From Chlorella sorokiniana (lineage: Eukaryota > Chlorophyta > Trebouxiophyceae > Chlorellales > Chlorellaceae), in assembly GCA_025917655.1 (NCBI GenBank), contig CP084613.1, forward strand, positions 3,536,001-3,600,000: a stretch of 64,000 bases of DNA, in the 5' to 3' direction. This document shows positions 1 to 64,000 of this stretch, one piece after another. Position 1 is the stretch's first letter; each line of letters begins with the position of its first letter. The position numbers and the translations under genes were made by a program. Below the pieces are notes generated by a model. That model made no database searches. It had not been told where the DNA came from and worked only from the letters and a program-made list of their open reading frames with translations.

Positions 1-3000
1 CCACCATTCACACGCGCACATACACACCTTGAGCTGGGTCAGCAGTTCCAGCGTGTGGCTGCCTGTGCGGGTGCTGGCCAGGTTGAGGGCGCTGAGGGCC
101 AGCTGGTGGCCCAGCTGCGCAGCACGTGGGAGCGGGGGAGAGGCCGGGGGAGGGGGTGGGCTGGAACCGAGCAGGGTCAGGGCTGGGGAGCAGTGGCAAG
201 GTGCAGCCCAGAGCAAGCGTTAGCCAGCCAGCAGGCGCTGCCTCGCGGGCAGGCGGCTTCAAGGCGCTGCTGCACAGCCCAGCGAGCAGGGTGTGGGGAT
301 GTGGGAGAGGTGGGGCGCGACCGCTCACCTTCCAGGCGTCAGGGCGGGGCAGAGCGCCCTGCACCACCTCCGCCAGGCAGGGCCCCGCATACGGGCTCTT
401 CGCCGCCTGCGCAGCACACAGCAGCAGCCGTTCGGCGCGCGTGCAGCGCAGCGGTGCCAAGCTGGCCCCGCACAGGCGGCAGCCCGGCAAGGCGGCACAC
501 AGACTCGCCAGGTTCCGCTACACACGCAGGCCGCCCCCTGGCCTCGTTATGGCATGCTAGGCGGGCTGCGAGGCATGCATGTGGCAGCAATTGGCTATGT
601 CCTTCACCGCCCGGCATGGGGCCCCGCCCACCAAAATGAGCGCGCGGCCATGCTGCACCAGCTGCGCCGCCATGCGGTTGAGCGCGTCGCCGGCCTTGGG
701 GGAGGACGCCCGCCGTCCAGCGAAACCTGGGCCTGCAGGGAGGGGTGGAGGGCAGGGCAGGCTTCAAACCAGCTCCTGCCAGGCTGCTGGCCCGGGCAGG
801 TGCACCACAGCATGGCGGTGCTGCTCTGACATCGATCAAGGAGGGATCAATCGCCACACGGCTGCAGCGACAGCCGCCCCACCAGTCGGTCCACCAGCTG
901 GCAGACGAACAGCGTGCCGTCCTTGCTGCTCAGCCAGTCCACAAAGAAGGGGTTGGCCTGCAGGGCAGGGGGTGGTGTGATGTGGCACACACAGCGGCCC
1001 AGCAGCCAAGCGCCTGCCATGCTGCGCTGTCCTTCCTGCACACAGCGGGCTGTTGCAGCACACGACAGCTGCAGCCCCCATGCACGTTCCTCCCAAAGGC
1101 AAGGTGCCACGCTGTACTGCCGTGGCCCTGGCGGTACCGCCGCACCTGCTCCGCGATGTACACCACCTCCTGCGGGGACCCCAGCTTCACCAGCCTGACC
1201 AGCACAAACACGCCCTTGCTGGGAGGGGGAACCGAGCGGCGGGAAGGGGTGAGCGGTCACCTAATCACAACATAACCCATGTTGCCTGGACACCCCTCAC
1301 ACAGCCGGCAAGCCACCGGCCAGCCCCTCACACGCTGCTCCCTGCCCAGGCACCGCGCGGCTCACTCGCTGGTGGCCAGGCGGTTCATGGCGGGCGCCAG
1401 CTGCTTGAGCAGCTCCGAGTACGCCTTCAAGGCTGTGCAAGGCGAGCCTGGCGGCAGAGCCGTGAAGCCCTCTGCCGGCGGCGTGCCCGCCTTGCCCAGG
1501 GCAAACGCCTCCACCCGCAGCTTGTGGGCAGCTTCCAGCAGGTCCTGTACCGCATAGTTACCGCACATGTCCCCGGCCACCCGCTGCAGCTGCCCACCGG
1601 CTGCAGGGCAGGGGTGAGATAGGCAACAGGCGTCGCAGCGGCAGCGGGCCAGGCCAGGCGCAGCAAGCGGGCTGGCTGCAACCGTGAGACGTTTGATTGA
1701 ATACCTCAGCACGGCGCTGGCTCCTGCCCGCAGCCCCAGCGACTGCCTTCCCGGCAGCCGCCACCCTGGCTTCAGGTGGCAGTCTGCGTGCACCGCCGGC
1801 CCTTCCCACCTGTGAGCAGGTGAATCACGCGCATCAGCCGCTCGTGCCCCTTCGACTTCAGCGCCCGCCGCACTGTCTCTGTGGTGCCGCCAATGGAGCC
1901 CTGCACGATCGCAACAGCGGGCCAGGGTCGGGGGGGGGGCGGGGGCAGAGGGCGAGCCTCAAGAAGAAGAGCACCACAAACACGGCACCCTGGCGCTCTG
2001 GCTGAGGGTCCCTGGTGGCAGTGCCCCCACTGCTGCTGTTGCTGCAGCGGGGCCTGCCGGCCTCGAGCCATCCCCACCCCGCCTCACGTTGGCCCAAGGG
2101 GTGCCTGCCTCGAGGAAGGCTCGGTTCAGGCCCGGGTGGTGGCGCTCGCAGGCAGCCCTCGCCACCTCCTCCTCGCCGCACGCCAGCACATCCTGCACAC
2201 ACGCGGGCGCGTTGCAACAACAGTGCGCAGACTGCGAAGTTGGCTGTGCTGCTTGCCATCCTGCTCCACATCTGCAGCGCAGCACACCTTTGTGCCAGCG
2301 CTCCGTGATGCCGCCGGGTTGGGGGCACGGCAGCGTGCGCACTCCGCCCTGGCTGAGGGGTTGGCATGGCGGCACTGCGAGCACGCCCAGGTGGCGTCGG
2401 CGGAGGGCTCGGCAGGCGCGGCACGCGCCACCTGCGGCACCAGGCGCTGGGGGTCTGGCACCGAGGTGGACACCATCTTGTCGGCGCCCTGCCGCCGCGC
2501 CACCATGCTCTTGCGGGCGGCGCGGTTCGCCTCCACCAGGTCAGCCACCGTGTCGGGCCGGCTGCGCAAAGCACGAGGGAGCGGGGCCATCAGGCGGCGG
2601 CAAGGGGTGATGGGTCGGCCATGCAGCCAGGCAGCAGCGTGGCCGAGGGCAGGACCGGCAGGGCAGGTGGCAAGGGAGTAAGGTCTGCGGCGGAAGGGCA
2701 GCGCAGGCAGTCCAGCCGCCCACCCCTGCATGTCCGTCAATGCGTCCACAAAGTTGCGGCAGAAGGGGCACTTGAGGCCGGCATCAGCCTGCAGCAGGGG
2801 GAAAGGCGGGCCACAGCAGGCACGCGTGGCCGCCCGTGCAACCGGGCTGCGCGCCCCCCGTTCCAGGGGCACGCAATGCTTGCTGCGACAATGTTGACGG
2901 GAAGGAGACTTGGACCAACCCACCTTGAAGACAATCTGGGCACGCATCGTGTTGCAGCACCTGCAAGCGGGCAGCGCGGTGTCATACTGAGCCTCCAAAG

Positions 3001-3231
3001 CCCAACCATTTGTGCAGCGGCAAGCTGTGCGCGCCCATCATGCAAGGCTTCCAACCAGGCCGGTGCCACTTACTCGAGGCAGATTTCGTGGCCGCAAGGC
3101 CGCAGCTTGACCTCCACAAAGGCTTCATCGTCGGCGCAGATGTGGCAGTGCTCGGAGCCCTTGGGCAGCTTGGCACGGTCCGCGCATCTGGCGCCGCCGC
3201 CCCACACCTTGGCGGCGCCCCAAACCGACAT
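1..3231 (-). CDS. RING / RanBP2 zinc-finger protein with Pumilio-like helical repeats (probable E3 ubiquitin ligase), 3' end outside window
   Basis: The start at 3231 opens exon 1 (3231-3074), which encodes CHICADDEAF and LRPCGHEICLE, the first half of a C3HC4 RING. A small exon (2960-2934) adds CCNTMRAQIVFK, and the next (from about 2788) gives ADAGLKCPFCRNFVDALTD, closing the RING. Joining exons 1 and 2 at GTAAGT and CAG keeps the frame. A RanBP2-type finger (W-x-C-x2-C-x10-C-x2-C, read as WACSQCRHANPS...CARC) lies near 2400-2330. Downstream exons look like alpha-helical RNA-binding or ARM repeats: CGNYAVQDLLEAAHKL (about 1570), VFVLVRLVKLGSPQEVVYIAEQV (split here at residue 20 of the motif; about 1200-1140), SKDGTLFVCQLVDRLVG (about 920-870) and TGSHTLELLTQLK (about 60-30). 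These resemble Pumilio repeats (aromatic/VxQxLL core), but this assignment is inference. Ubiquitin-ligase activity follows from the RING family. The 3' end lies beyond base 1. Confidence 0.7.
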
Positions 3232-3769
3232 CCTGGCGGGCGCGGGAACTTCAGAGGGCGCAAGCTGCTTCCCGGGATGCCTGCCGGCACGTGGGCATAC
3301 GCGGCGGCGTCACCGGCGGCTGCTAGAGCCACTGCACCGGACATGGGCAACAAGCGCTCCATTGGGCGTTTTTAAGCACTCCGTGCCGTCAGGCAATGAA
3401 GATCGCCGCTGCCTAGCGTTGCTAAGCTAATCAATTGGCCATCCGCGGAGATGACCCCTGCCGGCACCTGTGCCACTCCAAATACTCACCAAACGAAGCA
3501 ACAATTGCGTTGCTACGGATACTAGATTGATCCAACCCGAAGAAGGCGAGGCGCTGGATGGCAAGGGACGCTTGGCAGCCAGCAAGGACCCGACGGCAAT
3601 AGCCGCACACGTGGCTAATGAAAGCCGAGCAAGGGCTCGCACGATCGGCTTCGTGTCCCAGCGAGGTACATGAGCAGAGGTACTGCCGACGCCCGCCGCC
3701 ACGACCATCCTGAGGCACTCAGCATCTCTGTCACACACTACTGCAGTGCTGCACATTACAGACTACCCC
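3232..3769. other. Intergenic stretch between the RING gene and EI24
   Basis: About 540 bases lie between the RING-gene start and the EI24 stop. I see no conserved reading frame. The half nearer 3232 should hold the promoter and 5' UTR of the RING gene, and the other half the EI24 3' UTR. The sequence is lower in GC (around 3500-3560) than the flanking exons, as expected for non-coding DNA in this genome. Confidence 0.4.
3756..3760 (-). terminator. TGTAA-type poly(A) signal of EI24 gene
   Basis: On the minus strand TGTAA lies about 10 bases after the EI24 stop. TGTAA is the usual chlorophyte polyadenylation signal; this one is very close to the stop, so a second downstream site may be the one used. 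Confidence 0.3.
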
Positions 3770-5927
3770 CTATCTTGCATCAATGCTGGCCGCGCTTGTA
3801 AAGCTGCTGGTCTCACTGAGCGCAGGCGCCGCAGCGTGCCGTCCCTTCACGCCCAGCAGGCGCACCAGGCGCGGCACCACCGCCACTTGCCCCAGCAGCT
3901 TGTTGGTGGCCCAGCACGCTATGCGGAAAACGGGTAGCGGCGGCAGCGCACCGCGGACAGGACCCTCGCCCACCACTGCACACCCGGGGGGCAGAAAAGG
4001 TGTGCATGCCACTGCTTGCAGGCGAACATCCCAACCATCCCCAGCTTTGCTGCAGAGCCCTGCTGCCTGCGGAACAGCCAGCAGCAGCCCAGCGCTGCCA
4101 CCCACCTCTTTGGTAGACTGCCTTGGGGTTGGCGTCTGCCGCCATCATGATGTCCAGCGGGAAGAGCAGGCCCACCAGGGCAGCACCCGCATAGAACGAG
4201 GTGAGGGCCATGGGCAGCACGGTAGCGGTGCCAAAGCCTGTGGGTGGGTGGGTGGGGGTGCGGGGCCGGCGGCGGCAACCGCCCCTTCAGAGGATGGGCG
4301 GGGAAGCGTTGCGGCCGCAGCAGCGCTGCGGCGCGACATGCAGGCGGAGTGACCGGCCAGCATCATCGAGGCGTGCTACGGCCACGGGCACGCGACGCTC
4401 AAGGAGAAGCGCCCACCCAAGAAGAAGGCCCAGTGGCGCTCAAAGTAGGCGATGCGCTGCGCGAGGGCACGCTGTGCAGGGACCACTTGTAGTCGAAGCA
4501 GTACAGGGCGTACAGGCAGGACAGCAGCAGGAAGCTGAGCGCGGGGCCTGCGGGATGCAGCGGGTAAGCAGCGCAGGGGTGGTTGTGCCTCTGCTGTGCC
4601 CAGCTCGCAGCAGGCGGCTGGCAGTGCGCCCATGGGCCAGCACAGGCCTCGCCTGCGCCTGCTCACGCATCCCCCAGCCGAGCCGGGCGGCGCCAACCCC
4701 TCCCCTCGCCTGTCTACCCCTCCGGCTCACCCACACGCGGCACCGCCCCGCCAGCGTGACCTGGACGAAGAAGACGGCGAGCAGCGCGGCGCGGTACACC
4801 TCCTGGGAGATGAAGGCCACGGCATCGGGCGGTGCACCTGGGGGCCGGGGGCCAGGGCACATGACGGGCTTGCCAAATGTGGGCAGGGCTCGAGGGTTGA
4901 GGGGCGAACGAGGAGTGGACAGTTCCAAAGCGGCGGCGGGAGCCTGGTGCATGATCACTGCTTGAGAACGCCCTGCGCCCCCACCCCCAACCCAGGCCAT
5001 CACACACGCACGCCTGCACCACCACACCTCCCTCTCCACAGACACACCTTCACCACAGCCGCAGCCTGCTGCGAGGGCACCAGCACCACGCCCTGCCGCT
5101 GTGCACGCTGCACCAACACACGACGCTGGGCGGCGACCACCACGAGCTCAGCTATCTCGTTGTACCTGATGGGGGGCAGGGGAGGCGGAGGGCAGCTGTC
5201 GGCTTGGCCGGCACCGCGTCCACATGCGAGCCCTGCCCGGCCAGGCCTGGCGCAATGCAAAGCTAGCTGCCAGGCTTCAGAGGCACAGCCGTGTGATGCT
5301 GTGCCTGCCCTCAGCGGGCCCCGCCCCCACCAGATGCAGTTGACCAGGAGGGAGACGAGGTAGGCAGGGGCCAGCCAGAGCAGGTGGTAGAGGCCCACCA
5401 GGGCGGGGCTGATCGAGGCAGCGCCGCTGCCCCCACCACAGATGTCAGCAGCAGGTGCAGCAGCGGCTTGAGGCCGTAGTCCAGCAGTAGCACGCTGCAG
5501 CGAGTTGGGGTGGGTGGGAAGGGGGGGGGGGTGTTTGAAGGTGCTGGCCGACCGCGCGCACAACACCCAGCGCTGCTTAGAGGTGGGCGCCCGCAGTCGG
5601 GAGTATCTCCCGCTAATGACCTGCCCAAAAAGATGACTCCATTCAGAAGGAAGCAGTTGGCTGTCTTGGCCTGCGTTTAAAGATCCGGTGGTGCAAGGCA
5701 CAAGGTGTTGCATGCAGCCTGGACTGATCGCCAACCTGCCGCCACCGACACCCTGTTCCAGGCAACCCGGGAGCACTCACCAAGATCCTTGGGTCGTGAA
5801 CAAAGTAAATAATGCACCTGTGTAGACAAATGGCGTCCCTAAACCCCGCAAGCCTGCGGTGTTGGGCCACTGAAAGTGATCGACTTCCGAGGTCCGGTTT
5901 TCTTATCCGCCTCCCGGCCCAACCCAC
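3770..5927 (-). CDS. EI24: EI24/PIG8 family ER membrane protein
   Basis: This is a multi-pass membrane protein of the etoposide-induced 2.4 family, which in animals and plants sits in the ER and is linked to autophagy. Exon 1 begins at 5927 and contains LAGFRDAICLHRCIIYFVHD, matching the plant N-terminus (AGFQDACSLHR). The next exon holds NCFLLNGVIFLG (about 5660-5620), another plant-type signature. Further exons give LVGLYHLLWLAPAYLVSLLV and the family motif CIWYNEIAELV (about 5420-5130), then ISQEVYRAALLAVFFVQVTLAG, and then YALYCFDYKW followed by LAQRIAYFERHWAFFLG (about 4520-4410). The last segments are FYAGAALVGLLFPLDIMMAAD and LPVFRIACWATNKLLGQ, with the stop at 3770-3772. The order of segments is that of complete EI24 proteins, so the gene looks whole. 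RPL15 lies upstream on the same strand. Confidence 0.83.
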
Positions 5928-6211
5928 CAGAGCAGCGCGCCATTCTTCAGAGTCAGCAGCACCGCGAGCGCCATAGGCCCGCTTTGCTGAGTTAGCACTG
6001 CGCAGGGGGCCCCCTCACGTATAGACAGCCCAAACAAGCACACTAAACTACAGTGATAGCACAATGGTGTTAAATGAGGATGCAAAGCGTCGGCTCCACT
6101 GTGGAGCCAGCGATTTTTGCAGCCCACGCCAGCTGCCCATGAACGCATTGAAGCAAGCCTCTCAACCACGTGACGACCCAACACCTTCTGAATTCCTCAG
6201 CAGGCCCGCTG

Positions 6212-6216
6212 TTACA
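6212..6216 (-). terminator. TGTAA poly(A) signal of RPL15
   Basis: The minus strand reads TGTAA about 205 bases after the RPL15 stop codon. This spacing suits a chlorophyte 3' UTR. Confidence 0.45.
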
Positions 6217-6419
6217 TGAAGCGCTCTGCAATGAGACAGCGGGCCCCAAGCTGCCGCAGCCGCGGTGCTGCCAAGCGGGCCTCGCCCGCTGGCGCTGGCC
6301 GACGCTGTGCCCTTGTGCTCGCGACGTGCACACGCATCCTGGCAGCGCCGCTCCTCCATCCAAAGGCGCAAAGCCGGCTGGCACGCCGCCGCTTTGCACT
6401 CCACCACACCTCCGCCCGC

Positions 6420-8259
6420 TTAGCGGTAGCGGCGCAGCGAGATGGAGTTGTTCTTGCGCCAGACGGCGCGGCGGCTGGGGCGGGCCTTGGTGTGCAGGTG
6501 GCCCTTGCCCTGCAGGCCGCGGAACTTCTTGCCCGCGCTGGTGAGGCCACGCAGCTCGCGGTGCTTGTGCACGGGGTTGCAGATCCAGTTGATGCGAGCG
6601 TCCTGCGAGGGGGCGGTGCGGGGAAGGTGCAAGCAGCGGTGATGGGGAACTCATGCCAGTTGAGTGGCACAACAACGTTTGAAAGAGGCCTCCATAGCCC
6701 ATCTGTCCTTGTTGGTGGGTTGCCAGTCCCCTCAGCTCAGAATCTGTGGCTGCTCATACCAGCGCTGACGAAGGCTCCAAGCTGCACGCTTTGGACTGTT
6801 CGAAACGCTGGTCCCCAAAGGAATGGCTGGCAGCAGGGCAAGCTATCCAGCACTGCCTGTCAGTCCTTCAACCTCCCGCATCTGCCTGCTGGCTGTAACC
6901 CTGATGGCACCTGCCTGCCTGACCAGCAGGCCAGCGTGCTGCAAGACTGCGCCCGCCGCGCATCCAATGCCCAGCCCACACGGGGCAGCCCCGCCCGAGC
7001 TACCCAGGCTCACCTTGCGGATGGCCTTGTGAGCGGGGTCCACCAGGATGACCTCGAAGTACTTGTACACAGCGTCCTGCAGGCGGTACAAAGCGACGGT
7101 ACAATCAGTGCGGCCGCCTCGAGGTGAGTGGAGGTTCTCCACACATCCGCGCGTGGCGCAGGTTCCAAGCCTGGCCACCGCAAGCCCCTGCGGCCCCTGG
7201 TCAATTTGTTTCCTGATGCAGCGGATTGAATCGCTGCTCATGCTGCCCGTGCTGATGCTCTGAGGCTGGCCCGCAGCGCCGGCCAGCTGAGCTGACCGAG
7301 TGGCGGGGTTCTCCCACAGCCGCAAGGGCATGAGGGCCTTGGCAAAGTGGGTAGGGGGCGCACCTGGTTGACCCAGTAGCTGTTCAGCACGCGCAGGCCG
7401 CCGCACTTGCGGCCGACGCGCTCCTCGGCCACGTTGCGCAGGTTGCGGGTGGGCTTCAGCTGCGTCACACCCTGGTGCACCGGCTTGCCGTACACGATGC
7501 CCTGCAGATGCGCTCGGGCATGGGGCGAGGTCAGCAACGCACCGATCCTGCTGTGCAACGCAGCACAGCCGACGAGCAGCAGGCGAGGGCAGCGAGCTGC
7601 CCAGACATCAGGGCAACGATGACCATCGCAAGCTACACCAGCTGCCGCATCCGCGTCTGCTGCCGCAGAGGCTGCCCTCCTCCAGCAACACACCCCGCAC
7701 CTTGGACACCGGCTTCTTGCGGCCACCACGGCGCACGCGCACCCTATAGACCACATAGCCCTGCTTGGCCTTGAAGCCCATGCGGCGGGCCTTGTCAGGG
7801 CGGCTGGGCCGGGTCAGGCGCACGATGCCGGGCAGCTGACGGTACTCCCAGCAGCGCACGCGCAGCAGGAAACGGAGCACATCGCTCTGCTTCCGCTTCC
7901 ACAGCTCTTCCACATACTGCAGCAAGGAAGGCAAGCAAGAGAGGGCGCAGTGAGCCTCGCGCTTGGGCGGCGGCCCGCTGTCTGCCGCTCGAGGGTTGGC
8001 CACCTCCCCCAGCCGCTGCCGCTCCGCCATGAGTCCACCCTCCTGGCTCCCCAGACAGCACGTCAAGTCGCCTTGGGGGCCGCAGGCACGACAAGCTGGG
8101 GATGCCGGGCTGGAGGCGCAACACTAAGCGGTCGGCTGGACCGCATGCTGGCCGGAGAGGCGCCACCCTGGTGCCACACAATCTGCTGTCTCCACTGCAC
8201 CCTCCCTGCTGCACCATGCCCGCCCCGCTGCATGGCCTGTGCACCTTGTAGGCGCCCAT
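6420..8259 (-). CDS. RPL15: 60S ribosomal protein L15 (eL15)
   Basis: This gene encodes a structural protein of the large cytosolic ribosomal subunit. Five exons splice cleanly: 8259-8245, 7916-7701, 7501-7364, 7076-7014 and 6602-6420. They total 615 bases, or 204 residues plus stop, which is the normal eL15 length. Exon 1 encodes only MGAYK. Exon 2 opens [20 protein letters not shown] and includes [20 protein letters not shown]. Exon 3 has [20 protein letters not shown] and LNSYWVNQ, exon 4 [21 protein letters not shown], and exon 5 ends in the basic tail [10 protein letters not shown]. All introns are GT..CAG. The five-codon first exon is typical of ribosomal protein genes. The gene is divergent from the DNA glycosylase gene, with about 470 bases between their starts. 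Confidence 0.98.
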
Positions 8260-8731
8260 GATGGGTCCCAGGAGCTTGCGCCTATGCTCCTAAACACCCA
8301 AAGAGACAGGGCTGGGCGGCAAGGGCCTACTTGGGCCCCCGCAACGAGCGGAGCAAGACGTGTCCCCGGGAAGCCCCGCTGGCACAGGCCCCCACGACCC
8401 GCAAAGCCAGGCCTCCGCCTTGAAATTGAGCGCCCCTAGATCAAATAGAATTTAGTTCGACACTGTACACGCCCAAAGATGAGTCGCTGAAAGTCCCACT
8501 TGCAAGCAGCTTGAACCCAGAGCACCTGCCGGCTGGTAGAGCGGCATTTAGTCCCCACAGCGGATGCTTGCCCTGTGCACCTTGGTTCTGCGCATCCCCT
8601 TCCCCTGCACACCTTCCCGCCGCTTGCTGGCAGGAACGTTGGCGGCAGCTTCTGTCGCCGCAGAAACGCATGCTACTTGGCTGTTTTGCTGCAGCAGGCA
8701 GGTGACAGCCAGCTGTTATCGAAATCAGGTC
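8260..8731. promoter_or_regulatory. Shared divergent promoter region, RPL15 and DNA glycosylase
   Basis: About 470 bases separate the two start codons and must hold both promoters and 5' UTRs. A lower-GC patch (about 8430-8480) sits in the middle. I could not identify a TATA box or other named element with confidence. Confidence 0.4.
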
Positions 8732-10246
8732 ATGGCACGCTCCACAAGAGCCGCAGCAGCGGTGGCTGTAGCAGCGGCGGCAGAAGAGGTCAGCCCGCCG
8801 CCCGCCAAGCGCTCACGTGGCCGGCCGCGCAAGGCCGCCAGCGCCAGCGATGCAGCAGCAGACCCTCCAGCGTCCCCATCGGGTGTGGCTGCAGCAATCG
8901 CAGTCGTGCAGCAGACACCCGGCGCAGTCGCAGTCGTGCAGCAGACACCCGGCTCCAGCGGCAAGAAGAAGTCGGTGCGTCCCATTCCGTCGCCGTCGCA
9001 GCTGGTGCTGGGGGAGCAGGCGGCGCTGCAGTACAAGGCGCAGCGCATCGCCCAGCTGCTGGCGCGGCTGTACCCCAACCCGCCCATCCCGCTGGACCAC
9101 GGCTCCACCTTCCAGCTGCTCTGCGCTGTGCTGCTGTCTGCCCAGGTGCGGGCCGCTGCTGGGCACCTCTGCCAACGGCCTGCCCCCTTACCCAACCCCC
9201 TTGCTCGAGACGTCCCCGTCATTTGTTCCAATCGCTTTGGCCTTCTGCTGGGTATCCCTGCAGACCACGGACAAGAAGGTGAACGAGTGCACGCCGGCGC
9301 TTTTTGCTCTGGCGCCTGACGCCCCGCCATGGCCGCCGCCGACCAGGCCGCCATCCAGGAGTGCATCCGCTCTCTGGGGCTGGCGCCCACCAAGGCCCGC
9401 AACCTCAAGGCCATGTCCCAGCTGCTGGTGGAGCAGCACGGCGGGAGGTGCCCGCAAGCCTGGCGGCGCTGGAGGCGCTGCCGGGGTGGGCCACAAGACC
9501 GCCAGCGTCGTCATGTGCCAAGCCTTTGGGCAGGCCGCCTTCCCGGTGGACACACACATCCACGTGAGGGGTAGGGACAGTGCGGGGGATGCCGGGAGCG
9601 GGCCAGCACAGTGTTGCGCGGCCTTCACATGTCCGCTTTGCAAGGCCTTTTGCAAGTTCAACTCACCCGATCTGCAGCCTGTGTTGCGAGTGGGTTGCTG
9701 CGTGCTGCTCCCCCTTCCTGTTCCCACAGCGCCTGGCGCAGCGCTGGGGCCTCACTGACGGCAGGAGTGTGGAGCAGACGGAGGCCGATCTCCAGCTCCT
9801 GTTCCCGGAGGCGTCGTGGAAGGACCTGCACCTCCAGGTGAAGCTGACCGCTTGCTGGCGGTAGATTTGCTGTATGTCGGCAGCACGGCTTGCTTTCGTG
9901 GATCCAGCAAGTTTTAAAACCAACCTGTGGAACCTGTGCGACGTATTCTGTTGTCGCTTCACGCAGATTATCTTCTTCGGGCGGGAGCATTGCCCAGCGC
10001 AGCGGCATGATCCTGTGCTGTGCCCGCTGTGCAGGCAAGTCTTCCGCGTTGCATGGCATGTTAGCCTTCTGCGTCGCCACCATTCCGCTATTGGCTGACC
10101 GTTTGGCTGCCCTTTCTCCGTGCAGCTGGGCAGCTGTGCCCCCGTACAACAAGGCGGGTTTCTCGCCGCAGAAGGCCGGCGGTGCCAAGTCGGCCAACAG
10201 CGGCAAGCCTGCAGCCGCCAAACGTGTGCGGCGAGTGACAAACTGA
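8732..10246 (+). CDS. Endonuclease III-like HhH-GPD DNA glycosylase
   Basis: This is a base-excision-repair glycosylase/AP lyase. The basic N-terminus (KRSRGRPRK, AT-hook-like) suggests nuclear location. It is followed by a glycosylase core: HGSTFQLLCAVLLSAQ, TTDKKVNECTPALFAL, IRSLGLAPTKARNLKAMSQL, then the helix-hairpin-helix LPG-VGHKTASVVMCQAFG with the catalytic Lys of GHKTA, and the catalytic Asp in FPVDTHIH. The next exons give RLAQRWGLTDGRSVEQTE and IIFFGREHCPAQRHDPVLC. The cluster-loop cysteines read C-x9-C-x2-C followed by SW, not the canonical C-x6-C-x2-C-x5-C, which points to the plant HhH-GPD subfamily rather than plain NTH1. The last intron (10035-10125) is GC-AG. Frame is lost by one base at about 9320, 9447 and 9487, each in a G or C run, and each is best read as a sequence error. 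A start at 8564 would add a possible organelle-targeting leader. Confidence 0.88.
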
Positions 10247-10471
10247 ACTTGCTGCACTTGAATTCTCCTGGTTTCCAGATCCTTGCTGTGTTGTACCTTA
10301 GCTCCACCCTGCCCTACCCTGTTGTTTCTGCCCCCGCCCTCACCCCCACCCACATGCCGGTTTGTGCCAGCGTGCGCTGATGTGCACTGCTGCACTGCAT
10401 CTCTCATGCAGCTCCTGGTCGGCCTGGGCAATCATGTTGTATTCTCGTGTACCCTAATTATCTTCTATATC

Positions 10472-10476
10472 TGTAA
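10472..10476 (+). terminator. TGTAA poly(A) signal of DNA glycosylase gene
   Basis: TGTAA lies about 225 bases after the stop at 10246, inside an A/T-richer stretch typical of chlorophyte 3' UTRs. Confidence 0.5.
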
Positions 10477-10806
10477 GTTGAGACTACAGCAGCTTGTGCC
10501 ACTATGCAAGCGTGCAGCCGGGTCTCCTTGCCAGCAGCGCCGTTTAGGGCGAGGCGTGCGAGTTGCAATGCACACAGTGCACGTAAAATTGTGATCAGAC
10601 AGGCGCAAGGAGATGACAAGGAGCCGCAGAGTGAGTTGTAGGCTACGCAGGGAGGGTTGGCGTGCTGCTGATCCTTTGAGTTGCTTGCTGCGGCTCAAAT
10701 ATGGCACCAGTTGACAGCAACACATCTGCAAGCGCAAGCAGCGCGGGTTTCACTGCCGCTGCTATCACCGTTCCTGCACACCGCCGGCGGGCGGTTCGCA
10801 TTCTCT

Positions 10807-11458
10807 ATGCCGCTCCGTGCCCATGTTGCTGGTGCAGTGGAGGATCTCTTTGAGCAAGAGCTGCGGCGCCGAGGACTAGATGCTTCTTCTTCAGTCAGCG
10901 AGGAGAGCTTCAGCTCACCAGGCCCTTCACCCAAGTCGCCATTCGAACAGCAGCAGCAGCGTGCGGGGCCGCGGCCGCCGCCCTCATTTCGGGGCGCGCA
11001 GGACAGCGAAGTCCCACCTCAGCTTGAGAAGTCGCGGGCGCTCAACTCAGAAGGGCTGGAGGTGGGTGTTGTGCAAGAGTGATCCAGCGGGCAGCGCAGC
11101 GAGGGCAGCATGGCACACAGCCTCCAACCCTGGCAGCTTTTGCGAGCGCAGGTGCTGGAATCTGCGGATCTGAGCGCCTTGAGGCCTCGTGCATGGTTGC
11201 CTCTCACCTGCTTCTTCCTGGCTGCAGGGCTTCATCCCGCGCGCCACCGAGCTGCTGAAGCTGGGCCTGGCTTTCTCGCTCTACTTCCTGCCAGCGGCAG
11301 CCATCGTGTCCCTCGTCTTCTTCGCCCTCTACTCCGGCCTGGGCGACGCGTTTGTGCACGGCGGCGCCCCCAGCTCGGGTCCGCCGCCGTACATAGACCC
11401 TGACCTGTTGCTGGCCGAGCCAACCGCCGACCCCATGGTTCCGCTGGACCTCCGCTGA
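10807..11458 (+). CDS. Small single-helix membrane protein, unrecognised
   Basis: Two exons (10807-11061 and 11228-11458) join in frame at GAG|GGC. The first encodes a polar, Ser/Pro/Gln-rich region (VEDLFEQELRRRGLDASSSV, later SPGPSPKSPFEQQQQR). The second encodes IPRATELLKLGLAFSLYFLP and AAIVSLVFFALYSGLGDAF, a clear hydrophobic helix near the C-terminus. A short Pro-rich tail with PPYIDPDLLLAEPTADP follows. I do not recognise the family. A single helix with a long cytosolic or stromal N-terminal part is all that can be read. An out-of-frame ATG at 10700 (MAPVDSNTSASASS...) could be the real start if a base is missing before 10807. The stop is followed 33 bases later by a TGTAA signal, which supports the 3' end. 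Confidence 0.55.
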
Positions 11459-11490
11459 GGTGGCGGGTGCGGAGACGCCGCGCCCTGCAC

Positions 11491-11495
11491 TGTAA
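11491..11495 (+). terminator. TGTAA poly(A) signal of small membrane protein gene
   Basis: TGTAA lies 33 bases after the stop at 11458, in the same orientation as the gene. Confidence 0.45.
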
Positions 11496-11935
11496 ACCCT
11501 TTCATGAACGGCCCCTTGTCTTTCGAAGCACCCTCCACTCTTGAAAGCATCGCTTGATGCTTGCAACAAATGTCACAGCCCGTCAAAGTCGGTGAAGAGA
11601 CGCGTTCCGCTTTAGTTGCGCACAACATGCCTGCATAGAAACCGTGGGACAGCTGCATGGTTTGGTGGTGGGCATTGAGCTGCAAGATCAGATGATGCAA
11701 AATGAACTGCCATTGGGTTGAGTTTGGGTTTATCATATGCAGCTGGATGGCACTGTGCTGCGCACCCCACGCGGCGTGTTCATGCCTGCCTTGCAGGCCT
11801 TCTGGGAAGCACTCGCGCGATCTGTATTGCTTGATCGTCTGTGTCGCGCGATCCGCCATTCCTGTCGCGCGCTCCTGCGCTTGTGCAGAGGAGGTTGAGA
11901 GCACTCGTTGATCGCCAGGCGCAGGCAACAACAAT

Positions 11936-14900
11936 ATGGGCAAGGGCGGCAAATCTGCGGCCTCTGAGGTTGCGGGAGACCTGCTGGGCTCCGATAAATT
12001 CAAGCCCTTCCTGCACGACTCGTTCGACGCCGCCAGCTTTGCTTCCCGCAGCCTCAGCGAGAGCCACACCACGGCCCAGGTGCAAACGGAGCAGCTTCAG
12101 CTCGGCGTGGCTGCTCTGGACGGCGCCCTGCGCCAGCTGGTGCTGCAGAACCAGGGCGACCTGATCGCACAAACTGCACGCCTGGCCGACGCCGAGTCGG
12201 CTGTGCAGCGCATCGGCCTGTCGGTGCGCTCGCTGCAAATGGTGGCAGCGCGGGTGCGTGCCGAGGTGGCGGAGCCCTACCAGCAGATTGCCACGCGCAC
12301 GGTGCAGCTGCGCAACCTGCAAGCCACGGTGGACCTGCTGCGCCACGTCATCCACCGCCTCAAGCTCGTGCAGAAGCTCCGCCAGCAGATGGCCTCCGCA
12401 GACGGCGCAGGTACGCGGTGCCATCACACCGCTGCGGCCCTTGGGCGAACGCTGCAACGTGTAAGCGGCGCCGCGGTGCACGCCCGACGCTGCCTGCCGT
12501 CTTCGCCGTGCCCGCCCCGGCACCCCACCCCAGGTAGCGCCGCGCTGCCCTGCCCTGCAGGCATCTTGGAGGTGGCCAAGGCGGCCAAGCTGCTGTCTGA
12601 CATCGCCGCGGTGGACGCCGAGGCTGACCTGTCTGGCGTGGAGGCGGTGGAGGCGGACGACGGGTTCCTGGCGGAAGCCGCGGCGGCGGTGCGGCGCCAG
12701 GCTGGCGAGGCGCTGCGCGCGGGGCTGGCCTGCCTCAGCCAGGCGGACGTGGGCAGCGCCCTGCAGGTGCTGCACAACCTGGGGGAGCTGCAGGCGGCGG
12801 CAGCCGAGCTCGCGGATGCGGCGGCGGCGGCGGTGGGCCGGGAGCTGGCCGCGGCGCTGGACCCGCGCAAGCTGTCTGCGGCGGCGGCAGGGGCGGCGGC
12901 GCGCCGGGCAGGGTGCAGGAGGCGCTGTGGGAGCGGCTGGGGCTGCCATGGACCGCCTACACAGGAGGTGGGGAGCTGTGGGCGGCACACTTGACGCCGC
13001 CGTCGTGAGCTCTGACTGCGCCTTTGCGCAGCGTGCCCAGCTGCTGAGCGCTTGCGCGCAACACCCCCCCCCCCCACACACACACACACCTGCCCCCGCC
13101 GCTGCCTCCTGGGGTGCCCCCTCCTCTTCGCCCTGCAGTGCGATCGAGGTGTGGCACCTGCAGCGCGTGCTGGCCAAGAAGCGCGACCCCCTCACCCACA
13201 CCCTCTTCCTCGACGTCGTGCCCCCGGCGAAGCAGACCCCCTGCCCCTCGACCGCTTCTGGTGCGCCCCCTGGCACACCAGAACACCCCCACCTCCAGGC
13301 TTGCAGGGCTGCCAGCCCTTTTGCCTGGCCAAGCACAGTCCAGGACGACCAGGGCGGCCGGGCCAGTGCCCCTTGTCGCGTGCCTATGCCCACAATCGCC
13401 CCCGCCTGCGCCCCCACCTCCCCCATTCCCCAACCCCTCCAGGGCCAAGGCTGTGCCGCTGCTGTCCGACGGCTTCGCCTCCGCCTTTGGCACCGCGCGC
13501 GCGGCTTTGTGCGCGACAGCCTGGCGGGCGGGTACCCGCGCCTGGCGGCGCTGCTGGAGGGCGCGGCGGCGCGGGTGGGCCGCGACTCGGCGGCGCGCGA
13601 CGTCGCCCCGCGCTGGACGACGACCAGGTGGGGCCCCTGACGTGCTGGCGAGGTTCTTTCCATTTGGCGTATTTCTTTTTGAGGAAGGGGCGGGGGAAGG
13701 AGGCCAGTTGGTGTTGCGCGCTTGATACAGGGTTGCATCAACCGCGGCCAGTGCGGTGAGGGCGCCAGCCAGTGGCCGTGCGCAGTCTGGTCTGGTTGCG
13801 GAAGCCAATGCAGGGCACACCCCACCCTCCTGTGTCATGTGGCTCCCCACTCCCAACACCAATTCAAGAGTTCTACCCACCCTCACGCTTGCACACACCC
13901 ACGCGCGCGCACTCCGTCCCACAGGCCTCTGCCCTGCTGGATGCCGCCAGCGACTTCCAGGCCGCCTACCTGGCAGCGGCGTTGGCGCGCCTGTCCGGCG
14001 GCGGCCGCCGCGTTCCCCGGGGCGGCCGCGCGCTGCCCACCGCCGCCGAGCTGCAGCGCAGCATTGCCCGCGTGCATGAGGAGCTCAAGGCGGCACAGGG
14101 TGGGTGGGGGTGGGGGGGGTGGGGGCGCTGGCACGCGCTGGCGGGCGCTGGGTGGGCCGCCGTCGCTGGGTGCTGCAAAGGGGGCCGCCTGCCCGTCTCG
14201 CCGGGCGCAGAGTGCAGGGCCTGGGCTTAATTGCTGGGTTTGGAAGCACAAGCAAGCGGCCCCTCCCTGTTGAGGACACACGCACACACCGCCCCTGTCG
14301 TAGGCTCGCCACGCCTGGCGCTGCTGGTGGCGGGGGTGGCGGGCCAGGCGCTGGGCGTGATGGCGCAGCGGGCGGAGGCTGGGGCGGCCACGGGCCCCGA
14401 CCTGCGCGCTGTGGGCGGCGGCGCCACCCGGCGCAGCTGCGCAACGCCTCGCTGGCCGGCAGCCTGCACGAGGTGCACCGCTCGGTGGCGGCCGCCGCGG
14501 CGCGCCTGCCGCCCGCCGCCGCCGAGGCGCTGGCGGCGCCGCTGGCGGGCCTGCAGGCGGCGGCGGTGGAGGCGGTGGCGCCCACCTTCCGCGCCTATGT
14601 GGAAGCCATGGAGGAGACGCTGCTGCGGATGCACGCCACGCCCGCATACACGGCAGAGGCTGGCGCGGGCGATGGCGGCGACGGCGGCGGCGCCATGCTG
14701 GACACCTCGCCGTACGTGGGTGACCTGGCGCGCCAGCTGGCCGCCTGCCGCCACGAGTACCTGGCCAAGTTCAGCCCCTCCCCCGCCTCGCCGGTGCCCT
14801 CGGGTGGGTGCCGGCGGCTGCAGCCTGGCGGCAGCCGCTGTGCACTGCTAGTGCGGCGGGATGGCATCGAAGCGCATGCGTCCACCGCGCCGCGCCCTGG

Positions 14901-15789
14901 CCCCCTTCAACACAACACTTTCCACCCAACACTGTCACTGTCATTGACCCCCATCCCCCCGGGTTGTACGCAGTCGCCCGCTCCCTGGTCGAACGCATGG
15001 CGGCGCGCCTGCTGCTGCTCGCGCTGCGGCACGCCGCCCTGCTGCGCCCGCTGCCCCAGCCCGGCAAGCTGCAGCTGGCCAAGGTGGGCATGCACGCTTG
15101 TGTGGTGGGGCAGGCGGGGATGGGTGGTGGGAGGTGTGGTTGAAGGGGTGAGGGCGGCCCCGTGAGGCCCATCCTGTGCTGCTGTGCCTTGGTGCAGCAG
15201 ACCCAGCACCCGACTGCGGTCCCGTAGGCCCCCAGGCCCCCTCGTTCGCTCCCTCCCGCAGGACCTTGCTGAGCTGGAGGCGGCGGTGGGCCAGCAGCTG
15301 CTGCCGCTGGAGCAGCTGGGGGCCCGCGCGGGCGCTGCGCGCCTTCCGCCGCCTGCTCTTTGCTGAGCCCGGGAGCTGGAGGGTGGGCCGCTGCTGCAAG
15401 AGGTGCCGCGCCCGACCTGCTGCACCACCTCTACTCGCGCGCCCCACCCGCGCTCCAGTCGCCCCACATCCGCAGCAAACTGACGCCCGCACAGGTGGGT
15501 GGGGGACAGCCCTGCCCGGGCACACGCCGCCCTGGCGTGTGGGGTGATGCCGCCGCCGTGTCTTGCGTTGCCAGGCTGGGGCGCTTGCTTGGCCAGGCAC
15601 ACCTGGACCCCCACCCATCCCCTGCCTCCTTCACCCCCTGCAGTACTCACTCTGGCTGGACGGGCACAGCGAGTCGGAGGCACTGCGGTTCATCCGCACC
15701 GCCCTGGATGCGTGTGCTCGCGTGCCAAGGGCGCCGACGGCTTTGACGCGATCTTCCCGCTCATGAAGCGCCTGGCGGCCGAGCCATGA
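11936..15789 (+). CDS. COG5: Conserved oligomeric Golgi complex subunit 5
   Basis: This is a lobe-B subunit of the COG tether, which guides retrograde vesicle traffic at the Golgi. Exon 1 starts MGKGGKSAAS and carries the COG5 N-terminal helical bundle: FDAASFASRSLSESHTTAQV, LALDGALRQLVLQNQGDLIA-like segments, AESAVQRIGLSVRSLQMVAA, RVRAEVAEPYQQIATRTVQL and LRNLQATVDLLRHVIHRLKL. Later exons give AAKLLSDIAAVDAEADLSG, VWHLQRVLAKKRDPLTHTLF (about 13150-13205), ALLDAASDFQAAYLAAALAR and LVERMAARLLLLALRHAALL. The last exon gives YSLWLDGHSESEALRFIRTA followed by DGFDAIFPLMKRLAAEP and stop. At least four one-base frame slips (around 12930, 13240, 13500 and 15725) interrupt otherwise well-conserved frames; most sit in G/C runs and are probably read errors. 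It is convergent with the downstream phosphotransfer gene. Confidence 0.92.
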
Positions 15790-16532
15790 ACAGCAGCAGA
15801 GGCGTGGAGTAAGCGCCGCTACAGCAATTTCGGATTACTGAGTAACTTTGGGTGGCTATGTCGACACAATTGGGCGCTTGACACACTGAACTTGACAGAG
15901 TGAGGAAGGATGAGCAAGGGAGTCGTATGGTCATTCGGTTGTATGAGGGCAAGCAGGCTGGAACTCAAGACAAGGAATCCCTGACTGGGTGGGGCGCGCG
16001 CACAATGGAACAGCCCCGGCAACAGCAGCAGGAAGGGGGCACGAGAAGGAGGCCAGCAGGCGGGGCGGCCGCGGCCGGTGATGTGTCGTGGCGCCGCGGC
16101 AGGGTGCCCTCCTGCCAGGCAAAGGCGAGGCATAGAAAGAGTGTGGCAATTGTGTGTGAGCAGTTGGCATGAGATGCCCGGGCGGGGTGCGCCCGGGAGA
16201 GGAAAACCATGAAAGTAGGGCCATGAAGGGAAGGGCCGCTGGGGCAGCCCATCCTGCTCTCTCCACGCATAAGAAGGTGTGGTAGCCTCCGCGGGTGGCA
16301 AAGCGGGGGCGGCGTACAGGCATGCAGGAAAGCATCAGTTTTGCTGCTTGCTGCTCCAGGGGGCGGGCAGCAAGTACGGGACGGAAATGCAACGCAGGAT
16401 TGCTGTTCCGGGTTCGTTCGTTGGACGGGAATGCAAGTGGTTTGGGTGGCACGGCGAAGGCAGCCTGAGGTGATGCCTGGCCGGCCATGCGGCAGGCAGC
16501 AGGCGCCTGTGGCGGCTCTCGGCGTGCGGGGG

Positions 16533-17380
16533 CTACTGCCCGCCCAGCTTCTTGCGCTGTGCCTCCAGGGCCATGAACTGCTCCAACCGGGCCTTCAGCA
16601 CCACAAAGCTCTCGCGCAGCTGCTGCACCAGCTGCTGGCAGGCAGGCTGGTTGTGGGCGTGGCAGGCGTCGCGCAGCTGCACACACAGCAGCGCCATGGT
16701 GTGCGCGCCGAAGCTGGCGCTGCTGCCCTTGAACTGGTGCACCAGAGCATCCACCTGCAGCCAGGCAGCCGGTGTGTGTTGTGAGCGTGTGTACGGTGTG
16801 TTTGGAAGGCGGGTCGGGGCCAGAGCATCAGCATCAACCAACGGCGAAAGCCTTTGCACGCTGCAACAGCTCCGTTCAAGCTGCAGCGGAGCGCCGTACC
16901 TGGCTGTAGCTGGGCGCCGCCTCCGCCAGCTTCTGCTGCAGCGTGTCGATCTTGGTGGCGGAGTCCTCAAAGTAGAGCTCCACCACCTCGCACACAAAGT
17001 CTGGGTTGCTCTCATCCTGCGGGGGCGCCGGCGCGGGAGGCGAAGCAGTGGGGTGTCAAGCGGGACATGCCCCGTGGTGGAGGTCTGTTGGATGATAAAA
17101 TTGTCCAGATCAGGATATATTGGGTTCCGCGGCATGGGGCAGGCGCGGCGCAGGGTGGCTGGCACACATGCGGTGTCCTGGTGTTGGCGCACGCCAGGCA
17201 GGCAGGGCGGGGGCTGAATCGGGGGTACTGCAGTCCTGCCAGAGCGCCCAGGCTGCTTGACACTGACAAATTGCACACCTGTAGCTGTATGAGCTGCAGG
17301 AACTGGTCGTCAAGCAGGCCCTCTTGCACCGACTGCTGGAGGAGCTGGTGTATCGCTGCCTCCAGTGCTGCCGCCGCCAT
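16533..17380 (-). CDS. Histidine-containing phosphotransfer protein (HPt, AHP-like)
   Basis: This protein relays phosphate from a hybrid histidine kinase to response regulators, as in plant cytokinin-type two-component signalling. Three exons (17380-17279, 17016-16900 and 16754-16533) sum to 441 bases, or 146 residues, the usual AHP size. The order is: an N-terminal helix (LLQQSVQEGLLDDQFLQLIQ), then ESNPDFVCEVVELYFEDSAT, then the active-site helix LVHQFKGSSASFGAHTMALL, whose HQxKGSS motif contains the phospho-accepting His. A final helical hairpin (QLVQQLRESFVVLKARLEQF) completes the four-helix fold. No pseudo-HPt substitution is present, so it should be active. The kinase and regulator partners are not in this window. 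Confidence 0.95.
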
Positions 17381-18330
17381 GGCTGAACAGGTTGTGAAAC
17401 CCTCTGTCACTCGGTTGGTTGCGGGATGGATCCCTGCCAAGCTAGCTCTCACTCAAGAAGGCGTGTTTGCAGGCACACACCCCAGTCTGCAATTGCAAAC
17501 CCGCAAGTGCGGCGCGCGGGGGTGGGTGGGTCTTACAGGCCTCCCGCGCTGTCCTGACAGCTGATGATGAGCTGAAAAGCCAGAAGACAAGCATACACAC
17601 GGCTTGGGCCGCTCAACAGCAAATCTCACGAATGGGGGCCCCAGCACGGCAGTCACGATGGGCTGGGATTCGCAGCCCCAGTGCATCAAGGCTCGATGGC
17701 GGCGGGAACTGCCACTGCTTATTCCGCTAACCTTTCTGGATACGGATTTGTTTGAAGCTGCCAGTTCAAAGCTTTGCGAGCATCGCCGCCTGTCCAGGGC
17801 GCTTGCGTGCAATCGGCAGCAACCGGCTCAAGCGCAGTCATAGGTTGATTATGTAATTGTGCAAATTCGGCTTTTTCCTCCCATGCCGTAAGAGGTGGGG
17901 GCACTCCTGGGCGGCGGCCAGGCGGCGCCCGAGGTGCTGCCAGCAGGAGCATCCCTGAAGGGCTACCAATCGGCGGCGGCTCAGATATTCTGCTGCAATA
18001 TCGTTGAATCAAGGGAGTGTGCACAATGGTTACACAAGCCATAATGTGGCCATATTTCAACAATGTCTTACAACCGGCGCTAGGCAGATGCGGCAATGCA
18101 GTTGAACTGAGGATTGGTAGATAGAGTAAATTGCATAATACTTTTAGGATTTCAGCGAAGTGCTGGAATGGTAGTCAGCTTCTGAAGCCACAATGAGCAT
18201 GCAGGTAGTTTGGGAACTTGTAGCAGTTTTAGGAATGGGCCGCACCAAACCATGGTGCCCCCTTGGCAGGATGGAGCACCATCGCTTGCTGCGGCTGGGG
18301 CTTGGCTGCTGACTATGTAGCCGGCACGGC
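17381..18330. other. Intergenic region between phosphotransfer and formamidase genes
   Basis: About 950 bases with no conserved frame. The left half would hold the promoter and leader of the phosphotransfer gene, and the right half (17980-18330, noticeably richer in A/T) the 3' UTR of the formamidase gene, including a TGTAA signal. Confidence 0.45.
18068..18072 (-). terminator. TGTAA poly(A) signal of formamidase gene
   Basis: The minus strand reads TGTAA about 260 bases beyond the stop at 18331, in A/T-rich sequence. Confidence 0.4.
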
Positions 18331-21300
18331 TCACGCCTTAAACACCGACTTCGGCACGAGGGCATGCATCCCGAAGTTGCCATCCACCACCTGCCAGATC
18401 ACATTGGGTGGGCGGGGGAGAGGGCGAGGGGGCGGCGGTGACCAGCCTGTGACCAGCAGCGGTGAACAGGAAGCAGGCCGGCGGCTTGGGCAGGCAGGCG
18501 CTGGCCCCGTGCTCCCCCTCGTCACTGCCCGCCTGCCCACCTGCGTCACGCCAAAGTCGACGGCGATGGTGATGGCGGTGATGGCCTCGTCCTCGCTCAG
18601 GTCAAAGGTGTCCATCATCCAGTCGCGGGTCTGGTTGTACGTCACCACCATGGCGCGGTCGATGGAGGAGGTGGCAAACACCGCGTTCTGCGGGTCCTCC
18701 AGCTCGTTGAGCCAGTCGGCGTAGGTATAGCCCTGCAGGGAGGGCCAGCGCGCGGAGGGCAACAGGGGTTCGGGGGCAGGGCAGCAGCGCGGAGGGCAAG
18801 GGAGGCGCGGTGCCGGCATCTGGAGAGCCCAAACTCCGACCCCACACGGCTCCTGGTTGCAGCATGCTGCTGCAGGCGCCTCATCACAGGACCCAACTCT
18901 CCCAGGGCCGTCACCTGAACCACGTAGTGGTCCGGGGTCTCGATCAGGGGGTGGGTCAGGCCCGACACAAACTTGGGCAGCGAGTCCTTCTTGTGCAGCG
19001 TCAGCTTGAACTTGCCGTTGACGCTCGTCTCCACGCCGGTGCCGTCCAGCTCGCTGTCGCCCTGCGCCGTGTGGGTGTCGCCCATGGACAGCAGCGCGCC
19101 CGCCACCTCCACCGGCAGGTACAGGGTGTTGCCAGCCGCCACGCGCCTGTGTGTGTGTGTGTGGGGGGGGGGGTTGGAACCTTGGTTGACAGGCGCACAA
19201 TTGGGCTATTGCAGCGTGCGGACACGCTGTGCGGCCCCGCTCTGTGCTGCGGCCGCTGCTCACTTGTTGTCCATGTTGCCGCCCACGGCGCGCCGGGGGA
19301 TGGAGTTCACGGTCTCGTTCCAGGCGTAGGCAAGGCCGATGTTGCCGATGTGCAGGTTGGCAGGCACACGGAACTTGCCTGCACCCGGGTGCCATTGAAA
19401 GTGAGCACACCGCCACGCAGGGCGCAGGGCGGCCACAGCCTGGCCACAGAAGAGGCGGCGGCCCTGCTGCCCCCACATCCACACCCACCCTTGATGGCCG
19501 TGTTCTCGGTGCCGGTGGGGTGGCTGGTGATGAGGCCAGGGTAGTAGTAACCTGCGCAGGGGGAGCATGGGAGCTCAAAGCGCAGTTTGCGGCAAGAAGG
19601 GTCGCGCTGCTGGATGCTTGGGTCCGGGCAAGCACAGAGCTGCAGGCCTTCAGCTGGCGCGCGGCAGCGGGCTCACCCTCCCAGGTCTGGGTTCCGTTGT
19701 CGCAGGGCACCTCCACCCCGGAGTAGACTGCATCCTCGGCGCTCCACTCCACGTTGACGCCCGCGGCGGCGCGCGGCATGGTGCCGCTGGTGGTGGCGCA
19801 GGGTGTGGTGGGGCCAGGGTAGCCGGTGGGGCCGCCCGCAAACCTGCAGCGGGAGACAAAGGTGCGGAGTCAGCAGCCAGGTTGGGAGGAAACTGAACAA
19901 CAAATGTGGCCCCCGTTGCCCGACCAGCCGCCGCTGGTAGCTCAGTGACCCCCCCCACACACACACACACACACACACCTGAAGGAGTAATCGGGCTCCA
20001 CATACAGCGTGCCGTTCTCCTCCGTCACCTCGTAAATGGTGATGACCTGGGCGGGGAAGGGGGTGGGTTGGGAGAGACACTTGCAACGGTTGCCGCAAGA
20101 GGGTACATGCTGTAGCCTGGGCAAGTGGAACCACAGGGCGGTGTGGGCAGGCAAGGCTGACCACGGGCCGCCCACCTCGCGCGTGTCGCCGTCCTTGAAG
20201 CCAGCCCGGAACTGGTAGCCCCAGCCGGCGGCAGCGTTTGAGCCGTCTGCGAGGGGAGGCGGGGCAGTCTGTCAGACAGGGCTTTGGCGAGGCAGGCCTG
20301 ACGAGGGAGGTTGGCGCCCCAGGATGCGCCTGCCCCGCTGAGCTGCGCTCCTGGCCCCACCCACCACCCGCCCGCCTACCCACACCAGCACCAGCACCAG
20401 GCCCGGGCATGGCTCCCTCACTCACAGGTCTTGCCGGTGGCGGGGTTCTTGCGGGGGTCAGCTCCAGGATGTCCACCTGCAGCACGTCGCCGGGCTCCGC
20501 GCCGCACACGTAGATGGGGCCCGTCATCACGTGCACGCCCTGGCCCCCGCCCTGAGCGCCGCGCATGGGCAAGTTCTGCCCATCGGAGGTCCACCTGCGG
20601 GGTGCGGGGCGGGGAGCGTGTGTGTGGCGGTGGCGATTCGGTGGGCGTATGGTGTGGGAGAGGGTGGGGCGCACGCCGGCGAGTGCCAGATGCAGGGGCC
20701 TGTGCCGCCTGGTGGCCCTTTGGCCGCCCGCAGTCTCACTTGTAGATGTCTTCCAGGCCGGGATCGCCCTTGATCATCTTGTCGTAGTCGTCACCTGCAG
20801 GCGGGGCAGACAGCAGCGACGGAGGCAGTCAGCGGCCTCCCGTGGGCGGTGCAGGCCTGCTGGCATGAGATGATGGGGTGCATCCCAGGCCGCACGGCCG
20901 GCTGCCGGCACCCAGCGGCGAGGCAAGGCAGAGCATGCGCAGGCGGGCTCACCGCCGTGGTGGGTCACCATCTCCACAGTCACCTCATCGCCAGAGCTGG
21001 CCACCATGGCGGGCTCAATGCCCTGCAAAAGTCAGAAAATGGGTGGGTCTGGTGAGAGGGTGCAGCCAAGTGGCGTGGAGGGGGTGGTCCCATGGCCGCG
21101 TGCGTGCTGAATGACCAACCCATCGGGAGGACAGGCGGCGTGGTTGCCACCAGCGTCAAGTTGCATGCCACGCTGCCGGACCTTCAGTCTCCATCCCTGC
21201 CCAACACTCTGCTGCAGCTGTGACCCCGCCAATGCAGCTGACTGAGCCCCTGCCACCCGAGCCCACCTGGTAGAAGTAGCCCCACACCACGGTGGAGGAG

Positions 21301-21732
21301 TCGGCCTTGAGATCCTTGGAGCCCCCGGCATGGCGCACATGGAGGGCACCTCCGCCTGGCTGAGCCTCCTGCAGGGAACAGGCGGGGCAGGGAGAGGGGC
21401 CAGGCAGAGTGGGAGGGCGGCGGCAACAAGCAGGACCTGGAGGTGCGGCCGAGGGCTCAGTGATGGCAAGGGCTGGGCGTAGGCGCTCAATAGCTTGAAG
21501 CAGTGCGCTAGCAGGGGGAGTGGTTGCTGCTTTCTGGCGAGATACTGGCCAATGAGTGTGTGGGCAGCTAGGAGCTGACGCGCTGGTAAGTTGACAGTCC
21601 CGCCGGGGCCACCTTAACACTCGCCGGTCCGCTGGCGTGCACGCAGCATTGGGCACGCAGCGCTCACCTTGCACTCGCCCCAACCACAAGGAGCAGCAGC
21701 CCCAGGGCCAGGTGTCCGGGCTTGGAGAGCAT
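18331..21732 (-). CDS. Secreted formamidase/acetamidase (FmdA_AmdA family)
   Basis: The family hydrolyses formamide, acetamide and other short amides to the carboxylate plus ammonia. The start at 21732 gives MLSKPGHLALGLLLLVVGA, a classic signal peptide, so the enzyme is probably exported or vacuolar. The mature part begins with SSTVVWGYFYQ (about 21290), then VASSGDEVTVEMVTHHGG, GDPGLEDIYKWTSDGQNLPM, GPIYVCGAEPGDVLQVDILE (about 20520-20460), PDYSFRFAGGPTGYPGPTTP and the long exon GKFRVPANLHIGNIGLAYAW. The strongest family signature is LLSMGDTHTAQGDSELDGTG (about 19090-19040). The C-terminal exons give NAVFATSSIDRAMVVTYNQT and DFGVTQVVDGNFGMHALVPK before the stop. The join from the signal-peptide exon to exon 2 (from 21368) is one base out of frame as the sequence stands. 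Acetyl-CoA synthetase lies directly upstream on the same strand. Confidence 0.91.
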
Positions 21733-22129
21733 GGCTCGGAAGGTAACCCTAGGCCAGCACTTACACCAGGCAAGGCCGAGACTGACTCGGTGCGTTGAAG
21801 CAGTGAAAGAGATGGAAATTCAGTGCTGTCCACACGCAATGCGGGTGCAATATGCACATGGGGAGAGCCCATGGCGTGCGTGCTGTGGTTCACCGACTTC
21901 TTGCCTCAGCATGAGCCGGCTCGCGGAGGATTATCAAAGAGGGGTCCAACGCTCAGAGGGAAGAGCAAGGAAGAAGGTTGAAGGGAAGGGGAGATGAAGC
22001 CGGCATGCCGCCGCACCTCGCCCGCTAGCCTGGATCCGTGGCAGTCTGCAGCCCGCCGGGTGGCCCCACCCATACAGCTTGGAGCGCTGCATAATCCATC
22101 AACTTCTGGCCAGTTCGCATGCCCTAGGG

Positions 22130-22134
22130 TTACA
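22130..22134 (-). terminator. TGTAA poly(A) signal of acetyl-CoA synthetase gene
   Basis: Minus-strand TGTAA about 420 bases past the stop at 22551 and about 400 bases before the formamidase start; it fits the ACS 3' UTR. Confidence 0.35.
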
Positions 22135-22550
22135 GAAGGAGGAAAGGGCCATTGTGCAATGGAACAGTGGTTGTAGAAGGCATACTTGGTGGGCGTTGCA
22201 AAAGGGTGTTGGCGGTCTCGCCCGTCGTGCAGGGAGTGCAGCGTGATGAGGGTGGCGTTTGATGGAGTAAACATTTAGCAGACGACGAGAAAACTGGGCA
22301 GTGCAGGGCTGGGTGGGAAGCTCTTCCCGAAACAGTCCAGGGGCGGCATGAAGAGTGGTGCCATCAAATCCAAGTGCAGCGGCGGAGCCGTGCGCCGGGC
22401 CCGCCGCCAAATGTTCAGCAGAGATAGCAACAATAATGAAGTGGACATGGTTGTTAGTGATGACAAGTGGAGAACGGGATCCACCAGCTTCCAGGCGGGC
22501 TGCCAGCATCAGCTGCTGCCAGCCTCATCCGATGGGCGGAGGAGGTCCGC

Positions 22551-25500
22551 TCACTTGCCGCGCAGGTCGATCAGGGTCTGCACCACGCTGGGGTCCGCCA
22601 GGGTGGAGGTGTCTCCCAGCTGGTCCTCCTCAAACGACGCGATCTTGCGCAGCACGCGGCGCATGATCTTGCCGGAACGCGTCTTGGGCAGGCCGGGGGC
22701 CCAGTGGATGACGTCGGGGCGGCAAAGGCGCCAATCTGCTCCCGCACCGACATCACCATCTCCCTCTTCAGCTGGTCGCTGTGCTCCACACCCTGCGGCG
22801 GCGGATGCGCACACGCAGAAATCGGACGGGGAAGCAGCGAGGCGGGGAGAGGGCATTTTGCAGAGTGGGGAGCCACGCGCAGCAGGATCGTCGGGGAGGG
22901 GTGTTCAGGTGATGGGCATACGCGGGCGGGGCTGCCCCAGCCAGCACTGCTGCCCCCACCCGGGCCCCACCTCCAGCAGCGTCACGTACGCCCAGATGCC
23001 CTGGCCCTTGACCGGGTGCTGCAATGGGCGGGGCGGGGTCGCATCGCAGGAGTGAAGCACAAGCAGATGGCACAAAGCGCACACCAGCAGCAGCGTGCAG
23101 TCGGCTGCACTCAGGCAGCCCTCATCGCAGCCGGGCGGCGGGCCCCACCTCGTAGCCCACTACCGCCGCCTCGGCGCACTGCGGGTGTGCCACCAGCGCC
23201 GACTCCACCTCCGCGGTGCCGATGCGGTGCCCGCTAACGTTGATCACGTCATCCACGCGGCCTGGAAGCGTGCGGGGCAAAGGAGTTGGTGAAGCCCTGA
23301 TCACTCCTCCGCACATGTCTGCCGGCCACGGCGGGCGTCGTCGGAGGCAGGCTTGGCAGCATGCGCAGCACCCCGCCCACCCGTGATCCAGTAGTAGCCG
23401 TCGGCGTCGCGGCGGGCTCCGTCCCCGAGAAGTAGTAGCCAGGGAAGGGGGCGAAGTACGTGGTCTCGTACCGCTCGTGGTCGCCGTACACGGTGCGGAT
23501 GTTGGAGGGCCAGGACTGGGCGATGCACAGGTAACCTCGGCCTCGCCTGGCGGCCAGTTTAGGGGGTGGGGGAGGGGAGGGGGTTCAACTGGTGTGAAAG
23601 GTTACGCCAAGCTGCGCATGCTGGGACGCTTGACGCTCAAGCTGTGTACATGCTGGGCAGCCCCAGCCGCCCCGCGGCTCACTTGCAGGTGCAAGCAGCC
23701 AGCCACCCATCAGCCCTCACCCTCCAGCTCCTGCCCCTTCTCGTCCACCAGCACCGGCTTGACGCCAAAGAAGGGCAGGCTGGCGGAGCCGGGCTTCTCG
23801 GGCCAGGCGGCGGGCAGCGGCGTGATCATGTGCCCTGCCGTCTCTGTCTGCCACCAGGTGTCCACAATCGGGCACCGCCCCTCGCCCACCACCTCGTGAT
23901 ACCTGCGGCACAAGGGGCGGCGGGCAGGAGGGTGCAGGTCGTGCGCTGAGCAGGTGTCTACCAGGCCAGATCGCAGAGCCTGGCTTCGCAAACATACTGG
24001 AGACAGCAACCGCCGCTTGATACTTCCCCCTCGGGCCCGTCGCCCCCCCCACGCCCCACCCCCACACACACAGCAAAAAACACAAAACAACAGACAGGAA
24101 AGGACGAGAAACACAACACCCAACACACACACACACAAACCCACCACTTCCAGGCCTCGGGGTTGATGGGCTCGCCCACCGAGCCCAGCACGCGCAAGCA
24201 GGAGCGGTCGTGCTGCCGCACCCAATCCTCCCCGGAGCGCATGAGCGAGCGGATGGCGGTGGGGGCGGTGTAAAACTGCTTGACCTGCGGGGCAGGACGG
24301 ACAGGTGGGCGGGGGCGGGAGCAAGGTCAGAACACAAGGCAGGACGCAAGCAGCGGGCTGCCGACATGCAGAGGGGCAGGGGAAGGCAGTACAGAGAGCT
24401 TGCTGTGAGGCAGCGCACCTTGTACTTCTCGACCACCTCCCAGCAGCGAGCGGGGGTGGGGTAGGTGGGCACGCCTGCGGGTGGGGCAAGGTTGAAGGGT
24501 GTATAACCTACTGCTGCGAAGCACAAGAACCATTTCTTACAGCGTTGCCCAGCAGGTTGGCTGCAGGCAGCACCGCACAGCCCAGCAGCCCACCTTCAAA
24601 CACGACCTGCGTGGCCCGGTTGAGCATGGGGCCATAGGTCAGGTAGCTGTGGCCTGCAGGGACCAGCGGTCAGAGGGTCAGCAGGGCAGGCCATGCGGAG
24701 GCTGGTGATGGCTTGGACCAGGCTGGGCAGTGCGCACCACAGCTGGTGAGCCTCCAGAAGCTTTCACTCCCCGTGCAGGAGCTTGCCGGCCCTGGACACC
24801 TAGCTCCCTTCCTCTGCCCCCACCCACCCGTGATCCAGCCGCAGTCGGCGGTACACCAGTACACGTCCCCTGGCTGGAAGGCAAACACGTACTTGAATGT
24901 TGTTGCGGCGTAGACCTGCTTGACAGTGGGCAGGGGGCATTGCAGCAGGTGGTCACAGGGAGTGGTTTCACAGCGCCTGGGGAGCGGGAGTAGGTGTAGG
25001 CACGCCAGACTTGGGTGCAGCTGTCGGCTGTTCTGCCCGGCTCCAAGTGGCAGCGACTCAGCGCGGGGTCCCCCACCCCACACTCAATCCCCAGCTCTGG
25101 CTGCTGCGCACCATGAAGCCACCGGTGGTGTGCAGCACGCCCTTGGGCTTGCCGGTGGAGCCGGAGGTGTAGAGGTAGAACAGCGTGTCCTCCGCCTCCG
25201 CCCACTCCACCTCTGCAGCAGCGGAAGCGCACCCAGGGGGCAGCACAGCGCAGGCTCAGCAAGGGCCGGCCAGGCACGCGCCAGCAAAGCCTGGGGGCGC
25301 GGCTGGGCCGCCGCTCCCCAGCAGCGAGCGCAGCACCACGGCGCAGCCGACAGGCGTCAGGGGGCTGCATGCGGCGATGGGCGTGGTAGCCAGCCAGGTG
25401 GGCGGGCGCACCAGCGGTGGCGGGCTGCTGGGGGATGGCGTCCTGCCAGAAGGCGTCCCGCCCCGCCGCCATGCGCGTGTCCTCCCTGGCCTGAGCGTCG

Positions 25501-27275
25501 TCGTTGGCATAAACTAGCACATGCTCCACCTGCCGATTGTTTTTTGCGATGGTTTTTAGGGAGGGGGAGGGGGCAAAGAGGGACGTTATGAGACGGAGGG
25601 AGGCCAGGAGCAGGAAGTCGTGCAGCACACGGCTGCCCTGCGTGATCGAGCGGCGCTGGCGTTGAGGGCTGGGAGGGCGTCGCAGGCAGTCGACGCAGAG
25701 CGGTGCAGGGGGTTCCCGGCGGCGCCCGCCTCACGTTGAAGCCCTGCTGCGCGGCGGTGTCGCAGCCCGCGTCGGCGATCTGCTTCAGGTCGATGAGCTT
25801 GGGGCCGCGCTTGACGGCGTTGCAGGTGATGAGGACGCGGGCGCGGCAGTCCTCCAGGCGGCTGGCCAGCGCGTCGGCGGAGAAGCCGCCAAACACGACG
25901 CTGTGCACGGCGCCGATGCGCGCGCAGGCCAGCATGGCGATGGGCAGCTGGCACACCATGGGCATGTAGACGGCCACGGCGTCGCCCTTGCGCACCCCCA
26001 CGGAGCGCAGCCAGGAGGCCAGCCGGCACACCTCGTCCAGCACCTGGCGGCGCGGCGGGGCGTGCGGGGAGCCAATCAAGCTGTGCACGCTGTGCACGCT
26101 GTGCCAGCACCCCGCCCCTCTGCCCAGCCCACACGGTGCAGCCGATGCGCGGTACCCGCAATGCACTGCTGCGCCGCAGCGCCGCGCTGCGCAGGAGGAG
26201 AGCGGCGGCACCTGGCGGTACGTCATCACGCCCTCCCGCCCGGGTCGTTGCCCTCAAACAGGAAGCAGGGCTGGTCGCCGTGCCCCTCCTCCACGTGGCG
26301 GTCCAGGCAGTTGTACGCCAGGTTGGTGCGCCCGCCCTTGAACCACTCGCTGAAGATGGGGCCCTGCGGGGGGGGGGTGCATGGCGGCAACGGCGGAGCG
26401 GCGACATGGGACGAGGGCGGTGGGGAGGGAGGACAAGCGCGGCTGCCCAGCGCATGCAGCGGTGGCAGGACCTCGCGTGCATGCGCTCGCAGGCGCGCTG
26501 CCGCCCGACCGCGGGGCCGGGCCGCACCTTGCGCACGTCAAAGTTGGCGGAGTGGTGCTGCTCGGGGATGGGCGTCTCCCAGTAAAAGTTCTGCTGGGCC
26601 ACCTCCCGCCAGAAGCCTGTTTGGGCAGAGGGAGCAGGCGGCGCTTGAAGGCGGGCCAGGCAGGCTGGGGTGGCTGGGAAGGGCGCACGCACGGGTGCAG
26701 CTGCAGCCGGGGCCGGTGCCCGCCGGGCGGGCGCACCCTCTGGGTCCTGGATGGAACGCTGGTACATCTCCTCGTACTGCCGGTGGTTGTGGACGTGGGC
26801 ATGCTGCCGCACATCGATGTACTGCCGGGCCTCTGTGTGGTCTGCCACCTGTAGACAGGGGCCACGCTGGGGGTGGGGCTGCTGGCGGCGCAGGCCGGAA
26901 GCTGGCGTGGTGCGCAAAGCGGAGCGCAGCCGTGCGGCTGGGTCAGCAGCAGCTCTGCTGCACCCAACCTGCTCAGCCGCACCTTGACGGCCTTGGTGAC
27001 CAGTGGCTGGCGGCCTGCGGGGGCTGCGCGCCGCGCAGACCTGTGAAAGGCGCTGCGTAGCGGGTTGGCGGCGGGGTGGCGAGAGGGAGGGACCTTGCCT
27101 GCAAGGGATGGTGGAGCATAGACATGAGCGGAACTAGCAGCAGTGATCCATGGCCACTGCTATTGCCTGAGGGAGAGGAGGCGATAAGAGGCGACGCTGT
27201 CCACATGCACGGCCTGCCAACCTCCCCTCGCTCACCCGCTGCGCCCACGTTTGCCTGCTGCATAAAGCACTCCAT
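22551..27275 (-). CDS. ACS: Acetyl-CoA synthetase (AMP-forming), probably plastid-targeted
   Basis: This enzyme converts acetate, ATP and CoA to acetyl-CoA, feeding fatty-acid synthesis or the glyoxylate cycle. Exon 1 ([14 protein letters not shown], from 27275) joins in frame at GTGAGC / TGCAG to an exon rich in Arg, Ser and Ala ([20 protein letters not shown]), a plausible plastid transit peptide. Enzyme domains follow in order: [89 protein letters not shown]; the P-loop [89 protein letters not shown]; and [17 protein letters not shown], with the catalytic Lys that is controlled by acetylation in this family. The stop is at 22551-22553. Every conserved block is present, so the enzyme looks functional. 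Confidence 0.97.
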
Positions 27276-27916
27276 GTTTCAATCGCAAGGACTTGCTGGA
27301 CCCGGAAAAAGACGCTTGCGGCAGGGCAAAAAGATGAATAAACTCTCCACCGGCACCTAGGCCGCCGTGTCGCGGAACGATATAAAATGATAATGTAATG
27401 GGGTCAGATGCTGATTGAAGTGCGTTGTGGTTGCAGTTTTGCTTAAAGCATTTCTAAACCCGAGCAGATCACAGCATGCAGGAATGAATTTGCTCATGAG
27501 CTCGCAGTCTGATTCACTTTGTTTTGCGCAATGTAACGATCAAAGACATTGATGATCCTCGCAAGGGTGTCATATCACCCGTCAAGGGTTCTGCCCTCCC
27601 TTGCCAAGGCGCACTCGTCGTCGCGAACGCGCTCTGTCGCTTAATCGCTTAGTTTCTACCGTTCTTTGGGCAACCTTCCCACCACAACTGAGACAGATGC
27701 TATAGCGCAATGCATGTACTTTAGATGCTCCTCTGGCATATAATTAATTCCGCCGAAGGCGGCAGAGCAGGGCGTGCATGTCGCTAGTCTCATGTGCCCA
27801 TCGAGCCATCATGCTCGCCGGATGCCGTCAGTGGGTGTTGTTTGACACTTCCCTCACCTAAGCAGCTACTGCGCCCGCTCTACACAGAGACGCCCGGCAA
27901 AGCATCCCGCAACACC
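27276..27916. promoter_or_regulatory. Bidirectional promoter region, ACS and RanBP2-finger SR gene
   Basis: About 640 bases separate two divergent start codons. The sequence is clearly A/T-richer than the rest of the window. It contains TATAAAATG at about 27381 and a TATAATTAATT-like stretch near 27740, either of which may act as a core promoter element, though I cannot assign them to a gene. Confidence 0.5.
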
Positions 27917-29617
27917 ATGGCGGACGAGGAGCACAGGTGAGCTTGGTCGAGACAGGAGTTGACAGTGCAGCGAGCGGAGTTAGCGGCGGCATCACGGCCA
28001 GGCAGGGCAGGGAGCGGCTCATCGTGAGGGCAGGCTGATGACGAGCACCTGAGCGTTGTTGGCTCACTCACGCCTCACCTTTGCTCCCTGCGGCAGGCCT
28101 CTTTGGGGGTCTGCCGCGGCGCGGGTGTCAGTGCCGGCAGCAGTGATGACTTTGCCAGCCACACCGACAGCAGCAGCAGGGGTGATGGGCGCGCTTGGGG
28201 GTTGTTCAGCTGACAGCAAATTGTTTGGTGACCGTGTGGTGTGATATGGTGGCACAGGCCGGCCGAGGGGGAGGCGGTGGCGCCGCCCGCAGAGGTGGCC
28301 CCCGCCGAGGCGGTGCCCGCACAGGCGACTCCGGGTGATGACGCAGCGGTGGAGGCGGCACCCGAGGCACCAAGCGAGGCGGCGCTTGATGCCGCCGCAC
28401 CAGTGGATGCTGCCCCTGCAGCAGAGGAGCCTGCGACCGCGGCGCCCGTTTCTGAGGAGCCTGCTGCCCATGGAGCTGACAGGGAGCGGTCCCGCAGCAG
28501 GAGCCGCTCCCGCTCCCGCTCCCGGGCACGGAGCCGCAGCCGCAGCCGGTCGAGGGAGCGGCGGGCTCGCTCCCGCTCCCGCTCTCGCTCCAGGTCTCGC
28601 TCTAGGTGGGCGGGGGCCATATTGCCGGCTGGCGCAGCATTTGCCCACAGCCCTGCACAGCACGCTGCTGTCAGTCAGCTGTTGGCCCTCGTGGCAGGCT
28701 CAGCGCACTGCCCCAACCCAGGGATCTCCTTGCTGCTTTCGCCCCCACCATCTGCTCTTGCAGGGGCCGGGACGATGACCGTTATGGCTACGGCGGCTCT
28801 GGTGCCCAGCCCTCCTACGATCGCCCGCCCCGCGTGAGCAGGCCTGGCGCGCTGGCGACTGGGAGTGCCCCGGCTGCAAGTACCACAACTTTGCCAGCCG
28901 CGACCGCTGCTTCAAGTGTGGTGAGTGGGGGTCTACCACTGCCTGGATGAGTGTTGGTGTTTGCATGAGATTTTAGAGCGTTGCCTTGGTCTGTCATCAA
29001 TCATTGCGCATGCCAGAGCCTGTTAAAGCCCTGCACTTGTGTGCCCTCACCTGCTGCTGCAGGCTCTGACAGGTCTGGCAACCGTGGCGGTGGCAGTTAT
29101 GGGGGTGGCTATGGCGGATACGATCGATATGGCTCGGCGGGAGGCTATGGTGGCTACGACGCTGCCTCTGGCGGCAGCTACGGTGGCTATGCCGGCGGAT
29201 ATGGTGGCTATGACGGCGCTGCTGGCGGCGGCGGCGGTGGTTATGGTGGTGGAGGCTATGGTGGTGGTGGTGGTTACAATGGCGGCGGTGGGAGCTACGG
29301 AGGTGGCGGTGGCTATGGTGGCGGCGGTTACGGTGGCGGTGGCTACGGAGGTGGTGGTGGCTACGGCGGTGGTGGCTACGGCGGCGGCGGCGCGCCCAGG
29401 TGAAGGCAGACTGCTGCTACTGCTTGCTGCCCATGATCTGAAGAGCCTGTTGCGAGCCCAACCTGGTGCGCATCGACAATGTGGCTTCTGTTGTCCTTGG
29501 CAATGCCGCAGGCCGGCGCCGGCCTTCCGCGAGGGCGACTGGTACTGCAAGGAGTGCAACACCCACAACTTTGCGAGCCGCAGCCAGTGCTTCAAGTGCC
29601 AGGCACCGCGCGACTGA
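27917..29617 (+). CDS. SR-rich, Gly/Tyr-rich RNA-binding protein with two RanBP2-type zinc fingers
   Basis: This is probably a nuclear RNA-binding protein. Exon 1 (MADEEHR, 27917-27936) joins at CAG|GCC to an Ala/Glu/Pro-rich exon ending in a run of Arg-Ser dipeptides (about 28490-28605), as in splicing factors. The next exon carries GYGGSGAQPSYDRPP and the first RanBP2 finger, DWECPGCKYHNFASRDRCFK (C-x2-C-x10-C-x2-C). The third block (29063-29400) encodes GGY/GGGGY repeats of about 110 residues. The final exon carries the second finger, DWYCKECNTHNFASRSQCFK, then CQAPRD and stop. The fingers have the NF-x-R core that binds GGU-containing RNA in ZRANB2, FUS and TAF15. Reading the first finger needs one extra base near 28830, in a C run. 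A TGTAA signal follows at 29840. Confidence 0.87.
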
Positions 29618-29839
29618 GCCCTGCCACCCGCCAGTTGAAAATCCCGTTCAAAGCCAAGCGATTACTGCTGCTCAATGCAAGCAGCTTGCGCCGTGTGCTC
29701 AACTGCATTCGGTTTCCGTGACCTCACTCCAGTCTGTCCAACGCGTGCCCATTGCTTTTGCTGTTCTTTGAGTGTCCCCAACCGTACAATTCGTCTTCGC
29801 AGATAGGAGGGTGGCCTTGCAGTGTCACCTGATGAGATT

Positions 29840-29844
29840 TGTAA
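29840..29844 (+). terminator. TGTAA poly(A) signal of zinc-finger SR gene
   Basis: TGTAA lies about 220 bases after the stop at 29617. Confidence 0.45.
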
Positions 29845-30083
29845 CCACTGCACTGCAAAATCCCTGCCATCATGAACATGCTGCGTGCGATCGCAGCCCA
29901 GCCCCAGAATGTGAGCCGTGGATGTTCAAGAACCGGCTGGAAGCAGGGCGATACTGTCGCTTATAATCCCTTTATCTTTGTGTGTTTGGTCTGCTGCTCT
30001 TGGACGCTGCTCTCGATGCGACGACTACCAACTTTGCAACGCTGTTCGATACATCGATAGTCTGCATTTGCATCTGAACCATC

Positions 30084-31241
30084 ATGGACATGTCAACACG
30101 ACAAAAGTTGGCGGAGTTGATACAAAAAGACATCGACCAGCTGCGGGAGAAGGCTGAAAGTGCGTATGTTGAGCATGGTTGGCTTTGCCGCTGCCGCTAA
30201 CTTGTCTGGGTGCCGTGGCACGCGCTTGGCTCGCCGCCTGATCACCCTGTTGCCGCCGGCGGCAGGCAAGTGCTTGCAGTGCCCCAAGTTGGCGTTGTTG
30301 GGCTGTACTTGCTGACATGTTGACCTCTTCTTTTCATTTCAATGCTGCAGATCAAGGCGTGACTGCTTGGTTGACCCGGCCCGTGCAGCGCGAGCGGCCC
30401 AACGAGCGCTTCCTGATCAGCACGCTGCGCAGCGTGCAGGCCCACAACCGGCGGGCGGAGGAGGAAGAGATGTGGGAACGCTTCCAACAGCGACGGCAGC
30501 GTGAGGACGAGGAGGATGGGCGGGGGCGCCGTGGCATTAAGAGCGGAAAGCGCAGCTCACGCAGTTGCAGTCACAGTCGCAGTCGCAGTCGCAGTCGCAG
30601 CGGCAGCGAAAGGGGCCAACGGAGCCGCGGTGGAAGCCCCCTACATGGCAACCAGCGTCGGCACAGGAGTAGGAGCAGCACTCGCAGCAGTGAGCGTAGG
30701 CATCAGCCCAACGACGAAAAAAGCAGTCCACCACTTCGCAGTCCTGGAGCGCATGAGCCTGCAGATGTCGTTGGGCACGAGCAGCCACCTCTGCCTCAGC
30801 AGGAGGGAGATGAGGATTATTTGAGCGATGAGGGCATTGCTGCATTGATTTCGTCCAAGCGCAGCAGGTACGCATGGCTCTACCTCCTCCCCATGCTGTC
30901 AGCCGGCAACGTTTTGAAGCGCGAAGAGCCCGTTTAGCGGTTTCACCCATGTGTGTTGCTTGCCCGCCACATGATATGAATGCAGAGGCCGGGGAGGGGT
31001 GGGGTCCCGTATGGACATGCCGGGGCCCTTCCTGCCACCCGGGCCAGGCGGAGCGCTGGAGAATGAAGACACGGCGCTTGTGCGTCGGCAACAGCTGGGC
31101 CCGGCGCGCCCTGATTGGCTGCAGCCAGCTCCAGAAGCAGAGGCGGAGCAGCGGCAGCAAGAGGAAGAAGAGCGGGAGTTGATTGCTTTGGGCGACGCGT
31201 GGCGGCAGCAGCGACGAAAGAAACAGAAGCAGCGCCGCTGA
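30084..31241 (+). CDS. Arg/Ser-rich protein with conserved N-terminal helix, unrecognised
   Basis: Exon 1 from 30084 encodes MDMSTRQKLAELIQKDIDQL and joins at GAAA|AT to an exon giving WLTRPVQRERPNERFLISTL and RSVQAHNRRAEEEEMWERFQ. This conserved-looking charged block is followed by an RS domain (about 30555-30720). The acidic motif GDEDYLSDEGIAALISSKRS then leads to a last exon with MPGPFLPPGPGG and many charged residues, ending in RKKQKQRR at 31241. The overall look is that of a nuclear pre-mRNA-processing factor, but I cannot name the family. A one-base shift just before the stop would open a longer tail to 31363 (six Ser, Asp-Ser repeats, then an eight-Lys run), which is the more protein-like ending and may be the true C-terminus. 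Confidence 0.7.
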
Positions 31242-31363
31242 GCAGCAGCAGCAGCAGCGACAGCGACAGCCGTAGTACAGCAGGCAAGGCTCGTAGGCGC
31301 AAGGAACGGCATCGCAAGAGCGAAAAGAATCAGAAGAAGAAGAAGAAGAAGAAGAAGCGATAA

Positions 31364-31840
31364 AACAAGCAGTAGCAAGGCCCTGTAGTGTCTCGTGCAC
31401 GGGATGTTGCAGAGCCCGGTCGACGGCCCCTTTCCCTGGTTCTGTGGTCTCACCACTGGCGGCCTGTTTCGCTTTCGTGGAATACGCAAATCAAAGGTAC
31501 CGGTCATCTTGGTGTACTGGCATCCGTCTGAAAGAGCCAAGATTTGCAGCCACACGCGGCGGTGGGCAGCGGCGGCGGTCATGCATAGGGTGAGTTTGCC
31601 ACCGCGGTGGCGCTTGCAGCTTGATGCGCCCTGGCTGTTTTAAAATCACCAAAGGCGTTTCGCATTTGGAGTGCCACAATGTGCCGTTCGGAAAGTGCCC
31701 TCACTGGTTGGCAGCCCACGTGCGGAGGTCCGCTGGGCCCAGGAGGGGAGCCTGTTTCGATAAGTTTACTTGCTTTCGGAAGTCGATATAAACGAGCATG
31801 AGTATCGCAGCCACGCCGCCCTAGCTGCGGCCGTCTCGTT
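31364..31840. other. Intergenic stretch before the receptor kinase
   Basis: About 480 bases. I see no convincing gene. It should contain the 3' UTR of the RS gene and the promoter of the receptor kinase. The last 100 bases (31740-31840) are A/T-richer. Confidence 0.4.
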
Positions 31841-34800
31841 ATGACGCTAGCGCTCACTGGGCGAGAGGCGCTGCTGCTGGCTGCCCTGCTGCTTGCAGCG
31901 GTCTGTCCTGCTGTCGGACAACAGTTTGCACAAGGTGGGCGCTGCCATCACCCGGCAGCCTGGTTGGGCCCACGTGAAAACCGTTTCCCAGGCTATGAGC
32001 GCATCAATGCGACGTTTTAGGCAGCTGGGTTGCTGAGCAGATGCTGTGCGGCGCAAGGCAGGGTGGGCCCCCACTTCCTTGCGACGGCGGCTGCCGCCGT
32101 CGCCCAGCAAAGGCCCAAAACTGGATGTGGCTTGTACGTCAAATGGCACGCCAACCTTTTGTGCATTTTATTCATGATCGTTCCTAAGTGTGCGACAGGG
32201 AACTTTTGCTTGCAGACAACTTGCTAGCACCGGCACAATGCTCATAATGCCACTGCAGAGCCAGGAACTGCTTCATGCACTGTGATTGACACCAGCTTCT
32301 TCCACGCCTCCGCAGATGCGCAAGCCCTGCTCTCCCTACCTGCGGCATGTGACAACTGGGATGTAGCCACAGCCGCCTTGCCAGGCGGGGCATGGCAGGC
32401 GGGCACTGACCCTTGCGGCGCAGCCGACGGCAGCACGGATGCCTGGAAGGGCGTCAACTGCAGCGGGGCGGGTGGGGTAACAGAGCTGTCGCTCAGCGGA
32501 CTTGAGCTGGCTTGCACGCTGCCTGATCAGTTGGCAGAGTTGGGCTCTCTGGAGCTTCTTGACTTGAGCGGCAACGCCCTGGCTGGCTCCCTGCCGCCCA
32601 CCTGGCTGCTGCCCTCCAGCTTTGGCAGCCTGGCCAGCGCTGACCTGGGTGGCAACAGGCTGCAAGGTGGGTGATTTGCTGGTGCCGCCCGGCGGTTCAG
32701 CTGCCATCCGGCGACCCGGCTGCTGGCCACCCAAGTTCATGCCCTCTTCGTGCAGTTGTGTTTCTTGCAATTGTGTGCTTTGCAGCGACAGTGTCGTCCC
32801 ATGCGATCCCGCCTGCAGGCACACTGCCGCCAAGCTTGCCCAGGCTGGCTCGCGAGCGCATCAGCCTCGCCGACAACGCATTCAGCGGCTCGTTGCCGGC
32901 GGTTTGGGCCAGCGACACCCTGGTTTTGCTGGACCTCAGCAGCAACAACCTCACCGGCACGCTCCCGGCCGGCTGGGGCGGGGCCGCCGTGTTCCCGGCG
33001 CTGCGCGAGCTCCGCCTGGAGGGCAACAGCCTGCGCGGCCAGCTGCCCATGCCTCAGTGGACGGATCGCAAAGCGTTTGGCGCTGCCCCAGTCGACCTGG
33101 TGCCCCGGCCTGGCAACCCAGCCATTTGTGGTGCGCTGCCTGCCGCGTGTGCTTGCGTGTGTGTGTGTGGTGTGGTGGTGGTGGGGGCGCGGGCCGGGTG
33201 CACCCATCCATTACAATTGCTTGACTGCTGCCTGCGCCGTTTGGCAGGCCCCGTGATGCCTCTGGACCCGCAGCTCTTCCCGGCGGGCAACGTGGACAGG
33301 AATGCGACCTTGGTGCGCCCCACCGCTGTGCTCTGCTCCATGCAACCGAACGCCTCTCGTTCGCTTCTGGCGGTGCCTTCACTAACAGTGTCCTTCCATG
33401 CTGCTCCGCAGATCCCGGCCGCAAACTTGCTGCACACCGGCGAGAGCATCACCACGCTCGTTGTGAGCCGCCGGCCCTGCTCTTTGCAGCAGCCGCGTGC
33501 CTTGATCATGCTGCCTTCGCTTCTGTTCCCGGCGGCAGGCGCTGCTACTGACCACCGCTGCCGCTGCCCGGCTGTTGTTGTCCCGCCCGCAGCTCACCCA
33601 GAACAAGCTGTTTGGGCCCGACACCGCCGTCACCATCACCAACTGGCTCGGCTCCTGCATGACGCCCTGCGACCAAGGTGCGCCCCGCAGCGCATGCCGC
33701 ACGCCGCGGCAAGCGCCCGCTGCCGCTCACCCGGCTGCCCCTGCGACCATGCTGCTGCAGTCCCCGGAGGGCTGACATCGCCGCCGCCGGGCGTCACGGC
33801 GGCGGGGCTGCCCTGGCCTGCTACCGTGGCCACAAACATCTACGATCTGAGCTGGCTGTACAACATCACGTAAGCTGGACTGTGTTGTTGTTGTTGGGCT
33901 GCTGGGCTGGACTGTGAAGGTGCTGCATGCGGCTGGACGTGGTATAGGGCGTTGCTCACCACCTCAACTTGGTCATGTTACCCAGCCGCACTCTGCCCTC
34001 GCCAGAAATTGCGCGCGCGCCCCCTTTCCGCACGCGCCCCCCCGCACGCCGCCCCCCCCCCGCCCGCGCCCCCCCCCCGCCCCCCCCCCGCACGCCCCCC
34101 CCGCGCGCGCGCCCGCCGCCTCATTATCGCCACGAAGAATCGCACACCCAGGCACACATATCCAAGCCCTGGCTGCCCTTCCCTTCCACGAATGCAGGGT
34201 GTCCGACCTGGTCTCCCTGAACCCGGAGGCAGCGTGGCTGCGCGCGGGCGCCCAACCACGGCTACCCTGCTACCCCTCCTCCCGGGCTACATCCCCTTCG
34301 CATACTACGGCGGCAACGTCGCCTTTGGCCAGTTCAGCGGCGGCAACCAGCTGGCGGGGCCGGAGGGGCTGCCTGCTGCCATGGCCGCGCGCGTCAATGC
34401 CGGCATACCAAACACGTGAGGGGGCGGGCGCCCTCCGCTGGCCAGCACTGCCCTTGTCCCGGCGATTGCTTCTGCGGCACTCGCTACCGGCCCGCCCTGG
34501 GGCCTGCTGTGCGCCATGACCCAGCTCAGCTGCCCCACGGCCCTCCACCGTGCAGCTTCCATTGGCCATCCATTTACTATGGCAATGCGGGGCCCGGCGG
34601 CGCCATCGTGCAGCCCGTGTACTGGTTTGTGGACCTCTTGGCGCCATTCCACGTGAGCCTGGGTGCAGCGGGGGCCCAGCAGCACCGCCTGCCCATCTGC
34701 AGGAACGTCTGCTGAAGGTGGTTCATCCCGCCGCATCCGCCTGGCCCCGGCCCCTCTTCCACTCTTCCACCATCATGGCCATCCATTCACCGTGTCCTTG

Positions 34801-37800
34801 CCAGCACACTTGCACCACTTGCACTCCCCTCAATCCCACGCATAGCAACACAGGCACGCTTGTCCCCCCACTCTCCCCCCGCCTGCCAGGTGTCGAGTGT
34901 GCTGGTCACTGCGGGCGCCATCACCACCAACGCCTCCATCTACGTCGGCAACGACCCCACCTCGGTGCTGGCCAACATGCGCGTGGCGGTGAGAAGCGAG
35001 AGAGCCGGGGTGCCTACGGCGCGCCCCCGGCTGTAGCGCATGATGTGGAAGCACGTGGCTTTGCCCCCGCCCCTCCCTAGAGCCTGCGCCCCCTTTTCCC
35101 CACACATCCGTCGCCCCCCTCCTCCCTGCCGCAGTACGACATCAACCTGGCGGCCGGGCAGCAGCTGGCGTACCCGGGGGGGGGGTGCAGGGCCGCTACG
35201 TCATCGTTTACACCGGTGCTGCGGGGGAGGGGCCATTGCCCTGGATGACGTGCAAGTCTACACCTATGGTGAGCACGGCGCCCACAGCGCGCAGCACAGC
35301 ATGCACAGCACAACTTCCAAAGTGGGCAGCCAGCAACTGCAAGCCGCACAGTGCGCAGCGTAGTGCAGCGCCGCCCTTCAAGCCCCTCCATGCCGTGTCA
35401 GCAAAGCGCACATGCTGGGGAGGCAGCGACACGACTGTGGCTCAGTTTGAGCCGGGCAGGCGGTCCCCCGTATGCCTATGCACTCATGAGCCTGGAAAAG
35501 TCCATCTTTTTGTCTCTCCTTCCACCTGACCCCTCTGCAGAGTCGAACGCGGTGTTCAACAAGCCCGTGGCCGTCTCCGGCACCCAGTACCCCAACGGCA
35601 CAGCGGGCGACCCCGCCCTGGCAGCCGCGCTCGTCGACAACAACGCCTCCACCTGCGCCTGGCTGATCCCCGACCGCAACGGCGGCCCAGGTGCGGCGGC
35701 TCGCGCAGGGAGAGGAGGGGGTGGGGGCCCATCCCCGCCTGCTGCTGGATCCCAGAGGGGGCCTGGGCTATCGCCGCTCTCCCATTCTGCCGATGTTGTT
35801 CCTCCCGTTCCGCACCACGCCTGCCAACCCTCCTGCTGCCCCTGGTGCGCTGCACCCAACCCCTTTCCCCCTGCCCCCTCGTCCAGCTTACGCCACCGTG
35901 GACCTGGGCTATGTGGGCAAGGTGGGGTCTGTGGTGGTGGTGACGGGGCCCGAGGTGACCGTGGGCTCCGCCGCCGTCGCCTACGTCACCGACAGCCCCG
36001 ACGGCCCCTTCGTCGATGGGAGCGCGTGCGGCGGCGAGGGCCGCGCGTTCACACCGGGCACCTGGATCGCAGGGGCGTGCAACCAGGAGGGCGGTGAGGC
36101 GCCTGCCGCCCCGCGTGCGCAGCCATGGAGCTTGTTTATTAAAACCGTTGTTACAACGATGGTCCACCGTCCGCATCGCTTCTCGGCTGCGGGGTCGGCG
36201 CCCGCTCCGCCGCGCTCCACACAGCCCACGCTCATCCCCGCCGGCGCTGCCTCCCCTCCTGCTTCCCCCGCAGCTACGTCACGCTGATGCTGCCCAACAC
36301 CACCGCCGACGGCGCCCACGTGGAGCTTTGTGAGCTGCAAGCATCCATCACGGTGCCCCCGACGCTGTCGGCGGCGAGCTGGCCACCAGCAGCGGCGGCC
36401 TCAGCGGCGGCGCCATCGCCGGCATCGTGCTGGGCGGCCTGCTGGTGGCGGCGGTGGTGGCGCTGGCGGCGGCCTACCTGGTGTGGCGGCGGCGCTGGCT
36501 AGAGCACCAGCGGCGCATGGCGGCGCTGGGCCCCAGCATCAACGGCTTCAACCAGGATGTGTGGGACCGCCAGCACATCCAGGAGCTGGACAGCGCCAGC
36601 AACTCGACGCAGACGCTCGGCGCGCGCGCAGCGCAGCGGCGCCACCCTGCGCGGCAGCGGCGTCGGAGCCCTCGCCGCGGTGCGCGTCGGCGGCTACGGC
36701 GGCAGCAACCACGGCGGCGAGGAGGCGGATGTGGAGGGGGCAAGGTGGAGGCGGACGACAAGGAGGCGGAGGTGTCGGCAGAGGGCAGCAGCACGCGGAT
36801 CAAGCATGGGAATAAAGTGGCGGGCGCAGCCAGGGGCCCCATTTCTCGGAGCGAGAGATCCTGGTCCAGTTTTTCAGAATGGTGAGCGTGCTGCGCTGAT
36901 TGTGCAGGCTGGCAGACAACAGCGTGGCGGGGAGGTGCAGCCCGGGAAGCTCCAGGGCCTTCTGCAGAAGCTGGGCAGCAGCTGGGCAACGGCGAAAGCC
37001 CCTCCTGGCAGGCAGGCCCAACACCGCGCCTGGCCTTCCATGCCCCTGATGACGCCCCTCTCCTGCCCCCTGCTGCGTGTGTAGCTGCTGGGCCGCCGCA
37101 CGCTGGAGGACTTCTCTGGCAACATGATGCACCGCTCCAAGACCACCTCCGCCTTTTCCATGGCGCGGGCGGGGTGCCACGCAACGCTGACACCGACCTC
37201 AGCAAGATGCCGCCCGGCTTCTCTGAGAGTGAGCCCCAGCGTTGCACGCTGGCAGCGCAGCGCTGGCTGCATTGTCTCAATCCCTGCGCTCCCGCTGCAC
37301 GCACTGTTGTGGGGGGGGGCGCCTTGCTGCATGCCGCCAGCCCTTGAATGGTGTGCCCACCCACCCCCTTCCTGCGCCTCGCCCCCGCCCGCCTTGCAGT
37401 CTCCCCCGCCGACATTCAGCTGGTGGAGATTGTGGGGGAGGGGTCGTTTGGGAGGTGTGGCTCGCCAAGTACTGCGGCGCGCTGGTGGCGGTCAAGATAC
37501 TGGCCAAGGTGGGTCTGGTGGTTTGTACATGTATTGGTGGGGTGTGAGGGTGGTGCGTGTGTGTGGAAGGGGTGCGCGGCCGTGCCGACTGCTGCATCAC
37601 TACAGCAGCGTTGGTCTCCGAGACTGGCGCAAACAGCCTGGCAGCTTAGCCGGGCGGCGCCTGGCTGCACCCGGCCTGCATGCAGCACGCTGCTGCCCAG
37701 CTGTCTGCTGTCCCGCCCGCGCCCAAACCTGCGGTACCGCCCGTGCACACCGCAGGTCGGCTCCGACAACATGACCTCCTCCATCCAGCACCACCTGCTG

Positions 37801-39836
37801 CTGCGCTCGCTGCGCAAGGAGGCGATGCTCATGTCCAAGCTGCGCCACCCCAACGGTGGGCACGCCAGCAGCCAACGGGGAGCGCAGCGGGACGCCGCGG
37901 TTGGCTGTCTCTGGCCCTGCTGTCGCCACGGCACCCTTCCATGCATGGCTCTGGCTAGGCCCGCCCACCTGCCGCCCACCTGCATCCCCCCTCCCCTCCC
38001 CCTCCCCCAGTCTGCCTCTACCTGGGCGCCTGCACCGACCCCCTCCCTGGTGTTTGAGTACTGCGCCAAGTCGTCCCTGGACATGCTGCTGCGTGCGGGA
38101 CTGCGCCACCCGCAGGTGGGTGTTTGGGTGTGGGTTTGTGTGTGTGGGGGGGGGGGTGTGGGGGGGCGACACCATGCATGAAATCGGCGGGTCCAGCTGC
38201 TCGACGCACCAGCGCGTCCCTGGGTGCCGACCGCGCCCGTTCCGCCGCCGTGTCCCCGGCTTGCAGATGGCCAAGCGGTTGACGTGGCCCCGGCTGCTGG
38301 GTCTGGCCCTGGACGCCGCCAAGGGCATGCTGTACCTGCGTAAGTTCTTTCTGCGGGGGCTGGTGTGTGATGTGGATGTGGCATTTTTGTGGGGCCTGTC
38401 CCTGCTGCGGTGCCCTTGCCGCCCCTTGCTGGCCTCCCCACCCCTTCCCCTCCCTCCCACCCCACTGTTTCCCGCTCCAGACTCTCGCGCCCCCCCATCG
38501 CCCACCGAGACCTGAAGAGCGCCAACCTGCTGGTGGACAGCCAGTGGCACGTCAAGGTGGCGGACTTCAGCCTGAGCCGTGCGCTGGAGATGGGGGCCAC
38601 CGCCATGACGGTGCGAAGCGGCCAACCGCACCCGGCCGCCCCGGCCTGCCGCTGCCGTGCTCATCCGCTGTGCTCGGGCAGCTGCTGCTGTTGCGGTCTG
38701 GCTGCTGCTGGCGCGGTCTGTGCCCCTGACTTTGACAATCGGCCAAAACCTCTGACATGACCCCCTCACACACACACACACACACACTCTCTCCACGCCA
38801 ACCCTGCCTGCAGGTTGTGATGACCAACCCGAGGTGGCTGGCGCCAGAGGTGCTCAACGGGCTGCCCGGCCAGCTTCCAGCAGGTAAGCGGGCAGGCGAG
38901 CCGCCTGCCACGGCCTGGTCGGCAGGGCGCTGCCGCTGGCGGGAGCTTGCGTGCCCGCGCGTGCTGCCACCCGCCCCGCTGAGCCGGTTGGCGACCCTGC
39001 CCGCACTTGCCGCCCCGCCCTCAGACGTGTGGGCCTTTGGCACGGTGCTGTGGGAGCTGCTGACCTGGCGCCTGCCCTTTGAGGACCTCAACACATTCCA
39101 GGCACGGGGCCGGGCAGCCGGGCGATGTTGTTTCGTGGTGCTGGGGAGCGTGCAGGCCCAGCCGCAGCCAGGGCAGCGCTGGCCTTGCCACGCACTGACC
39201 AGCTTGGCGGTTTGACACTCGCTGCGCACGTCTGGCGTCGCTCATCTGTGCCCCCCTCCACCCCCAGTGCAGATCATCTCGGTGGTGCAGCGCAGCGACG
39301 GCTCGGGGCTGGCGGTGCCAGGCCCCGATGCGCTGGCGGCCGGGCCCTTCATCGTCTACCCTCAGTACGTGTCGCTGATGCGCGCATGCTGGAGCCACGC
39401 CCCCGAGGGCCGCCCCTCCTTTGCATCCATCGTGGAGCAGCTGAGCCTGATGCTGGCGGCGGAGCTGGCGCCCGCGCAGGCCGCCGCCGCCGCCGCCGCG
39501 AGCAAACTGCGCGCGCGCGCTCGGGCAGGGTGGCGCCGGAGCCTGGCACAGCAGCAGGACGGCCCCCAAACACAGGCGCAGCAGCAGCAGCAGCAGCAGC
39601 AGCAGGAAGGGTTGGGGGCGCGGCACCAGCCGCGGATGGCGGCGCCGACTGCGGGCGGCGGCAGTGGCAGCGCGGGCCGCAACGGCCTCGCGGCAGCCCT
39701 GCCGCCAGGCATTGCGGAGGACGCTGAGGGCGCTGTCGGCGTGGCCACGAGCCCAGCGGTGGCGGAAGGGCCGCTGGCACCACCACCCAGCATCACGGTC
39801 AGCGGCAGCACGCACTCCCGGATCGCCATGCCCTAG
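31841..39836 (+). CDS. LRR receptor-like kinase with two lectin-like beta modules and a TKL-type kinase domain
   Basis: The start at 31841 gives a signal peptide (LLLAALLLAAVCPAVGQ). Exon 2 (from 32316) encodes ALLSLPAACDNW and about five plant-type LRRs, e.g. LELLDLSGNALAGSLPPTW and LVLLDLSSNNLTGTLPAGW. Two similar extracellular modules follow: one around YWFVDLLAPFHVSSVLVTAG / ASIYVGNDPTSVLANMRVA (34620-34990), and one around YATVDLGYVGKVGSVVVVTG / GSAAVAYVTDSPDGPFVDGS (35885-36060). They resemble F5/8C or F-type lectin folds. A membrane helix (AIAGIVLGGLLVAAVVALAA, about 36410-36470) precedes WRRRW. The kinase domain has VGEGSFG, VAVKILAK, LVFEYCAKSSLDMLL, AHRDLKSANLLVD, VKVADFSLSR (DFS in place of DFG), NPRWLAPEVL, DVWAFGTVLWELLTW and RACWSHAPEGRPSF. 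The tail is Ala/Gln-rich. The glycine loop at about 37450 needs one more G to read GSFGEVW. Confidence 0.87.
34008..34120 (+). repeat. Extreme C-rich tract inside a receptor-kinase intron
   Basis: A stretch of about 110 bases is almost entirely C with scattered G, including several runs of seven to ten C. It lies in an intron of the receptor kinase. Such tracts can form i-motif or G-quadruplex structures and are error-prone in sequencing. Confidence 0.75.
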
Positions 39837-40617
39837 CTCTCACGCTACGATCCCCTCCTCCCCCCTCTACTTCCTTGTCTGCCCAGCCTGTTTTTCTCCC
39901 GGCCTTTTACTTGTCACCAGCCTTGGCTTCTCCCACCCATCCATCGCTTCAGGATTCATTGCGGGCTCACAGGGATCTGTCCCCGCCCGCCCCATTGCCC
40001 AAGCTACTCGTCTCTGAACTCCCTGCATTTCTCTCCTGACATTCCTTCAAGCCCAGGCACAACCGTTACCACCCCTTGCTCACCCTTTCCCCAAGACAAC
40101 CTGGTGCTGCCAAGCGTGCGCAGGGCTGGGTGGGGCATGCCACGACTGTGGTGACGGGCATGCCCTGCCAGCCCTTAGAGCCCCTGTTCCAGCCTCCCTG
40201 CGACAAACACCACAAAACTCTCTCGCCCTGGCCATCCCCTCAACAGCCAGCAGCCTCACCAGTCAGTGCAGGCCAGCCCATCGGCCAATGCCAGCATGGG
40301 CAACGCATGCTTTTACTGGCTCCTCTGCCAAAGCGCACTGTATCCGCCTGCGCTCAATCGTTGATTTTGGAGCGTTTTGTTCCCTGAGAGCTCAACATAC
40401 AACACGTCAAGGATAGTTCGAGTGTGATTGTTGACTGCGCACACAGGATTGAGGCAAGGGCGCCTACAGGCTGGCAGGCGCGTCACGCATGCGTCTCAAG
40501 TGCAACAAGTCAGAGCAGAGAGCATGATGAAGCGGATGTGATGAAAGGGTACCAAGGTGCCGACAGGGGCTCACCCAGAGCGAGACATGACGAAACAGTC
40601 GGCCGACGCAGCCCGAA
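39837..40617. other. Convergent 3' region between receptor kinase and DDB2
   Basis: About 780 bases between two converging stop codons. There is no conserved frame; C/T-rich sequence after 39840 and mixed sequence further on suit two facing 3' UTRs. Confidence 0.45.
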
Positions 40618-41886
40618 TCAGACAAAGTCGTCATCCGAATCATCGTCTGCAGGGGCTGCCCCTTTTTCCGCTTGCCGCTGGCGCCGGGTCCCTTCCCCGC
40701 TCCACTGCTGCGCTTGCGGCCCTTGCTGCTGCTAGGGCCAGGCTCATCTGCGTCGTCCTGCGGTGCTGTCGATGCTGCTGAGCTGCCTGCTGCCGCGCCC
40801 TTGCCCTTGGCCTTGCCCTTCACGGCAGCTGGGCGAGTCGCCGGCTTCTGCGGTGCCGGGAGATGCTGTGGCCGCTTTGCCGCCCTTCTTTCCTCCTTTC
40901 TTCTTCACATCGGGGTCGGCATCGAAGAAGACATAGCTGGAGGAGCCCTGCGAACAGCATCAGATTCGTTCAGATGCACAGCGCTCCAAACCTCAGGGGC
41001 ATTGCAGGCCGAGTGGCAAGCGTGGGCAGGCCGCAGCGACGTCTTCACCCCCACAGCCAACAGCAGGTACCTTGAGGCTGAACGGCAGCCCGCCAACACC
41101 GCCGTCGCTGCCGCCAATGCTGTCGCCGTGCCGCGTTCCGCGCCCCCAGCTCCCCCTCCCCCGCATCGTCGGGGCTGGGCGCCATGCATACAGGCTCCTG
41201 CTGCTGCCGCTCACTACGCGCAGCAAAGATCAGGGCGGGCAGACCTTGCAGCGAACCCCTCACGCAGCAGGGAGGCTTGGAAAGGCGGTGGCCGGACTGG
41301 TCCGGGTACCGCCCAGGGCCCCCATCAACCACGCGTGCAGCCCTCGCAGCTGCCGGCCAGCACCCACCGATGAGGTCGAGTCTCGGGTGGGGCTTGTTCA
41401 CGGGGCAGATGGTGGTGAGGTTTGGGTCTGTGAGCTCGCCAACCAGCGCGCCTGCGCCCAGACCCGCGCAGGCAGGGACGCGGGTCAGCAGACGCCCGCT
41501 GTGCACACCCAGCTGCCCTCCCCCGGCTTCAGCGCGGGACGCAGGGAGGTGACCGCCATGCCTGGTTCGGTCAAGCAAGCAGCGCGGCAGCACAGCCAGC
41601 CTTCCCGCCACCTCCACGCAAACAGCGCCGCCTCCAGAGGCACCCTTCCACATCCACCCCGGGCCCCTCCCACCCGTCGCCGCATCCAGAAGGTCCACGG
41701 GGTGCAGCGCCAGCCCACCAAAGTCCTCGCTGATGTACCTGCAGCGCGGCGGGGCGAGCCCTGGTGCCCAGTTACCGAGGGGAACGGCGGGCGTGGGCAG
41801 CGCCGTGCCCGCACGATGATGCGTCCGGTCCTCGCCTTCCTCCGCATGTCCCCCTCAAACACCCCCCCACACACACCACACCCCAC

Positions 41887-41917
<31 letters not shown>

Positions 41918-44900
41918 GCACACACACCCCACCACCAGCACCAGCACCTGCCAACCACCAGAAGGCGCTCGGAGGGGTCCTTTGGGTCCCACTCCGCCTT
42001 GAAGGGCGTGAGGTAGCGGTTGAAGTTCTGGCTGTGCACAATCTCGCGGTCCGCGGGCTGCAGCGGCGGTGGGCACGGGACTGGGCAGCAGGGTCGCTCC
42101 TAGCAGCCAGATCAGACAGCTGCAGGCGCCTGTTGGCAGCGCAGGCGCTTGCCGTCCTGGCGGCCCAGCACAGCCGCGGGAGCGCAAGGCGCCAGCTTGT
42201 CCTTTCGCTTGCGCTGCCGCGCCCCATTGCGTTTCCGCCCACCCACCTGCTGCGCTGCATACAGGTAGTCCCACACGCGCAGCCGGTTGTCTTGGGAGGT
42301 GGTCAGGATCTTGCGCCCTGCACCGCGGCAGGATGGCGCACGGCAGTTGTTGCTTCATGCCTGCTGTCCTGCTGCCGTGCTGCTTTCCAGCGAGAGCCTG
42401 GCAGCCCTTCACGCAGCCCTCAACAGGCGCCCGCGCTGTTGCCAGCTGGTCCCAGCCTCACCTGTGATGGGTGAGAAGTAGGCGGCATTGATGACCTTCT
42501 TGTGCTGCAGCACCGCCAGCTCAGCCGGCTGCGTGCCAGGGCGCCGCTGCCCAGCGCTGCCTTGCCCTTGCTGTCCGCCATGTTGCCTGCGGGGCAGCGG
42601 GTGATGGGAGAGCGCGGCGCAAGCAGCGGTTGCGGCCTGAGGTGCTGCACGCCCAAGCAGTTTGAGAGCCAGTTCAGGCCAGGTGCCTTGCTGCGCAGGC
42701 ATCAGGCCCGGCGCCCAACCGGTGCCAAGGGTGGCGCTGCTGCGCTGCCCGCGGGTGCCAGCAGGCAGCCTACCGCTCATCAGGTTGCGTATGTCCAGCA
42801 CGCGGGCTGTGTAGTCGTTGCCCGCGCTCATCACCAGGTTGTGGTCGACTGGGTTGCAGTGCACGCACTGGACCTGCAGTGGGGTGTTGCAACACGACGG
42901 GTGCAGGCGGGTCGCCACAGGACGCAAGGTGGAGGACAGCGGCGAGAGAAGGGCGCCTGAGGCGGCAGGCAGAGGGGATTGGAGGTGCGGCGGTCGCAGA
43001 GCGTGCACCGTGCTCCACGCTAATCGGTCAGCTCGGCAGCGGGGCAGCGCATCAGCTTGCCTTGCCGCCTGTGCGCTTGTGGGTCTGTAGGCAGGCGATG
43101 GGCTGCTTCATGCGCGGGTCAAGGAAATGCAGGCGGCCAAAGTTGTCGCCCGCCACGATGGCGCCCACTGCGGCGGCGGCGGGCGACGAGCAGGGGCTCG
43201 CGTCAGACGCTGGCCCCGCGTCGGCAGGCTGACTGGGCCGACTTCTGGCATCGGACAATGGATGGCCAGCCTCCCGGTCACGCCCCCTCTCCCCCACGCA
43301 TGCACACATACACAAACACCCACACTCACGACCCCGCACCCACCGCCCCACCCCACCTGAGGGCACCACGTCCAAGCCCATGATGGTCACCCAGCGCCCC
43401 GCCGCCTCCTCGCTCTCCACAGCATCCCAGCCCTGCGGGTTTGCGTCAAGCACGGTGGTGGCGCACCCCGTCTCCACGTCAAACACCTGGTGCGATTATG
43501 TGGGGAGGGGGATCAACAGGAGTTGAGAGGGAGGCAGACAAAGGGTTGAGCGTGGCACCACCGTCAAAACTCACAGCGGCATGAGGACAGGCCCTACTCA
43601 CAGCGCCCCACACCATCCCAGCGGCATCCCTACAGCCCTAAGACTCACCTTGACGGTGCCGTCGTATGAGGAGGAGGCGCAGGCGTCTGACGAGCCGGGC
43701 ATGAAGCGCAGCACGTTTGTGAGCCAGCGGTTGATGTTGGGGTACACGGTGCGCTCATACACCTGAATGGGGGTGAGTGCGGGGTGGTGGGGTGAGACGG
43801 GGTGGGTGGGCAAGTGAGGAATGGACTGGGATGGGGGCTGAGCGCCACAGCAGCTGTCTTGTGGGTCAAGCAACCGCGGAGCGGGGCAGGATGCAGCCAC
43901 AGCCTGTGCTGCGCCATGCAGCACAACCAATAGCCGGGCATGTTAACGGGCAGCCAGGGCTTGCGCAGGCCCCTCTGTGGGGTCACCTTTTGGTGGTCCC
44001 ACACTGCGATCTGGCCCCGCTTGTCCCCGGACAGCACCAGGTGGTCCTGCAGGGAGGGCCGGGGCCGGGCTGAAAGCAGCACCAGACCAGCCATGCTGCC
44101 CGCCGCCGGTGGCCTTGAGTGGGAAGGCCCGCCAGGATCGCTCTTCCCGCATGCACGCACTCGTCTGGGCACCAGAGCTGGAGGGCTGCCAGCCCCTCCA
44201 GCCCCTCACCAGCGTCGGGTGGAACTCCAGGCAGGTGGTGCGCCGCGAGTGCAGCTTCAGCACCGCCGCATCCACCTGCCAGCGCCGCGACGCCGGCATC
44301 TGCAGCGGGGGCGCGCCCGCCTTGCTCCCGCTTGCGCAGCGGCGCACAGCAGGGTGTCGTCGCTGAGGCCGGCGGCCGCCGTGCAGCCGTGGCCCGGGGC
44401 AATCCTGCAAAGGCATGATGGGTCACAATATTTTTGTGGTACAGTGAAATTCATCGCAACAGAGCTGCGGCAGTTGAAGCTGCCAGCCTGCCACTTGATG
44501 CTTCGCAGCAGCACACAAGCACGTCACCAGCCAGCCAGCCGCGCATGGCATGAACCACACCTGAACGGGCAGGTCATCGTGCTGTGCCCCTGCTTGCCAC
44601 ACAGGTAGCAGGGCTTGTTGGGGCAATCGATGTACTTGGCTCCCACAAAGCCAGCTGTGTGGCCCGCCTTGCCGCAAACCTGCACCGTGGCGAGGTGGCG
44701 TAGGGCGCTGTGCCAGCGGCGGGAAGAGCAGCCTCTTGGTCATTTCAGGCTGTCGACAGCCCAAAATGTACGCAGCTCAAGTCTCCTGAGGCCTACATGG
44801 CACACGTCGGCGCCTCCAAGCTTGATGTTCAATTTCCGTTGCTTGATTGTGGCCCCGGGTGATGGCGCCGCTGCAGCACTGCCGACTGCCGCGCCTTCGG

Positions 44901-45045
44901 CTCCATCAGCAGCCTCGACTGCTTCATCCGCGACCGCGTCGCTTTCCCCTTCCTCGCTCCCGTCCGACACGTCGTCCGCATCATCTTCCTCCTCTGAAGA
45001 GCTCTCCTCCTCCTCTCGATCGTCGGCAAGAACCCACTTAGCCAT
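40618..45045 (-). CDS. DDB2: DNA damage-binding protein 2 (WD40, with CCHC zinc knuckle)
   Basis: DDB2 recognises UV photoproducts and recruits the CUL4-DDB1 ubiquitin ligase for nucleotide-excision repair. The start at 45045 gives MAKWVLADDREEEESSSEEE, a very acidic N-terminus. Next come GAKYIDCPNKPCYLCGKQGH and STMTCPF, a CCHC knuckle (C-x2-C-x4-H-x4-C; about 44640-44570) as in plant DDB2. WD repeats follow: LHSRRTTCLEFHPT, LVLSGDKRGQIAVWDHQK, NVLRFMPGSSDACASSSYDG, VGAIVAGDNFGRLHFLDPRM, VQCVHCNPVDHNLVMSAGND and KILTTSQDNRLRVWDYLYAA. The most diagnostic exons are DREIVHSQNFNRYLTPFKAE, WDPKDPSERLLVVGR, ISEDFGGLALHPVDLLDAAT and DPNLTTICPVNKPHPRLDL. The C-terminus is Lys-rich and ends in an acidic DDDSDDDFV, which requires one extra G at about 40653. 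All repeats are present, so the gene appears whole. Confidence 0.95.
41868..41932. repeat. (CA)n microsatellite in a DDB2 intron
   Basis: About 65 bases of CA dinucleotides with C-rich flanks, read as GT repeats in the DDB2 transcript just after an exon end. Confidence 0.85.
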
Positions 45046-45564
45046 GTCGGCGGAGTCAGCACCCAATTGGGTGCAAACACAGTCACTGTAGGGAAAGCGA
45101 CCCAAGCGCCATCGCAATGTGCTCGGTGTGTGGTGCCCTCAGCCGAAGCAGGGCACAGCATGCTTGCCGCCGACATCCCGCTCGTATCGAGCCACTCCCC
45201 TTGGTTTGGGTTCAGGTGCCACCACGGTGTAAGGATCTTTACAAATGGAACATGCTGCATTCAGTTGGCACATTGGCCCACTGACAGCAAGGTTAACAAG
45301 GGAGCTTGTAGGAGCCTATCAAGGGCAAGCCTTCAGCTGGTGGCAGGCAGGTTCTGGGCAACTGACAACATGCTCACTGCCATCGGCAGAGAGCCAGGCA
45401 ACAGTCGTGTGATTGCTTGCAAAAGCTACATGTACCGCTCAGGAGGCTGTGCCAGGCCTGAGTGCCTTCAACACAATCTGCAAAGACGGCAGCGGGACAG
45501 GTGAAAGATGAGTGAATCATGTAAGTTCCCCAGCATGAGGTTCCTCAGAGGCAACAAACTGCGC

Positions 45565-47430
45565 TCACACAGCCCGTACATCCAGCAACTGACATTCATC
45601 CCCGTGCCAAACCCCCTCCCGCACCTCCTCAGGCACCGCATTCTTGGAAAGGCGGAAGCAGAACAATACAGCCTGAGCCACATCGTCAGGAGTGATGGCT
45701 CCCTGGCCGCCTGCAAAGTGTGAGAAAGTGTGATCTTGATGCATGCACTACGCTGCACCTGGCCTGAAGACCAGGTGCACACAGTGTTGTTTGCCCGACG
45801 CCCCTCACTGTAGCCCCAGTTCACCGTGCATGTCACTCTTCTCAGCCATGCCGGTCTGGCTCACGTTGCCGGGTGCAATGTCCACCACCTGCAAGGGTAT
45901 GCATGTGTGCAGGCAAACATACAAAGCTCGTCGTGCAGAGGGCGATGCATGCTGTCATCAGCAGCAACTGCACAGCTCCAGCACTGGTGGCAACACTCAA
46001 CCTGCACTTTCTCACCCGGACATTGTGGTTCCTCAGCGTTTCGTACGCAGAAAGGCCAAACCCACGAAGGGCGTGCTGCACGAGGAGTGGCAGAGTGGTG
46101 GCAGCATCGTGGCAAAGCAGAAGCAGCGGCATTTCATAGCAAACTGATCTGCACTCTTATTGGCACCTTGGAGGCGGCGTAGGCAGCATGGTGCGGGCCC
46201 TCATGGAAGGCCTCCACATCTGCTCAGGAAAGCGGGGAGTAAATGGCTTGCTCATCGATCCGTGCGGCTGTGAACCCCGTCAAGGCAGAACACACAATCA
46301 ATGCACACGCGGGTATCACCTGTGATGTTGATGATCCAGCCCTACAGCCAGACAGGCAACAGCGGGAGGGGCGTTAACGCGTTAACGTTAACACGAAACA
46401 TGTACCTTGCCGAGCAGGCACCACACTGCAGGGCAATGTACTGCTACGAACCTCGCCCTTGTCGCACATCTTGGGTGCCAGAGACCTGATGAGGCGCATG
46501 GGGGCCAGAGCATTGACCTGTAGAGCGCCACAAGAGGTGGTTGCGAGACAGGTCAGGGGGCCAGCGAGCCTCATTGAATCTGGCAAGTTACAAGCAGCGT
46601 CCCACCTTCATCACTCGGTCCCAGTCGTCAGGGTTGCCTGCAAGAATATCAGAGCGCTCGGGCTTCCAGCGTCAGCTCGCCAGCACCACCCGACCCAGTT
46701 GTTGCATGCCTGCAAGTGCATTCATGGCACGGCTCACCCTTCAGAGGACCCAGTTCCTCTGCCTGATGCGAGCCGAAGATGCCCGCATTGTTGATCAGCA
46801 CATCGCAGCCCTTGCTGGCCATCTGGTCAGCGAGCTTCTGGACGGCCTGCACAGATCGGATGGAAGAAGCATGTGCTGGGGCATCTCGCCAGCAGAGCGC
46901 ACCGACTCTCATTGCCAGGGGTTGGGTGCGTCAGCTGTTGTTGCGCACCACTGCTGCTGCTGCTGCTGCCCACAAGCAGCACCACGCACCGCGGTGTCGG
47001 CAAAGTCCACGCACTGGGTGTCACACTCCTTGGCTCCGCAGCTCTTTGCCTTGTCGGCGCACTGCATCACACCTTGCCCAGCAGTGGAGGCTCAGCCACT
47101 TGACAATGCAGCGGCGACGGCGGCAGCCGGGAAGCTTATCGGTTAGGCTGGCGCGCCGGTTCTGCTGCACCCAAGCATGTTTTCCACGTGCAGCTGCCAA
47201 CCCTGTAGCGCTGGCGACTTCCAGGTAAGAGTTGAGCCAGTCCAAGGTAGGAAAAGGTTGGGGTGGGTTGCTGCCCCTTGAAAACACACCTGCTTCAGGT
47301 CCTGCTCATGGTGGGGATGAGCCACCAGCGTCAAGCTGGCCCCCTCTTTGGCCAAAGCGCAGGCAATGGCTGCGCCAATGCCCCGACTGGCGCCGGTGAG
47401 CAGTGCACTCTTTCCCTGGAGCAGAGACAT
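45565..47430 (-). CDS. Short-chain dehydrogenase/reductase (classical SDR)
   Basis: This is an NAD(P)-dependent oxidoreductase of unknown substrate. Exon 1 (start 47430, MSLLQGK) carries the cofactor motif SALLTGASRGIGAAIACALA. The next exon gives the structural motif LINNAGIF (about 46805). Then follow DWDRVMKVNALAPMRLIRSL (about 46615-46480) and a tiny exon GWIINIT (about 46340). VEAFHEGPHHAAYAASK follows with the catalytic Tyr and Lys (about 46220-46170), then ALRGFGLSAYETLRNHNVR and VVDIAPGNVSQTGMAEK. The C-terminal exon (GAITPDDVAQAVLFCFRLSK) ends LDVRAV at 45565. At the usual catalytic Ser position (NISS) the sequence reads NIT and runs straight into an exon junction, so the Ser is not evident. 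It follows DDB2 in tandem on the minus strand, with no evident functional link. Confidence 0.88.
46373..46392. repeat. Triple GTTAAC palindrome in an SDR intron
   Basis: Three copies of GTTAAC, the first separated by GC and the next two adjoining, form a 20-base near-palindrome in an intron of the dehydrogenase gene. No function is known to me. Confidence 0.7.
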
Positions 47431-48279
47431 CGCCACAGGTGAGACTGTAGTTTGATCAGGAGTTGCGAGTGCTGCTTGAAGTCAAGATTGACGGGTAGTA
47501 GCATCCAAGGCAACAACCGGTGCCATTGAAGTGGTACCAAGAGAGGGGATGTACAGCATGTATTGCTGGGGGCAGGCAGGTCGTTCCCCTTTCTGCCAGC
47601 ACCCAACGCACTCAGAATTATACTGGCAACTGGTTGTAAACGCACAAAGGACACCTTGATTAGCAATAGGTTCACTCCCTGAATGCAACACTGTCAACAG
47701 GGTGTAGCGGATGAGGCGGTGAGGAAGGTGCTCTGATTGCAACCGCACGCTCTGCAGTTGCTTCTCACCTTCATGTTGCCTCTTTCCAGGCTTCCCTTCT
47801 CTTTGCTGGCACGCGGAGCAATACCCTTAGCAGTGCGGCCTTCCTTGAGCAGCAGCACAACCATCACAGCCATCGGTGCAACACACGCAGGGAGGCGGGG
47901 GACCTGGGCGCGGCTTACGCAAGTGGGCACCAATGCATGCCATTGCAGAGCCCCAACCAATGATAGGAGGGGAGGCTGGAACAGGAGGCAAACACACTTC
48001 TACGGATGGTGTCGGCAGGCCAGCGCCGGCCACCACCGGTCATCATCCGGCCAGGAGCTGCCAGCGCTTTGGCTCAGTAGGCGCTGGCCAGCCGACTGCT
48101 GAGAAAACTGCTGGGTGGCCGGCTCTGCAGATGGGCAGGGCCGCCTTCCTCGAGGGGCAGCTGGCCAGTGGGACGCCCTGCTGGCGGCATATGTATTGGG
48201 CACCAGGAGTGCTAGCAGGCTGGCCTCTTGGGTCCTCCCATCTGATGACTGTTCCATGCCACCACTCAGCGATGAGCGG
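47431..48279. other. Intergenic region left of the scrambled gene copy
   Basis: About 850 bases without a recognisable gene. The part next to 47431 is A/T-richer and should hold the SDR promoter. Similarity to the 56-61 kb gene begins only at about 48280. Confidence 0.4.
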
Positions 48280-48372
48280 CGCGGTGCCCATGTGCTCCCT
48301 CTGCAGCTGCACCAGCCGGCTTACCTGGCCCACCGACTGGCCAGACAGAAGCATTAGCAGCACTGCCCCCAC

Positions 48373-48987
48373 GCGCATCAAGTTGGCGCGCGCTGGTGTC
48401 ATGGATGATGCCATTTGCCTGCAGCTGCTCCGTCATGCCGCGCAGGAAGGCCCCGCTGGCCACCCCGTCCCCCGCCGCCACCCGGTCTGCCGGAAGCAAT
48501 GCTGCAGCAACGTTGTGCTTGCTGTTCATGCAGCACAGCAGCTGCCGGGTGCCTGCCTCCGTGACGTACAGATCGGGCTGCTGCCTGGCTGCGGCGTGCT
48601 GCTCCTGCCACACGTCAGTGCTCACCTCCACCTCAAAAGACGTGCACCTCGACAGAGTCGCGCTTCACGGCGCTGCGGGTGGAGCGGCGGTTGAAGTGCT
48701 ACTCTGTCGAGGTGCACGTTTTTGAGGTGGAGGCGCGCACTGACGTGTGGCAGGAAAAGAGCGTCGCAGCCGGGCAGCAGCTCGATCTGTACCTCACGGA
48801 GGCAGGTACCCGGCAGCTGCTGTGCTGCACAAACAGCAACTCAACGTTGCTGCAGCACTGCTTCCGGCAGACCGGGTGGCGGCGGGGCACTCAGTGGCCA
48901 GCGGGGCCTTCCTGCACAGCATGATTGAGCGGCTGCAAGCAAACAGCATCGTACACCAAATCAGCGCGCGCACCAACTTGATGCGCC
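48373..48987. repeat. Foldback inverted repeat 1 (arms about 295 bp, loop about 23 bp)
   Basis: The left arm (48373-48667) and right arm (48691-48987) are reverse complements at roughly 85-90 percent by eye. Both encode the same exon piece, VWQE...GTRQLLCC...AADRVAAG (motif abbreviated), on opposite strands. A transcript across it would form a long imperfect hairpin. Confidence 0.85.
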
Positions 48988-49632
48988 GCGCAAGGGGCTG
49001 GGGCACGCGTGGGGAGGCTGCTGTTCCCAGAGGGGCCCATGCAGCAGATTGGGGATGGGCGGGGCATGCGGCGTCACACAATGCTCTGCCCGCTTGCTTT
49101 CCCCCAAGCACAGCACCAGCTCACCTGCGCGGCGAAGCACTTGATGCCAACAGGCACCCATCTCCAGCAATTGCATTTCCGCGCCGGGCATGCGCGCCGG
49201 CCACAGAGCCGGTGCGGGCCAGAAGGCGTGTGCCGGGGGAGAGGTGTGAGGGAGCGTGCGCAGGCGGGACAGCACGGGTGCAAACCGCTGCAGGGCCAGT
49301 GGGTCTGCGCTGATGCGCATATACAGCCTGCGAAAGGGGGTGGCCATGGATCAGGCAGCTGAAGTGAGGCATGCGCTTCCGAGGGGTGTTGAATGCGCAG
49401 CGCCGGGTGGCTGGCGGGCGCAGGAGGTGAGGGTGGAGGTGATGCGCAGCTACGAGGTGCAGCCACGAGGTGCACCCGCCAGGTGCACCCTGCCAGCGCA
49501 CGCCCTCACTAGTGCATGAAGCGGGCCACAACGAGGCGGCCGTGCAAGGCCACGTAGAACATCACAAGGTCGCCTGCTCGACGCGACTCGATGCTGGTCG
49601 TGGGGTCGTAGCCTGCCGCCTCCAGGATGGGG

Positions 49633-49840
49633 CTGGCCAGCCGCACAACCAGCTCCGCCATGGCCAGGTTGCGTGAGCATGTCAGGCAGAGGGAGGCCTG
49701 ATGCTGCGTGCAGCCGGCCTGAAAGAAGGCGCAGCATGCGACGCCTTCCTGCAGGCGGGCTGCACGCAGCACCATGCGTCACTCTACCTGATATGCACGC
49801 GAAACCGGGCCATGGCGGAGCTGGTAGTGAGGCTGGCCAG
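49633..49840. repeat. Foldback inverted repeat 2 (arms about 100 bp)
   Basis: Left arm 49633-49735 and right arm 49740-49840 are diverged reverse complements covering the AELVVRLASP exon segment, with almost no loop. Confidence 0.75.
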
Positions 49841-50178
49841 GCCGCCTGCAGGACGGCGCAGCATGGCAGACATCCACGGCTGGAGTTTCAGTGAATAACA
49901 GCAATTGCCTAGAGCCACAGCACAGCTGCCTGGCGAACACGGTGCTCCCACAATGCGACCCCCACAGGGCGGTTCAGCTGCGACCCCGAAACCCGACAAT
50001 GCGCCATCTCCCGTCACGATGAGGACCAGGCACACAGCCTGTGCAGCAAGGGAGGGCAGCCTTGCCCTGCATGCATGCAGCAGCCACCAGGTCGCAGACC
50101 TTGAAGGGGAAGGGGGAAAGGCAGCGGCACCGCCAGATAAACCTGTGCAAGGAACTGCGCGCTGTGCCGGCATATCAC

Positions 50179-50306
50179 CAGAAGGGCTCGAGTGCTCCTG
50201 GGCAAACTGGTGGGACTTGCCGCCGCCGCCGGTGTCGAATGTCATTCGCCACCGGCGGCGGCTGCAAGTCCCACCAGTTTGCCAGGAGCACTCGGAGCTC
50301 TTCTGG
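50179..50306. repeat. Foldback inverted repeat 3 (arms about 57 bp)
   Basis: Left arm 50179-50234 and right arm 50250-50306 are reverse complements with a loop of about 15 bases, covering the GGGGKSxQFAQEH exon end. Confidence 0.75.
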
Positions 50307-51195
50307 CGATTTGCTGAAGCGTTTCATGCCTAACAACGGCTCGCAGGTGCAGCAGGCGGCCGAAGAGCGTGATCATGACGCCGCCCATCTCCTCTGCCGC
50401 CACGGCGAAGGTGCGCTCCCTGCCCCGCTGCAGGAGCTCCACGCTTAAACGGGCCTGCTGCTCCGGCGTTCCAATCACCACCACCCTGGCAAACATGTGG
50501 TCCTGCATGTGTGTGTTGGGGGCAGCAGGGAAAGCAGGCTGGAACCAGCATGGCACGAGGGGAGACCGGGGCAGCTGGGAGGGCTTTCCTCGACGCTTTG
50601 TCAGGGCTGCTGAGCAGCCGGCCCACCTTGGCCACCGTGGCGTTCTCCCTCTGCATCATCAAGAGCTGACCGAGGTTGACTGTCAGGGGCAGCAGCCACT
50701 CCACCACCAGCTGCAGCGCCGCAGTCTTGGTGCGCTCCCTAACCAAGCGAGCAGGCTCAACGCACTTCCCATTGACTTGCAGCTGATCATGCGCCTTTTC
50801 TTAGCAGGGGAGCGGGCATGACCAGCACGATGGCGCTCGTGAGGCGACTCCTGCTGGCTGTGGGGGTGGGGCAAGGCGCGGCATGCGCTCGGCAGCAGCA
50901 CAGACGGGGGCAGAGCCTCTCCTCCTGCAGCACAGGCAGCCTTCCCGCAGGCCGCGCTCATTGCGTCTTGATGCCACGCACCATCAGGCCGGGCACCTCG
51001 AAGTACCTGACGCTTCAGCCCGAGCCAGCGCCTCCCGGTGCAGCACCTCCAGTGCTCGATCGAGCCTGAGGGCGGCGGTGTCTCGTCGCTGGCCGTGACC
51101 CGCAGGCCGCACACCACGGCCTCCTGCCCCCTGCCCAGGCCCTCCGCCTCCTCAAGCGACCTGGGCTGCTGCAGGGAGTAGGCTGGCCCCGCCAT

Positions 51196-52038
51196 GGCTG
51201 CCCTCCAGCTGGTGCCCCCAGCTGGTGCTGAGAGCCAATGGCTTGAACCCCAGGATGGTGGGCAGAGCCTTGGATGTGCGTGGGCGGGTGAGCAGTCGCG
51301 AATTGGGAGAACAACGTCTTGAAAGGTCGTGAAAGGGCCTGGCGGTCCCCCGCTGCACCTCTGGCAAGCCAATAGATCAGCTACATGGCAGCCAATGGGC
51401 AGCTACATGGGAACACAAGTCAGGGCTCCAGCAGGCGCAGCAAACAGCTCTGGCCATTCCATCGGAGCAATGCATTTCAGAGTGCAGGATCCTGCCAGCG
51501 TTGGGAGACCATCTCCCACGGTCTGATCCGTGGTGCTGAAGTGCGCAACCGCCCGCCGCCATCCGCGGCCGCTGCCGCCGGCCCCGCCTCCCTCCCGTTG
51601 TTGCACCCTGCACTGCAGAGCCCCCTCTGCTGGAGCTCTTTCCCGCTTTGGCTGGCCGGTCTTTTCGCAGCATACCTGGCAGAGCTTGCCTGCCAAAATG
51701 GTGCTCGGGAGCTTGGGGTATTCCGCTGGCGGGGCAGGCGGCCGCAGCTTTCGATCGGCAAGGCCTGCAGCTGCCATTCGGCATTCCGTGCAGCATCGAG
51801 CTTTCATTGCGCATGCAGGACCAATGCGTGGCAGCTGAGCGAACAGCACCGCTGGCTGCTGCGGCAGCAGGGGAAGAGGCTGCTGCAGCGCTGGACGGTG
51901 GGCGGCGAACGGCGGCACAGGTACCCGTGAGACGCCCCGATTGCTTCGCGCTGGCTCCCCGTTATATTCGACACTTTGAAACACTAAGTGGTTGTATAGT
52001 GCGCCGCTCATCTTACGCTAACAGACCCGGTCTGCGCA
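51196..52038. other. Upstream flank of the scrambled copy; possible 5' exon
   Basis: From 51196 to about 51640 the sequence is still similar to 60.8-61.2 kb, so the duplication includes upstream DNA. A minus-strand frame starting at 52011 (MSGALYNHLVFQSVEYNGEP, later LPSTILAGKLCQ before a GTATGC donor) could be a first exon, but nothing else supports it. The stretch 51950-52025 is A/T-rich and may be a promoter. Confidence 0.3.
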
Positions 52039-52399
52039 ATGGCAGCGCCTGGGTTTGGCCGGGCGCACCATCGTTCACGGGCTGATCGCCGGCTTAGAAG
52101 CACAATGGAGCAGGTTGGGCTTGCTTCTGTGGCCAGTGCATCCGCCGCCAGCAGGCGCCGTGCGGCGCAGTGCAGCGCGCTGGTTGTGACAAACCGACTG
52201 TTGTGGCGGCAACGTGTTTGCCTCCCCTCCAGCCTCCCTCCCAGCAACATCTCTTTCTCCTCTTCATATGTATGGGTGGATGGCGGTTGGGCGGATAATA
52301 CAGGTGGTGGGCGCCGCCCCCACCGACACATGACACGTGACGTGAGTTTGCCCCTCCAGGCGGTCCAGAGGGGCTGATGAGGGGGAAAGGCAGCAGTTG

Positions 52400-52750
52400 A
52401 AGGGGTGGCGGCAAAACAGGTATCCTGGAGCTCCCAAGGTGAGGCGGCGGGGGTGGCGGCAAAACAGGTGTCTCTGGAGCTGCCGGGGGAGGCAGCAGGG
52501 CCAAAAAACAGGAATGGAGCTGCCAGGGTGGGGCAGCAGGGCACAACAGTGTCTCTGGAGCTGCGGGGGAGGCGGCAGGGCCAAAAAGAGCCGTGGAGCT
52601 GCCAGGGTGGGGCGGCAGGGCATAAAAGTGTCTCTGGAGCTGCCAGGGTGGGGCGGCAGGGCATAAAAGTGTCTCTGGAGCTGCCGGGGGAGGCGGCAGG
52701 GCATAAAAGTGTCTCTGGAGCTGCCGGGGGAAGGCGGCGGGGGCAAAGGA
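52400..52750. repeat. Minisatellite, 40-41 bp units, about 8-9 copies
   Basis: Units contain GTGTCTCTGGAGCTGCC and GGCGGCAGGGC; successive CATAAAAGTG marks at 52621, 52662 and 52702 give spacings of 41 and 40. Left-hand units are more degenerate. Open frames across it are a by-product of the repeat. Confidence 0.9.
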
Positions 52751-52868
52751 ACATGCGCGATGCTGGGGTTTCGATGGGCGGCCAACGACGGCAGGTGGGG
52801 CCGGGGGCTGGGGGCTGCTGCAGGCTGCATGCTGGAACCGCTGCAGGCCGGAACCGCTGCTCGACCGA

Positions 52869-54451
52869 ATGCCGGTGTGTGCCTCCGCCGCCGACATCCG
52901 CAGGATGGACAGGGCTACGCGGTGTCCCATTGGCATGCGCGCGCGCATGCTGCGAATCGGTGTGCGGCTGCGCGTTGTGGTGGCGCTCACTGGTGTGCAT
53001 GGCCCCGCACTCGCAGCTTTGCCAAGGCGCCCAGCGAGAAGAGCTTGCTGCCTTCGGTGCCTGGCGTGGCGGCGGAGGAGCCGTTGCCCGCCGCCGCCGA
53101 GGAAGCTGACCGCGCCGGCCACTTCATTGCGTTTCAGAAGGAGCGCGCGCTGCAGCGCCTGGTCCCCTTCCTCTATTCCCAGATGGTGCAAGCAGCCCAG
53201 ACCGCAGGGGTGTGGACGGGCGTGTGCATGCTGTCATTCAGCCGGCTGTTCAACAAGATGGCGCTGACCATGTGGGTGGCGCTGTCCGGCCGGGGTCTGC
53301 GTGCCTGGGGCCTGCGCCGCCCGCCGCTCTTGCATGCCTGGGCCGTGCGCTGCCCGCGCCTGCAGTGGGATGGGTTGGGCTGGGCATGGAGCTCGATGAT
53401 GGTCCCCCTCATGGTGACCCCTGCAGCAACAGCCACGTGGAGGCGCACACCGACTGCAACGACGCGGCGGGCGGCATGCTGACCATGATCACGTGGTACA
53501 CCTACGGTGCGCGTTGCTTGCCCACCGCCGTTGTGTGGCGCTTGCGTCACCGCTGCGCGGGCGCTTGCAGGCGACGTGGCGGCCCTGCAGGGCAACCAGT
53601 TTTCATGCCGGGCCTCGGGATGCGCTTGAGGAGCCCCACGGACGGCGCCTTGCTGCTGCTGGATGCCGCCACACAGGTGCGCGCATCCGGGGGCGTGCGG
53701 GCGAGCGCCGCTGCTCGACGGCGTGCCCAGCACCATGCATGTTGCCGCGCTGCTGTGCTGGGCTGGGCAGCCCGCCCCCTTGTTCGCTGCACCCGCCCTT
53801 ATCTGACGGTCTCTCCGCCACGGTCTGCACCCGGCAGACGATACAGCGGTGAGTTGGTCTCGCAACGGGCAACCCCTCACCCTGCCACAATGCAGGTACA
53901 CGGAACTTCCCCTGTCACCGGTGGCGGCGAACGATGCATCCGCGTCGGCTCTGCGAGCGTCCTCGACCAGCAGGTCGGTGCCGGGTCGAGGCTGGTCGGC
54001 GCGTGTCATGCTCGGTGCGCATAAGACAGTCCCGCATGCTGCGCAGGTGGCGGGTCGCGCGCGGCGGATGGTGGCTCACATGTTGGGGGTGGCGGAGGCC
54101 GCCTCGACGCCCGGGGCGGCCCCGCAGCCGGACCTGAGGGTGGCCAACAGCAGGCGCAAGACGTGGTCGGTGTACGCGGCGGACCCCGAGCACAACCTGG
54201 CAGGGTTTGAGGCCTACGCGGCGGGCCTGGGAGTCACCGATCCCGCGTTCCTACCGGATGCCGAGGCGGGCGCGATGCCCTTCTGCGGCCTCGTCGACGT
54301 CGTCGTCCCGCCAGGTGAAGCGGCCTGCCGGGTGAAGCGGCCTGCCGGGTGAAGCGGGGCGGGTGGTCGCCGCCGGGCGGTCCGGCTGCGGTCAAACTTG
54401 ATTCTCCTTGCTGGGCGCGCAGACACGGACAGCGACGAGGACAAGGACTAG
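52869..54451 (+). CDS. Unrecognised protein with an HTD motif and acidic tail
   Basis: A chain of plausible exons lies here. An N-terminal part begins MPVCASAADIRRMDR (52869, start uncertain). After a change of frame near 53030 come AGHFIAFQKERALQRLVPFL and YSQMVQAAQTAGVWTGVCML, then SFSRLFNKMALTMW. The next exons read NSHVEAHTDCNDAAGGMLTM followed by ITWYTYG (about 53432-53505), then VAALQGNQFSCRASG and TDGALLLLDAATQ. A last long exon has RARRMVAHMLGVAEAASTPG and FEAYAAGLGVTDPAFLPDAE. The final join CCA G|AC gives the acidic end DTDSDEDKD and stop at 54449-54451. HTD with a following dG.lLLLDA strand recalls 2-oxoglutarate/Fe(II) dioxygenases (including TET/JBP-like ones), but I cannot find the second iron-ligand His. 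The family assignment is therefore only a suggestion. Confidence 0.4.
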
Positions 54452-56092
54452 GGCGGCGGCCGCGGCAGACGCAGTCTTGTGCTGGCCGTTGCGGCAGACA
54501 AGGCAAGCGATCTTTTTGTTGTGCGGGTGTGTGTGTGTGTGTGTGTGTGGCCATTGGCAGAGCGCACCCCATTGCATTCCAGCCGCCCGGCCGCCCTTGC
54601 CTGGCCAGAGTCCATCCCCACATGCACTCAGAATCCGTTCAGGTGTAATGAAAGACGCACTGTTCAGCGGGGAATGAGGGCGGGGCAGCGGTCTGGTAGG
54701 CGGCGGCGGCGGATGGGCGGCAGACGGCTTTTGGGTGGAAAGCCAGCCTGGCCCTCGCCTCACTAAATTTCTGGTGATTTTCGGCTGTCGATCACGCCCG
54801 ATTTGGGGGTTCTGGCAGCACGAGTCCGCTGGGTGGTGGAGGAAATGCTCGCGCAGCACGTGGGTTCGTGATCAGCTCGCGATAGCTCTTTCCAATCCCC
54901 GCTCCCTGCGATCATCCAAAAGCGGCGGCTCCAGCGGCAAAGCGCGCAGGCCTGGGTGCCGACCGCGATGCCGCGCAGGTTGCTGGGCTTTGAGAAGGCG
55001 TGCGGGGGCTTCGGGACGTCGCTGCGCGCTGTTGAGCGTGAGCGAGCCTGAGGAGGCAGCTGGCAGCGCCACTGGGGTGTTGGCGGCGGGCGGCGGCAGG
55101 CTGCTTGCTGAGCGGTTTCGGCAGCACTGGCTGGAACCGAGGTGGAGCACGCCCTGCAGCATCCACTGCGGCGAGGGTGGAGGTCTGCTGCAGAGGGTGC
55201 GGCGAGCAAAGCAAACCGCCCCGGCAGCCCAGCAGACGCAACAACCGGCTGCTGCTCTGGCGGCAGACGGGTGCCTGGGCTGCCCGATGGGCGGCCATCG
55301 GGGTGACAGCCACTGGCTTGAGGCTTGGGCTGCCCGATGGGCGGCCAACGGGGTGGGCAGGAGGCCTGGGCTGCCCGATGGGCGGCCAACGGGGTGACAG
55401 CCTCGGCTGCGGGGATGGGCGGGGCAACGGGGTTGGAGAGCCATATGTGCATATGTGTTGCTGGCCAAAGCATGTCACAGCACGGACACTAGTAATAATA
55501 ATGTGAGGCAAAAGTAACGCCTGGGAGGCAATAAACGTCCCTGGGCCCTACAAAAGTCCTACATGTGAGCCTTCGGGCATCATCTTGACTTACATCCATG
55601 GCATGCACACTATGAGGGGGGATAGGTTTAAGTTGACAAGAGGACAGGCATCATAAGTAGCAGGGCAGCCCCTGGGGGAGCCGCCAGGCAGCTTCAGGCG
55701 AAGGTAGAGAATGAAAAGCAGGGCAATGCAGGAGGGAGTTCATGGGTTTGAGCTTTAGATAAAGTGAGGTGCACAGCATAGGACATTGAAGGAAGGGAAG
55801 GAGATCACAATTGCTATGCTGGAAGCGGGAAGGACTGCTCTGATGAGGTCCAGAGGCAGGGGGACAAAATAGCAAGGCGCATGTGTCGGGTATATCTCAG
55901 AGGATGCAGCAGAATGCAAATGGGTCACATGGGGAAGGGTTAGGATGGAAAGGGACGTTTGACAGGGTGCGTGGCCGCTAGCTTCAGCCTGGCCGCTGCA
56001 ACCCTTGGCGCCGCAGCATCGGCAGCCTGCCGCTCCATGGCTGCCGCCACAGTGGCTGCCTCACACCGCCGTCTCTGCGGCCAGGGTGGGCT
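54452..56092. other. Non-coding stretch with short tandem repeats
   Basis: About 1.6 kb without a convincing gene. It holds a (GT)n run at 54527-54549. It also holds three imperfect units of GGGCTGCCCGATGGGCGGCC with spacers, starting near 55277, 55327 and 55368. A clearly A/T-richer block (55490-55960) is probably the 3' UTR of the minus-strand gene that ends at 56093. Confidence 0.5.
55590..55594 (-). terminator. TGTAA poly(A) signal of the 56-61 kb gene
   Basis: Minus-strand TGTAA about 500 bases past the stop at 56093, at the far side of the A/T-rich block. Confidence 0.3.
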
Positions 56093-59000
56093 TCACACTG
56101 CCCTGTCCGCCTCAGCAGCCGCCGCCGCCTGCAGCTCGGCCTCCTGGTCCATGGGCGGCTCGTACAGGGTCCCGCCTGCCGCGAACAGCAGCTGGCGCTG
56201 CGCGCGCTCTGCTTCCGGCCCTTGCCCCGCCGCGCGCTCAGTGACCGCGGCCAGCAGCTCGCCCGGCTGCCCCCACATCAGCAGCGGCTTGCCAACAGGG
56301 ACGTAGACCAGCTCGGCGGCCCACTCGGCGGGCATGAACGCGCTGGGGAGCATCACCTCGTCCACCTGCGGCGACAGCGGCGTAGAACTCACATGTGCGG
56401 CACCGTGGGTGCGCCAACGCTGCAGCGGTAGGCGATGGCTGCCCCCCAAACAGGCCCACTCCGCATCTGCCTGCCGGTGCTCACCACGACGCGCCGGAAC
56501 CACTGCGTGGGTGCGTTGACTGCAGCCGTCGCCATGCAGCCGGAGGGCACCGTCACCCGCGCCACCGCGATGCCCGTGAAGGGCTCCACGATGTGCGCGC
56601 CGCCGGAGCGGGTGCAGCGGGCCTCGCCCTCCGCCAGCAGCGCCAGCGTGCGCTCCGTCAGGGAGTAGACGGGGATGGCACGGCCTGGCGCGGCCTGAAT
56701 TAGCCCGCCCGTCTCCAGCATGGCTGCCAAAGCCGCCTGGTCCACAGCGGCCCCAAACAGGCGATCCGCCAGCCCCAGCTCGGGTGCGCCAGCCTGTGCA
56801 GAGGTGGGAAGAGTCGGTCGAATGGTTTGAAGGTGCAGAGGTGCTCCTCCTCACTCGCCGCTACGCCCAGCACTGCCCGCCTCTGGGGCCCGCTGCCTCC
56901 CCAGGGCTGCCGGCCCAGCCCACGCACCTCGGCGAGCGCCTCGGGCGAGCATGCCAGGCCGCGCTCCGCCCGCAAACAGTGCAGGCCCTGAATGTTGACG
57001 GGAGGCGCGCCGTCTGGCAACTCAATGCGCTGCTTGCTGACGCCGATGCACGTTGCTGCCACGTGCAGCACTTCGTACCCGGTCGCCGGCGCCGGCGGGA
57101 TGCCGCTGCATGATGAGCTCAGCGGGGACTTTGAACTGCAGCGCGGGGCGGATGCGGCCCAGGCTCAGCCTCCCTCACCGCGGGTCCTCGCACACACACA
57201 CTCACGCACACACACACCAGGAACCTGCCCAAGCCCCGGAGCGCCCTCCATTCCTGGGCAAGGAAGCTCACCTTGTCCTTGCCTGCAGTCTCACGCTGGT
57301 GCAAGAGCAGCAGCTGGCAACCTTGCGTGAGCCTGGCAAGCTGGTTCTTGCTCCACCCTTGCGCCTGCAGGCGGGGACGCCGGTGGGGAGTGTGCCATCT
57401 CTGCAAGGCGGTGTGTGCGAGCAGGGATGCAGGCTGCCTCTGGGCGGGCAGGTAGAGGCAGCGGGCCGCGTCACCGCACCTGCAGGCATTCCGCAGCGAA
57501 CCCGTCCCACGACTCCAGGCCTTGCCAGTCAAATTCGCCGCCTTGCTCGGCGTCGGGGATGGCGGCGGACAGCTGGCCCATGTACTGCAAGGCCGCAGCA
57601 GCCTGTGAGCATTATCTGTGGACGAGTACCACCCATGTGCGGGAGCAGACAGGCACGGCAGGGCAAGGGACGGCCAGCCAATGCAGACAACGTCGAAGCC
57701 CCCCTCCCCACCCACCAGCGGGGCACGGCCGGGCAGGCCCCAAAGCAGGCCGCGCGCCGCCCCGTGGGGGCATGTGCGTGGTGAAGGCATCCAGCGCGGC
57801 CGCTGCGCTGCGTGCAGTCAGGCACGCCTCTTCCTGGTAGGCAGCCCTGGCGTCATCGAGCAGCGCGGTGCCCGAGTGCTGCTTCTGCAGCTGCACCAGG
57901 CTGTTTACCCGGCCCGCCAACGGGCCAGACAGCATCAGCTGCAACAATGCCCCGCGCGCACCAGGTTGGCGCGCGCGGTGAACTTGGGCACGATGTTGTT
58001 GGCCCGCAGCCGCTCCACCAAGCCTTCCAAGAAGGCCTTGCTGGCCGCGCCGTCCGCCGCCGCCACCCGGTCCGCCGAATCCAATGCAGCAGCAACGTTC
58101 TGGTTGCTGTTGCTGCAGCACAGCAGCTGCCGCGCGTCCGCCTCCGTCAGGTAGAGGTCGGGCTGCTGCCCGGCCGCTGCCCCCGTCTCCTGCCAAACGG
58201 CGGCCGGCACCTCCACCTCGAACAGGTTAACCTGCACAGAGCCGCCCTTGAACGGCCGTGCCACCTGCAGCGCCGCGGGAGGGGCTGGGGCATGGGTGGG
58301 GAGGCTGCTGTTCCAAGAGGGGCCCACGCAGCGGGCGGGTGATGGGCGAATCGCCATCTCTGCCCGCCTTCTTGCCCCCAAGCAAGGCGGCAGCCCACCT
58401 TCACGATGAATCGCTTGATGCCGCCGGGCAAAGAGATGGCGCCCGGTCCAGCAGCCGCAGCAGCGCGCCCTGCTTGCGCGCCGGCCACAACGCCAGCAAG
58501 GGCCAGAAGGCGGGTGCCTCGGGGGGTGGCGAACGTGCGCAGGCGGGACAGCTCGGGCTCCAGCCGCTGCAGGGCCAGTGGGCATGCGCTGATGCGCTTG
58601 TACAGCCTGCAAAAGAGGGGTTGCCAGGGCGCTGAATGCGCAGCGCCGGGTGGCTGGCGCGTGCAGGAGGCGAGGGCGGCGCGGCGCAGCCACGAGGTGC
58701 AGCCACGAGGTGCAGCCACCAGCGCACGCCCTCACTCGTCCAAGAACCGGCCCACGATGAGGCGGCCGTGCAGCGACACGTAATACATGGTGTAGTCGCC
58801 TTCGCGGCGGGACTCGCTGATGCCGGGCGGGTCGTAGCCAGCCGCTGCCAGGATGGGGCTGGCCAGCCGCACCACCAGCTCCGCCATGACCCGGTTTCTT
58901 GAACAGATCAGGTACAGCGACGCGTGGCGCTGCGTGCAGCCCGCCTGCAAGAAGGCATGGCACGGCAGACGTTCACGGCTGGAGTTTCAACGGGTAACAG

Positions 59001-60760
59001 CATGTGCCTGGCGCCACCGCGCGCTGTGCCCCGTGATGCGACCCCCGCAGGGCGGTTCACCTGCGGCTCGTGGCCTGACAATGCGCGTCGTCTCCCGCAA
59101 CGATGACCACCAGGCACACAGCCTCTGCAGCTGGGGAGGGCAGCCTTGCCCTGCGTACATGCAGCAGCCGGACAGGTTGCAGACCTCAAAAAGAGAAGGG
59201 GGAAGGGCAGCGGCACCGCCAGAGACAGCTGGACAAGCGACTGCTCGCCGTGCCGGCAACTCACAAGAAGAGCTCTGCGTGCTCCTGGGCAAACTGTAGC
59301 GACTTGCCGCCGCCGCCGCTGGGGAAGATCTTCTCCAACCCAGCCAGCAGCCGTCCAACCCCCCGCAGGCTGATGATGGCCTTGAACTGCAGGCCATCCG
59401 GTCGGTTGGCGGTGGATCGCCAGGGCGTCACCGCTACCTTGATGCTGCAGCATGGCCAGGCATGGGTCGCGTGAGCAGGGCTTCCGCAGCTGCATGCGGT
59501 GTGGCGGCCGCAGGCCGACGACGGGCGGCATGCTGCGAGGGACAGCGGCACGCTCCTCACCTGCACCTGTCCAGCATGCCCAGCAGGCGGGGCAGCTGCA
59601 TTCCAAACCGCAGGTCTCCAAGCTGCAGCCCGTGAATGATCGCCGTGGTACCACTGGCGCCGACCTCGATGTAGCCGTCAGTGAGGATCAGCCCCAGTGC
59701 AACGCCTGCCGACACCCAGTCTTCCAGCAGCGGCGTGAGCTGGGAATCTGGCACGCAGGGTCCCAGCACCTGCTGCCAGTCGGCACCCACCACGGTATGC
59801 AGGCGCAGCTCTTCTTGCACGCCAACGGCTTGCAGGCGCAGCAGGCGGCCAAAGCGTGCGGTCATGACGCCGCACATCTCCTCTGCCACCGCGGCAAAGG
59901 TGCGCCCCCTGCCCCGCTGCAGCAGCTCCATGCTCCACCGAGCCTGCTGCTCCGGCGTGCCTACTATCACCACGTTGCCAAACATGTGGTCCTGCATGAG
60001 GGAGTTTTGGAGGGCAGCGGGGACCGCAGGCTGGAACCAACAAGGACTGAGGGGAGACCAGGGCAGCTGGCAGGGCGAAGGAGGGCCCTCGCTCGACTCT
60101 TCTTCAGGGATGCTGAGCAGCGTTCCTACCTTGGCCACCGTGGCATCCGGCCCCCGCCTCATCAAGATCCGGCCGTGGTCGACCGCCAGCGGCAGCAGCC
60201 ACTGCACCGCCCGCTGCAGCGCCGCGGTCTTGGCGCGCTCCTCGACCAAGAGAGCAGGCTCGGTGCGCTGCCGCTTGGCTTGCAGCTGCTCCTGCACCGC
60301 CTCCAGCAGGGGAGCGGGCATGACCATCATGACGGCGCACTCATATGGTGACTCCTGCTGGCTGCGGGGGGTTGGGGCAAGGCGCGGCACTCGCTCGGCG
60401 GCGGCACAGACGGGGCAGAGCCTCTCCGCCCGCAGCGCCGGCTGTGCCCCCTCCCCCACCCCACCCCCGCGGGCAGCGCTCACTCTGTCTTGATGCCACG
60501 CACCACCAGGACGGGCACCTTGAAGAGCCTGACGCTTTGCGGGCCCCCGTCCGCGCCCGCGCCTCCGCGGTGCAGCGCCTCCAGCGCTCGATCGAGCATG
60601 GCGTCGGCGGTGGCCTCGTCGCTGGCCATGACCCGCATGCCGCACACCACGGCCTCCTGCCCCCTGCCCAGGCGCTTCCCTTCCAAGCACAACTCCCTCA
60701 GCAGGCCCTCCGCCTCCTCAAGCGACCTGGGCTGCTGCAGGGCGTAGGCTACCCCGCCAT
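56093..60760 (-). CDS. Large multi-exon protein, unrecognised; intact member of a local duplicated pair
   Basis: Long protein-like exons lie in order on the minus strand. An ATG at 60760 stands where the scrambled copy reads MAGPAYSLQQ; here the base run is one short, which breaks the frame right after it. Then come AYALQQPRSLEEAEGLLREL and GRGQEAVVCGMRVMASDEAT, VMMVMPAPLLEAVQEQLQAK, NVVIVGTPEQQARWSMELLQ with GADWQQVLGPCVPDSQLTPL (59990-59560), and LQFKAIISLRGVGRLLAGLE (about 59390). These lead to VMAELVVRLASPILAAAGYD with YYVSLHGRLIVGRFLDE (58900-58735), RISACPLALQRLEPELSRLR, GIKRFIVKVARPFKGG and LYLTEADARQLLCCSNSN. The 3' part has FDWQGLESWDGFAAECLQ and AIPVYSLTERTLALLAEGEA. It also has FMPAEWAAELVYVPVGKPLL and ends at 56093 with EADRAV. 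No known domain or motif is visible to me, and there are no membrane helices. It may be two genes rather than one. Confidence 0.55.
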
Positions 60761-61803
60761 GGCTGCTCCGTGCCTACGGCCGCTGAAATCCACGCTCAAT
60801 CCCCGAGAATAGTTGGCAGAGCCTTGGATGGGGCCGGGCGGGTGGGCAGTCGTGAGTTGGGAGGAAAGCGAATTCGAATGGGGTTGGAGGTCGTGAAAGG
60901 TGCGGGGCGGTCCCCTGCTGCCCCTCTAGCAAGCCAATAGATCAGCATGGCAGCCTCAATGGGCGGCAACATGGGAAGACAAGCCAGGGGTCCAGCAGGT
61001 GCAGCATGGCCAGCATCAGCCTTCCATTCCAATTGGAGCAATGCATGCCAGCGTGCAGGATCCTGCCAAGGTTGGGGAGACCGACTCCCAGGATCTGAAC
61101 CGTGGTGTTGAATTGTGCAGCCGCCCGCCGCCGTCTGCGGCCCCGCCTCCCTCCCGATGTTACACCCTGCACCGCGCGCGCCCCCTGCTGAGGAGGTGGG
61201 ATCGGATGCATGCCGCCCCACGTGCATGGCTCCTGCAGCCGGTAGCCTGTCTGGGTGGTGCGCAGCCGCGGCCTCTAGCTCCAGGAACACCAGCTGCCCA
61301 CACCCCGCCTGCGCCGGGCCTTGGCCGTTGACGTTCCTTGCTGCAGGGCGAGCGCTCCCCCTCCCACGCGGCTGGTCCCGCGAAGCAGCGGGAGGGCGAC
61401 GACGACGGGCCCATGGCACAGGAGACGCCGCCCGAGCTGTGGCCGCCACCCGCGGTGCATGGGCTGCGCCGGCTGCCTGGGCGGCGGTGCGCAGTACAGA
61501 GCACGCCCCCGACCGCGGACTGTGCTGACGCACAGTTTGAAGCGCAGTGTGTTACGACAAGGACAAGCTTGAAGACAGAGGAGGTTGCCCTGGATGGTGA
61601 ACAGGGTGCATTGGCGGCTGGGAACGCCGCCACGCAGGCCTCCCTCCTTGCGGGTGCGGCGGCGCGGCGGCCGCGGCGTCTTGTTACAAAAGGAGCGCAG
61701 TGAAAAGGTGCGATGTGCAAGGGGCAGACTGAAGCGCTGCTGACAGCGCAAGCATGGTGGGCACTAGGCGATGGCTGGCTGGCATCGCGGCGGCCCCGGC
61801 TAC
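60761..61803. other. Flank between two unrecognised genes
   Basis: About 1 kb. The first 400 bases match the flank of the scrambled copy (51.2-51.6 kb). A plus-strand frame after a TGCAG acceptor at about 61346, ending at 61703 (containing MAQETPPELWPPPAVHGLRR), is a weak gene candidate only. Confidence 0.3.
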
Positions 61804-64000
61804 TCAAGAGGCCTGCGTGGAGCCCAGCACCGACCCGCGCGCCGTCCCGCTCCCCGGCGCGCTTGCTGCCGCCAGGCGCCGCGTTCTCACCCCCGCGCGC
61901 TTCTTGCTCTCCGCCGCCTTGGCGTCCGCGCGCTGGGCGGCGTCAGACGGCTGCACGAGGCGTGCCGCGTTGGGATACTTGTGCTTGGTCAGCCGCTCCG
62001 TGTTCTTCAGCAGCCAGCTGTACTTCTCTGGCGGCAGCGCCTGCCACGCCGCCTGCATGCTCGTCCCCGCCTGCAAGGGGCGCAAGGCTGCAAGTGTGCA
62101 CACTGCGCCGGCTGAGCACAGCCACACAGGATGACAGGGCGCTGCCAGGCGAGAAGGGCGCGAGCGCGGAGGCGGCAGCCAACCTGTTCGGCGGTCTTCA
62201 TCACACCCTTCTCCAGCTTGGGCATCTTCACCGCGCGCAGGAGCGCATCCGCCTGGTGCTGGTCCGCAAGCACCTCCGCCAGCCCCTCCTGGGCGGCATG
62301 GTTGAGGTTGCGTTAGTGCGCATGCACACCCCCCGCAGGTCCCCTGTGATGTGCGGGCGGCGACGAACGCAGCAGCATCTCACCTTCAGAGCCTGCTCCG
62401 AAGCGCTGCCCGTCCGCTGCATGTGGCCCGGGTCCGTCAGCAGGGCACCCACCAGCTGGCGCGCAAGCAGCCTCGCCTCTACGCCCGCTTCAGGCGAGGC
62501 GCTGCCAGGAGCGCAACCTGGAGCAGGCGCTCCACGGCGTTGATGAACGGAGCGGCGGTGCGGGCGGCTGCGGGGTCATACGAGTTGGGCTTAGGGCCAG
62601 GGCTTGGTGCCAGTGACCCTTCCAAAACACGCACACACACATACACACACACACACTCACACGCCGCCACCCACCCCCACTCAAACCCCGCCCCCACCCA
62701 CAAACGCAAGCATGTGGCCGACGAGCCACTCGCCCGCCAGCCCACCCTCTGTGCACTCAACGCGCCTGCGTCGTCTGCCGCCCTGTCCAGAGCTGCCTTG
62801 TGCTCGGTGCGATCCTCCTTGCGCTGCTTGGCGACGGCGTGCCGCCCGTAGCCACCAGCCCGGAAGGCGGACCAGGAGGCCTGGTGTTCAGAGAGGCGGC
62901 GCCAAGGCGTGGACACCTCGCTCTGGGGGTTGGGGGCGAGGGAGGGAGGGGCCACATCGCAGGAGGTTGAACCGCAGTAGCTTGAGAGCGGTGGAGCATA
63001 GGGCCCCGCAGGCGGGCCACGCCGCCGCTGGCCGCCGCAACCGGGAGAGCCCACGCCCACCTGGTCTGGCACGATGCACAGGGCCGCCGGCTCAATGACG
63101 CGAAGCAGGCAGGCGCGCTGGCTGCCGGCAGACCCGCGCTGGCTGCCGGCGAAACCGTCTGGGCCGCTGGCGCCGCTGGCGGTCGCCGCTTGCCCGTCGA
63201 GCGACACATCGCCACTCTGCTGGGGGCCCGCGCCCCGCTGTCCTCCTCCGCGTCGCCGTCCTGCAGGTACTGGGTCACAAACTCCAGCAGCCTGGTCTCC
63301 ATGTCGGCCGCCTCTTCGGTACGCAACCATCGCGCAAGAGCCTCCTCGCCCAGGTCGGCCTGCAGAGCCGCAAGAGCAGCTTGCCAATGCCTGCAGCGGC
63401 GGAGGTGGGCGATGCGGCGAGGGGCTGGGGTGCACACGGTGGTGGGGTGCACACACACATGGACCGGCGGCGCGCCAGGGCGCCCGCACGAGCGCACCTG
63501 CGCGCCGTCAAGCAAGCGGCGTGATCCGCAGCCTTCTCCTGGTCTGCCTGCAACGATCCGGGAGGGGTCAGTGTTGGAAGGGGCCATGCAGCTCGCGACG
63601 CTGCTCGACGGGCGGGCAGGAGCAGGCCGGGAGGCAGCGCTGACCTCGTCACCGGCGGGGTGCACACCCTGCACCAGGCTGTGGTACATCAGGTAGGCAC
63701 GGGGGCGGTCGCACTGCTGCATATCGATGAGCGCCAGCTCCCATGGCAACAGCTGGTAGGGCTTGAGGTCGGCCCCCCCCGCAGGTCCCCTGTGTGGCGT
63801 TCAGGGCGCTGAGGCGCGCGGCTGCGCCCAAGCCGCAGGCGCGGTCGCCGGGAGCATAGGTCGCAAAGAGGGGGCGCCCGCGACAGGGAACTTCAGCACC
63901 ACCTGGTTGGGCTGCAGGGCTGCACGCAGGGTTGGGGTGGGAGTGGGGGCGGGCGGGCAGGCGGGGGTCGGGCGCGGCGGCCGCCGCCGTGCTGCCTGCT
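61804..64000 (-). CDS. Unrecognised protein, 5' end outside window
   Basis: Minus-strand exons run in from the right edge. They include LKPYQLLPWELALIDMQQCD and RPRAYLMYHSLVQGVHPAGD (about 63760-63650), LQADLGEEALARWLRTEEAA then DMETRLLEFVTQYLQDGDAE (about 63370-63250), VIEPAALCIVPDQ, and TPWRRLSEHQASWSAFRAGG then YGRHAVAKQRKEDRTEHKAA (about 62910-62790). They continue with ARQLVGALLTDPGHMQRTGS, LAEVLADQHQADALLRAVKM then PKLEKGVMKTAEQ (about 62290-62185), and AWQALPPEKYSWLLKNTERL followed by a Lys/Arg-rich tail, stop at 61804. Splice signals GT..TGCAG sit between the blocks. The C-terminal third is helical and basic, suggesting a nuclear or nucleic-acid-binding protein, but I know no matching family. 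Confidence 0.5.
62626..62664. repeat. (CA)n microsatellite in an intron
   Basis: About 40 bases of CA repeats with a few interruptions, inside an intron of the right-edge gene. Confidence 0.8.

Follow-up and report, generated by a model that had tools for sequence, protein, structure and literature searches.

A decayed gene copy, S3, in the stretch of DNA analysed here contains three segments that are each directly adjoined by their own inverted copy. This stretch, the window, covers 64,000 bases (C3:3536001-3600000) of a GC-rich genome of 38.8 Mb in 15 contigs. In our judgement S3 is probably a pseudogene that was struck three times by template switching in replication or repair, after which the foldbacks decayed without a function. 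The foldbacks thus look like old copying accidents and not like a working silencing device.

Copies of the gene and layout of the foldbacks

S3 aligned with an unrearranged copy in the same window, P3, in consecutive blastn blocks of 73-78% identity, and with contig C11 in blocks of 71-80% identity. It is devoid of the part corresponding to P3 left of 57858 and of ~480 nt beyond its third foldback. A second unrearranged copy, P11 (C11:776708-782094), is 83.8% identical to P3, and both sit inside a larger segmental duplication between C3 and C11. At the position equivalent to S3, contig C11 holds a shortened copy, S11 (C11:767099-768495), and a further fragmentary copy was found at C13:258629-260648. 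The features in the window, in window positions, are the following.

48273..51655, minus strand (same orientation as P3): S3, decayed and rearranged copy of the P3 gene, from blastn blocks and shared derived changes
48373..48679, no strand assigned: foldback 1, left arm, from the template-switch fit against P3
48680..48986, no strand assigned: foldback 1, inverted arm, with a fitted loop of 24 nt (P3) or 35 nt (P11)
49630..49736, no strand assigned: foldback 2, left arm, from sequence comparison
49737..49843, no strand assigned: foldback 2, inverted arm, without a loop against P3, from the template-switch fit
50170..50241, no strand assigned: foldback 3, left arm, its inner end at the site of the palindrome GAAGATCTTC in P3 and P11
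50243..50314, no strand assigned: foldback 3, inverted arm, after which S3 resumes ~480 nt further along P3
56261..61520, minus strand: P3, unrearranged gene copy, from 83.8% identity to C11:776708-782094 and an exon match at 57953-58264

The sequence-only reading had described this locus as a second gene copy with three foldbacks centred at 48679, 49737 and 50242. The copy and its three centres were reproduced, and its extent was refined to the limits given above. The arms of foldback 1 measure ~310 nt and are 87.5% identical over 303 aligned columns, those of foldback 2 measure 107 nt (83.2% over 107 columns) and those of foldback 3 72 nt (93.0% over 71 columns), with self-palindrome scores of 688, 224 and 184 bits, respectively. 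As had been proposed for the intact copy, P3 was free of foldbacks of at least 60 bits, and so was P11. The word intact itself stood in part: P3 showed no such rearrangement and one of its exons had an excess of third-codon-position differences, but the evidence from the selection scan was weak and eight of its frames matched no Pfam family.

The Pfam search of these eight frames, meant to put a name to the gene, went up to E = 0.1. When P3 and P11 were scanned against each other on both strands, no window combined pN/pS below 0.35 with at least 8 synonymous differences; laxer settings yielded weak windows scattered over both strands. Coding status is claimed here for a single exon only (57953-58264).

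Several observations concern the surroundings. The segmental duplication comprises 52734-63375 of the window and C11:769278-784000. Within it, the divergence between P3 and P11 amounted to ~8% over 59.1-61.5 kb and rose to ~20% over 57.0-59.1 kb, apart from a dip at 58.4-58.6 kb. This pattern looks like homogenisation of one half by gene conversion. An array of ~40-bp repeats occupies 52402-52747 and has counterparts near 771.7 and 775.4 kb of C11. A distant relative of the P3 exon, perhaps an older family member, was detected at C2:1152269-1152508 (34% identity over query residues 14-94, E = 1.7e-5); the 3,240 bases around this match held no inverted repeat above 26.5 bits. A tRNA-like gene with unclear anticodon was predicted by ARAGORN at 6532-6623 of the window.

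Template switching and the history of the pseudogene

For each foldback, an alignment in which the template may change strand once and then return was compared with an alignment without a switch. One event with four switch points was far superior to the plain alignment in all three cases and against both unrearranged copies. The scores with and without the switch were 599 vs -625 (P3) and 587 vs -653 (P11) for foldback 1, 314 vs -240 and 306 vs -255 for foldback 2, and 290 vs -1093 and 281 vs -1103 for foldback 3. Repeated template switching without function, which the sequence-only reading had set down as its plain alternative, is the best fit. The fitted return point lay near the point of departure for foldbacks 1 and 2 and ~480 nt beyond it for foldback 3. 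Microhomology at the fitted switch points amounted to only 0-4 nt, these points being blurred by later changes. The centre of foldback 3 coincides with a perfect 10-bp palindrome, GAAGATCTTC, which is present in both P3 and P11. Since perfect palindromes of this length occur ~2 times per kb of the window, and 9 times in P3 57851-60350, this coincidence is suggestive at most.

The sequence of events would be as follows. During DNA replication or repair, a copying strand would quit its template, run backwards for ~75-320 nt on the complementary strand and rejoin the original template. In foldbacks 1 and 2 the return would be near the exit, and in foldback 3 ~480 nt beyond it. A segment with an adjoining inverted copy would result, which would later decay without function.

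Changes in the arms were polarised against P3 and P11. Foldback 1 had 20 changes common to both arms, 15 confined to the left and 11 to the inverted arm, plus 12 mismatches that were not polarisable; in foldback 2 the corresponding numbers were 0, 5, 4 and 9, and foldback 3 had 5 common, 3 left-only and 2 inverted-only changes. Derived changes shared by the arms are expected if one arm templated the other. They were present in foldbacks 1 and 3 and absent from foldback 2, which may be old or touched by conversion. The contrast of 20 against 0 shared changes (p = 0.003) indicates that foldback 2 is older than foldback 1, unless gene conversion blurred it. All three foldbacks could also stem from a single episode of break repair in which the template was switched several times, as they lie inside 2 kb and have the layout of segment and inverted copy in common. 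The unequal ages of foldbacks 1 and 2 argue against such a burst, which we regard as unlikely, albeit gene conversion between the arms or from P3 or P11 could mimic the age difference. With recurrent template switching, the preferred explanation, the three hits on S3 would be spread over at least two separate times.

The arms of foldback 2 were as distant from each other as from P3 (83.2% to each other, 81.3% and 85.0% to P3). The proposal that the locus had been caught young did not survive this comparison, nor the divergence of 7-17% between the arms of the three foldbacks. This divergence also bears on the assembly. Inverted chimaeric reads do occur in long-read data, and an assembly or read artefact of this kind might imitate a foldback. 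Near-identical arms would then be expected; those of S3 are not, and the 20 and 5 arm-common changes in foldbacks 1 and 3 are absent from both P3 and P11. We find an artefact hardly credible.

The exon at 57953-58264 gave information on constraint. Differences between P3 and P11 were distributed over codon positions 1/2/3 as 18/16/33, whereas changes in the S lineage were distributed as 7/7/6 (shared by the arms), 7/5/3 (left arm) and 4/4/3 (inverted arm). The third-position share was 12/46 in the S lineage vs 33/67 between P3 and P11 (p = 0.019). The exon thus changed in S3 without the codon constraint seen between the unrearranged copies, and judging from these substitution patterns S3 looks like a pseudogene both before and after foldback 1 arose. 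The S3 frame across this exon is still open for 88 codons.

Silencing hairpins and the RNA interference machinery

A different reading takes S3 as a hairpin-RNA locus, whose transcript would fold into three long stems that Dicer would process to siRNAs against P3 and P11 or other members of the family. Either strand of the foldbacks was indeed predicted to fold strongly, with ~ -568 kcal/mol for foldback 1, and a second family copy, the one on C13, has foldbacks as well. Moreover, 130 of the 913 21-mers in the S3 arms matched P3 with at most two mismatches (129/913 for P11), compared with 0/913 in positions 1-48000 of the window. Exact matches, however, were restricted to 1/913 for P3 and 2/913 for P11.

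An RNA stem under selection should show more G:U than A:C mismatches on the transcribed strand. No such bias was found in the S3 arms, with 14 G:U vs 17 A:C on the plus strand and 17 vs 14 on the other (p = 0.72; 31 sites, hence modest power), nor when the three C13 foldbacks were added (24 vs 26). Arm-specific changes were similar in number in the two arms of the S3 foldbacks (23 vs 17), and both arms thus decay alike. None of these tests on the letters of the locus hinted that selection had kept a silencing hairpin.

The genome does contain parts of the machinery. Searches with Pfam profiles gave four PIWI matches above cut-off in Argonaute exons at C1:3585-3589 kb, where a PAZ fragment below cut-off was also present. 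A Dicer_dimer match above cut-off was located at C1:1090937, and the same strand carries, 4.5 kb downstream of it (C1:1086348), an RNase III match below cut-off that spans one TGA. Two further RNase III matches above cut-off lie on C3. The frames at the Argonaute and Dicer matches were judged by eye against the motifs of these proteins. The absence of Dicer and Argonaute had been put forward as a finding that would refute silencing; Argonaute exons and Dicer-like domains were found instead, so that silencing by hairpin RNA remains conceivable in this organism. Of the proposed small-RNA locus, the foldback anatomy and the presence of the RNAi parts were upheld, whereas the mismatch pattern, the like decay of both arms, their divergence and the scarcity of exact 21-mers count against it. 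We hold such a function of S3 to be improbable.

Recurrence in the gene family and comparison with known systems

The C13 copy contains three palindromes of 103-134 nt with arms of 74-84% identity, a value that varies with the alignment used. The first consists of weak but recognisable inverted gene sequence, 70% identical to P3 59314-59376, with a switch fit of 38 vs -82. The second fitted P3 poorly (12 vs -138), and its switch points fell on the edge of the sequence supplied. This fragmentary copy may have undergone the same type of event as S3.

A census of foldbacks, with low complexity masked and arms less than 60 nt apart, covered 25 pieces with 244,498 bases in all, or 0.63% of the genome, two of them overlapping by 403 bases. 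The sample was not random: 10 of the 25 pieces came from arbitrary places and the rest were the window, its flanks, family copies with their surroundings and RNAi genes. Six foldbacks of at least 60 bits were found, the three of S3 and the three of the C13 copy, vs a mean of 0.1 in 10 dinucleotide-preserving shuffles; at a threshold of 40 bits the numbers were 11 vs 2.9. Without masking, additional short palindromes appeared elsewhere, which were excluded from the count. Because S3 was chosen for its foldbacks, the independent evidence comes from C13. All three foldbacks outside S3 fell into one piece of 4,290 bases out of 241,115, for which the probability is 5.6e-6 if events are independent and uniform, an assumption that neighbouring events may violate. 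The retained part of S11 and the matching part of S3 had no foldback of at least 38 bits.

The similar scars in the C13 copy suggest that the P3 gene family may be unusually prone to switching. A hotspot based on general hairpin propensity was considered and found not significant, this propensity being not clearly raised in P3 57.85-60.35 kb (p = 0.06). That the foldbacks concentrate in one family may reflect a sequence-specific hotspot, or merely that these were the only young pseudogenes of a small sample. This concentration is also a point against the preferred reading, as neutral switching alone does not account for 6/6 foldbacks of at least 60 bits in two copies of one family. The hairpin propensity of P3, the short microhomology at the switch points, the poor fit of the second C13 palindrome and the modest power of the G:U test weigh against it as well. 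One might imagine that decayed copies keep gaining foldbacks since carriers of hairpins are favoured as silencers of active members, a hairpin-RNA system renewed time and again against its parent genes. We consider this quite improbable.

Template switching is already known as a source of hairpins. Among the matches listed in our literature search (titles and abstract beginnings), there was no description of a locus like S3. Monttinen and Loytynoja (2022, PMC8794818) describe template-switch mutations that create hairpins by placing a reverse-complement copy beside its source in a single event that involves four switch points; mismatches arise later. The S3 foldbacks are likewise adjoining inverted copies for which one event each fits. 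S3, by contrast, is a single pseudogene that would have undergone three such events; its arms reach ~310 nt, a second copy has similar foldbacks and no RNA gene is known to result. Plant miRNA genes, including pseudogene-related ones, have been described to originate by inverted duplication (PMC3237417), and S3 is similarly a pseudogene with inverted duplications of gene pieces whose parent gene persists; it differs from them in that no sign of pairing constraint was seen and that its 21-mers seldom match the parent copies exactly. In Drosophila simulans, hpRNA loci silence selfish genes (PMC10317233). As there, the inverted repeats of S3 are homologous to a gene family and recurrent, but its parent gene has no known selfish activity.

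Repeated hits on one family on two contigs, with arms of such length, would provide a natural hotspot for studying proneness to template switching. For Chlamydomonas, inverted repeats were named as raw material of small RNAs, and most young miRNAs were expected to be neutral (PMC5511227). Inverted repeats are common to that system and to S3. In a genome with Argonaute and Dicer-like genes, the S3 and C13 loci would also allow one to ask by what route raw hairpins turn into small-RNA genes, or why they do not.
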